DNA of 39,631 nucleotides, taken from positions 1 to 39,631 of the IMG/VR virus record IMGVR_UViG_3300044609_000415; one strand, written 5' to 3'. The notes under the pieces are model-generated. The model searched no databases. It had not been told where the DNA came from and saw only the letters and a program-made list of their open reading frames with translations. The position numbers and the translations under genes are program-made. Each line of letters starts with the position of its first letter. Position 1 is the first letter of the stretch. Below, piece after piece: positions 1 to 39,631 of this stretch. Source of the stretch: a virus.

Positions 1-127
1 GTGTGGGTCCGAGTGCGACGGCAATCATACGCCCTGAGTTTGATCCCGTAGCGTTAGTGTGCCGAATGACAGCCGGGTTAGTTGGCAACTGTTCGTACAG
101 TACCAAATCACCCGCTGCGCATGACGC
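1..127. repeat. Terminal direct repeat, left copy (circular join)
   Basis: Bases 1-127 are identical to 39505-39631. A reading frame continues through the join into a full-length gene with a good ribosome-binding site, so the two ends are the same locus. A length of exactly 127 is a common assembler k-mer size, so the repeat more likely shows that the assembly closed on itself than that the virion has short direct terminal repeats. Unique length is then 39,504 bases. The physical ends cannot be deduced from this. Confidence 0.95.
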
Positions 128-277
128 AGTGCCGGGGAGATAGATAAACTCAGCTTCACCGAGCAGCTCGTCAACGAACTTTGCAATAGTACCAATTTGA
201 TTGACAATATTAGGGTCCGCGACACCGTTAGGTGGTGAAATACCTAGTGGTGAGTTAGCACTTGTTTTCCAAGCCAT
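1..277 (-). CDS. Small head/virion protein, N-terminal part (gene crosses the circular join)
   Basis: The gene starts at the ATG complementary to 275-277, behind an AGGAG site, and reads leftward off the window edge. On the circle it continues from 39504 down to a stop at 39272, giving about 169 residues (510 nt). The product starts MAWKTSANSPLG, has an acidic helix (IAKFVDELLGEAEF) and then an Ala/Gly/Thr-rich, beta-looking remainder ending MTLNRSFVQGQIT. It lies directly after the major capsid gene, the usual place for a decoration or head-stabilising protein. That role is inferred from position and composition; no family was recognised. Confidence 0.75.
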   Translation of the reverse strand, partial: MAWKTSANSPLGISPPNGVADPNIVNQIGTIAKFVDELLGEAEFIYLPGTASCAAGDLVLYEQLPTNPAVIRHTNATGSNSGRMIAVALGPT

Positions 278-308
278 AGTATTACTCCTGTATTTAAAAG
301 ACGGAAAG

Positions 309-338
309 AATGTAAGGCACTTTAAAGTACCTTACATT
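309..338 (-). terminator. Hairpin between major capsid gene and next head gene
   Basis: A 30-base inverted repeat with one mismatch, centred on CTTTAAAG (320-327). On the minus strand it follows the capsid stop codon (346) and is followed by TTCTTTCC, a weak U-rich tail; on the plus strand TTTTTG follows. It could be a partial terminator lowering expression below the capsid gene, or an RNA processing or stability hairpin. Confidence 0.45.
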
Positions 339-345
339 TTTGTTG

Positions 346-1320
346 TTACGGACGCAATACGGCTTGCATTTGGCCTGCGGCAAGTGTCATGTTTCCTGCC
401 CAACCAATCAACGATACCATTGCATCTTGGTTTGTGCTGAAACGTTGTTTCTCGCCCAAAGCAGTATAACGGCGTTTCGGATGGTGGCGCAAGTATATGT
501 AATCCGTGTTAAGGAAATACATGCGGTTTGCGGGTGCACCGCCACCAATACCGCCATCAAAGACAACATCAGCAGATTGATACTTAAGGCTCTCAAAGCC
601 TGCTTGCGCCATCTTTTCGGACGTAAACCGTTGTTGGGGTTGCAATGCTTCCCAGTACAAACGATAGTAGTTGTTGTCCGTAAGGATCAAATCTGGCTTT
701 TCATTGCCGCGAACAGTAGTCAACCAAACACGGGCCATGTATGACAAAATGTTTGCGACCGATGTTGTAGAACCAAAGTCAGTAGTACCCGAGAACGATT
801 GATTGCGCCAGAAAGGCCAGCTTGCCCGGTTAATGTTACCGACGGTTCCCGCGTTAGCGGTATCTGCAACCAACAAAGCCAAACCACCGATAGAGCGACC
901 ACCCGAAGCTGTACCGTCACCGTACATCGCAATACCCATTTGGTTTTGCATGGTACGCTCAGCGTTAGAGATACGGCTCTCCAACAAATCAATAAACTGA
1001 CTTTCACCACTGTTTTGAAGTTGTTCAAGGCCGGAAATAGATACCGCAACCGCCGCTTGTTTCCAATCGAACTCGGCGGCTGAGAACACTTCTTGAGGTG
1101 AAATATTCAGACTGTCGTATCCTGAATACCAACCAAAAGTACCGTTCTCTGCAAACTCAAGTTCTTGAATGATACGTCGACCGCCATCTGCGGGTTTCGC
1201 TTTACCTTTACGCTCTAGGCGATCAAGCAGAGCATGGGATTTTGAAACGTTGTCGGCAAGTACTTTACTACGGTTTTCAATCGTAGTTGCCACAATTTCT
1301 GAAAGATTAGGTACTGCCAC
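346..1320 (-). CDS. Major capsid protein (HK97-type fold expected)
   Basis: 324 residues. It forms the icosahedral shell around the packaged DNA. The start is a GTG at 1320 behind AAGGAG, with a 7-base spacer. The assignment rests on size, position after portal and scaffold genes, and a sequence pattern typical of phage coat proteins: an N-terminal helical arm (residues 1-50), a long helix over about 90-130 (GLEQLQNSGESQFIDLLESR), a Gly-rich loop (GDGTASGGRSIGG), then mixed beta structure with DLILTDNNYYRLYWEALQPQQRF and the C-terminal NMTLAAGQMQAVLRP. There is no N-terminal prohead protease or cleavable scaffold segment in the gene itself, fitting the separate scaffold gene upstream. The HK97 fold is inferred. 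Confidence 0.88.
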   Translation of the reverse strand: MAVPNLSEIVATTIENRSKVLADNVSKSHALLDRLERKGKAKPADGGRRIIQELEFAENGTFGWYSGYDSLNISPQEVFSAAEFDWKQAAVAVSISGLEQLQNSGESQFIDLLESRISNAERTMQNQMGIAMYGDGTASGGRSIGGLALLVADTANAGTVGNINRASWPFWRNQSFSGTTDFGSTTSVANILSYMARVWLTTVRGNEKPDLILTDNNYYRLYWEALQPQQRFTSEKMAQAGFESLKYQSADVVFDGGIGGGAPANRMYFLNTDYIYLRHHPKRRYTALGEKQRFSTNQDAMVSLIGWAGNMTLAAGQMQAVLRP

Positions 1321-1343
1321 TGCAAGTACTCCTTGATTATGGG

Positions 1344-2474
1344 TTACATATTGGACGCAACGGCCATCGCTTTGCGAATATCGTCACGTAGGTTTCCATT
1401 ACTGACGTCCGTCGATTGTGCGGTAGCAGATGGTACACCGACTGGTACACTAGAACCAGCATTACGCGCTTTTGCAACTTTTTCTTGTTGTTGACGCATA
1501 CGTTCGGCCTCGTTAGCAACGCTTTGAGCTTTTTGCATTTCGGCACGTACGTTTGCGTTACTCCAACAAGCGCGGTCATAGGCTTCTTGAAGTACTTGAG
1601 CACGAGGTATATTAGGTTTTTGTTGCATCACCATTTGGATATGGCCAAGTATGTCGTCGCCTAGTTTTTCAGCGTAAGGACGTAACAGGTTACCGTCTGC
1701 GCTCTTTTCTTCAAAAAATGAAACGATTTCGTTGACTACGCCATTGTGTGCAACAGCCTGTTGCTGACTGCTAAACCCATTTATTTGACTTTCAAGCCGC
1801 GTAATTTGCTGCTTTAAAGCATTTACTTCTGGGTCGCCGGGGTCGCTACCAAACACTACATCTTCGAGGTCAATGTTGTTTTGCTGCGCAAAGTATTGTA
1901 TAAACCCTGCGGGATCACGTGTTGCGTAATCCGAGAGTGCGAACAACTGGGTAACGGCTTGCGCTTCCGTTACACCGTTCAGCGCCCACGCATCGCGGCG
2001 TGGTGCTATCAGTCGTTCTATTTGTTCATATCCGTACAGATTTCGCTGACGGGTATTTATCTCGTCCATAGTACGCGCAAGTTGTGTTTGCGTTTCCGCC
2101 GGGAGCGAGTTAAAAACTTGTGGATCAATCCCCGGCGGTGCCGCAACTGGAGGGGCTGTCGCACCGCCGGGGTTGTTTGCGCTCACATCAATGGTAGGAT
2201 CGGAACCAATGACGGGTGCAAAAGTTCCATCAGGGTTGCGCGCGGGCTTTCCGTCTTGCGTTGCCGATGATGGTGTACTTGTTTCGCCTTTTAAAGCGCT
2301 TGATATTTGGTCGCGCAACGTGTTCGGTTTTGGCGCTATTTCCTGTTTATCGGCAACTGTGCTTGGATTTTGACTTTGCGGAGTAACGGGCTTCGCACTA
2401 TCTAGCGGCAAGCCCGTCGCGACACTCTGATCGAGAGAGCCATCAACAACGTCGCTTAAAATATCTAAATCCAT
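1344..2474 (-). CDS. Capsid scaffold protein
   Basis: 376 residues, acidic to neutral and rich in Q, A, S and P. The first about 130 residues look disordered (Ser/Thr/Pro-rich, including GGATAPPVAAPPG). Helical, heptad-like stretches follow around 215-260 (VNALKQQITRLESQI) and 310-345 (KAQSVANEAERMRQQQEKVAKAR). A disordered front with coiled-coil helices, directly upstream of the major capsid gene, is the usual picture for a scaffold that guides shell assembly and then leaves or is degraded. The start lies 4 bases after the preceding stop; its SD (GGGGAA) is modest. No protease gene was seen, so exit rather than proteolysis is possible. Confidence 0.75.
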   Translation of the reverse strand: MDLDILSDVVDGSLDQSVATGLPLDSAKPVTPQSQNPSTVADKQEIAPKPNTLRDQISSALKGETSTPSSATQDGKPARNPDGTFAPVIGSDPTIDVSANNPGGATAPPVAAPPGIDPQVFNSLPAETQTQLARTMDEINTRQRNLYGYEQIERLIAPRRDAWALNGVTEAQAVTQLFALSDYATRDPAGFIQYFAQQNNIDLEDVVFGSDPGDPEVNALKQQITRLESQINGFSSQQQAVAHNGVVNEIVSFFEEKSADGNLLRPYAEKLGDDILGHIQMVMQQKPNIPRAQVLQEAYDRACWSNANVRAEMQKAQSVANEAERMRQQQEKVAKARNAGSSVPVGVPSATAQSTDVSNGNLRDDIRKAMAVASNM

Positions 2475-2478
2475 CTCA

Positions 2479-2955
2479 CTATTCCCCGAAGTCCGCTGTA
2501 TTCTCAGTTAACTGCGCCTGTTGCGCTACTACATGCTCTTGATATTGCCTTTCTGGCATTTTGGCAACCTTGTCTAGGTGGCTTTTTAGGAAACGTGCAG
2601 TTTCTTCATTTGTACTAACTTTGCTACTTGATGGGCGTTGCGGCATTTCATTACCTACTTCGATAACGCCATGTATGCGCATATGTTCCCTATGTTGTGA
2701 ACGTGTAGTTATGCGAGAGTTATCCAACGGTGACGTATATTCTCCAATATCCCGCATAATAATGGGTGCTGCAACTTCAGTTGAGAAACCTGAAAACCCG
2801 GATAGATCGCCACCAAACTCAGGCCGAACGTAGTTTCGACCGTCGGCACCTTTATACGTATAGCATGCAGCTACAAAATGCTCAAAGCCCCGTACTTGAA
2901 CGTACTTTTTTCGTCCTTGATACCCCGACGGATACTCGTTAAGATTGTTCATCAT
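2479..2955 (-). CDS. Conserved-looking small phage protein between portal and scaffold
   Basis: About 158 residues from the ATG at 2955; a second ATG follows at once at 2952. An upstream ATG at 3024 would put 24 basic residues inside the end of the portal gene and is less likely. With the chosen start the overlap with the portal stop (2939) is 17 bases, suggesting coupled translation. The middle holds SPLDNSRITTRSQHREHMRIHGVIEVGNE split over about 90-115, a pattern (SRSxHREHLRxHGxxEVGN) that recurs in small proteins at this place in podovirus genomes. The function is not established to my knowledge; a head-assembly role is inferred from position. Confidence 0.7.
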   Translation of the reverse strand: MMNNLNEYPSGYQGRKKYVQVRGFEHFVAACYTYKGADGRNYVRPEFGGDLSGFSGFSTEVAAPIIMRDIGEYTSPLDNSRITTRSQHREHMRIHGVIEVGNEMPQRPSSSKVSTNEETARFLKSHLDKVAKMPERQYQEHVVAQQAQLTENTADFGE

Positions 2956-5077
2956 TTTCAATACTTTCGTTTTCGGCTGCAATGGCGTTTGCAGCAGCTT
3001 CTTCCCGCGCGCGTTCATCTTCACGGTTCATTCTGTCGTTTTCTTGTTGGTACTCGAAAATGTCCATTTGTGCCGAATGTTCCGCTTTACTTTTTTCAAG
3101 CTGCATTGCCTGTACATTTACGTCGGCATCACTCATTTTTAGTTCAAGTTCGCGCGCTTTAAGCTGTAGTTCTTGTTCTTTGACGGCTACTTCTCTATCT
3201 CGAAGCTGTAGCTCTGCCAAGGCTTCGTTATGTCTATTTTGTTCTTTTTGTTGGTCCATTTGTGCTTGAGTACTGATTTTTGCTTGCTCAGTTTGCGCTC
3301 TGATCTGGGCAACGGCTTGCGCAGATTGCGCTTGCGCCTCGCCTCCCTTATCGCCTTGTTGCGGTTGTTGCCCTCTTGTCTCAAGTACTTGTTGGACTTT
3401 TTCAAATTCTTCCTCGATTGGTCTAGAGGCCGAAAACGTGCGTACCGTAAACATGAGCATGGCCGCAAGTAGTGGGCCCAACTCGGGTGTTGCTGTCATA
3501 GCAGGTACCGCCTGTTGTAAAAACGCACCCGCTGCACCTAAGAAGTCCATGCGATCTTTACGCTGCGCTTCCTCGTCAGCCATAATAGTACTATCTGTTT
3601 CGATGTCTATGGTGGCAACACGTTTAGCTTCAACACGTATCATTTGCAATGCAGCTTGCACGTTTTGCATTTGTGTTAGTGCTTGTGGGTTAGCTTGTAC
3701 TTGCTCGGCTGTAGGCATGTCTACACCTGAAAACATTGCAACTGTTGCAGGTTCACAATGTTCTGATATAACTTCACCGACAATTGCGATGACATCACGT
3801 GCAAAACGTTGTACTTCTTTTTGCATTTTGCGCACGCGCGCACCTGCCCAATTGGCTTTTAAATTTTGCGCGCCTAGTGTTTCAGAGGCTTTAGATACAC
3901 CACGCACAATATCAGAAAAGCCAGTAACTTCGTATATTTCATTTTTACACACTTCTCTCGCTTGTTGCAACTGTACTAGTGTTTGGATAATTTGATCTAA
4001 CGGTAACCACTCAACATTACCTTTAATGCCGCCAGCCTGAGCAAATGCCGCCCAACTGTCAATAGGTATCATTCTGTTACCCGATGCAGGATTAAGTAAG
4101 TCGGACAACTTTTGCTGCGACCCGTCAAACACACCGACTACGCGCAACGCCTCACCTAACAATCTAATGCGCTTAGTCAGTACGTTTAATGTATCCGCTT
4201 GAGTTTTGTATTGCGAATAAAGAGCGCGCGGTACAAAACTACGTGTGTTAGCTATGGCCCGCAAAGGCCTAGGACACGGAAAAAAGTTCTTGAGCTTTAA
4301 AGGGTCTTCTTTTTTGTCTAGCAGGTCTGACGGATAACTTTCGCAATACCAGTACGCTGACTTACTTGTTTTACACCAAATCTCCCAAATTTCTGCCGTA
4401 TCGGAACCAACATCTGCATCTCGTTTGGTAGTTTCTCGTGTCAAATAACTTAAGCCACGAGCTTTTTCTGCACCAAAACGTTTGGTAGCTTTCTCCTTAT
4501 TCATGTACGTGCGTTTTGCCACCCACGGAACAGTTTTCCAATTACGTGACGTGCCGCAAACCCAATCTTGCCAATAAATGTAGTCGATTTTAACCATCTC
4601 ATCTAGCATTTTAGACGAGACATTGCCTTTTTCATCTTTAGTATCTTCAATATTGGGTTCATAGCGTACCCAAGCAACACCAATACCGGGGAGTAAGTAG
4701 TCTTCGACTACGCTCTCCATAACTTCATCAATATCTTCTTCTTCTATGACGTACTCAATACTACCCTCTAACAGTCTTGCCATCATTTTAGATTGAGGAT
4801 TATTTGCGTCTCGGTTTCGCATCTTAATACGCACTGTAGGACGCTGCGCATACAAGTTTGGTCTAATTGTTTCCGTTGACGAATACAAAATATTGTACCT
4901 ATCCTTAGATACTACCTCATTACCGTCGGACTTTTGCATGCGGTACGCATCTATAACAGTGTCGCCCGCGTCCCAGAACGTTTGAAAACGGCGTTTAGCC
5001 TTAGTTATTTCTTCCGACCAGTACGCACGCTCACCTGTTTGCTTTTCAGGGTCTTTAGCCGTTTTATCTTCGTACAT
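2939..5077 (-). CDS. Portal protein (podovirus type)
   Basis: 712 residues, close to the size of P22-like portals. The portal is the dodecameric ring at one capsid vertex through which DNA is packed and ejected. Features: an N-terminal region with YWSEEITKAKRRFQTFWDAGDTVIDAYR and TRPNLYAQRPTVRIKMRNRDA-like core sequences, a central ring-forming helical region around residues 290-430 (VTGFSDIVRGVSKASETLGAQ), and a very long Q/E/K/R-rich helix over about 590-700, as in the barrel of P22-type portals. It overlaps the terminase stop by one base (TAATG), so the two are translationally linked. Confidence rests on size, the conserved VTGxSDIVRG pattern and gene order. Confidence 0.9.
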   Translation of the reverse strand: MYEDKTAKDPEKQTGERAYWSEEITKAKRRFQTFWDAGDTVIDAYRMQKSDGNEVVSKDRYNILYSSTETIRPNLYAQRPTVRIKMRNRDANNPQSKMMARLLEGSIEYVIEEEDIDEVMESVVEDYLLPGIGVAWVRYEPNIEDTKDEKGNVSSKMLDEMVKIDYIYWQDWVCGTSRNWKTVPWVAKRTYMNKEKATKRFGAEKARGLSYLTRETTKRDADVGSDTAEIWEIWCKTSKSAYWYCESYPSDLLDKKEDPLKLKNFFPCPRPLRAIANTRSFVPRALYSQYKTQADTLNVLTKRIRLLGEALRVVGVFDGSQQKLSDLLNPASGNRMIPIDSWAAFAQAGGIKGNVEWLPLDQIIQTLVQLQQAREVCKNEIYEVTGFSDIVRGVSKASETLGAQNLKANWAGARVRKMQKEVQRFARDVIAIVGEVISEHCEPATVAMFSGVDMPTAEQVQANPQALTQMQNVQAALQMIRVEAKRVATIDIETDSTIMADEEAQRKDRMDFLGAAGAFLQQAVPAMTATPELGPLLAAMLMFTVRTFSASRPIEEEFEKVQQVLETRGQQPQQGDKGGEAQAQSAQAVAQIRAQTEQAKISTQAQMDQQKEQNRHNEALAELQLRDREVAVKEQELQLKARELELKMSDADVNVQAMQLEKSKAEHSAQMDIFEYQQENDRMNREDERAREEAAANAIAAENESIENDEQS

Positions 5078-6519
5078 TAGTCGTCATCCTGTTCATTGGC
5101 TTCCCAAAAGTCGTTCAAAGTCGCATTTTGGACTAGCTTTATATTGTTTGTCGGTGGTGGCAATGCCTTAGGGCGTCTCCAAGGGCGGCTCATTAGGCCG
5201 TATCTAAGGGTATCTGGTGCATGATCCTCGCCGTCGGTATCGCAATCCTCCGGGGTTTTCAAGTCATGCTGAAGCGCCGGGAGTGTTCTTATCGTATGCA
5301 CGCACGTTTTGAAAAAGAACACCATTGGCGTACCGACACCATAGTTAATATCTATATCACCGTCTATACCGCACAAACGATCACGTACGATATCCCACCC
5401 ACCTATACGGTTATTGTCGGCGGGCCTAAAACGTACTTTTTCTTCAGCCATACGCTCCGCGTGACTGGGACCACTGTGTTTACTAAACGCACTGGGGTCG
5501 AGAACACCATACGTTATGTTTTCATCTTTTTCGTATTTTGCTATGCTTTGCGCTACTCGCGTTGCGGGCCATCTTAAACCTACATTTGGTGTACCGTTCC
5601 ATCCGTAAAACTCTCTGTACACAATTACTGCGCCTGACGGAATATATATTCCGTTTGGTATTTGATAACCTTCAGTACATGTTGCAAACCATAATACACA
5701 AAATGGTGTTGCACTGCCCCAATCCATAGAGCGAAAACGTAACCAATGACTAGGTATCTTAAATGGTTCTAGTACGTGCTTTTCGACGCTGAACTCAGGG
5801 TAGTATGCGCCTGTAATAACGGACCAGTCACCCTCTAACCATGCACGTACGAGTTCCGGACTACCAATTTCGCGCAATCGTGCAATGTATCCGGGATCGT
5901 TGTCCAACAACTTTTTGTTGTCATACACGCGCGACGGAATGAACATTTTAGTTGTTACATAGTTGTCTTCGTCAGTATTTGTAATCAACTCCATGCCTTT
6001 AGGCGCGGGATCGACAAAGTACGACTTAACAGCATGATGACCGACACCGCCCGGGTTTGCAGAGCATCGAATACGTTTATTTTCTACCCCGGACGCCGAA
6101 CGCAAACAGGCTTTAAGTTTTTTGTACGATTTTAAATTAGGCCAGTTTGTTAACTCGTCCCAGCCAATCCAAGTGTATTGGTGACCTTGATACTTGTCAC
6201 AATCACTTTCGTTTTCAACGTGACGCATTTTAAGCGTAGCGCCCGACGGAAACACAAACGTTTTGTCAGCTACTTTAAATGTAGCACCGTACAGTGTGTA
6301 TATCTCTTTTGCGCGTGTAATCAGTTCTTCTAGCTCTGGATACGAGCGCCGAAAGATAATACCGCGCCACTTATCGCCTAAGTCAATGTCCTGCAAAAAG
6401 TCACCTAGCAGAAAGTCAGACTTACCGCCACCACGCGCGCCGCCAAACATAATTTCATCGGCAAATTGCGCTGCGATAGCAAGTGACTGTGGCCCCGGCT
6501 GCGGCTCCCAAGCATTCAT
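5077..6519 (-). CDS. terL: Terminase large subunit (packaging ATPase/nuclease)
   Basis: 480 residues. It pumps DNA into the prohead and cuts the concatemer. The ATPase half shows Walker A GGARGGGKS (about 26-34), Walker B WIGWDE with Asp121/Glu122, and motif C CSANPGG (about 152-158). The RNase H-like nuclease half has the expected acidic residues: MDWG (Asp266), YGVLDPSAF (about 342) and a C-terminal DHAPDTLRYG. The start overlaps the small terminase stop by 4 bases. All catalytic motifs look intact. Packaging type (headful or cos) cannot be told from the sequence by eye. Confidence 0.97.
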   Translation of the reverse strand: MNAWEPQPGPQSLAIAAQFADEIMFGGARGGGKSDFLLGDFLQDIDLGDKWRGIIFRRSYPELEELITRAKEIYTLYGATFKVADKTFVFPSGATLKMRHVENESDCDKYQGHQYTWIGWDELTNWPNLKSYKKLKACLRSASGVENKRIRCSANPGGVGHHAVKSYFVDPAPKGMELITNTDEDNYVTTKMFIPSRVYDNKKLLDNDPGYIARLREIGSPELVRAWLEGDWSVITGAYYPEFSVEKHVLEPFKIPSHWLRFRSMDWGSATPFCVLWFATCTEGYQIPNGIYIPSGAVIVYREFYGWNGTPNVGLRWPATRVAQSIAKYEKDENITYGVLDPSAFSKHSGPSHAERMAEEKVRFRPADNNRIGGWDIVRDRLCGIDGDIDINYGVGTPMVFFFKTCVHTIRTLPALQHDLKTPEDCDTDGEDHAPDTLRYGLMSRPWRRPKALPPPTNNIKLVQNATLNDFWEANEQDDD

Positions 6520-7031
6520 AACTCAATACCTTTAAAGGCATCTTCTACCGATGTATGCTCCACATCTATGACTTCAGTACTGTCATGCTCTAGTGCAGGA
6601 GCGTCAACAGTAGCGCGTTTCATAGTCAACCACTCATCGTATGTTTTAGCACGTGGCATTATATTAGCCACATTTACATGTACGTTTATGCCACTACCAC
6701 CTTCGCCATCTTTGGCAAACTCAGGTACTTTGGCTTTTAGCAACGTTTGCAACAAACCGTCAGAGTACACTTTATCATAGCCGACTACCTCACCTTTAAA
6801 ATATACTGCTTTATCAACACCACGTGTGGCGCGCTCAATTGCAGCACTGACTAATCCTTGCGTTCCGACGCGCTCGGCCTCAGTCAACCGATCATTGACG
6901 ATCTTGTCATCTTTACGCCATTGATTGATAAATATCAGCGACACACCGACGGCCTTAGCGGCTGCCAGCACATCGCCGCAATTATTTTGAAGTTGATGCT
7001 CGATAAGTTCTAATGTGGTTTCACTGCGCAT
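6516..7031 (-). CDS. terS: Terminase small subunit
   Basis: 171 residues. It recognises phage DNA and loads the large subunit. The N-terminal about 50 residues form a helix-turn-helix pattern (NCGDVLAAAKAVGVSLIFI, then NQWRKDD), as in terminase small subunits. A central helical oligomerisation part follows, then a short acidic tail. The ATG at 7031 is directly beside the T-tract of a strong terminator (7032-7069). The only SD-like bases, AAGG, sit in that terminator's stem, so initiation may depend on the state of the hairpin. No better in-frame start upstream was found. Confidence 0.85.
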   Translation of the reverse strand: MRSETTLELIEHQLQNNCGDVLAAAKAVGVSLIFINQWRKDDKIVNDRLTEAERVGTQGLVSAAIERATRGVDKAVYFKGEVVGYDKVYSDGLLQTLLKAKVPEFAKDGEGGSGINVHVNVANIMPRAKTYDEWLTMKRATVDAPALEHDSTEVIDVEHTSVEDAFKGIEL

Positions 7032-7069
7032 AAAAAAGCCCTTACGCCCGTGAATATGAGCGTAAGGGC
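7032..7069 (-). terminator. Strong rho-independent terminator upstream of terS
   Basis: A perfect 10-bp stem (7038-7047 with 7060-7069, arm GCGTAAGGGC) with a 12-base loop is followed on the minus strand by TTTTTT (complement of 7032-7037). It lies after the stop of the exported-protein gene (7091) and directly before the terS ATG. It should end most transcripts of that upstream gene and so separate it from the head operon. Confidence 0.9.
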
Positions 7070-7090
7070 CACGTTGTCAACCGGGCTTAG

Positions 7091-7615
7091 CTAGAAACCC
7101 GAGAATCCTTGCCAGTTGCAATATACACCCCCCGTTACGCTCGCCGTTGCGGTTCCCATCTCTAAAGGAGTATTGGTGCTTAACCGCAACGGCGTGTTAA
7201 ACTTAATGTCTATTACTTGTAGAATACCTACAGTCGGTATGCGAATGCGCCAGATAACTGTACCGCCCACACCATCGCGTAGTTCTAAATCCGTGGCCGC
7301 ACCCAACGCATCGGAATAGCACTGACCACCCATTACGTGTATGGCTCTACCTGATACGGCTGGAAACACTGTGACGCCCGTTGTTGAGTTAGTAATGCCG
7401 CCTACTGGCGGCGAGTATCTAAGCCATCTCTCAGTGGTACCGGGGAGTACTACCACGCCTAGGGATTGTTTTATGTTTCCTGTTGATTGTTCGGTATATG
7501 TTCCAACGTTTCCGACGTTTTGGGCTTTTGCAGTTGTCGGGATCGTTAGTAGCGATACACCTAATAGTAGCATAAGGGCTAACCAAACTAAGGCTAGTTT
7601 TTTGAGACCTATCAT
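7091..7615 (-). CDS. Exported small beta-rich protein, first gene of the leftward block
   Basis: 174 residues with a clear Sec signal peptide: MIGLKKLALV, a hydrophobic core to about residue 24, then TTAKA with likely cleavage before Q32. The mature part is rich in T, G and V with repeated beta-strand patterns (TDLELRDGVGGTVIWRIRIP, LRLSTNTPLEMGTATASV) and two or three cysteines, resembling jelly-roll domains in some phage virion proteins. The SD is AAGGGG. It stands alone between the repeat-rich control region and a strong terminator. A periplasmic role such as superinfection exclusion, or a horizontally acquired extra gene, is possible but inferred. No family was recognised. Confidence 0.75.
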   Translation of the reverse strand: MIGLKKLALVWLALMLLLGVSLLTIPTTAKAQNVGNVGTYTEQSTGNIKQSLGVVVLPGTTERWLRYSPPVGGITNSTTGVTVFPAVSGRAIHVMGGQCYSDALGAATDLELRDGVGGTVIWRIRIPTVGILQVIDIKFNTPLRLSTNTPLEMGTATASVTGGVYCNWQGFSGF

Positions 7616-7696
7616 AGAAATACCCCTTTCTGTTGTTGGGTTTTGATGTGCTATTTTAGGCCGGGGGCTAGGTCAAGAGAATATTTGTCGCATAGG

Positions 7697-7748
7697 CATA
7701 AGTGTATAAACATAAGTGTATAAACATAAGTGTATAAACATAAGTGTA
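7697..7748 (+). repeat. Left array of 14-bp units (4 copies)
   Basis: Four copies of CATAAGTGTATAAA-type units, the ATAAGTGTA core starting at 7698, 7712, 7726 and 7740, exactly 14 bp apart. The last copy is also the first part of the 56-bp unit that follows. Each spacer contains TATAAA, close to a -10 hexamer. Confidence 0.95.
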
Positions 7749-7893
7749 CAGATTGTACGTAATGAAAACTGAAAAAATTATATGGGTGGTCGAACATAAG
7801 TGTACAAATTGTACATAATGAAAATTGAAAAATTTTATATAGATGTTTGAACATAAGTGTACAGATTGTACATAATGAAAACTGAAAAATTTT
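7739..7893 (+). repeat. Three 56-57 bp repeat units with a 13-bp dyad
   Basis: Units start at about 7739, 7795 and 7852 and share about 42 bases: the ATAAGTGTA core, then GTACARATTGTAC (7746-7758, 7802-7814, 7859-7871), then an A-rich tail containing TAATGAAAA. In the middle unit the 13-mer is a perfect dyad, GTACAA-A-TTGTAC. This looks like an operator for a dimeric DNA-binding protein, used three times near the side facing the leftward block. Confidence 0.9.
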
Positions 7894-7965
7894 GGTGCGT
7901 GCGTGTCTGTAACAATTACCCCCTCCCCCTGCCCGCGAAGTACGTGGCATACCCTACGTATGTTT

Positions 7966-8124
7966 ATAAGCGTACAAACATAAGTGTATAAACATAAGTG
8001 TATAAATATAAGTGTACAAACATAAGTGTATAAATGAGTATAAGTGTACAAACATAAGTGTATAAATATAAGTGTATAAATATAAGTGTATAAATATAGG
8101 TATAAGTGTATAAATATAAGTGTA
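7966..8124 (+). repeat. Right array of 14-bp units (about 10 exact copies plus 1 variant)
   Basis: A variant ATAAGCGTA at 7966-7974 is followed by exact ATAAGTGTA cores starting at 7980, 7994, 8008, 8022, 8040, 8054, 8068, 8082, 8102 and 8116. Most are 14 bp apart; two gaps are 18 and 20 bp. Spacers are TAYAAAYA-like. The array reads in the same direction as the left one. Confidence 0.95.
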
Positions 8125-8170
8125 TATTTTGCGTCGTTTGCCTGTTTTGCGGGTTATACCGCGCCAAACA

Positions 8171-8202
8171 TACGCTTATAGTTTGTTTTGCCATACACTT
8201 AT
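8171..8202 (-). repeat. Inverted copies of the iteron core
   Basis: TACGCTTAT (8171-8179) and TACACTTAT (8194-8202) are reverse complements of the variant and the exact core of the array to the left. They mark the right end of the array and could let bound proteins face each other. Confidence 0.8.
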
Positions 8203-8232
8203 CAGGTGTTTATTGGAAAATCGCCGATATTA

Positions 8233-8252
8233 CAACTTTAAACGAGAGTTTA
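8233..8252 (+). repeat. 20-bp control element, copy 1 (forward)
   Basis: CAACTTTAAACGAGAGTTTA. The same 20 bases occur in reverse complement at 8535-8554 with no mismatch and at 8440-8459 with one mismatch. The inner part is itself a near dyad (TTTAAAC-GAGA-GTTTAA), as for an operator. Confidence 0.9.
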
Positions 8253-8294
8253 ATGATACCAGAAGGTCACGAATAGGATAAACCCCGTATAAAG

Positions 8295-8323
8295 TTGCTG
8301 AGGATCGATTAGCTACCTATATA
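8295..8323 (+). promoter_or_regulatory. Possible rightward sigma-70 promoter
   Basis: TTGCTG (8295-8300), a 17-base spacer, then TATATA (8318-8323). The -35 matches the consensus at three of six bases and the -10 at four or five. Spacing is ideal and it lies upstream of the first rightward genes. The -10 overlaps the A/T palindrome. Confidence 0.35.
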
Positions 8324-8337
8324 CATATATGTATATA
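8318..8337. other. 20-bp perfect A/T palindrome
   Basis: TATATACATATATGTATATA reads the same on both strands. It could be a DNA-unwinding element, a protein-binding site over a -10, or simple A/T sequence. Confidence 0.7.
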
Positions 8338-8371
8338 TAGTAATAAACCCCTTATATAAATGTAATTAGCC

Positions 8372-8596
8372 ATGCGAGAGACACACACCTACCTACACAA
8401 AAGACGCGATTTGGAATTGAGGCAATTTTTGCAATCTATTAAACTCTCGTCTAAAGTTGAACATCTTGTTTTCATTGATATTTTACCCCAATATATGACT
8501 GCACAAACAGCTTTACGCTCACAGCTCACCGAGCTAAACTCTCGTTTAAAGTTGAAAATAGTAGGAGAATTAAGCAAATGGCTCATTCATCTTTAG
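8372..8596 (+). CDS. Doubtful small ORF over control elements
   Basis: 74 codons, overlapping the next gene by 19 bases. There is no clear ribosome-binding site before the ATG at 8372. Two copies of the 20-bp element lie inside it but are read in different frames (KLSSKV and NSRLKLK), so selection there seems to act on the DNA and not on a protein. It may be chance coding over a leader region; an overlapping real small gene is not excluded. Confidence 0.25.
   Translation: MRETHTYLHKRRDLELRQFLQSIKLSSKVEHLVFIDILPQYMTAQTALRSQLTELNSRLKLKIVGELSKWLIHL
8440..8459 (-). repeat. 20-bp control element, copy 2 (inverted, 1 mismatch)
   Basis: Reverse complement of the element at 8233-8252 with a single difference (CTCGTCTAAAG against CTCGTTTAAAG). 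It lies in the presumed leader of the first rightward gene. Confidence 0.85.
8535..8554 (-). repeat. 20-bp control element, copy 3 (inverted, exact)
   Basis: Exact reverse complement of 8233-8252. It ends 9 bases before the AGGAG of the gene at 8578, so a protein or RNA structure here could affect that gene's translation. Confidence 0.9.
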
Positions 8597-9009
8597 ATCA
8601 GCGCCCTTGGCTACACGATTGTGGTGTATGGGGTGAGCGGGTGAAAACTGAAAACATTGTACATGCTGATTTGTACGCATGGCATGGCGACACATTTGGA
8701 ATAGTACTGAGCGCTGGAGGCAGGACTTTGATATCGGCTGACATATACGCAGTTAGAGATGATGCATTAATACCTTATTCAGGCGAGGCAATAGACACGC
8801 GCTTTGTAGTACGCTGGACAAAAGATAATAACAATATGTTTAGTCGCGTGCATGGTACACTGCTTAATATGGCTCATGCGGGGTTTGAGGCCATTAAACC
8901 GTACGGGTACGTCAAAATGTCCATACATTGCCATTACGTGGTCGCGACCGATGCTAACCCGTGGCCGCGTGGTTGGGTTAACGAGTATGGCGCTAAAGCA
9001 TGGCGCTAA
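8578..9009 (+). CDS. Hypothetical early protein
   Basis: 143 residues. The ATG has a good AGGAG site 9 bases upstream. The product is neutral, with no membrane segment, and rich in aromatic residues and histidine (FEAIKPYGYVKMSIHCHYVV). No family was recognised. As the first rightward gene after the control region it is likely an immediate-early protein, where phages often keep host-takeover or regulatory functions; this is inference from position only. Confidence 0.8.
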   Translation: MAHSSLDQRPWLHDCGVWGERVKTENIVHADLYAWHGDTFGIVLSAGGRTLISADIYAVRDDALIPYSGEAIDTRFVVRWTKDNNNMFSRVHGTLLNMAHAGFEAIKPYGYVKMSIHCHYVVATDANPWPRGWVNEYGAKAWR

Positions 9010-9095
9010 TCACGTACGTGGTGACGTACTGCAAAAAGATGTTGACGCGTACTAACTTTAAAACTAGTATGTTTTCAGTCACAGGAGATAATGAC

Positions 9096-9233
9096 ATGAC
9101 ACAATCACTTAAATCAGACCACCGACACGTTATCCAGTATAGCCACACTGAGACACGATGTGGCTCAATCCTTCGCGAGGTATGCGCCATTGGCGTGATC
9201 ATACTAATCGCACAACTATTTTTCGGTAGGTAG
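9096..9233 (+). CDS. Small membrane protein (45 aa)
   Basis: The start is the second ATG of ATGACATGAC, behind AGGAG; a longer reading from 9000 would overlap the preceding gene and lacks an SD. The C-terminal half is one hydrophobic segment (VCAIGVIILIAQLFF) ending GR, so a single-pass inner-membrane protein is likely. The N-terminal half is polar with several His and Ser. Function unknown. Confidence 0.65.
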   Translation: MTQSLKSDHRHVIQYSHTETRCGSILREVCAIGVIILIAQLFFGR

Positions 9234-9237
9234 TACA

Positions 9238-9516
9238 ATGTCATTGGTTGATTTTGATCAAATCCCTACAGGCCGTGTCATGATGGTAGCGGCCCCAAGG
9301 TTTGAAAAGGACCTTTTCGGCCTTGAGCGGCGATTGGCGTATAAGAGCACCAAGCATTGCTACCGCATAGACATTGTCCGCGACGCATCGGGCGCGCTTG
9401 TATGGTGTGGCGAAATAGACGGCAAAAGTTGTGATCAATGGACCGACATACCGACTAAGCTGCAAAAAGTTATCAACCAAGTAATATTGCAACTCAACAG
9501 CAAAAATGGAGTATGA
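9238..9516 (+). CDS. Hypothetical early protein
   Basis: 92 residues, 4 bases after the preceding stop. It has a beta-looking core (CYRIDIVRDASGALVWCGEIDG) and a C-terminal helix (PTKLQKVINQVILQLNSKNG). Its last codons and stop lie in a 27-base stretch that recurs before the gene at 9783. No family was recognised. Confidence 0.75.
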   Translation: MSLVDFDQIPTGRVMMVAAPRFEKDLFGLERRLAYKSTKHCYRIDIVRDASGALVWCGEIDGKSCDQWTDIPTKLQKVINQVILQLNSKNGV

Positions 9517-9522
9517 ACGATG
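9496..9522 (+). repeat. Translation-leader repeat, copy 1
   Basis: A 27-base stretch carrying AAAAATGGAG and ending at the ATG of the gene at 9520. It matches 9759-9785 with three differences. Here it is also the 3' end of the gene at 9238. Confidence 0.85.
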
Positions 9523-9735
9523 ACAGATAGAAACGTGACTTTCACAAAGCGCGGCGACTATTATGAGTATCAGGGCGAATTAGCCGACAAAATGGCTAAC
9601 GCTCTTAATATTGCCGTCACAAGAGGTAGGGGAAACGGCGAGCCGGATTGTGTTGGCTTCCCCGTGCATTCAAAGGACTCATGGGCTTTGAGTACGCTAG
9701 AAGCCTTTGGATATACAGTAACCTTTATCGACTAA
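9520..9735 (+). CDS. Hypothetical early protein
   Basis: 71 residues, started by an ATG 3 bases after the preceding stop with GGAG upstream. The sequence has a short beta hairpin (YYEYQGELADKM) and a C-terminal pattern DSWALSTLEAFGYTVTFID. No family was recognised. The neighbours are all small early genes in tight tandem, suggesting one transcript. Confidence 0.75.
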   Translation: MTDRNVTFTKRGDYYEYQGELADKMANALNIAVTRGRGNGEPDCVGFPVHSKDSWALSTLEAFGYTVTFID

Positions 9736-9758
9736 CGCTATCGTTCCGTGCGCAAATT

Positions 9759-9785
9759 AACAGTAAAAATGGAGCATGAACAATG
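9759..9785 (+). repeat. Translation-leader repeat, copy 2
   Basis: Matches 9496-9522 with three differences and ends at the ATG at 9783. Here the bases that encode a gene end in copy 1 lie after a stop codon (9735), so they look like a relic of a copied gene end. Confidence 0.85.
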
Positions 9786-10073
9786 CAAGTCATAGAAACT
9801 AAGTACCTTGGCGCGAGCAGTGTTCGTGGTTCGCGATACTCGCGTGTCAAGGCAACCCACACTGGTGGCCTCACGTCCGTTACGTTGCCATGGAACGACG
9901 AGTTAAAAGGCGACGAAAACCATATGGCCGCGGCTAAGGCCCTCGCTGAAAAGCTGCAATGGTATGGCGAGTATGTTGGCGGGCACACGCTAACTGGTAT
10001 GGTGTTTGTGCGAGCGCCTACTGGCAATCATCATGATTGCACCTTTAGCACCACCATACCTTGGCTCGACTAA
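9783..10073 (+). CDS. Hypothetical early protein
   Basis: 96 residues. GGAG lies before the ATG inside a leader that copies the one before 9520 (27 bases, 3 differences). The product starts MQVIETKYLGASSVRGSRYSRVKA and has a central helix (HMAAAKALAEKLQWYG). The N-terminal shape, a strand with Arg/Lys followed by an Ala-rich helix, recurs in small phage proteins of unknown function. No family was recognised. Confidence 0.75.
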   Translation: MQVIETKYLGASSVRGSRYSRVKATHTGGLTSVTLPWNDELKGDENHMAAAKALAEKLQWYGEYVGGHTLTGMVFVRAPTGNHHDCTFSTTIPWLD

Positions 10074-10107
10074 CGGATCGACTAGTAGGAATAACTGGAG
10101 AACGAAA

Positions 10108-10365
10108 ATGTCAACTACTTACACACAATCCGACTGGGCAAAGGAAGGATTTATGTATCGCTCCCACCAGCTGAACATGAAACGTATGGCGGCCTGCAAC
10201 CCGTCACAACTTCAACACCTCAAAGACAGCGATCCTTTGAGCGACAACTTCATCGGCGGTCTGGCATCATTTGAAAAAATGCAAGCGGCGCAAAAGCCAA
10301 TTAACGATCAATATAGAGCCGATTTGAATGTTTTGCGCTCTGAATTTGGTATGGAAAGGATATGA
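10108..10365 (+). CDS. Hypothetical early protein
   Basis: 85 residues from the ATG at 10108, which has a TGGAGA site; a longer reading from 10006 would overlap the preceding gene. The product is helical and polar (QLQHLKDSDPLSDNFIGG, QKPINDQYRADLNVLRSEFG). No family was recognised. Confidence 0.75.
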   Translation: MSTTYTQSDWAKEGFMYRSHQLNMKRMAACNPSQLQHLKDSDPLSDNFIGGLASFEKMQAAQKPINDQYRADLNVLRSEFGMERI

Positions 10366-10368
10366 ACG

Positions 10369-10407
10369 ATGAATAGCAATTTATCTGAATGGAAGGAACA
10401 GGCATGA
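10369..10407 (+). CDS. Possible 12-codon leader ORF
   Basis: MNSNLSEWKEQA then TGA, overlapping the next ATG as ATGA. The start sits in ATGAACGATG, the same setting as the starts at 9520 and 9783, which suggests it is translated. It may be a coupling peptide for the next gene or the remnant of a longer one. Confidence 0.35.
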   Translation: MNSNLSEWKEQA

Positions 10408-10565
10408 AAACCTATGCACTAGCAGAAAGTCACCCTCCCTCAGGAACATGTCGCACGTCTGAAACACACTACTTCATAGACGGAAAGCGTGTATCGCATC
10501 ACGACTATTGCGTGGTATGGAATAAAGCGAAAGACGGCAAAACGGGCGGATACCTCACAAAATAA
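10404..10565 (+). CDS. Small early protein (53 aa)
   Basis: Starts at ATG 10404 after GGAAGGAACAGG and ends at TAA 10565. It contains THYFIDGKRVSHHDYCVV, a pattern (YYxDGKRVSxxDY) that recurs in tiny phage proteins of unknown role. It overlaps the following reading frame by 77 bases if that one starts at GTG 10489. Confidence 0.55.
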   Translation: MKTYALAESHPPSGTCRTSETHYFIDGKRVSHHDYCVVWNKAKDGKTGGYLTK

Positions 10566-10788
10566 TGGATTAGTAGTCGTTTGGGCTTGGCATACGGACG
10601 AATATGGAGATACATGCGAATGCACCAAAACTAACCAAAAGCCTGAGGCTTGGGAGGTATACACACGTACACCCACATGGGAAATACGCGATGAACAAGA
10701 TTTTCCGACGCTAGAGGCGGCACTGCGCGAGGCGCTGAAAAGGTGTGACGCAACAGGATACTCATTAGACATAGATGGGGCGGTATAA
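10489..10788 (+). CDS. Hypothetical early protein, start uncertain
   Basis: Up to 99 residues. The only available start is a GTG at 10489, with GGAAAG just before it, inside the preceding gene in another frame. The convincing part begins about residue 25 (NNGLVVVWAWHTDEYGD) and runs to a C-terminal helix LEAALREALKRCDATGYSLD. Either the GTG is used, or the preceding 53-residue frame shifts by one base into this one. The stop overlaps the next start (TAATG). Confidence 0.55.
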   Translation: MYRITTIAWYGIKRKTAKRADTSQNNGLVVVWAWHTDEYGDTCECTKTNQKPEAWEVYTRTPTWEIRDEQDFPTLEAALREALKRCDATGYSLDIDGAV

Positions 10789-10877
10789 TGACAGACTTTT
10801 TCTTTGGTTTTATAGTCGGGTGGTTAATCACCAACGCCACATTTACACTTATACTTGTATGGGTTTCACGAAAGTAG
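10788..10877 (+). CDS. Tiny membrane protein (29 aa)
   Basis: Begins at ATG 10788, overlapping the preceding stop by one base, and ends at TAG 10877. Nearly the whole product is hydrophobic (MTDFFFGFIVGWLITN, FTLILVWV) with a basic end (SRK), a single membrane segment. The DNA contains one inverted copy of the control-region core at 10844-10852. Confidence 0.5.
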   Translation: MTDFFFGFIVGWLITNATFTLILVWVSRK

Positions 10878-10897
10878 AAGGGGGAGGGGTATAATAT

Positions 10898-12148
10898 ATG
10901 GAACGTACAAATATAGGCCTATTGAGAGAGTGCGCTCGAAATCTAGGTGTCAGCGACCCGTACGATGTAGCGGTGACACGTATGGATTTAGAAAACCTAT
11001 ACAAAGTGGCGCTGAAAAACGAAGCCGCTGCGCGCATAATCGCCGCACGTATTAACAGCAAACTGGCGGGGGCACTAACGCGGGGTTTACCCGACATATT
11101 AGGTGACACGCCAATTACGCCACAAATTGACAGCAATAAGGTTAAGGAGCTCGAAGCTCGTTTAGACAACGTTCAGCAAATGCTTGAAAACTATACAGAC
11201 AAAGTTTACGAGCGCATTGGTAAAATAAATGAGCTTGCACAAAACGCTGTCAAGCACGATGACATATGTAACATACTGTCAACACATACTGAGTCATTGC
11301 AAGATACTTTAAAACAGTATGTGTCTGCAAAAGTCATCGAAGCCGTGCGCGCCAATACGCCAATGCACCTAACCATGACACCTGCACCCGACGCACCGAA
11401 ACAGGATTTAGGGTTAGTACATTACAAAACGCCTCAAATATTGCAAACACTCCAAGCCGGTGTCAATGTGTATTTGCACGGCCCCTCTGGCTCTGGAAAA
11501 ACAACAGCCGCACAAACGTGTGCAAGCGCAATAGGCGTTGCGTTTTATTTTGCCGCTAAAATTGAAAGCGAGTATCTACTACTAGGTTTCAAGGATGCAC
11601 GCGGGGATACGGTACGCACTCAGTTTAGAGAGGCATATGAACATGGCGGTGTGTTTTTGTTTGACGAAATAGACGCCTCAAGCCCTGCCGCTGTAGTCGC
11701 GATGAACGCTGCATTAGCTAACGGTATATGCCCGTTCCCCGACGGTACTGTGACGCGCCACAAGGACTTTTACTGCATCGCGGCGGGTAATACAAAACTG
11801 ACTGGTGCAAATAGACAGTACAGTGGGCGTGCGCAGTTAGATGCCACGTCGGTGGATAGATTTGCGTTCATTGAGTTTGGGTACGATGAACAACTGGAGC
11901 GCGCTCTGGCGACCGTACCACAATGGGCTTTGCATGTGCAAGAATTACGTAAAATAGTTAAAGAGCGTGCGTTAAACCATTTAATCACACCCCGCGCCAC
12001 ACTCGACGGTTGCAGACTATTGCAAGCGGGCTTTTCATGGGGGGATGTTGAAAACATGGTCTGCTTCAAAGGTCTCGAAGCGGATACGGTCAAAAGCATC
12101 AAACAAGGTCTTAAAAAGCCTATTGTGCACCAGATTAGGGGTAGATAA
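10898..12148 (+). CDS. MoxR/CobS-type AAA+ ATPase
   Basis: 416 residues behind a very strong GGGGGAGGGG site. The N-terminal part (1-150) is helical with a likely coiled coil about 80-150. The AAA+ domain has Walker A GPSGSGKT (195-202), Walker B FLFDEID (254-259), sensor-1 AGNT (297-299) and a DRFAF arginine-finger region (320-324). The CPFPDGTVTRHKDF hairpin is typical of MoxR/AAA_5 members, which remodel protein complexes, often with a VWA-domain partner. The next gene overlaps by one base and may encode that partner. The target is unknown. Confidence 0.85.
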   Translation: MERTNIGLLRECARNLGVSDPYDVAVTRMDLENLYKVALKNEAAARIIAARINSKLAGALTRGLPDILGDTPITPQIDSNKVKELEARLDNVQQMLENYTDKVYERIGKINELAQNAVKHDDICNILSTHTESLQDTLKQYVSAKVIEAVRANTPMHLTMTPAPDAPKQDLGLVHYKTPQILQTLQAGVNVYLHGPSGSGKTTAAQTCASAIGVAFYFAAKIESEYLLLGFKDARGDTVRTQFREAYEHGGVFLFDEIDASSPAAVVAMNAALANGICPFPDGTVTRHKDFYCIAAGNTKLTGANRQYSGRAQLDATSVDRFAFIEFGYDEQLERALATVPQWALHVQELRKIVKERALNHLITPRATLDGCRLLQAGFSWGDVENMVCFKGLEADTVKSIKQGLKKPIVHQIRGR

Positions 12149-12987
12149 TGCGTCAACAGATTAAACCAGAGACGTCAAAATATCGTTTTGACAGTTTGCC
12201 CGAATACTCGCAGTGGTTGACAGTCACGCCCAGAACTTGGCGATATGACGATAGCCAAAGAGAAAGAGGCTATCGATGGGATTTGGGTGCAGGGTACGAC
12301 AAGGCATGCGATCTAGCCCGTTACGGTTGGATAGAGGGTGCGCAAAATATGCAAGACAAACTAAAGGCGTTTACGCCCATGTCGGTTGCACCAGATACGT
12401 TAACCGATTTTTACGGCTATAGGCCGCATGTAGCTAGGTATTGTGCAGGCGCGCCCGCCAGCATGATAAGATATGACCGCGAAGGCCGTGACGGTTCGGG
12501 CCGCGTTGTTACGTTGCTTGTACCTATTGCAGTTAATCACCTTACGGAAGCTGAATGCTTCAAAAACTTTGGCGTCGGTGTTGTGCAGTACATTAATCAG
12601 TTGGAAACTGACGGACTACGCGTCGAAGTACACTCTGGAATTGCTTTGGAGTATAACAGGCATAGAATGACATGCACTGTACAAATCAAATCAGCAGATC
12701 AACAGCTAGACTTAGCAGTGCTGGCGTTTGCGATAGGACACCCCGCTATGTTTAGACGGTTGGGTTTTGCCATGATCGAACGTTCGGCATTGCCAGAGAC
12801 GGGCAGTTATGGCGGGGCTCGTGACATGGAAGTCAGTGACATGCTGGACGCGCCTAACGGCCTAATCGTACTCAATGGCGCTACTAAGTCGAACAGTCTG
12901 GCGCGTACACCTGAGGATGCTTTTAAGTACATAGGTGAAAAAATTGAAGACGCGATGGAGCAACAGCAAAAGGAGAAAGAAACATGA
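12148..12987 (+). CDS. DUF7192-like partner of the AAA+ ATPase
   Basis: 279 residues, overlapping the ATPase stop by one base (TAATG). It starts with a SLPEYSQWLTVTPRTW motif and a tryptophan-rich front. The central part (about 125-215) has a Rossmann-like alternation with IAVNHLTEAECF, LRVEVHSGIALEY, and LDLAVLAFAIGHPAMFRRLGF, a pattern I associate with phage DUF7192 proteins next to AAA+ genes. A VWA-like fold is my inference. No MIDAS DxSxS motif is visible. The tail is E/Q/K-rich. The pair may act as a chaperone-like complex during early infection. Confidence 0.65.
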   Translation: MRQQIKPETSKYRFDSLPEYSQWLTVTPRTWRYDDSQRERGYRWDLGAGYDKACDLARYGWIEGAQNMQDKLKAFTPMSVAPDTLTDFYGYRPHVARYCAGAPASMIRYDREGRDGSGRVVTLLVPIAVNHLTEAECFKNFGVGVVQYINQLETDGLRVEVHSGIALEYNRHRMTCTVQIKSADQQLDLAVLAFAIGHPAMFRRLGFAMIERSALPETGSYGGARDMEVSDMLDAPNGLIVLNGATKSNSLARTPEDAFKYIGEKIEDAMEQQQKEKET

Positions 12988-13160
12988 AAAGAGCTTTAAA
13001 GCAACTACCGACTAAATCTGTGCCTGCCGTTACGTTTGTGTGCAGTCATTGCAATTTCCAAAGTTACGCCACGTATGCGGCTAAGCGACATGCTAAGGTG
13101 ACAGGACATTGTGTCTCTAAACAGTTTACAGATGAGGTTATAAACGATGCCACAAGCTAA
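12984..13160 (+). CDS. C2H2 zinc-finger small protein (58 aa)
   Basis: Starts at ATG 12984 behind AGGAG and overlaps the preceding stop as ATGA. It holds FVCSHCNFQSYATYAAKRH followed by H42: Cys-x2-Cys-x12-His-x5-His, a classic C2H2 finger (Cys20, Cys23, His36, His42). It is basic at the front and acidic at the end, so DNA or protein binding is likely. Whether it is linked to the AAA+/DUF7192 pair beyond co-translation is unknown. Confidence 0.75.
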   Translation: MKRALKQLPTKSVPAVTFVCSHCNFQSYATYAAKRHAKVTGHCVSKQFTDEVINDATS

Positions 13161-13299
13161 ATGCCCCCAGCCTGTATTTAGCGGTATGGATGGATACCTA
13201 TGCCCTAAATGCGGTATCGCTTGGGACCGCAACGAAGAAAAACCCGCGTGTAACTTTGAGAAGCGCGCACCCACGTTCTTTTACAGAAAGGCAAGATAA
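13147..13299 (+). CDS. Zinc-ribbon small protein (50 aa)
   Basis: Starts at ATG 13147 inside the end of the preceding gene and stops at 13299, overlapping the next ATG by one base. It holds Cys6, CPKCG (19-23) and Cys35 (KPAC), a four-cysteine set for one zinc. It is basic at the C-terminus (FFYRKAR). Very small zinc ribbons are frequent among phage early genes; the role is unknown. Confidence 0.65.
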   Translation: MPQAKCPQPVFSGMDGYLCPKCGIAWDRNEEKPACNFEKRAPTFFYRKAR

Positions 13300-13766
13300 T
13301 GGCAGAAATGACATACTACCTTGATTGCGAGTTTGACGGGCACAACGGGCCGTTACTGAGTATTGCGATGATACCTAAAACCGACGATGAATCTATTTAC
13401 ATACAAACACGCACAATAGCGAAAAACCTTTGGGCTATTGCGAACGTCATACCGTACATGGACGTCGAATTTGCTGACACCAGTATTGTTTGCAACATCG
13501 AAGAAGTGGGCGGATACTTGCGAAAATATTTGCAAGGTCTAAAAGGCTTTAAAGTAATTAGCGATAGTATCGTTGATATTAAATATTTTTGCGATGCTTT
13601 CAGTACGGACTTTGAAGGTAACTACTTTTCTAACGATCATGCACAAATAGTTTTTGAAGTGCATAACGTCACTTCGTACCCAACAGACACGCCATATCGT
13701 GCTTGGGCTGTCCAACACAATGCGTGGTGGGATGCACACGCACTCAAATACGCAATGCAACCTTAA
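13299..13766 (+). CDS. DEDDh-type 3'-5' exonuclease
   Basis: 155 residues. The DEDDh residues are visible: Asp9 and Glu11 in YLDCEFDG, a middle Asp in VISDSIVDIKYF, and a C-terminal HNAWWDAHALKYA giving His140 and Asp145 with the H-x4-D spacing of the h subtype. The size and spacing resemble the compact Rv2179c-like 3'-5' exoribonucleases. Such enzymes trim RNA or single-stranded DNA with two metal ions. It is the only gene of this early cluster with an evident catalytic activity. Confidence 0.8.
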   Translation: MAEMTYYLDCEFDGHNGPLLSIAMIPKTDDESIYIQTRTIAKNLWAIANVIPYMDVEFADTSIVCNIEEVGGYLRKYLQGLKGFKVISDSIVDIKYFCDAFSTDFEGNYFSNDHAQIVFEVHNVTSYPTDTPYRAWAVQHNAWWDAHALKYAMQP

Positions 13767-13777
13767 GGAGACAAATA

Positions 13778-14002
13778 ATGTATCTAGTAACAAAAGAAGA
13801 GAAAAACCTCATCGACAACTCCGCCTATTACGTTAATATGGCTAGTTTTGACACGTTAGGAAAAGCCCGAGCATACGCGGAAGAATGCACTACAGGAGAC
13901 GGGCTAACGTACCACGTATGGGCGTTAAAATCACATTGCACACGTGTAACAAACGTGACTTGGACTGAGTGCAACGGTAACGGAAACGGGGGTGCGTCAT
14001 GA
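13778..14002 (+). CDS. Hypothetical early protein
   Basis: 74 residues from the ATG at 13778, which has AAGGAGA; a longer frame from 13703 lies in the preceding gene. It begins MYLVTKEEKNLIDNSAYY and ends in a Gly/Asn-rich stretch (ECNGNGNGGAS). The next start overlaps its stop. No family was recognised. Confidence 0.7.
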   Translation: MYLVTKEEKNLIDNSAYYVNMASFDTLGKARAYAEECTTGDGLTYHVWALKSHCTRVTNVTWTECNGNGNGGAS

Positions 14003-14166
14003 CTGATTTTGAACACATACTTGCATATATCGTACGTGAAGCACCTCAAGCAATATTTTGGGTACTATTGGTATGTGTACCTATCATGCTAGTGGAGGAG
14101 GGATACTATGACAAACAGTCTAGGGACGACTTTAAAGATATCGAAAAGAAAGGTAAACGCAAATGA
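13999..14166 (+). CDS. Small membrane-associated protein (55 aa)
   Basis: Starts at ATG 13999 (ATGA overlap) and ends at TGA 14166, itself overlapping the next ATG. Residues about 17-33 (AIFWVLLVCVPIMLVEE) are hydrophobic enough for one membrane pass. The C-terminal part is highly charged (DDFKDIEKKGKRK). Function unknown. Confidence 0.6.
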   Translation: MTDFEHILAYIVREAPQAIFWVLLVCVPIMLVEEGYYDKQSRDDFKDIEKKGKRK

Positions 14167-14618
14167 CCCCAATGATGAAGTGCCATGATATTGTGGCTCA
14201 GTTTAACACCACTACTGAGCGCAAGTATTGGACCGCCACTATTGCAGGCAGCCGACACTATCCGTGCGTCAATTTTACCAGCCGCGCAAGCATGATCAAA
14301 ATAGTCTATTGGCCGTCTAACGGTACATATACTGTAGGTTTTTCTAGAACCGCCTGCGCGTTTGGGGACTACATAGCGAGTATTTACAGGTCAATGGTAC
14401 AAATCCTAACGGCCCTCAAAGCGTCTGGCGAGCCTGTTGAGGCACCACTAGACACGACTGGCGAGCTACGCCTTAAATACAATCCAGCTACCAAGCTAAC
14501 TGAGGTGACATTGGCGGGCACAAACGATGATTGGACAAGCGCGCCGCAAATACCCTTCAAAGCAGATACTGAAATAAATGTACAGTCGGAGCCGTTCAAC
14601 GGGTTGACGAGCATATAA
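14163..14618 (+). CDS. Hypothetical early protein
   Basis: 151 residues, overlapping the preceding stop as ATGA. The product is beta-rich, with WTATIAGSRHYPCVNFTSRA, TYTVGFSR and LTEVTLAGTNDDW. No membrane segment or known motif was seen. Its place before the replication genes suggests an accessory role in DNA metabolism, but nothing in the sequence shows this. Confidence 0.7.
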   Translation: MTPMMKCHDIVAQFNTTTERKYWTATIAGSRHYPCVNFTSRASMIKIVYWPSNGTYTVGFSRTACAFGDYIASIYRSMVQILTALKASGEPVEAPLDTTGELRLKYNPATKLTEVTLAGTNDDWTSAPQIPFKADTEINVQSEPFNGLTSI

Positions 14619-14670
14619 TCATCAACTACGTTAAACATCGTGGCAATACCACAGTAATAGGAGAAACAAA

Positions 14671-15318
14671 ATGACTGACGAAAAAGAAGCAAATACAATT
14701 TTGACAGCCGAGTACCCCGGCTTAGAAGGCGAAAAGTCCTTCGACTGCGCAAACATTCCGGCACCCGTACGGTTACATTTTTTGAAATTGGGTGTCCGCA
14801 ATTACATTGCTAATCGCCTTAATCAACACAATGTTCGCCACAATAAAAACCCACTGGTTGCGGCATGGGCCGCATATGAAGCTGCTACCGCTGCCGATCC
14901 GCTGCAAAGCGCCGTGCCTAAGCCCGAAGCCCCCGCACCCGTTCTTAACCTTACGGGTTTGTACGCCGAGGCTGAAGCCGATTTGATTGCAGGCAACTTC
15001 CGAGCAAAAGGTACTGGCGAGGGCAGAAAGCGCGAGCTTAAAGACCCGTTGATCTCGACGGTCACAAACATTGTTGTGCAAGAAGTGTACGCGATGCGTA
15101 AGAAGGCAGACCCTAAGTTTACTTTCTTCGATGCACGCAAAGAAGTCGGTACTGACGGTATTGAGTATCTTAAAGCAGCTATCGACCTTAAAGTCGAGCA
15201 AGGTGTTGATCGTACGCAACTTGAAAAGATGATGGAAACTAAGTACATCACGCCAGCCAAACTAGCGCTCGGTCTTGTCGAAAACAAGGCTATTCAAAAC
15301 CTACCTAGCCTGTTCTAA
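14671..15318 (+). CDS. Conserved-looking early protein of unknown function
   Basis: 215 residues with AGGAGA before the ATG. The front has FDCANIPAPVRLHFLKLGVRNYIANRLN, an order (strand, IPxxVRxxFLxxGVxxYIxxR) that recurs in replication-region proteins of many phages. A Pro/Ala-rich linker spans about 70-95 and is followed by a helical, charged C-terminal half (LYAEAEADLIAGNFRAKG). No catalytic motif was seen. Confidence 0.75.
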   Translation: MTDEKEANTILTAEYPGLEGEKSFDCANIPAPVRLHFLKLGVRNYIANRLNQHNVRHNKNPLVAAWAAYEAATAADPLQSAVPKPEAPAPVLNLTGLYAEAEADLIAGNFRAKGTGEGRKRELKDPLISTVTNIVVQEVYAMRKKADPKFTFFDARKEVGTDGIEYLKAAIDLKVEQGVDRTQLEKMMETKYITPAKLALGLVENKAIQNLPSLF

Positions 15319-15330
15319 ACCTTGCAATGT

Positions 15331-15364
15331 ATAGAGCCACTAGCTTTAAAGTTAGTGGCTCTAT
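15331..15364 (+). terminator. Hairpin after the 14671 gene
   Basis: A 34-base near-palindrome with arms of 13 (one G-T pair), centred on CTTTAAAG (15344-15351), follows the stop at 15318. The tail ATTTGT is a weak U-tract. Attenuation or RNA end protection is more likely than full termination. Confidence 0.5.
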
Positions 15365-15401
15365 TTGTACCTAACACACTCTTGGAGGAAGTACCAAACT
15401 A

Positions 15402-15749
15402 ATGGAACTGCACCATAACGGCTTAACATGGCACACGCGCGTAACAGATAAAACACCAGTACATTACATAGCTAACATGATGGGTATTATACCTACGTTT
15501 TTTCATGTACACGATGAACGGCCCGCCAGAGAGCAAGTCATGGATAACTATGTGTGGGGTTGGGGTAGAGTTAAAGGCTTTGAGTTAGACGTCTCAACGC
15601 ATGTTTTGAAGTACCCCGGTGACACTAATATGGACTACATAGCTAAGTGTGAGTTACCCAACAGGGAAACAATATTCGTATATCCCCACGGTTGGGTAAT
15701 GATTTTGCAGTCCGACGGTGAAAACTTTGAAGTGTCCCGACTTGACTAG
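15402..15749 (+). CDS. Hypothetical early protein
   Basis: 115 residues with a strong TGGAGGA upstream of the ATG. It is rich in aromatic residues and histidines (MELHHNGLTWHTRV, FFHVHDERPAREQ, WGWGRVKGF), without a membrane segment. No family was recognised. It stands alone between two hairpins, so its level may differ from its neighbours. Confidence 0.7.
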   Translation: MELHHNGLTWHTRVTDKTPVHYIANMMGIIPTFFHVHDERPAREQVMDNYVWGWGRVKGFELDVSTHVLKYPGDTNMDYIAKCELPNRETIFVYPHGWVMILQSDGENFEVSRLD

Positions 15750-15823
15750 TCTTTTAAGTCCAATTAGGAGTGCGTCACCGGGGTGAGCGTTTGCCTTGCC
15801 AGCCGTTATGTCCGCTCCCCTGT

Positions 15824-15860
15824 AAGCCCCCTAGCGCCCCCGCTAGGGGGCTTTGTTTTA
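15824..15860 (+). terminator. Strong rho-independent terminator before the primase gene
   Basis: A 13-bp perfect stem (15824-15836 with 15841-15853) rich in G/C, a CCCC loop, then GTTTTA. It follows the stop at 15749 and should end most early transcripts, so the replication operon beyond needs its own promoter or antitermination. Confidence 0.9.
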
Positions 15861-15896
15861 TCTGGTTACCCACTCGCTGGGCCACATAGCACCCCC

Positions 15897-15925
15897 TTGA
15901 CAGCCCCAATGGGCATATGCAATTT
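15897..15925 (+). promoter_or_regulatory. Possible promoter for the replication operon
   Basis: A perfect -35 TTGACA at 15897-15902 lies just after the terminator, but with a 17-base spacer the -10 would be CAATTT, a poor match. It is proposed mainly because a promoter is expected here. Confidence 0.25.
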
Positions 15926-15974
15926 GAGTTTGGCAAAGCGATCCCCGAACAGGGGTGAGACACACGGGGCACAC

Positions 15975-18182
15975 GTGGTATTACATGACTATCAGGAGAT
16001 TGAGCAGGCGCTTAGCCTGTTTATAGCACCAAACACGGTGTTCGAGGTGCGTTGCCTGCATGGCGGGCGACGGCGCGTGGATGCGGGATACTTTAATCAC
16101 CCGTCGCACGCTGCAACGGCCATAGCAGCATCAAACGAACCGTATCAGGGCATATACTTTACACCTAATCCGGTTGTACCCGATTTGTCCGCACGGTCGT
16201 TTAATCGCTTTAAAGCCTATGCCGACTTGACTACTATGGATGGTGACATACTGGAGCGCAGGTGGTTGCTGATTGATATTGACCCTAACAGGCCAACAGG
16301 CATATCTAGTACAGACATAGAGCTACAAAATGCGTTTAAACTGGCAAACACTATAGCCAATTATCTAGAGCTTGACGGGTGGCCTAGACCGTACATAAAC
16401 GCAAGCGGTAATGGTTTCCATTTAATGTACAGTATGCACGAACAAAACACGGATTTTGTGCGTGATGAAGTTTCAAAGTTTTTAAAATGTCTAAGCGCTA
16501 GATTTAGTATGTTTAATTGCTCTGTTGACACTACTGTTTTCAATGCTGCACGCATATTTCGAGTACCTGGTACATGGGCGCGTAAAGGTGATAACATACC
16601 AAACCGCCCTCACAGAAAAGCACATCTAGTAAAAACTCCAGATACTTTAAAGCAAGTTACACTTGCACAGATTTGCCAGTTTAACCAGCAAAATGAAGCA
16701 TTACTTGCTAAACATAGCAAGCCTAACGGTCAAAAACACAAAAACGAATACCCCGATGACGAAAAGCGCTACCGCGGCCTAAACGATCAAGCCATGAACC
16801 GCCTTAAAGAATGGGTACCAATTGTGTTCCCAACCGCGCGCGAGTACAAGTCGGGATACAGGGTCACGAGCGCCGATCTTGGTTTACAGTATGAAGAAGA
16901 CTTAACAATCCATCCGTGGCCGTTGGGGATTAAGTATTTCGGTGTTGCGGATCAGGGGGATAGCACTGAGGGGCGTCGAATGCCTGTCGGGTTGGTTGCC
17001 GAACTAACCACGGGGGGTGATAAGGATGCAGCCGCGCGTCGTCTTGCCGACATTCTCAAAGCGCCGCTAACCGAGTTTACACCTATTGAGCAAAAACCGT
17101 TTGACAAACCCGCCGGAACTGGTATGCTACCAACTGGCGAGGCTTTCAAGAAGAAATACGACTTTAGTCGTGTGCCTTCTATGGCTGACTTACAGGCAAA
17201 ACGCTTTAAAGAGCGTAAATGGATCATACCTAACGTGCTACCGACTGGCAACATGATGCTCGCTGCGCGACCTAAAATGCGCAAAACGTTTTTAGCGTTG
17301 CAGCTCGCGCTTGCCGTATCCGGCGGTAAGAAGTTTCTGAACTGGCAATGTGAAAAATCTGACGTACTGATGTTAGCGTTAGAGGACAATGAGCGCCGTT
17401 TGCAAAGCCGTGTTAAACTGTTGCAAACTTTTGATATTGACCCGCCCGACTTATCAGGTTTCAGGTATTGGACGGGTGGCGTCGATATATCACCACAAAC
17501 GGGTAGACAGTTTATTTCAGACCCCGATCAACACGCCGCAACGTATAGTGCGTTCCCACGTGGTGAAGCCGGTGTAGATGCTTTAAAGCGTTTCCTAGAC
17601 ATGTACCCTAAAACTAGACTTGTTATCATAGACACGTACGCTCATTTTAGGGATCAATCAAATAACCGTGATGTGTACCAACGTGATTACGATCAAATGA
17701 TGCCAATAACCCGCCTTGCGGCGGAAAGGGAGATATGCATAATTTTAGTACACCACGAAAAGAAAGGTTTAGCGTCGCAACAGAGTGGCGACTTTATGGA
17801 GGATATTTCAGGCACTAGTGGCATTACTGGCGCTATTGATGGCGCAATAAGCATTAAAGGTACGCGCGGTATGCAGCAAGAAAACGAGCAACGTAAGTTA
17901 CTGATAAGTGGTCGCGACGTACCGCGTGACTTTGAGGTGGATATGAGTTTTGACGCGGAAAGGGGCGGTTGGCTGACAGCCGTACGTCAAGATTTGCAAC
18001 AGACCATAAAGGAACTGTTGCGTAATCACTCCTTTATTAATCAGCAAGAATTTGCATCCTTGCTTCCTAACATATCACGTGGGCGGATAAGTCAACTACT
18101 TGTGCAAATGAAGTATGAAGGTATCATACAACAGACCAAGTTTGGTTATTCGCTGTACCGTGAAAAACTCAGTGGAGATTAG
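15975..18182 (+). CDS. Primase-helicase: AEP-type primase fused to RepA-like ATPase
   Basis: 735 residues from GTG 15975. The open frame extends back to a GTG at 15783, but that part contains a terminator, so it is not used; ATG 15909 lacks an SD, whereas the chosen GTG has GGGG upstream and gives the usual front (VLHDYQEIEQALSLF). The primase domain (1-250) has IDIDP (about 100-104), GNGFHLMY (145-152) and FNAARIFRVPGT, as in archaeo-eukaryotic primases. A middle linker leads to an AAA_25/RecA-like domain with Walker A ARPKMRKT (about 431-438), ALEDN and Walker B LVIIDTYAH. A C-terminal winged-helix-like part (FASLLPNISRGRISQLL) follows. It would prime and unwind DNA at the fork. Confidence 0.85.
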   Translation: MVLHDYQEIEQALSLFIAPNTVFEVRCLHGGRRRVDAGYFNHPSHAATAIAASNEPYQGIYFTPNPVVPDLSARSFNRFKAYADLTTMDGDILERRWLLIDIDPNRPTGISSTDIELQNAFKLANTIANYLELDGWPRPYINASGNGFHLMYSMHEQNTDFVRDEVSKFLKCLSARFSMFNCSVDTTVFNAARIFRVPGTWARKGDNIPNRPHRKAHLVKTPDTLKQVTLAQICQFNQQNEALLAKHSKPNGQKHKNEYPDDEKRYRGLNDQAMNRLKEWVPIVFPTAREYKSGYRVTSADLGLQYEEDLTIHPWPLGIKYFGVADQGDSTEGRRMPVGLVAELTTGGDKDAAARRLADILKAPLTEFTPIEQKPFDKPAGTGMLPTGEAFKKKYDFSRVPSMADLQAKRFKERKWIIPNVLPTGNMMLAARPKMRKTFLALQLALAVSGGKKFLNWQCEKSDVLMLALEDNERRLQSRVKLLQTFDIDPPDLSGFRYWTGGVDISPQTGRQFISDPDQHAATYSAFPRGEAGVDALKRFLDMYPKTRLVIIDTYAHFRDQSNNRDVYQRDYDQMMPITRLAAEREICIILVHHEKKGLASQQSGDFMEDISGTSGITGAIDGAISIKGTRGMQQENEQRKLLISGRDVPRDFEVDMSFDAERGGWLTAVRQDLQQTIKELLRNHSFINQQEFASLLPNISRGRISQLLVQMKYEGIIQQTKFGYSLYREKLSGD

Positions 18183-18186
18183 TAAA

Positions 18187-18672
18187 ATGACAGGCATACT
18201 AGAACAAATGCAAGCAACTATCGGCACTCTTATGAATGACGTAGTTGTGCTAAAACAGCAAATTGCACAGTTGCAACAACCCGTACCCGCGCAAACACCA
18301 CCGCAGTCGCAGTTTAATCAATTTGCTCCCCCGGTGCAGCAATTTATACAGCCTGCACCGACGCCGCAACCACAACAGCAATTTGTGCAACAACAGCCTG
18401 CACCGACGCCGCAACCACAACAGCAATTTGTGCAACAACAGCCTGCACCGACGCCGCAACAGGAAATAACAAGTCAAACTATCCTTGACTTAATTGAACC
18501 CTATTTGCACGACGACAACAACAAAAAGGCGTTTTTAGCGCAGTTAACGCAAATGGGTATAGCCGCTTTAAAGGATGTACAGCCGCATCAATATTCAGAA
18601 GTGTACCAACGTTTCTCAAGCGTAGCTGCCGCAATACGAAACCAAACGTCACCCCCGGCGTCAATTATCTGA
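18187..18672 (+). CDS. Q/P-rich protein with tandem repeats
   Basis: 161 residues from ATG 18187 with GGAG upstream. A helical front (MTGILEQMQATIGTLMNDVVVLKQQ) looks like a short coiled coil. The middle is Gln/Pro-rich with a 15-residue repeat, PAPTPQPQQQFVQQQ, in 2.4 exact copies. A helical end (TILDLIEPYLHD, AFLAQLTQMGIAALKD) resembles a small oligomerisation domain. It ends with TGA at 18670-18672, and the same frame stays open for 83 more codons. It lies in the replication operon; function unknown. Confidence 0.75.
   Translation: MTGILEQMQATIGTLMNDVVVLKQQIAQLQQPVPAQTPPQSQFNQFAPPVQQFIQPAPTPQPQQQFVQQQPAPTPQPQQQFVQQQPAPTPQQEITSQTILDLIEPYLHDDNNKKAFLAQLTQMGIAALKDVQPHQYSEVYQRFSSVAAAIRNQTSPPASII
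18352..18458 (+). repeat. 45-bp in-frame tandem repeat
   Basis: Two identical 45-base units (18352-18396 and 18397-18441) and about 17 bases of a third. They keep frame and encode a Pro/Gln-rich linker. Identity at silent positions points to recent duplication. Confidence 0.95.
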
Positions 18673-18924
18673 CTGGGTACACGTGATCCTTGCAGTTGGT
18701 GCGTGAGGTGTAGAGGCGAACCTAAGAAAACGGATTGTCTCGCACCTTATCCAAACCTTCGCAGGATAGGAAACAGTAAAGAAGGTTTTAAAGGTAACAT
18801 ACTTGGATATGCCGGATGGTCGCAAGCTGAAATCCAATTCTATGAAGGTCAGCTACGTGAATACGATGAAAAATACTCGAAGGGAAAAGAACATGGAAAA
18901 CGAACAGACAGAATTACCAGTTGA
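18673..18924 (+). CDS. Cysteine-rich frame after an in-frame TGA (readthrough or separate gene)
   Basis: This frame is the same as that of the Q/P-rich protein and continues directly after its TGA. It encodes DPCSWCVRCRGEPKKTDC, a four-cysteine pattern suited to zinc, then LRRIGNSKEGFKGNILGYAGWSQAEIQFYEG. The only normal start is GTG 18703, which would remove two of the cysteines (CSWC). So either UGA-C readthrough or a rare CTG start (18673) would be needed to make the whole domain. It overlaps the next gene by 32 bases. Confidence 0.45.
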   Translation: MGTRDPCSWCVRCRGEPKKTDCLAPYPNLRRIGNSKEGFKGNILGYAGWSQAEIQFYEGQLREYDEKYSKGKEHGKRTDRITS

Positions 18925-19285
18925 AACACCAGTTGAAACACCAGTTGAAACACCAGTTGAAACACCAGTTGAAACACCAGTTGAAACACCAGTTGAAACA
19001 CCAGTTGAAACACCAGTTGAAACACCAGTTGACGCGCTCACACTCGCTGAAGCACTTGTTGAAGGAGACTTGTATCCGGCTGCGGTGATTGGTGGTCCAG
19101 ATTTTGCAGCCGGAGATAGCCCTTATGATAGACTTTCCGTACTTGGTTTAGCTGTTAAATCAGTTCAAGGTCTTGAACGGCTCGATCCTGTCACATCCGA
19201 TCATATTGTCGAGCGCGCGGAAACGTTTTTGACGTTCATTAAAGGTGCGACGCCAATACCGCCAAAATCACCACCGACAACGTAA
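18893..19285 (+). CDS. Protein with PVET tetrapeptide repeats
   Basis: 130 residues from ATG 18893 (AAGGGAAAAG upstream). After MENEQTEL come nine exact PVET units and PVDA, an extended acidic linker. The C-terminal domain (about 45-120) is helical, with LTLAEALVEGDLYPAAVIGG and DHIVERAETFLTFIKG. The tail is Pro-rich. Between primase and nuclease genes, it may be a tethering protein of the replication machinery; no family was recognised. Confidence 0.75.
   Translation: MENEQTELPVETPVETPVETPVETPVETPVETPVETPVETPVETPVDALTLAEALVEGDLYPAAVIGGPDFAAGDSPYDRLSVLGLAVKSVQGLERLDPVTSDHIVERAETFLTFIKGATPIPPKSPPTT
18917..19032 (+). repeat. 12-bp tandem repeat, 9 perfect copies
   Basis: CCAGTTGAAACA repeated nine times without a single difference (18917-19024), then 8 bases of a tenth. 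It keeps frame. The perfect identity implies recent slippage, and copy number may vary between isolates or be misassembled. Confidence 0.97.
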
Positions 19286-19300
19286 TAAGGATTAACGGAC

Positions 19301-20557
19301 ATGTCAGCACATGCAAAGTTTAGAGCACCCAGTGCAGCAAAGCGATGGTTGGCATGTCCCCACTCTGCGCTTGTTGCGGCCATGTACCCAAACGAAAATA
19401 GTGACGCATCCGTTAAAGGTACTATATGGCACGAAGCCATGGAAACAATACTTGTATTTGGTATCTTACCTAAAGATGCTGATCCCGATATGGCTGAAGC
19501 GCTTGAAACTTTAGAAGAGTATGTAGACAGACGTATCGAAGAAATGGGCGGTCGTTCGGTCGTAAAAATGTACGTTGAGCAACAACTACACATACCTGAA
19601 ATTGATGACGTAGGTACGCCAGATATTGGGCTTGTCGGTCCACATGAAATTGAAATCATTGATTTGAAAACAGGGTACATTGCTGTCGATGTGAATAAAA
19701 ATGCCCAAATGATGATATATCTATTGGGTTTGCTCGCTAAAATTAACCGTAGTGCGGACAGCTTTAAAGACATTAAGGTTACGTTGTTTCAACCGTTGTA
19801 CGATCACATTGACGGCCCGTTGCGGTCATACCACGTAAAATTAGACGATATTGAGTTTTTAAGGTTTGACATCGCTCAATCAATCGCTAGAGAGATGGAT
19901 ATTGTTGCAGGACCACACTGCAAAGATACGTACTGTCCGCATCGGGGCGCTTGTTCACAGTTTCATGACTTCATAGGTGTCAATATAGGTGACGGCTGGC
20001 ATACCACGGAATACAAAACCGTATCCGACGAGCGACTCGCAAAGGCGCTTGATGATGCGGAGCTGCTTGCAGGGTGGCGTACAGAATTACGCAACGAGGC
20101 TATGCGCCGCATACTTAACCATAACCGTACTATATCGGGTTACAAGATGGTGAAGGCACGTAAAAGCCGAACAATCACGCACCCAACAGAACTAGTACAA
20201 AACGTCGCAACACACATGGGTGTTGACTACGCGGCTAACATGTTTCCAGACTTTAAATGGGCTAAAGAGACCGTTATGGGTATGATAGCCAACAATAACT
20301 TTAAAGATATTATCGGTTCTGTGGGCTCTGCAAAGCAGTTTGAGGACATGGTTAAAGCATACGCTCGCGCACATAGTTTGCCGCGCGGGTCTTGGAAAAA
20401 CATATACGACACCGTATCGGCAACGTATATAAGAGAAACCAACAATGGTTTATCCCTAGAAAAAGCCATTGACGGTCGCCCAACTCACAAGCGGGGTAGT
20501 GAGTTTGGTACTATCGGAAACCCCGGAACAATTAACAAACTTGAACAAACTTTCTAA
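19301..20557 (+). CDS. DUF2800 family PD-(D/E)XK nuclease (RecB/Cas4-like)
   Basis: 418 residues. The core shows a His/Glu region (GTIWHEAMETIL), GTPDIGLV and EIEIIDLKTG, the D...(D/E)xK motif of RecB-like exonucleases, then a helical QMMIYLLGLL. A cysteine set (CKDTYCPHRGACSQF) follows, as in DUF2800 and Cas4-type proteins that bind an iron-sulfur cluster. The genes after it (ssDNA-binding protein, polymerase) are its usual phage neighbours. Likely role: single-strand or end processing during replication or recombination. Confidence 0.88.
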   Translation: MSAHAKFRAPSAAKRWLACPHSALVAAMYPNENSDASVKGTIWHEAMETILVFGILPKDADPDMAEALETLEEYVDRRIEEMGGRSVVKMYVEQQLHIPEIDDVGTPDIGLVGPHEIEIIDLKTGYIAVDVNKNAQMMIYLLGLLAKINRSADSFKDIKVTLFQPLYDHIDGPLRSYHVKLDDIEFLRFDIAQSIAREMDIVAGPHCKDTYCPHRGACSQFHDFIGVNIGDGWHTTEYKTVSDERLAKALDDAELLAGWRTELRNEAMRRILNHNRTISGYKMVKARKSRTITHPTELVQNVATHMGVDYAANMFPDFKWAKETVMGMIANNNFKDIIGSVGSAKQFEDMVKAYARAHSLPRGSWKNIYDTVSATYIRETNNGLSLEKAIDGRPTHKRGSEFGTIGNPGTINKLEQTF

Positions 20558-20570
20558 AAGGAACAAAACG

Positions 20571-21335
20571 ATGCAAAACTCAATGATACCTCAACAACAG
20601 CAACAAACGCAAGGCGGTCAAGAACTCATTACTAACATTTACGCAAGTACGGGCGGCAAACCTAAGTTTAACGAGTTTGTTTCACCTATTGGTCGGGTAG
20701 TTTATTGCTATCACGACAAACCGTCTTTGCAAGAGAACGAAAAAACACGTCAGCCAATACTAGACGAAGACGGCATACAAAAAGCTGAGTTTAAGGTGAC
20801 GCTTATGTGGCCTAAAACACAAGTACAGGAACTTACTCCACTTTTGCGGTTGGCTGAACAAACCCGTGCGGAAGCGTGGGGGCCGCGTTGCCATGAAACA
20901 CAGTGGTTTACTCTCGAACCGTTTTTACGTGATGGTGATAGCCCTATACACAATACCAAAGCTAGGGACGTGCTTTTTGGTCATTACTACCTGAACTTCA
21001 AACAAAAAGCAGTACCGAACAGACTTCCAACGGGTCAAGTAACGTACACCGGAAAACCGGGGCTTATCGGGCCCTATAACGAGGATTTGCTAAGTACCGA
21101 CATGTATGCTGGGTGTACCGCGCGTGTGTCAGGCATTATGTTCGCTACTGAGTATTCAGGTAAACGGTTCATCTCGACACGCCTGAATAACATTCAAAAG
21201 GCCGCAGATGGTGAGCGTATTGGTGGTGGTGGCCGTCCTGACGCGCGATCACAGTTTGATCCTTTGAGCAGCGTCCCCCAAGCCGGGGGTAGCATGTTGC
21301 CCCAAACTAACCCCTTTGGCGGCGTCACGTTCTAA
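20571..21335 (+). CDS. DUF2815-type ssDNA-binding protein
   Basis: 254 residues from ATG 20571 with AAAGGAAC upstream; the frame open from 20469 overlaps the nuclease gene. A Gln-rich front (IPQQQQQTQGG) leads to an OB-fold-like body with RVVYCYHDKP, FKVTLMWPKTQ, AEAWGPRCHETQWF, and a flexible Gly/Pro end (GGGGRPDARSQFDPLS). Pattern and position fit DUF2815, the ssDNA-binding protein partner of DUF2800 nucleases. It coats single strands at the fork. Confidence 0.85.
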   Translation: MQNSMIPQQQQQTQGGQELITNIYASTGGKPKFNEFVSPIGRVVYCYHDKPSLQENEKTRQPILDEDGIQKAEFKVTLMWPKTQVQELTPLLRLAEQTRAEAWGPRCHETQWFTLEPFLRDGDSPIHNTKARDVLFGHYYLNFKQKAVPNRLPTGQVTYTGKPGLIGPYNEDLLSTDMYAGCTARVSGIMFATEYSGKRFISTRLNNIQKAADGERIGGGGRPDARSQFDPLSSVPQAGGSMLPQTNPFGGVTF

Positions 21336-21359
21336 CTTAGTGGACTTGGGGGCTGTACC

Positions 21360-23543
21360 GTGCAAGAGTTGCGCACACATCTAGACTTTGAGACGCGAAG
21401 TCTCGCCGATCTACCAAAAGTCGGTGAACACGCGTACTCAAAGCATTGGACTACTGCGCCATTGATGCTCACGTACGGTACAGCCCCTAAAGGCGTTATA
21501 CCAAACTTTGACTTGATTGATTTTTTCGACATAGACGGTTACGCACAAAGTATATACCCCCGCTCGATTGCACCCGAGTATGAAGACTTTAAAGTACCTT
21601 GTCCGCAGCCAATATATGACGCTGTTGTACGTGGCGATACGTTCGTAGCACACAACGCTCGTTTTGAGCAAGTAATATACTACTACATTTGTCACCTACG
21701 TTGGGGGTGGCCACTACCTAAGAAATGGTCATGTACCGCCGCACGTGCACGGTATAACGGGTTACGTGCCAGCCTAGACGGTGTTGGCAGCGATCTAGAA
21801 TTACACGTACAAAAAGATGCACGTGGCAAGGAGTTTATAAATAATTTTTGTAAGCCGCGTAAATATAAAGGTCGCAAAGCCGACGGTGTTATTAAAGACT
21901 TATGGTTTGAGCCGTGGGAAAACCCTGAGGGTTGGGCAATCGGTAAACAGTACTGCATAACTGACGGTATTGCAGAAGCGGAAGTTGACGCCATCCTGCC
22001 AGACCTGCCAGAGTTTGAACAAATAGCATGGGAATGGGATTTTGATATTAACACACGTGGCGTGCCGATAGATATACCATGTGTACAAAACGCTATCGAG
22101 TTTTCGGATCATTTCACAAACGAGGCAGTGACAGAGTTTGAACGCATTACGTCGTTAAGACCGACACAACGTGATAGGGTGCTAGAATACTTGCAACAAC
22201 GTGACGAAGTGGATAACTTAGGTGATTTACGTTCAAAAACTTTAAAGCGCTTAGTACTAGACGAGTTTCCCGAGGACTTACGGCGTGTTATAAAGATACG
22301 TCTTGACTGTTCTTTGGCCAGTATCAAAAAACTTGAAACGATGGTTCGTTGTACTGACGATGACGGACGTGCGCGCGGAATACATTTATATGGTGGCGCG
22401 CACACCATGCGGTGGTCCGCAAAACGTGTACAAACCCAAAATATGAAGCGCGGTAACTCCAAAGTACAGAAACGCGTGTTCAATTTTTTTGAAAGCCTTG
22501 TCTGGAGTGAACCTAAGCCACTCCTAGGCCCCAAGGGGAAACCTCTCCTTAGCCTATTAGATGAGGCTGGGGACCACAAAGTCCCGGCGTGGCAGCTTGA
22601 TGCCAATTTGCGGTTTTTCAGTCCCCTTGGAGACCTTTCGCAATCCATGCGGGGGTTTATCAAGGCTCCGGAAGGGTACCGGATCATATCGGCCGACTAT
22701 GCCCAAATTGAGGCCCGCGTGTTGCTTTGGTTGGCTAGGGATGGAGATAAATTGCAGGCTTTCCGGGACAAAATGGACCCGTATTGTCTGTTCGCCAGCG
22801 TTATGTATGGCGTACCTTACGCTGACTTTTTTGAGTACGTTGATGGAAAACGTCAAGTAAAAGAAAAGTACAAGTTTATGCGTCAAATCTGCAAATCTGC
22901 AGTATTGGGTTGCGGATTTGGTTTAGGTGGCAAAAAGTTTCAAGAGTATTGTGACAACTCAGATATAATAATCACACAAGAACAGTCAAAAGAAACTGTC
23001 GAGGCTTGGCGCGGCAATAACGAAAAAACTGTAAAACTGTGGTCGCGAGTTGAACAGGCTGCAATACATTCCGTGCTGAACGAAGGTGAACGTGTTTGTA
23101 TTGGCGGTACAGGTGTAGTTTACTATGTCGAGCGATATGACGAAGTACGTTACTGGTTACGCTGTCAGTTGCCTAGCGGTCGCTGCATAAGTTACTACAG
23201 ACCAAAAGTCGAAAGCCGCATAGTATGGAATAGGGCAAAAGACGTACTTTCTTTCCGCACTGAGTGGGTTGGTAAATCTTTTCGTGAAACCACATACGGC
23301 GGTAAGTTAGTTGAAAATATGGTACAAGCGATTGCGCGAGATGTTATGGTGCAAGGCGGGCTAGTTGCAGAACAGCACGGCTATAAAGCCATTATGCTAG
23401 TACATGATGAAATTGTTACTTTAGTGCCTAGGGGTTTTGGGTCAGCGAATGATCTATGTAGGCACTTATGTACACAAAAGGAATGGGTGACAGACTTACC
23501 CATAGAGGCAGAGGGTGCAGAGATGGAAAGGTACGGAAAATGA
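21360..23543 (+). CDS. DNA polymerase, family A with 3'-5' exonuclease
   Basis: 727 residues from GTG 21360 (GGGGG upstream). The exonuclease domain opens with HLDFETRS (Asp9/Glu11) and has VAHNARFEQ. The polymerase domain has motif A ISADYAQIEARVLLW (about 442), motif B with RQICKSAVLGCGFGLGGKKF (about 507-526) and motif C LVHDEI (about 680). There is no sign of a 5' nuclease domain. It is the replicative enzyme. The stretch 22490-22800, over motif A, uses codons unlike the rest. The last codon overlaps the next gene as ATGA. Confidence 0.95.
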   Translation: MQELRTHLDFETRSLADLPKVGEHAYSKHWTTAPLMLTYGTAPKGVIPNFDLIDFFDIDGYAQSIYPRSIAPEYEDFKVPCPQPIYDAVVRGDTFVAHNARFEQVIYYYICHLRWGWPLPKKWSCTAARARYNGLRASLDGVGSDLELHVQKDARGKEFINNFCKPRKYKGRKADGVIKDLWFEPWENPEGWAIGKQYCITDGIAEAEVDAILPDLPEFEQIAWEWDFDINTRGVPIDIPCVQNAIEFSDHFTNEAVTEFERITSLRPTQRDRVLEYLQQRDEVDNLGDLRSKTLKRLVLDEFPEDLRRVIKIRLDCSLASIKKLETMVRCTDDDGRARGIHLYGGAHTMRWSAKRVQTQNMKRGNSKVQKRVFNFFESLVWSEPKPLLGPKGKPLLSLLDEAGDHKVPAWQLDANLRFFSPLGDLSQSMRGFIKAPEGYRIISADYAQIEARVLLWLARDGDKLQAFRDKMDPYCLFASVMYGVPYADFFEYVDGKRQVKEKYKFMRQICKSAVLGCGFGLGGKKFQEYCDNSDIIITQEQSKETVEAWRGNNEKTVKLWSRVEQAAIHSVLNEGERVCIGGTGVVYYVERYDEVRYWLRCQLPSGRCISYYRPKVESRIVWNRAKDVLSFRTEWVGKSFRETTYGGKLVENMVQAIARDVMVQGGLVAEQHGYKAIMLVHDEIVTLVPRGFGSANDLCRHLCTQKEWVTDLPIEAEGAEMERYGK

Positions 23544-23917
23544 CGACAGAATATGTTTCTACACGAAAAGTAGACGTAAATAGTTCTGCTTTTAAACTTG
23601 CTTTTAGTGTGCTTATAGGTCGTAAACCTGTAGGTGCTGGAGATGGAAATACTTATATTGTTTCCCCACCTACGGAAACTACGTTTCGGGATGCAATTTT
23701 AACGTATCTTGAGACGCTAGATGTACAAAACTGGAAACTGTGGGAAGGTAACCATATGCCTCCTATTTTTGGGGTGGTAGTCAAAGTTAAGTTTAGAAAC
23801 GGCGGCGAGTTAGTGGGTATGTCGCATCACTTTCGTTGGGATCATCGTATTCCGCAAAGTCTTTTACATCCACACGATATTGTAGCATACCAAACCATAC
23901 AGGATACAGAAAAATGA
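23540..23917 (+). CDS. Hypothetical protein (MTTEY family start, 1)
   Basis: 125 residues from ATG 23540, overlapping the polymerase stop. It starts MTTEYVSTRKVDVNSS and contains FRDAILTYLETLDVQNWKLWEG and a beta hairpin (FGVVVKVKFRNGGELVG). The first 18 bases around its start are identical to those of the next gene. No family was recognised. Confidence 0.7.
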   Translation: MTTEYVSTRKVDVNSSAFKLAFSVLIGRKPVGAGDGNTYIVSPPTETTFRDAILTYLETLDVQNWKLWEGNHMPPIFGVVVKVKFRNGGELVGMSHHFRWDHRIPQSLLHPHDIVAYQTIQDTEK

Positions 23918-24381
23918 CGACAGAATATAAACAGGGCACTTTGTACGTTGTCGAACTCGATGAAATAGACTGGTACTATGAAACAGCCGATAAACCGATA
24001 GAAGACGCAAGAGAACACATACGTAAAAAGTACCGTAATGCTGCACGCACAAACAAATGCTTACACATTGTTATATTTGTAACGCCAGATGCTTTGTTTC
24101 CGTTATCGGAAAACAAAGACCGTCACCGTGTATATTTGCACAGTTTTGTAGATGCTGAGCGTACATATACGTTCAAGCACAGTCTGGATTGCCAGATTGA
24201 GCCACATGTATTTGATGCCACCGACGCTAAAGGTCAGCAGCAGCTCATTGATGAATGTATTAAGCATGCTTTAGATACTTTACGTGAAGCACGTATAACT
24301 AAATGCGATATTAAAGTATTCAGCGGTAAAACATTGATCAGGCATAACCGCATCAATACCAACTTAACAGGGGGTGAGTGA
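23914..24381 (+). CDS. Hypothetical protein (MTTEY family start, 2)
   Basis: 155 residues from ATG 23914 (ATGA overlap). It starts MTTEYKQGTLYVVELDEIDW, followed by a helix with Lys/Arg (DAREHIRKKYRNAARTN), strands (CLHIVIFVTPDALF) and a C-terminal helical part. After MTTEY it is not similar to its neighbour. No family was recognised. Confidence 0.7.
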   Translation: MTTEYKQGTLYVVELDEIDWYYETADKPIEDAREHIRKKYRNAARTNKCLHIVIFVTPDALFPLSENKDRHRVYLHSFVDAERTYTFKHSLDCQIEPHVFDATDAKGQQQLIDECIKHALDTLREARITKCDIKVFSGKTLIRHNRINTNLTGGE

Positions 24382-24382
24382 C

Positions 24383-24712
24383 ATGACTAAAGGCAATGAA
24401 TTGAGAAACGAAAAAATAATTAACCGTCGCAAGTACAGTAAAATGAGTTACACTAAGATTGCGAACGAACTAAACATAACACGCGGTACTGTTGCTGGTG
24501 TTATAAATAGATGGGAGCATGAACAGGAGTATCCCGACATGGCGAAGAAAGAACGTACTGCTAAAAGGGAAGCCTTAATAAAGCGTGCTCAAGAGTTACG
24601 TGATAAAGGGTTTACTTTAAAGGAAATATCAAAATCACTAAACATAGGTTCTGAGGAGTACGGACACATTCAAGTACATAGAATGCTAAAGAAAGCAAAA
24701 GTGGCGACATGA
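24383..24712 (+). CDS. Helix-turn-helix DNA-binding protein
   Basis: 109 residues from ATG 24383 (GGGGGTGAG upstream; GTG 24374 is the alternative). It has two HTH-like units: YTKIANELNITRGTVAGVIN (about 24-43) and FTLKEISKSLNIGSEEYGHI (about 77-96), joined by a basic helix (MAKKERTAKREALIKRAQEL). The first resembles GcrA-type or resolvase-type HTH motifs. A regulator of the late switch, or a binder of the iteron array, would suit, but this is inferred. Confidence 0.75.
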   Translation: MTKGNELRNEKIINRRKYSKMSYTKIANELNITRGTVAGVINRWEHEQEYPDMAKKERTAKREALIKRAQELRDKGFTLKEISKSLNIGSEEYGHIQVHRMLKKAKVAT

Positions 24713-25059
24713 GAAAAGTGCTGGAAAATAAAATAGAAAACCGCTTCAAAACGTTGTTTGAAGCGCATGGTTTTAAGGTACTCAAGTTTACCTGTCCCGG
24801 CACAATAGGCGTACCAGATAGGTTTGTAATGCGACCTATCTGGTCGCCCGGTCCTCCTATGGTTTGCGAGATCAAAAAACCCGATGAAAAGCCGCGAGCC
24901 GTACAGGTAGCTATGATGCTGCAAATGAGCGCACGTGGTGTCAAAGTATTAAAATGGTGCAATAGTTACGAAGACGTTGAAGATCGGTTAAAAGAAGAAC
25001 TAGCTATCTGCGAGGCAGAAAGAATATACCCACCTGCGGAGATTGAAAAGCATGATTGA
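24709..25059 (+). CDS. VRR-NUC nuclease
   Basis: 116 residues, the usual size of stand-alone phage VRR-NUC proteins. Motifs: an N-terminal Glu helix (LENKIENRFKTLFEAHGF), GVPDRFV and VCEIKKP giving the PD-(D/E)XK signature, and a downstream Gln (AVQVAMM). It likely cuts branched or flap DNA, and is commonly adjacent to the SNF2 helicase as here. It overlaps the preceding stop by 4 bases and the next gene's start by 8. Confidence 0.88.
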   Translation: MRKVLENKIENRFKTLFEAHGFKVLKFTCPGTIGVPDRFVMRPIWSPGPPMVCEIKKPDEKPRAVQVAMMLQMSARGVKVLKWCNSYEDVEDRLKEELAICEAERIYPPAEIEKHD

Positions 25060-26737
25060 CCCGTTTTCTGATCCGACACCTAAGCAAACCAATGCTGACC
25101 GTTACCGTTTTAAGGACGGTGCGCATATGCGCGATTACCAGATACGCGCCGCGCATAAGATATTTACAGGTACGCCAGTGAGAAATAGGCAAACGGGTCA
25201 ATATACGGGTCAAGAGCGCGACGGCACGGCTATCCATGTTGATGTGGGGTTGGGTAAAACAATCATTGGGCTTACAGCCATAGCCGATATGTTTGAGTGG
25301 GGTATCATATCTAAACCCGTACTTGTCATAGCGCCTATAAAAGTATGTGAGACCGTTTGGCGGCAAGAGGCCAGAGATTGGTCGCACACATGTCATCTCA
25401 CGTTCCAACTTCTCAGGGGTAACGAAAAAGAACGTGCTTTTGCCCAAGCTAGGCAGTCCCACATCCACCTAATTAACCCGGAACTGTTGCAGTGGTTGCA
25501 AACACACATTAGGGCCGATTGGGGTGCACACTATGACGCCTTGATAATTGATGAAAGCAGCATGTTTAAAGACAAGAACTCTAAGCGCTTTAAAGTACTT
25601 ACTAACTACGGTACTCGCATGACGCTAAAAGGGCCAGATGGTAAGTCACTCATAGACCCAAATACAGGTGAAAAGATAATCGTACCGCCACACAGGTTTA
25701 AACGTTCTGCCATCATGACAGGTACACCATCGCCTAACGGCTTAAGGTCGTTGTGGTCGCCTTTTTACATAATAGATCACGGTGCGCGACTACATAAAAA
25801 GTTTGACACGTACTTAGGGCGTTTCTTTCATAAGGCTGGTAAACTAGCACCTCACATTGACAAATACGAGTTAAATGACGGGGAAGGGGAAGCTAGGCCA
25901 TTGTGGGAGATAAGAGACGGTGGTCCTCAACGCATACACGAGCTTATTGCCGATGTAACTGTTGAACTGAATGCGGCGGATTACGGCATACTGCCTAAGG
26001 TACTACCGCCTTTTTTACACTATGTTGATTTACCTAACGAGGTTATGCAACACTACAAAGTGTTAGAAAAAGAAGCGCTGTTCGAGATGCTCGAAAACCC
26101 TATACTGGCAAGCAACGGCGGCGCTAAATCAATGATGTGCTGGCAGATATGCAACGGTGCCATACACGTAACCGATGAATATGGTAAGCGGTCGTGGAAA
26201 GAGCTGCACTCGGCTAAACTGGACAAACTAATTGAGATAGTCGAAACGTTAAACCAAAATTGCTTAATACCATACTACTTCACGCACGACAGAGACCGCA
26301 TAACCGCACGTTTTAGGAAAGAAGGCATACCGTACACAATTATGCCCAGTAAAAACGCACAAGATGTGATCGACAGGTGGAATGCAGGGAGGATAGAAAA
26401 CCTACTGATACACCCTCAATCAGCCGCGCACGGTCTTAATTTGCAGTTTGGCGGTTATACGCTGATTTGGTTTAGTACAATCTGGTCGCTCGAACGATGG
26501 ATACAAACTAACGGACGTTTAGGGCGAAGCGGCCAAAAAGGTATAGTCAGTATCCATATCATTATGGCTAACAAAACAACAGATGCCGCGCGCATGCTGA
26601 GTTTAACTATTAACGGCGATGAACAGACAAGATTGCGTCAATCTGTATTGCAGTACCAGCGCGGTATGGGTATAGACATAGAAAGCATACCGTTACCAGC
26701 GAGCCGTAATAGCCCTTTTGAAGGTGTAGAACTATGA
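25052..26737 (+). CDS. SNF2-type superfamily 2 helicase
   Basis: 561 residues from ATG 25052; a TTG at 25043 is the weaker alternative. Motifs: Q-motif region MRDYQIRAA, motif I DVGLGKT, motif II IIDESS, motif III TGTPSPNG, motif V-VI region AAHGLNLQ and QTNGRLGRSGQ. It is an ATP-driven DNA translocase used in phage replication or recombination with the neighbouring VRR-NUC. All core motifs look intact. Confidence 0.93.
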   Translation: MIDPFSDPTPKQTNADRYRFKDGAHMRDYQIRAAHKIFTGTPVRNRQTGQYTGQERDGTAIHVDVGLGKTIIGLTAIADMFEWGIISKPVLVIAPIKVCETVWRQEARDWSHTCHLTFQLLRGNEKERAFAQARQSHIHLINPELLQWLQTHIRADWGAHYDALIIDESSMFKDKNSKRFKVLTNYGTRMTLKGPDGKSLIDPNTGEKIIVPPHRFKRSAIMTGTPSPNGLRSLWSPFYIIDHGARLHKKFDTYLGRFFHKAGKLAPHIDKYELNDGEGEARPLWEIRDGGPQRIHELIADVTVELNAADYGILPKVLPPFLHYVDLPNEVMQHYKVLEKEALFEMLENPILASNGGAKSMMCWQICNGAIHVTDEYGKRSWKELHSAKLDKLIEIVETLNQNCLIPYYFTHDRDRITARFRKEGIPYTIMPSKNAQDVIDRWNAGRIENLLIHPQSAAHGLNLQFGGYTLIWFSTIWSLERWIQTNGRLGRSGQKGIVSIHIIMANKTTDAARMLSLTINGDEQTRLRQSVLQYQRGMGIDIESIPLPASRNSPFEGVEL

Positions 26738-27024
26738 TGAACTTTGTCGAGTTTGCGCAGAAATACAAAGAAGATACTTTGTGGGATGACGCATCGTGGC
26801 GAGCATACAACATACCAGCTATGGTAGGTGAAGATGACGCCAGAAAAGGTGCGAGACACATGGGGTTTGGGATATACGAAGCGTTTGCGGACATCGGAAG
26901 CTATTTTGATATGCCCGCCGAACAAGTTAAACTAGTATTAGGTTTATGGTATGTATGGAGAAGAACAGCAATGGGTAGAATGGGCAAACGTATCTTAAAA
27001 AAGCACGCTAGGGTTACTGAATAA
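26734..27024 (+). CDS. Hypothetical protein, last rightward gene
   Basis: 96 residues, overlapping the helicase stop by 4 bases. It is helical and acidic in the front and very basic at the end (MGRMGKRILKKHARV), with several Trp and Tyr. No family was recognised. It ends within the arm of the convergent terminator. Confidence 0.7.
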   Translation: MMNFVEFAQKYKEDTLWDDASWRAYNIPAMVGEDDARKGARHMGFGIYEAFADIGSYFDMPAEQVKLVLGLWYVWRRTAMGRMGKRILKKHARVTE

Positions 27025-27032
27025 CCCTAGCG
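26997..27032 (-). terminator. Convergent terminator between the two blocks
   Basis: An 11-bp perfect stem (27006-27016 with 27022-27032), loop CTGAA. On the minus strand the arm is followed by GTGC and TTTTTT (complement of 26997-27002), so it best ends the leftward late transcript. For the rightward transcript the tail is not U-rich, and the left arm lies inside the last gene. Confidence 0.85.
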
Positions 27033-27045
27033 CACGTAGCCTGCT

Positions 27046-27207
27046 TTATTTAGTGTTGTTTGGCACATACAGACTGACAAACTTGGCAATTTTGCGAACA
27101 GTGCCAAGAAAGCCTGTTTCACTGTCGGGGATAACTTTGGCTAGAAAAGTTGCAACCGCGTACAGAGCAGTAAGTGCAGCAGCAATTTGAGGTGTCAAGT
27201 ATTCCAT
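27046..27207 (-). CDS. Small membrane protein at the end of the lysis region (53 aa)
   Basis: Starts at ATG 27207 with AAGGA upstream and stops at 27046. The front half is hydrophobic (TPQIAAALTALYAVATFLAK), one membrane pass, followed by a basic end (TVRKIAKFVSLYVPNNTK). It lies after the spanins. It might be a second holin, an antiholin, or unrelated; the sequence does not decide. Confidence 0.6.
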   Translation of the reverse strand: MEYLTPQIAAALTALYAVATFLAKVIPDSETGFLGTVRKIAKFVSLYVPNNTK

Positions 27208-27266
27208 TTTTGCGTTCCTTTTGTGGGCGTTAAATAATACTCACGTCGCCCGTTAGCGTGAGTAAA

Positions 27267-27539
27267 TTAGTGTTTGCCCGCGCAGTGAGCTTTACCTGCT
27301 ACGGCGCGTGCGTACAATTGATCCCATGAACGCGACAACTTACTGGCATAATCCGTGAGTAACTCTGCAACAAGATTGTTTTCTAGCGTGAATTGATCGA
27401 GGTCTGCAGGCCGCTTTGGTTTAGGGTCAAGTGGTTGCGTTATGATAGGGTCGCACGCCAATGGCGCGACAGCGGGCAGCGTTTGAGTGGTCTGGCATCC
27501 CGCGAGTACCAGACCCGCGCATAAAATCATGATCCTCAT
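27267..27539 (-). CDS. Outer-membrane spanin lipoprotein (Rz1-like)
   Basis: 90 residues from ATG 27539, overlapping the stop of the inner spanin by 4 bases; a frame open to 27608 lies wholly in that gene. The lipobox LAGC (12-15) follows a short hydrophobic signal (MRIMILCAGLVLAGC). The mature part has Pro-rich PLDPKPKRPADL and a helical end. It would be lipid-anchored in the outer membrane and join the inner spanin to fuse both membranes at lysis. This is the main sign of a Gram-negative host. Confidence 0.85.
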   Translation of the reverse strand: MRIMILCAGLVLAGCQTTQTLPAVAPLACDPIITQPLDPKPKRPADLDQFTLENNLVAELLTDYASKLSRSWDQLYARAVAGKAHCAGKH

Positions 27540-27889
27540 TCCGCACTCCCTAGAATAGCATCCCATGCGGCTTTGCGTTCGGGCTGGTTTTTTGCAAGTG
27601 CCGGGCATTTGCCCGTAAGGCTTACCTTTGCTAAAGTTGCTTTGCTAACTTGCTCTAGCTCGGTTTTGTGCTGTTCAATAAGTCCTGCAACACTATCGGT
27701 ACACTGCGCAATTTCTGTAGCGCGGCGACCTTCTGACGCAACTACCCGCGTTGCAAGCGTAGCCACTACTTGCTTTTGAAAGGCTACGTCACTTTTTAAC
27801 TTAGCAATCTCTATTGATTTAAGTTGGATAAGTGCACCTGCCCCGAGTATGGCAAGTACAACCGCAATCCGTACACCCATGCTGATCAT
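27536..27889 (-). CDS. Inner-membrane spanin (Rz-like)
   Basis: 117 residues. An N-terminal membrane anchor (VRIAVVLAILGAGALIQL, about 6-23) is followed by a periplasmic coiled coil (IEIAKLKSDVAFQKQVVATL, ...LIEQHKTELEQVSK) with two cysteines that could form disulfides. Size, topology and the overlapped lipoprotein gene match two-component spanins. The start overlaps the lysin stop by 4 bases; MISMGV has a second ATG three codons on. Confidence 0.85.
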   Translation of the reverse strand: MISMGVRIAVVLAILGAGALIQLKSIEIAKLKSDVAFQKQVVATLATRVVASEGRRATEIAQCTDSVAGLIEQHKTELEQVSKATLAKVSLTGKCPALAKNQPERKAAWDAILGSAE

Positions 27890-28260
27890 GCCACCACCTT
27901 TAACAAATCCACGTTGCTGTTAATTAGCGCAATGCGCTTGGCCGGAGCCATGATAATGCACCCACTAGACGCCGTACGGTTACCTTTTGCGTTGTCTCCA
28001 TGGAGTTGAAAAGCGGACCTACCGAACGTATTGGTTTCTGGCAATGGTGTTAAGTTTGATATATTCTTACCAGTGCGCTTCGATGACGTCAAAGGTCCAA
28101 TACGATACCATCCTTGTGGGATAGGCCCGGTAGACACAACGTGCTGCATAGCAGGGTTATTCAACCCGTCACCCCTACCACTGTAACCGCCTGCAAACCA
28201 TCCACCAGCGGGGTCCAGCATGACGCCGCGACTTTGATCCCAAACCCAAAACTTATCCAT
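27886..28260 (-). CDS. Lysin of the DUF2778/Tlde1 (L,D-transpeptidase-like) type
   Basis: 124 residues between holin and spanins, the slot of the endolysin. The sequence has GPIPQGWYRIG (45-55) and FQLHGDN (84-90) followed by TASSGCIIM (96-104), the His...Ser-x-Gly-Cys pattern of YkuD-like L,D-transpeptidases, here His87 and Cys101. The same layout occurs in DUF2778/Tlde1 peptidoglycan-targeting toxins of type VI secretion. It lacks a signal peptide, so it would need the holin to reach the wall. It likely cuts or exchanges peptide stems. No other lysozyme or amidase was seen. Confidence 0.8.
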   Translation of the reverse strand: MDKFWVWDQSRGVMLDPAGGWFAGGYSGRGDGLNNPAMQHVVSTGPIPQGWYRIGPLTSSKRTGKNISNLTPLPETNTFGRSAFQLHGDNAKGNRTASSGCIIMAPAKRIALINSNVDLLKVVA

Positions 28261-28576
28261 TGTTCGGCTCCTTTAAAGTGTTTTTGTTTTTCGACCATGC
28301 AGCAAATACTGTATCAATAGTGTATGGCCCTAAGTACGAAATAATAAGTGCGAGAGAAACAGTCACTTCCCACGATACCTGTAGGTACGTGCCTAGTCCT
28401 AATGCAATCCACCCCATACCAAGAGCAATAGGTACATCCCAAAACAGTATCCATGAAAAAGGCTTTCGCTTACCAGATTGCACCTGACTTGCATGATACA
28501 TTAAACGGCCCAGCATACCTATACCTCCTACAACTACCCAAGGAACTACTGTTGCCCAAGAAAACTTTTCTTCCAT
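28253..28576 (-). CDS. Holin
   Basis: 107 residues from ATG 28576; the ATG at 28618 lies inside the preceding gene. Three likely membrane segments: TVVPWVVVGGIGMLGRLMYH, ILFWDVPIALGMGWIALGLG and VTVSLALIISYLGPYTI, with a charged C-terminus (KNKNTLKEPNNG). The size, topology and place before the lysin fit a class I-like holin that makes the membrane hole at the set lysis time. It overlaps the lysin start by 8 bases. Confidence 0.8.
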   Translation of the reverse strand: MEEKFSWATVVPWVVVGGIGMLGRLMYHASQVQSGKRKPFSWILFWDVPIALGMGWIALGLGTYLQVSWEVTVSLALIISYLGPYTIDTVFAAWSKNKNTLKEPNNG

Positions 28577-28592
28577 TTTAAACCCCGTACAT

Positions 28593-29315
28593 CTATGATG
28601 TTCTTGTGAATGTGCCATTGGTGGTGAATGTGTGGATCGTATTGCCGCCGCTGGTTGTGATCGTGCCGCCTGTTGCGGTCATTGAACCTGTTGGGTAGGA
28701 GATGATCACAATGCCAGATGCACCTGCGCCACCCGCGACACCGCCGTTCCCAGTGTTTGGCACGTTACCTGCGCCACCCGCCGCGTAAGTAACAGATACG
28801 CCTGAAATTGAGTTAGCAACACCGGGGCCGTTACTGTTAGTCCCTCCCGGTCCGCCAGCACCGCCGCCGCCGCCAAAAAAGTTTAAATCGCCGCCTGAAG
28901 GTCCCCCACCGTTGTTTCCTTCACCGCTAATCCCGGCACCACCGCCTCCTACGCCTCCTTCACTGTTACCGCCCTTTCCTCCACCAGAACCGCCGCTAGC
29001 TCCCCCGCTACCATATGCTCCCCCGCCACCGCCACCAGTACAGGACGCTATTGGACCAAACGACGAATTACCTCCATTTTGACCGCCGGTATTAGCAGCA
29101 CCACCACTCCCGCCTAGACCAACCGTAATGGAAGCAGAAAACAGAGCAGTTACAGAAGTGGTTCCAGTACGGTATCCACCTGCACCGCCGCGCCCCGGCA
29201 GGAAGCTCGGGTTGGCATTGGGGCCTCCCCCACCACCACCCCCCGCGACTACAAGATACGTGAGATCAACGTTTCTCGAACCGCCTGCTAATATTATTCC
29301 CATAATACCAGACAT
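28593..29315 (-). CDS. Glycine-rich tail-tip adhesin
   Basis: 240 residues from ATG 29315, which shares its A with the preceding TAA; an in-frame start at 29345 would lie in that gene. About 100 residues in the middle are runs of Gly broken by short Ser/Asn/Thr (GGGGGGAYGSGGASGGSGGG), fit for polyglycine-II helices like those in receptor-binding adhesins such as phage S16 gp38. It ends GGNTIHTFTTNGTFTRTS, a common end of phage glycine-rich tail proteins. Likely host receptor binding, and a site of host-range variation. Confidence 0.75.
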   Translation of the reverse strand: MSGIMGIILAGGSRNVDLTYLVVAGGGGGGGPNANPSFLPGRGGAGGYRTGTTSVTALFSASITVGLGGSGGAANTGGQNGGNSSFGPIASCTGGGGGGAYGSGGASGGSGGGKGGNSEGGVGGGGAGISGEGNNGGGPSGGDLNFFGGGGGAGGPGGTNSNGPGVANSISGVSVTYAAGGAGNVPNTGNGGVAGGAGASGIVIISYPTGSMTATGGTITTSGGNTIHTFTTNGTFTRTS

Positions 29316-30052
29316 TACGTTAACCCCACGCCAGAAACATACCAAGTATCTGTCCCAACTTTTAGTAAAGTAGCAATACCTCCTACGGCTAAAATACGGT
29401 TGCCTGCCACACCAGTACCCGCGAACTTTAAAGTAACTCCCGCACCTTGAGTAATTGTGCGCACACCACTTCCGTCATTAACTAAAGTTATAGCAGTACC
29501 TAAGTTAAAAGCCACACTAGCGTTAGGTGGAACAGTAACCGCCGCTGCACCTCCAGTTAAGTACAAATGTTTACCTCTGTCTGTAAGTACTAGTGTGTAC
29601 GCACCTGATTGCGCATTTTGAGGCAAATCTTTGTACCCTAATTCATTTGAGTTAGCATCCGAAACAACGCCAGTAAACACTGTATTACCACTAACGGCAA
29701 AGTTACCTGTTATTCCAACTCCAGTATTATTAACGCGTAGCCGTTCAACACCTAAAATAGATGTGGCAACAATACCAGAACCGGGCATAAATATCCCAGA
29801 TGTTGCGTCGGTATTAAACCTAATCGCGGGTACGGCCACAGTGCCATTACCCAGAGCACTTATTCCGTTATTACCCATGTTAAGGTTGCCAGTCATGCCA
29901 GCCACACCGCTGCGCAAAAACAGTTGGTTTAACCCGTTTGCAAAGTTATCAAACTCACCATCCATACGTGCAGCAACGATCTTAACGCCGCCATTTTTAT
30001 CAGCTACGAAGTTTTGTACTCTCGAAAAGTTACCGGAACCGTCAAAAGGCAT
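29315..30052 (-). CDS. Tail fibre-like protein
   Basis: 245 residues. A front domain (MPFDGSGNFSRVQNFVADKN, about 1-40) is typical of fibre attachment segments. Then repeated beta-rich Gly/Asn/Val sequence (GNLNMGNNGISALGNGTV) as in trimeric fibres. The C-terminal half has YTLVLTDRGKHLYLTGG, a pattern of virion beta domains. It lies between an ejection protein and the adhesin. The pair may form one fibre. Confidence 0.75.
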   Translation of the reverse strand: MPFDGSGNFSRVQNFVADKNGGVKIVAARMDGEFDNFANGLNQLFLRSGVAGMTGNLNMGNNGISALGNGTVAVPAIRFNTDATSGIFMPGSGIVATSILGVERLRVNNTGVGITGNFAVSGNTVFTGVVSDANSNELGYKDLPQNAQSGAYTLVLTDRGKHLYLTGGAAAVTVPPNASVAFNLGTAITLVNDGSGVRTITQGAGVTLKFAGTGVAGNRILAVGGIATLLKVGTDTWYVSGVGLT

Positions 30053-30057
30053 ATTAC

Positions 30058-32199
30058 TTATTCCTCTGCAAAACCAGTGACATAACCGCCCGCAAGTTTA
30101 CCAGCCAGTATTTCGCGCGCCTTTGCGCGTTCAGCGCGCTGTTTAGCATACTTTTTAGCCGTACCGACACCTTTCACAAGACCTTCCCCACGACCTATAA
30201 GCGCTTTAGCTAGTTCTCTTTCAGCATCTGGTCCTATGCCTCTAGAAAGCATGTCCAACGAACGGACGGCGCGGGATGCAGCACCAATAGGCCCACCAAA
30301 GGCTAGACCTTGTGCAGCCGCTTTGCCTATATCTGCAACCCCTTGAGCTGCATCTTGATCGGGGTTATCTCGCAACAAATCGGCACGATTGCGTGCCCTA
30401 GTAGATAACATTTGATCCGTTTCACGTTGACGTATTTCATTGCGCATAAACCCGTCAAACTCATTTAGCTTTTTATTGCTTTTAAACACATGCGCAAGTA
30501 CCATACGTTGCTCTTTAGATCGCATGGCGGCACGTAATAGTTTAACAGGATTATCGCCTTTTTCATGTAAACGCAATAATGCATCTGCAACACCTAAGCG
30601 TAAGTCCTCTTGTTTTACTTCTGGTTTGCGTATGTCATCAAAAAGTTTGCGCGGGTTTTCCCGCAACAACTTAATGAAGTTTTCACCTAATTCAACGCTC
30701 TCTTCTTGTTGGTATAGGTCGCGTTGTGCCTTTAGAGAGTTTGTATGTATCGGGTTGACTTTGGCAATTTCATCTGTCAACAGTACCCGTTGTTGCGAGT
30801 ACATTTTAGCAGTTTCTTTATTGCCGGAGCGCATAGCTTCACCTATGGCTTCATTGAAACCTTTTCGTATTTTGTCAAACACGTACATATTAGGAGTACC
30901 TACAAACTCCATCTCGCCATCTTTATTAAGCTGAAAACCCAGTTGCGTAGGGTTGCGATCTTCTGAGCGCACCAATTTTTCAGCACGTCTAACAGCATCT
31001 TGCACTGTGGGGTTATTCTTTTTAAAGTATTCTCCCAACTCAAACGTCCATGAAAACGGCTTTTCCATGACTTCTTTGGAATACCCGATAGCATTTTCTT
31101 CTTTAAGGTCGCCACGTATTTGTTTCTTACGCTCAAAAGCGTTTGCGTCACCTAACGTTTTGCGTACTTTAGCGTTGAAGCGGTCTGGGGACGCGGCTAG
31201 ACGCTCTTCTCCTCGCAAAGACATTTCACTCGCCATGTCGGACTTAGGGTTGTTCGCTATGTATACGCCCGTATCGCGTAAATTAGGGCTGATGTCCATT
31301 ATCATAGGATCATTGCCCTCTTTTGCACGAACCTTCATTTCGTTTACGGCTTCTAACGGCGTAAACGGTTTTTTAGTTTCAGGATTAATACTTTTATCAA
31401 GTAACTCTGCCATTTTACTGTACGCAACACGTACCGCATTTTCTGGCATACGATCTTTAATAATTTGACCAACTTTACCTGCACCCCCAATAAGAGCGCC
31501 ACCGCCTGCACCAAACAATGCCGATATACCGCCCTGATTAAGCGTATTAGACACCGCATTTTCAGGTGACCCGATACTGTCGATAGCGCCCGCAATTACG
31601 CCTTGATTGAAGCCCGCACGTGCACCTAAACCAATTGCAGAGTTTCCAATCTTACCTATAGCTTGCCCTACTTTACTCGCTACCATAGGGTTAACGAGTT
31701 TTGGTGCAATTTTTGCCGCTAACTTACCTATACCTGTTGAAGCACCTATAGGGTTAAGAAGCATACCGGCAACGCTACTTACGCCTCCAAATACTGGATT
31801 TTCTTGCGTAAACTCTGCACGCTCTTGATCAATGGCGTCTTTGTACAGATTATATTGCTCTCGAAAGTCTTTACCCTTGAAAGCTTGTTTTGCTGCATTT
31901 ACACCTGCATCAGCCGCATCACTTAAACCGCCCGTAAGATTACTCATCATGTTTTGGTTGCCACCACGTAAGGCGTCATCAAAACCTTGAGTTACTTTAA
32001 AGGGGCTTTTTTTACGCTGTTTACGTTCTTGTACAATACTATCAACTTGGGCTCTGCGGCTATCAGCAGCACTAGGTTGTGCAGGTGCGGCGCTTTGTGC
32101 TTTTGCCGGATACTGTTCACGAATGCGTGCAACTACGTCCGGGGGCGTGCCGTCCGCAACTCTTACATACTGACCGTTTGGCATACGCACTAAAGGCAT
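30058..32199 (-). CDS. Large internal virion/ejection protein
   Basis: 713 residues. It starts MPLVRMPNGQYVRVADGTPP, a front common among podovirus internal virion proteins, then a long, mostly helical, Lys/Arg/Glu-rich body. Residues about 140-260 are small-residue rich, with Gly/Ala runs (ALFGAGGGALIGGAGKVG) that could insert into a membrane. It would leave the capsid with the DNA and form a channel across the envelope. Its start overlaps the preceding stop (TAATG). The assignment is from size, composition and place. Confidence 0.75.
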   Translation of the reverse strand: MPLVRMPNGQYVRVADGTPPDVVARIREQYPAKAQSAAPAQPSAADSRRAQVDSIVQERKQRKKSPFKVTQGFDDALRGGNQNMMSNLTGGLSDAADAGVNAAKQAFKGKDFREQYNLYKDAIDQERAEFTQENPVFGGVSSVAGMLLNPIGASTGIGKLAAKIAPKLVNPMVASKVGQAIGKIGNSAIGLGARAGFNQGVIAGAIDSIGSPENAVSNTLNQGGISALFGAGGGALIGGAGKVGQIIKDRMPENAVRVAYSKMAELLDKSINPETKKPFTPLEAVNEMKVRAKEGNDPMIMDISPNLRDTGVYIANNPKSDMASEMSLRGEERLAASPDRFNAKVRKTLGDANAFERKKQIRGDLKEENAIGYSKEVMEKPFSWTFELGEYFKKNNPTVQDAVRRAEKLVRSEDRNPTQLGFQLNKDGEMEFVGTPNMYVFDKIRKGFNEAIGEAMRSGNKETAKMYSQQRVLLTDEIAKVNPIHTNSLKAQRDLYQQEESVELGENFIKLLRENPRKLFDDIRKPEVKQEDLRLGVADALLRLHEKGDNPVKLLRAAMRSKEQRMVLAHVFKSNKKLNEFDGFMRNEIRQRETDQMLSTRARNRADLLRDNPDQDAAQGVADIGKAAAQGLAFGGPIGAASRAVRSLDMLSRGIGPDAERELAKALIGRGEGLVKGVGTAKKYAKQRAERAKAREILAGKLAGGYVTGFAEE

Positions 32200-34388
32200 T
32201 ATTTTATCCTACTACCGTTAACACCATAAGAAGGTACAGATGAACTCCATTCATCAAAACTAGGTCCACTACCTGAAAGAGGTACTTCTTTAGAATACGC
32301 CTGCCACTCGCGAAGGAAGTCAAGTCCCCTGCCCTCAGCTATTGCACTAAGTTTTGCAGTTTGATACTGGTTTACTCGCTCGTATATTGAACGCATGCGT
32401 GCGATAATTGCCGTATTTGCATTACGTGTTTTTCCGATATTAGGCACGGTCTCTTGCAAAAACTTAATATCAGCGTTCGATATTGCGCCTTTTAAATCTT
32501 GTGACGCTGCTTTAGTTAAGTCCGCACTTAGTGAAGACAGTATTTGTAAACCGGAATTAGACCATTTAACTACCCCTCCAACAGTACTGAGAATTAACCC
32601 ACCTGTATCCGTTTTTGACATTTGTTCTGAGAAAGCATCAAGTTTCTGTATGGCAGTCGTACTTTTTTCAATGCTTTCAGAAGCCTCTTTAAACAGTTTT
32701 TGCCCTGCATCGGTCGAGAGAAAATCACTTCGTTTAGCTTGGGCTTCTGCGGCTGCAATTGCACCTCTAAAGTTACGATCTTTTTCAGCTTCTCTGCTAT
32801 TCCACTGTTGCGACAAAACTCTAGCACGTTCACGGTCTTGACGTTCAAGTTCCGCTTGCTTCGCTTCAAACTGTCGCTGAATACCAGCTTGTCCTGCTTG
32901 AAAGTTTCGCTGAATACCAGCTTGCCCTGCTTCAAAGTTTTCTCCAGCAACACGCTCGCTAGTAGTAAACTGTTGACCGTCTTCACGGTCTTGGACTTGA
33001 TAGTTGCGATCACGCGCAGAACGGCGGTTTTCAAACGCATTTGTAGTGCGAGCCTGACGGTCATTAGCGTATAAACTAAAATTGTTTTGGTATGCTGCAT
33101 CACGCAAACGTTGATCACGTTCTGTCGCAGCTTCATCAAGTTGAGTTTGCTCAGACAAACCGCGATTGTACATATCTTGTCCTGAAGCACTTTCGTACCT
33201 GTTACCATCGGCCATAATACGATATGCGCTGTCGAGTAACCGTGATCGTGTAGGGCCGCGTGCTTCAGGCGCATCGGGGCGTTCAACAGCTTCAGGTTCG
33301 GGCGGTAACTCAATTTCAGGGTTAGTTGGCTGCATACCCGCCATTTGAGGCTGTTGCGTGTTTTGCTGTTGGTTAGTTGCAGTATTGGGTTGCCCAAACT
33401 TAATCGCTTGCATAGGGTTTAATTTGCGACCCGATGGATCACGATATGTAAAATGCAAATGTGGGCCTGTTGACCGTCCTGTACTTCCTACAGCACCAAT
33501 AGGTTGACCCGCTTGTACAGTGTCACCTCTTGCTACTTGAAAACCATCCATGTGAGCATAGCCCGTTGTACTGCCATCAGGGTGACGCACAAGTACAGAA
33601 TTACCACCCCCATTTTTAGTATCGTTCCATGCGCGTATTACTGTACCTTCCGCAGCCGCAAGTACGGGTGCGCCGCGCGGGGCCGCAAAGTCTTGCCCAC
33701 CGTGAAAAGTGGACGCGCCTTTCGCGGGAGCCTTGCGCGGGCCATACCCGCTAGTTGGCTTACCAGCGCCTGCGAGCGGATCGACAAAAGACACACTCAC
33801 CCGGTCACCCTTAGTAGGGGCCGGGGTTGAAGCGAAAGGGGGAGGCCGTCTAGGTATGCCTCCCTGCATCGGACCTAGTGAAGCCATCGGTCCGATAGAC
33901 CCGGAATTGACTGGAGTAAGGGGTTGTGGTGGCATTTGCGGCGCAGGTTGCGGTGCTGGCACCCCAAGAACGGCTGCGGCCTGAGAGGCCATTTGTGGCA
34001 CGGGCATTGGTTGGGGAACAGGGGCAGGTTGGGGAACAGGGGCAGGTTGGGGAACAGGGGCAGGTTGGGGAACAGGGGCAGGTTGGGGAACAGGGTTACC
34101 ACTCATACCATCGACGCCACGTTGCTTACGCAAAGCTAGCAATTCCTCTTCTTGCGCGCCGTACTTTTCGTTTTGCCTTTTTGTTATGTATCCGCCTGCA
34201 ACGCCTTGAATTGCGCGCGCAATACCGTCTGCCCAAGCGTACTTACCGCCAGCTACTGGAGCCGTACTGCTACCAGTACCGACTTGATTTAAAGCAATTT
34301 GAGTTAACGGATCATTCTGATACGCTCTAGCAATTTCAGGTATGACAGGGGGTAGCGTCCGTTTACGCTTATCTTGTTGCTGTTGCAT
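32199..34388 (-). CDS. Internal virion protein with M23 peptidase domain
   Basis: 729 residues. A VPQPAP repeat linker (about 98-130) and Pro/Gln-rich segment lead to an M23 (LytM-type) zinc endopeptidase at about 215-325, with HGGQDFA, GYAHMD and HLHF giving the zinc and catalytic residues. A long coiled-coil region rich in Q/R/E follows (FQAGQAGIQRQFEAKQAELE). It is likely ejected to open the peptidoglycan locally at entry. The start overlaps the preceding gene's stop by 20 bases. Confidence 0.88.
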   Translation of the reverse strand: MQQQQDKRKRTLPPVIPEIARAYQNDPLTQIALNQVGTGSSTAPVAGGKYAWADGIARAIQGVAGGYITKRQNEKYGAQEEELLALRKQRGVDGMSGNPVPQPAPVPQPAPVPQPAPVPQPAPVPQPMPVPQMASQAAAVLGVPAPQPAPQMPPQPLTPVNSGSIGPMASLGPMQGGIPRRPPPFASTPAPTKGDRVSVSFVDPLAGAGKPTSGYGPRKAPAKGASTFHGGQDFAAPRGAPVLAAAEGTVIRAWNDTKNGGGNSVLVRHPDGSTTGYAHMDGFQVARGDTVQAGQPIGAVGSTGRSTGPHLHFTYRDPSGRKLNPMQAIKFGQPNTATNQQQNTQQPQMAGMQPTNPEIELPPEPEAVERPDAPEARGPTRSRLLDSAYRIMADGNRYESASGQDMYNRGLSEQTQLDEAATERDQRLRDAAYQNNFSLYANDRQARTTNAFENRRSARDRNYQVQDREDGQQFTTSERVAGENFEAGQAGIQRNFQAGQAGIQRQFEAKQAELERQDRERARVLSQQWNSREAEKDRNFRGAIAAAEAQAKRSDFLSTDAGQKLFKEASESIEKSTTAIQKLDAFSEQMSKTDTGGLILSTVGGVVKWSNSGLQILSSLSADLTKAASQDLKGAISNADIKFLQETVPNIGKTRNANTAIIARMRSIYERVNQYQTAKLSAIAEGRGLDFLREWQAYSKEVPLSGSGPSFDEWSSSVPSYGVNGSRIK
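34009..34095 (-). repeat. 18-bp in-frame tandem repeat in the M23 protein
   Basis: Four identical 18-base units (34009, 34027, 34045, 34063) and 15 bases of a fifth encode VPQPAP. They form a Pro-rich linker before the peptidase domain. Identity indicates recent expansion. Confidence 0.95.
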
Positions 34389-35817
34389 TATACACCTTTG
34401 CGTAATCGACGAACATTAATCCACCTACCATAACCACCGCTTCTGGGAGCACTTTAAAGACTTCTTGAGCCATGACACCAAACTGTTGCGCGCGACTGCC
34501 AAGGTACTTAAACGCATATGTAGCGATACCGTTAGCAAGTACACCGATTGGTTTAATATCCCATTTAACGCGACGATCCGACGCTAATATCGCAGCGCTA
34601 CCTAACCCTCCCGCCGCACCAAATATACTGCCCAACGCCTGACTGCGATTAGCTTGACTTTGGTTATACTGGTTCATTTGCGCGTTATACTGATTTGTTT
34701 TTAAGCCCGCATAATCGGGTGCAGCTACACCCACTTGCGCCACTTGCTGAAACTGAGGGCTGTTAACTTGATTGCCAGACAACAATGCTGCCATTTCGTT
34801 AATTGGCATACTGCGCAAATATGCGGCTTCATTAATTTCTTGCTGGCGCGCACTGTTGTTAAACGTAGCTTTAGCTGCACTTTGATTAAAGTATTGATTT
34901 TGAGCGTTGTTGTTAAATGCCGCAGCTGACTGGTCTTGTGCAAACTTTTGATTGTTGGCGCTGTTAAACAAATCTGCAATAGATAGCGCTCTTGCTTGGC
35001 GTTGGTCTTGTGCCGCGTTTCTAAAAGCACCTTGTGTATTGACTTCATTCTGCCCCTGTTGGCGAGCACCCAGAGCCATACCAAATATGCGTGACTGCTC
35101 ATTACCGCCAGCCTGTTGCGCGCGATACGCTGCATCGTTATACGCGTCATTGCGGTCACGGTTAAAATTACTTAGTTCACGCCGATACGCATCTGAGTTT
35201 TCAGATATTCCTTGCGCTGCAAGGCGTGAACGTGTATCGTCTTCACGTTGGGAGAAAGCCGGGTCTAGGCGCGAAGTCGCTTGACCATATACACTATCTG
35301 CAACACGTCGAGCGTCACCGCTAAAGTCATCGATGCCGGGCAACTTCGATAAGTTACTGTAATCTAGGCGATCCTGTATGTCTCCACCTTCATTCCCGAT
35401 ACTATTTTGTACACCGTAGCTTCCAGTAGGCCCACTACTAATACTGTATGGATTACCGCCACCTATAGAAGTTTGTAAAGGTGACATACCGTCATAGCTA
35501 AACGCTTTTGACTGTGCGTTCTTAACGTTAGCAACGTTATCGTTGGCTAACTTACTCATTGCAATCGCCGCGCGATTTCCTAAATCGTACTTAGCTTGTT
35601 CGTCGGCACTTAATGTCTGAGTTTGAGACCAACGCGGAGTGCCATCCGCGTTGGTGCCGTTTTGCGAATACGTTAAACTGCCTTGTGGGGTATATTGATC
35701 AATTCGGTTCAAGTTCGCTTGCGTGATCGCGCTGTCCTTGTTCAGGCCCGCTTGCGCTTGTGCTGTTTGAACGGGATCGGGAGCCGCTGGGGCCTTTGGT
35801 CCTGACTTCTTTCCCAT
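34369..35817 (-). CDS. Internal virion protein with Peptidase_S74-like C-terminus
   Basis: 482 residues. A Gln/Ala/Asn-rich, helical front and middle (QAGLNKDSAITQANLNRID, then many NN/QQ pairs) resemble podovirus ejection proteins. The last about 75 residues, SDRRVKWDIKPIGVLANGIA through FGVMAQEVFKVLPEAV to MFVDYAKV, match the Peptidase_S74 intramolecular chaperone family, known mainly from tail spikes and fibres. The start lies 119 bases inside the acetyltransferase gene, with GGGGAAAG upstream. Whether the domain cleaves itself is not known. Confidence 0.75.
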   Translation of the reverse strand: MGKKSGPKAPAAPDPVQTAQAQAGLNKDSAITQANLNRIDQYTPQGSLTYSQNGTNADGTPRWSQTQTLSADEQAKYDLGNRAAIAMSKLANDNVANVKNAQSKAFSYDGMSPLQTSIGGGNPYSISSGPTGSYGVQNSIGNEGGDIQDRLDYSNLSKLPGIDDFSGDARRVADSVYGQATSRLDPAFSQREDDTRSRLAAQGISENSDAYRRELSNFNRDRNDAYNDAAYRAQQAGGNEQSRIFGMALGARQQGQNEVNTQGAFRNAAQDQRQARALSIADLFNSANNQKFAQDQSAAAFNNNAQNQYFNQSAAKATFNNSARQQEINEAAYLRSMPINEMAALLSGNQVNSPQFQQVAQVGVAAPDYAGLKTNQYNAQMNQYNQSQANRSQALGSIFGAAGGLGSAAILASDRRVKWDIKPIGVLANGIATYAFKYLGSRAQQFGVMAQEVFKVLPEAVVMVGGLMFVDYAKVYNATATR

Positions 35818-36256
35818 TTAAACTTTCCCCATTATTTTCAGATAGATACCGACACTCTTTAGCCAATAGACCGTATATTAGAGCGTCTTTAAATCCGTCG
35901 TAACCTAATCGCAAATTACCTTCAAGAACAAAACCCAATCCCTCTAGAAACGTTCTTGCAGCTTTGTTTTGCTTTGTAGTTATGCTAGTACATCGCACAC
36001 AATTAAGCTGATTAAAAATGTACGAAAAGATTGCGCGCAACACACTAGGACGCCACGCCGCGCTAGTTTCCGTTGCGCATGATATTTCGCAGTCTGTGCC
36101 ACGAAAGTTAGATATAACAATTCCAGCAACAAAGTCATCTTTGTCACTTATAACCATCATAGCTTGGTACGATCCCGGTTGCAACGACATGCCCGTTTTT
36201 TCCATAACGTACTGCGCGACAATTTCAGTATATTCCCCTGCGGGTGCGGCTATCAT
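35699..36256 (-). CDS. GNAT-type N-acetyltransferase
   Basis: 185 residues. The GNAT core is about 1-135: a strand region (AMMVISDKDDFVAGIVISNF), ISCATETSAAWRPSVLRAIF in the place of the acetyl-CoA loop and helix (the Q/RxxGxG signature is degenerate), CVRCTSITTKQNKAARTFLEGLGFVLEG typical of GNAT motif B, and GYDGFKDALIYGL. The last about 40 residues are Ser/Arg/Gln-rich and lie over the start of the next gene. It sits among virion genes, where such proteins are frequent in podoviruses. Substrate unknown. Confidence 0.8.
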   Translation of the reverse strand: MIAAPAGEYTEIVAQYVMEKTGMSLQPGSYQAMMVISDKDDFVAGIVISNFRGTDCEISCATETSAAWRPSVLRAIFSYIFNQLNCVRCTSITTKQNKAARTFLEGLGFVLEGNLRLGYDGFKDALIYGLLAKECRYLSENNGESLNGKEVRTKGPSGSRSRSNSTSASGPEQGQRDHASELEPN

Positions 36257-37824
36257 AGTAAAACAATTCCTTTTGTCTTACCGCAAACTATTCGTGTGGA
36301 GTACCATTTAAGCGGTTCGGTTTTTAAAGAAGTTCGCAACCATACAGAAGCTGTAAACCCTATTTTACCAAAAGGTACGGTAAAGTTTTGAGTTAATCCT
36401 TCTCCAGCCCAACCGTCAACATCCCATGTTGACGTATCCCAAGCACTATTTGGAGACGTTGTAAGCGTACCTGCATAGTCTGGTTCATCATCTTCAAAAT
36501 TTACGTTTAGTTCGGCTGATATTGGTGGCGCACCGTCGGACTGCACAATAAAAGTAGCAAAATGAAACTGCTTATCAACTGAACCCATGCCGTAGCCGTC
36601 ATCAAAATAATTGTACGCTTGCCTACAATCACACTTAATCTCTGCACCGTCGTCCGTGTTACCTTCATCGGCAAGCATAACTTTACCGTCAAACGTACCA
36701 AAGTACAAGCGAGAATTAAGTATGACCCAACATATTCCATTTTGATTTGTAAATCTTGTCCACGCGTTCGTGTTAGTATTCATTACAAACTGATAATACG
36801 GTCCAGATGTACTACTTGTCGCAGGTGCATTTACAACTAGCATACCGCTGCGCGAATATAATTCAGCAGTCCAACCGTGAGTACCAGCATTACCTGATAA
36901 AGACGTCCACGCTTTACCTAGTTTGGCGCTAAGGTACTTAGTATTTGCACCATCCTCGCCGAGCATACGTATCTGGGTTAGAGATATAATGCCTTCTGCG
37001 GATATTATAAATAGGTCTGAGCGGTAATTAAACCAACCTTTGCGGCCAATAGGTGGTGGTCCGTAGTATCTTCCAACAAGCGACCACGTATTTGCACCGC
37101 CGGGATTTGTCCCGGAGTACATAATATATTCACCTTCGCTAGTCATAAACACTATGTAGTCGTTAGGGCCAGTACCCATACTTTCTTGAGACCACGATGC
37201 GATACCAACTAGACTTCCGCCGTTCTTAGCGATTTCTGCTAAATCAAAATACGACGCGGCACCCTGTACGTTGCCTGCCGCAAGGTAGTAAAAACCTAAT
37301 TGTCCGGCTTGCGCAAAAAACAAACGACCTTTAAAGCTATGTGAGCAAATTAACGTGTTCTGCGAACCTGTAAGACCTGTTATTGCTAAATCGGTAATCG
37401 CAGTGCCGTCGTATCTAAAAGGTGCATCTGCACCAGACAAACATATTAAGACATTACCCCCAGCGTTAGAAAACATAGTCGAAGTTATGCGATTTGACGA
37501 CCTACCAGTCCGCATTGCGGCACCAACAGCCCCGCCTGCGGTCACATCATATATGTTGCCGCCAGAAAAAGCAAGCATTTTAGTTGACGCGCCACCTGCA
37601 AACACTTCTAAACTCTCAACAGGTCCCGGCATGCCTGTTGCATACGAAACCCTACCTTTGCGCGTATCAACGGTTGTACTGTTTGGAAACCAATTATCCA
37701 TCAAAAAAGCGTCATTTGCGGGCATGTCCGCAATACCATCATAACCGTTTAACCCCCCAACGGGTGCAGGGATGTTAAACGGTTTTGCTTTCATACCGCG
37801 CTGAGGTCTGCGAAGGGCAACCAT
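36253..37824 (-). CDS. Tail hub/tubular protein B-like
   Basis: 523 residues. The front, FNIPAPVGGLNGYDGIADMPANDAFLMDNWFP, and a series of beta-rich repeats (LEVFAGGASTKMLAFSGGNIYDVT, VLICLSGADAPFRYDG) are typical of podovirus tail-tube proteins with beta-propeller hubs like T7 gp12 and similar. It would form the lower tail. It overlaps the preceding stop by one base and the next start as ATGA. Confidence 0.8.
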   Translation of the reverse strand: MVALRRPQRGMKAKPFNIPAPVGGLNGYDGIADMPANDAFLMDNWFPNSTTVDTRKGRVSYATGMPGPVESLEVFAGGASTKMLAFSGGNIYDVTAGGAVGAAMRTGRSSNRITSTMFSNAGGNVLICLSGADAPFRYDGTAITDLAITGLTGSQNTLICSHSFKGRLFFAQAGQLGFYYLAAGNVQGAASYFDLAEIAKNGGSLVGIASWSQESMGTGPNDYIVFMTSEGEYIMYSGTNPGGANTWSLVGRYYGPPPIGRKGWFNYRSDLFIISAEGIISLTQIRMLGEDGANTKYLSAKLGKAWTSLSGNAGTHGWTAELYSRSGMLVVNAPATSSTSGPYYQFVMNTNTNAWTRFTNQNGICWVILNSRLYFGTFDGKVMLADEGNTDDGAEIKCDCRQAYNYFDDGYGMGSVDKQFHFATFIVQSDGAPPISAELNVNFEDDEPDYAGTLTTSPNSAWDTSTWDVDGWAGEGLTQNFTVPFGKIGFTASVWLRTSLKTEPLKWYSTRIVCGKTKGIVLL

Positions 37825-38534
37825 TAGGAGCCGTATCCAAACTCAGGCACAAACCCGTTCGGGAGTTCAGGTACGTCAATCATGTTACGAAACGCAACTG
37901 GCATAGAGCCCGCGGCAAGTTGCTGCGCAAACACTCTCTGTTTTGTAATTTCGTAATCGTTGAAATCTTCTGAATAATCTAGACCTTTAGCGTGCTTAAT
38001 ACGCCATTTAAGCCCTTTGCGCACCACACTCTCTGGGATTATTGAAACATCTGTATCTGCGGTATAATTTTGGGCGAAATTGCCGCCTGTATCTTTTACA
38101 CGGTTAGACGTAACATACTCCAAAACTATGTTTTCAACTGTCATGGGTTTGGGGGTGAGGACAATGCTCAGTGGGTTTCCAAAAATACGAAACTTATATC
38201 TTCCAATCTGAGAAGGCAGCGAGTTTCTGTTTCGGTACCAATCCGCACTACTCAGAGAGCCTCGCAAAGCATAGTATTGACTAGCAACGTAAGCGCTGTC
38301 CGTGACTATGCGGTTAAAGTTGGCGGGGAGTGCATAAGTATCTTGATTTGCAACCGTGTTAAAAGTATGCGTTACCTCCAACAACGGCCAATCCATCTCA
38401 CACAATTCTTCCAATGTTTCGTTTGCTAGCGCCAGCATCTGTCTTGGAAGCTGATCGGTACTGGACGCAACCGCAGATGGGCGGGGTAAACCTACACTAT
38501 CAGCAACCTGTATAGAGATTGTAAGTAAAGACAT
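37824..38534 (-). CDS. Head-tail adaptor / tail tubular protein A-like
   Basis: 236 residues. The helical front (LANETLEELCEMDWPLLEVTHTF) followed by YALPANFNRIVTDSAYV and FRIFGNPLSIVLTPKP, and a helical end, matches the gp11-type adaptor of podoviruses that docks between portal and tail hub. The order adaptor then hub supports the call. The start ATG is at 38534. Confidence 0.8.
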   Translation of the reverse strand: MSLLTISIQVADSVGLPRPSAVASSTDQLPRQMLALANETLEELCEMDWPLLEVTHTFNTVANQDTYALPANFNRIVTDSAYVASQYYALRGSLSSADWYRNRNSLPSQIGRYKFRIFGNPLSIVLTPKPMTVENIVLEYVTSNRVKDTGGNFAQNYTADTDVSIIPESVVRKGLKWRIKHAKGLDYSEDFNDYEITKQRVFAQQLAAGSMPVAFRNMIDVPELPNGFVPEFGYGS

Positions 38535-38549
38535 TGCCCCGCCCTTATG

Positions 38550-39203
38550 TTAGATAATTGATGCAGATGTTTTTGATGTTTTAGCCGTTGGCGGTGGTGG
38601 CGGTGATACCTCTTTTGCATCTTGTAGGGCTTGATTTGCAGCGGCAAGTTCTGCAATTTGACGTTTCAGCTCATCGATTTCTTGGTTTTGCTGTTCAAAC
38701 TTTGCGGCTGTTTCAATTGCGTAAGCGCTGTTACCGACGCTTTCGAGCCACGCCTTAGCTTTTTCACGCCAAGTACGACCGTCAGGCCCTACTTTATGCA
38801 ATTGGCCGTCTGGAAGCGAAGAGAGACCTTCAACGGTGAAAATACCTTGCGACTTCAGCTCGTATGCTTGTCGTTGTGACATAGGTGGCCATTCACTGAG
38901 TTGGGTGCCTGCAAGTTCGCCTGTACTTTTATCCGTATTTTCAAAGATTTCAACGTACTGTTTAAAACGCTCGTATTGCGAACCCAATAACGGCTCACCT
39001 AAACCGCTGTCATCACTAAACGTACGTTTAAGTTCAAACACCGGGGAAGACCCACTAGAACCGGGAGTGATGACTTCAACAAAAATTACTTCATCTGCAA
39101 CTGTACGCCCAAACTTATCGGACAAAAACTTGTTTGTGACTGGTTCTCTCCACATACGGAGAGCTGCGCCGTCATTTGTTTTAAACTGCGGATCATTGTA
39201 CAT
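38550..39203 (-). CDS. Structural protein of unknown role
   Basis: 217 residues. The front is mixed alpha/beta (MWREPVTNKFLSDKFGRTV). The middle has LSEWPPMSQRQAYELKSQGI and VEGLSSLPDGQLHKVGPDG, a pattern resembling helix-hairpin-helix segments. A short coiled coil follows (KFEQQNQEIDELKRQIAELAA), then a PPPPP tail. Such proteins recur next to capsid or tail adaptor genes in podoviruses, and may be a minor virion or assembly protein. No named family. Confidence 0.7.
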   Translation of the reverse strand: MYNDPQFKTNDGAALRMWREPVTNKFLSDKFGRTVADEVIFVEVITPGSSGSSPVFELKRTFSDDSGLGEPLLGSQYERFKQYVEIFENTDKSTGELAGTQLSEWPPMSQRQAYELKSQGIFTVEGLSSLPDGQLHKVGPDGRTWREKAKAWLESVGNSAYAIETAAKFEQQNQEIDELKRQIAELAAANQALQDAKEVSPPPPPTAKTSKTSASII

Positions 39204-39217
39204 TGTGTTTACTTTCT

Positions 39218-39250
39218 AAAAAACTGGCGGAGTACGTTAATACCCCGCCA
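39218..39250 (-). terminator. Terminator after the head genes
   Basis: A 10-bp stem (39225-39234 with 39241-39250; one A/C mismatch on plus, G-T in the minus RNA), loop of 6, followed on the minus strand by TTTTTT (complement of 39218-39223). It separates head genes from tail genes, so tail genes need partial readthrough or a promoter near 39210. Confidence 0.8.
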
Positions 39251-39271
39251 AAGTTACCACCGGGAGGTGTA

Positions 39272-39631
39272 TTAGGTAATTTGACCCTGTACAAACGAAC
39301 GGTTCAAGGTCATGTAACATTTGCCCGCTGAAGGCGTACCTACCGCAGAGCCAATACGTGCGTTAAGTATTTGATCGCCCGCATCGGCAACACTGCTTAC
39401 TTGACCCGCTGTTGCTGAACCAAAAGCAGGGCCGACTGCCGTACCGGCAATAGCGTTGACAATTGCGCAACCACTAATTTGGAACCAGCCAAATTGGCCC
39501 GCAGGTGTGGGTCCGAGTGCGACGGCAATCATACGCCCTGAGTTTGATCCCGTAGCGTTAGTGTGCCGAATGACAGCCGGGTTAGTTGGCAACTGTTCGT
39601 ACAGTACCAAATCACCCGCTGCGCATGACGC
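39272..39631 (-). CDS. Small head/virion protein, C-terminal part (continues at 277-1)
   Basis: The same gene as at 1-277, cut by the end of the window; bases 39505-39631 duplicate 1-127. The stop is at 39272. An internal ATG at 39610 is not the start: across the join the frame is open to the ATG at 277. The C-terminal part is Ala/Gly-rich with likely beta strands (GQFGWFQISGCAIVNAIAG, AGDQILNARIGSAVG), which suits a capsid-bound decoration protein. Confidence 0.75.
   Translation of the reverse strand, partial: ASCAAGDLVLYEQLPTNPAVIRHTNATGSNSGRMIAVALGPTPAGQFGWFQISGCAIVNAIAGTAVGPAFGSATAGQVSSVADAGDQILNARIGSAVGTPSAGKCYMTLNRSFVQGQIT
39505..39631. repeat. Terminal direct repeat, right copy
   Basis: Identical to 1-127 over the full 127 bases. 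See the left copy: most likely an assembly overlap showing circular closure. Confidence 0.95.

Follow-up and report, generated by a model that had tools for sequence, protein, structure and literature searches.

Overlapping Genes Headed by an AAA+ ATPase

The locus considered here raises the question of whether a run of overlapping phage genes, headed by an AAA+ ATPase, encodes a single machine and, if so, which of the genes belong to it and on what it acts. The window is the whole of the IMG/VR virus record IMGVR_UViG_3300044609_000415, a stretch of 39631 bases. Its replication genes lie on the plus strand, whereas the genes for packaging and the virion are encoded on the minus strand; its portal bears a distant likeness, at 28–30% identity, to proteins of Myxococcus phage Mx8 and of Bradyrhizobium and Stenotrophomonas phages.

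Five genes, designated A to E, overlap head to tail on the plus strand (Table 1), and the open reading frames of A–D are intact. An earlier note had described four genes overlapping by 1–14 bases, and the overlaps found between A and B, B and C, and C and D are indeed 1, 4, and 14 bases. The start of gene E sits on the stop codon of gene D, so the coupling runs past D. The same note credited the group with the strongest early ribosome site, and the site of gene A does rank first, at −11.8 kcal/mol against −9.9 for the next, among 27 positions listed by hand (two of which, 10789 and 13780, are not start codons) and compared with an anti-Shine-Dalgarno sequence. A TATAAT sequence is also present at 10890–10895, after the Shine-Dalgarno sequence and before the start codon of gene A; inspection by eye showed no good −35 element, and the TATAAT may be due to chance.

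Table 1. Features of the gene A–E locus, in window coordinates, with the basis of each assignment.
Feature	Position	Strand	Basis or remark
Shine-Dalgarno of gene A (GGGGGAGGGG)	10880..10889	+	ends 8 bases before ATG
Gene A, 416 aa, MoxR-clade AAA+ ATPase	10898..12148	+	Pfam/PHROG, model
Gene B, 279 aa, DUF7192, predicted VWA-fold partner without MIDAS	12148..12987	+	Pfam PF23822, model
Strand-helix-strand of B at the NorD finger position, residues 84–109, with G90, G101, P103	12397..12474	+	DSSP on model
First core strand and DxSxS-position loop of B (PIAVNHLT), residues 119–134	12502..12549	+	register may be off by one or two residues
Helical segment of B with HPAMFRR, residues 183–211	12694..12780	+	HPSMLRR in most relatives
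Second MIDAS aspartate position of B (NG), residues 243–244	12874..12879	+	register inferred from last core strand of model
Gene C, 58 aa, C2H2-like finger	12984..13160	+	sequence
Gene D, 50 aa, four-cysteine zinc ribbon	13147..13299	+	sequence; PHROG 35049, 0.0025
Gene E, 155 aa, RNase H-like	13299..13766	+	PHROG 2259 'RNase H', 5.2e-16

The Motor

Gene A was initially read as an AAA+ ATPase, and the Pfam matches agree (AAA, 9.9e-10; AAA_5, 1.3e-8). It also matches PHROG 249, labelled 'porphyrin biosynthesis', at 5e-47. In the predicted structure (model mfecda187affd; pLDDT 88.5, pTM 0.70), N-terminal helices (residues 1–153) are followed by an AAA+ core at about 155–411. When this model was compared with solved structures, CbbQ and NorQ took ranks 1–10 in VIA, with Z from 17.5 to 21.1 (CbbQ at best 21.1 and NorQ 20.3), and ranks 1–21 in Foldseek. 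NorQ and NorD form a MoxR AAA+/VWA pair that activates nitric oxide reductase. Midasin, CobS, CbbQ, and NorQ were among the solved chains matched by a sequence profile built from 13 relatives of A, with Rea1/Midasin the best match (9.9e-46) and CobS at 1.1e-14.

Residues G195, G200, K201, D256, E257, N298, T299, R321, and R366 are invariant in 72 aligned motors and correspond to Walker A and B, sensor 1, the arginine finger, and sensor 2. A beta-hairpin insert is predicted in helix 2 (helix 225–229, strands 231–232 and 238–239, helix 242–249), the hairpin being very short with two-residue strands. Overall, the model places gene A in the MoxR clade of AAA+ ATPases, with CbbQ and NorQ as its nearest folds.

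The Partner

Gene B is a member of DUF7192 (PF23822, 1.5e-24), a name of which no mention was found in the literature searched, where subscription papers were mostly out of reach. Its model, built from a 68-row alignment, was predicted with high confidence (m93c970c2f8fb; pLDDT 94.5, pTM 0.88). NorD, as chain G of the NorQD entries, filled Foldseek ranks 1–5 at E 1.4e-4 to 5.2e-2, with low TM-scores of 0.21–0.27. In VIA the matches included NorD (Z 8.4; rmsd 6.8, 189 residues aligned), Rea1-MIDAS (Z 8.3; rmsd 5.1, 184 aligned), and MDN1-MIDAS (Z 7.0; rmsd 3.5, 151 aligned), and the Z of 8.4 is close to the best values of 7–8 obtained by models without a clear match. The top nine are all VWA domains or VWA partners that belong to MoxR-clade motors, and all 50 of the matches listed are VWA-fold proteins, including entries for Ku, TFIIH subunits, integrin, adhesin, and TRAP. 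Against viral models, ranks 1–12 were seven named DUF7192 proteins and five unnamed proteins, followed by phage VWFA and CobT proteins at E 2.7e-5 onward.

Sequence comparison gave no such link. None of the 68 DUF7192 members matched the Pfam VWA models at E 0.1, and hhalign of DUF7192 against two phage VWA families returned a probability of 0.5 both times. The structural scores are modest, and the argument for a VWA fold in gene B lies in which proteins match rather than in how well they score. Descent of DUF7192 from VWA proteins would accord with the fold match and draws no support from sequence. The searches with A and with B were independent, and each led to a subunit of NorQ/NorD, so that the same solved complex is indicated twice. 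The prior suggestion that the MoxR ATPase has a VWA-type partner is thus supported by the predicted fold, which is not an unrelated one, and by the co-occurrence of A and B across phages described below.

VWA domains are described as binding a metal at a site (MIDAS) made up of a DxSxS motif that follows strand 1, a threonine, and an aspartate that follows strand 4 (PMC13036017; PMC7159879). The corresponding first and last aspartates would fall at residues 128 and 243 of gene B, positions placed by a weak hhalign register and by the strand ends in the model. Neither is present in the window's gene B, as had been expected of a partner without a visible MIDAS. Among the 68 DUF7192 rows, an aspartate is found at 128 in seven and at 243 in five (with three gaps at 243), and no row has both. 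Ten further divergent records have none at 128 and one at 243. On these residues, DUF7192 has lost the MIDAS metal site. DxSxS does occur within residues 118–140 in 4 of the 68 rows, and in two of them (L037 and L092) it is in register, a weak hint of an eroded MIDAS.

Other residues of the family are retained. G90 is kept in all of 78 rows, P103 and R203 in 77 each, and G101 in 74; within the 68 rows taken alone, neither G90 nor P103 varies. The part of B with the lowest mean entropy over the 68 rows is the HPSMLRR segment (residues 183–215, 1.78), which rules out the segment around the glycines (76–112, 2.38) as the most conserved. In the ten divergent records, only R203 of the HPSMLRR motif is kept throughout, with H198 in one and P199 in four.

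The G90-x10-G101-x-P103 element (residues 84–109) precedes the first core strand in the model of B. In PdNorD, a finger comprising residues 403–448 is described, whose helix contacts the helix-2 insert of NorQ; together with the NorD C-terminus, the finger holds the NorQ ring (PMC13036017). The MIDAS threonine and last aspartate of PdNorD are T534 and D562 (PMC9976466), so the finger precedes these residues of the metal site. Residues 84–109 of B may be equivalent to the NorD finger, equivalence here meaning position and secondary structure only. NorD MIDAS mutants are reported to keep NorQ binding and to lose activation of the target (PMC9976466), so by inference a DUF7192 protein, despite the lost MIDAS, could still be able to dock to the motor. 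In Rea1, the MIDAS loop also touches its own ring (PMC6624252).

Conservation of the Pair

The A–B gene pair is real and conserved. Of 107 records reached with DUF7192 as the starting point, 106 have a motor on the same strand at a distance of at most 862 bases from B, and in 102 it lies within 300 bases. The pair is present in 99 of 100 IMG/VR contigs, in all six phage records, and in the window, and the sole miss (L080) is a record that begins inside B at the contig end. When A was the starting point, DUF7192 adjoined the motor in all of the 39 nearest of 54 loci and in none of the 15 more distant, a scan that favours DUF7192-linked motors because the A profile was built from such motors. 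Two of the 39 pairs are weak (L144, 1.8e-3; L152, 7.9e-3, lost in a larger set), and by contig name four contigs (L129, L133, L139, and L140) are common to the two sets. In 8 of the 15 distant loci, an ORF with a MIDAS-type DxSxSM takes the place of DUF7192; in the other seven, no MIDAS-type ORF was seen in the fetched flank. Motor A matches 419 phage records, and the pair was present in all ten more of these that were fetched. Examination of the neighbourhood in phage databases, the check proposed at the outset, therefore upholds the association of A with B.

The order of the two genes is A–B in 86 and B–A in 41 of 127 distinct pairs, and no A–B fusion was found among those searched. On a quick tree of 142 motors, which has several long branches, gene order changes three times (two counting starred branches only) and presence of DUF7192 twice (one counting starred branches only). 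Named carriers of the pair include phages of Staphylococcus, Listeria, Lactobacillus, Enterococcus, Mycobacterium, and Gordonia, as well as of Sinorhizobium, Acinetobacter, Alteromonas, and Tunturiibacter, and the pair also occurs in an uncultured podovirus (L011) and an uncultured crAss-like phage (L181). Among Staphylococcus phages, 236 records are matched by the DUF7192 protein of phage Stab23, the number also matched by A, each gene being counted separately.

A bacterial origin of the pair was considered and rejected, since one query against genome contigs found no relative among 18 pattern matches. A second query found 3 of 50, all of them contigs of 3.9–5.2 kb from metagenome-assembled genomes; two of these carry the pair, and the third is cut. 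A plasmid scan gave no match. Nor did a second VWA gene accompany the pair, as VWA_2 exceeded its cut-off in none of 49 pair records. Of the six weaker VWA_2 matches, one is in Mycobacterium phage Faith1, at 1.4e-6, and the other five have E values of 0.002–0.005. The two that were placed by hand, in L038 and L049, lie within the AAA gene and seem to be spurious. Faith1 has, besides gp135, a second DUF7192 gene, gp127 (L009:7485-8336); its weak VWA match is separate, at 41369.

The two zinc proteins are distributed differently. The proposal of a C2H2 finger and a zinc ribbon agrees with the spacing C-x2-C-x12-H-x5-H in gene C and the four cysteines of gene D, both read from the sequence, Pfam giving matches below cut-off only. 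Among the 10143 ORFs of the collected loci, gene C matched only itself, and gene E likewise had no relative. With a profile built from four relatives and finding three more, gene D was detected in close kin only (L002, L003, L004, L006, L094, L095/L096, and L097), downstream of B at a variable distance and, in L003, without the first cysteine. The claim that A to D form one coupled module is thus not supported, as A and B alone are conserved; genes C and D may be accessories outside the conserved module. In two loci, L143 (3793–4830) and L153 (3787–4923), DUF7192 itself carries an N-terminal, zinc ribbon-like CxxC...CxxC. Such fusions were rejected as support because they show no enrichment, with 2 of 127 DUF7192 proteins compared to 23 of 753 ORFs of 200–450 aa.

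Comparison with Known Systems

NorQ/NorD resembles the A–B pair in that the two single-chain models match its two subunits and that B has an element at the finger position. In contrast to the 279-residue DUF7192 protein without MIDAS, NorD is described as a protein of 69–70 kDa that keeps a DxSxS-T-D MIDAS and has an N-terminal domain (PMC13036017; PMC9976466). Rea1/Midasin provides the best solved match of the A profile and, in its MIDAS domain, a top fold match of B, but it is one giant polypeptide with a MIDAS that acts on pre-60S ribosomes. CobS/CobT and the viral CobST described in PMC8651126 share with A–B the AAA+ clade, adjacent genes, and a common database label; CobT, unlike DUF7192, has a MIDAS.

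Phages possess other adjacent AAA+ and VWA-type genes. Among them are gp24/gp25 of phage N4, reported to belong to the core gene set of the N4-like phages (PMC4193335), as well as cobS/'peptidase' of cyanophage S-SSM7. N4 gp25 carries DTSGS and the S-SSM7 partner DWSGSM, and neither matches the DUF7192 profile. By their description, orf66 and orf63 of Bacillus phage 0305phi8-36, two subunits of a MoxR-type chaperonin (PMC2147016), are also comparable. Loss of the metal site has a described counterpart in the vWA domains of FtsH- and beta-propeller-containing systems, a subset of which lack one or both aspartates, as does DUF7192 (PMC7159879). Unlike the phage A–B pair, these are cellular, multi-gene conflict systems.

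A Proposed Two-Component Machine

By analogy with these systems, A and B are likely to be the two components of a remodelling machine that is encoded by the phage and belongs to the MoxR AAA+/VWA type, with a mechanism that would be like that of NorQ/NorD. The motor A would assemble as a hexameric ring, on which B would dock with its finger-like element (residues 84–109) entering the pore. ATP hydrolysis by A would then move the adaptor B, and B, once moved, would remodel a target held through another of its faces. Since B has no MIDAS, it would have to grip that target without a metal bridge, unlike NorD, CobT, and Rea1. As to the target, our guess is that it may be an enzyme or complex that takes part in replication or in nucleotide metabolism and is engaged early in infection. 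Only 7 of 16 annotated records (L010, L012, L013, L181, L182, L184, and the window) have replication or nucleotide genes in the flank that was fetched, an uncontrolled count, and head genes adjoin the pair in L008, so this guess is weak.

Alternative Explanations

The absence of a sequence link to VWA proteins and the modest structural scores would also be expected if B bound A as a Rossmann-like adaptor that merely resembles the VWA fold and did not descend from it. That is rather improbable given that the structural matches listed for B are VWA-fold proteins throughout, headed by those of MoxR-clade systems; the in-register DxSxS of two members weakly points the same way. The remaining alternatives concern function. 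The pair could serve virion assembly or ride in the virion, for which PMC7159879 cites a precedent in the MoxR-vWA pair of an archaeal virus. Consistent with this, the head genes of L008 adjoin the pair, on the other strand, and in Sinorhizobium phage phiM5 a small ORF (L184:1349-1546) that lies inside the ATPase gene in another frame is annotated as detected in particles. The pair of the window, however, shares the plus-strand arm with the replication genes and is separate from the structural genes on the minus strand, and we regard a role in the virion as unlikely. We are equally doubtful that the pair acts early in infection to disable a defence or transcription complex of the host, as the earlier note envisaged. 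The strong ribosome site of gene A and its place before the replication genes, in an arm assumed to be early, would suit such a role, but across hosts so diverse a shared target would need to be very general.

A cobalamin function would make A and B a phage CobS and CobT substitute, auxiliary metabolic genes that boost cobalamin synthesis with host CobN, which viral CobST has been proposed to use (PMC8651126). The 'porphyrin biosynthesis' label of PHROG 249 and the presence of CobS among the solved relatives of A speak for it, and CobS of Alteromonas phage R22Y has been discussed as a vitamin B12 gene, in a host described as without CobS and with its role called speculative (PMC11705849). Against this, the single place in R22Y matched by A (L176:2986-4626) adjoins DUF7192 (E 2.8e-15); the public record is unannotated, and the matched motor is likely gp53 of that study. 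No relative of N4 gp25 was found in R22Y. The partner adjoining the motor has no MIDAS, unlike CobT, and CobN (PF02514) is absent from all 49 pair-bearing records, some of which may be fragments, while 5 of 14 controls were positive. CobT_C was also absent from the 49, a weak point because this model detected two of eight phage MIDAS-type ORFs, below cut-off. To our knowledge, moreover, Staphylococcus, Lactobacillus, and Enterococcus, which are among the hosts, lack the aerobic CobNST route. A cobalamin role is therefore very improbable, and the 'vitamin B12 gene' label is probably wrong for a DUF7192-linked motor. The haloarchaeal virus CobST, with its MIDAS, is a different pair and lies outside this verdict.

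Significance for Phages Carrying DUF7192

Returning to the remodelling machine, it may be that DUF7192 marks a widespread class of phage MoxR systems, each with a metal-free VWA adaptor that has kept its docking element, and that most of the 419 phage records matched by the motor, many of them under the label CobS or 'porphyrin biosynthesis', carry this machine rather than a B12 gene. With the pair checked in 16 named phage records, we consider this broader statement evenly balanced. If the proposal is true, the target would be held in a way not described for the VWA partners of MoxR motors. DUF7192 occurs in phages whose hosts include Gram-positive, Gram-negative, and gut bacteria; the proposal would provide this domain with a fold and a working hypothesis, and it would separate the DUF7192 pair from the cobalamin-gene reading now entering phage ecology. 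With the motor retained and the metal site gone, the family may also offer a natural test of the role of MIDAS in MoxR machines.
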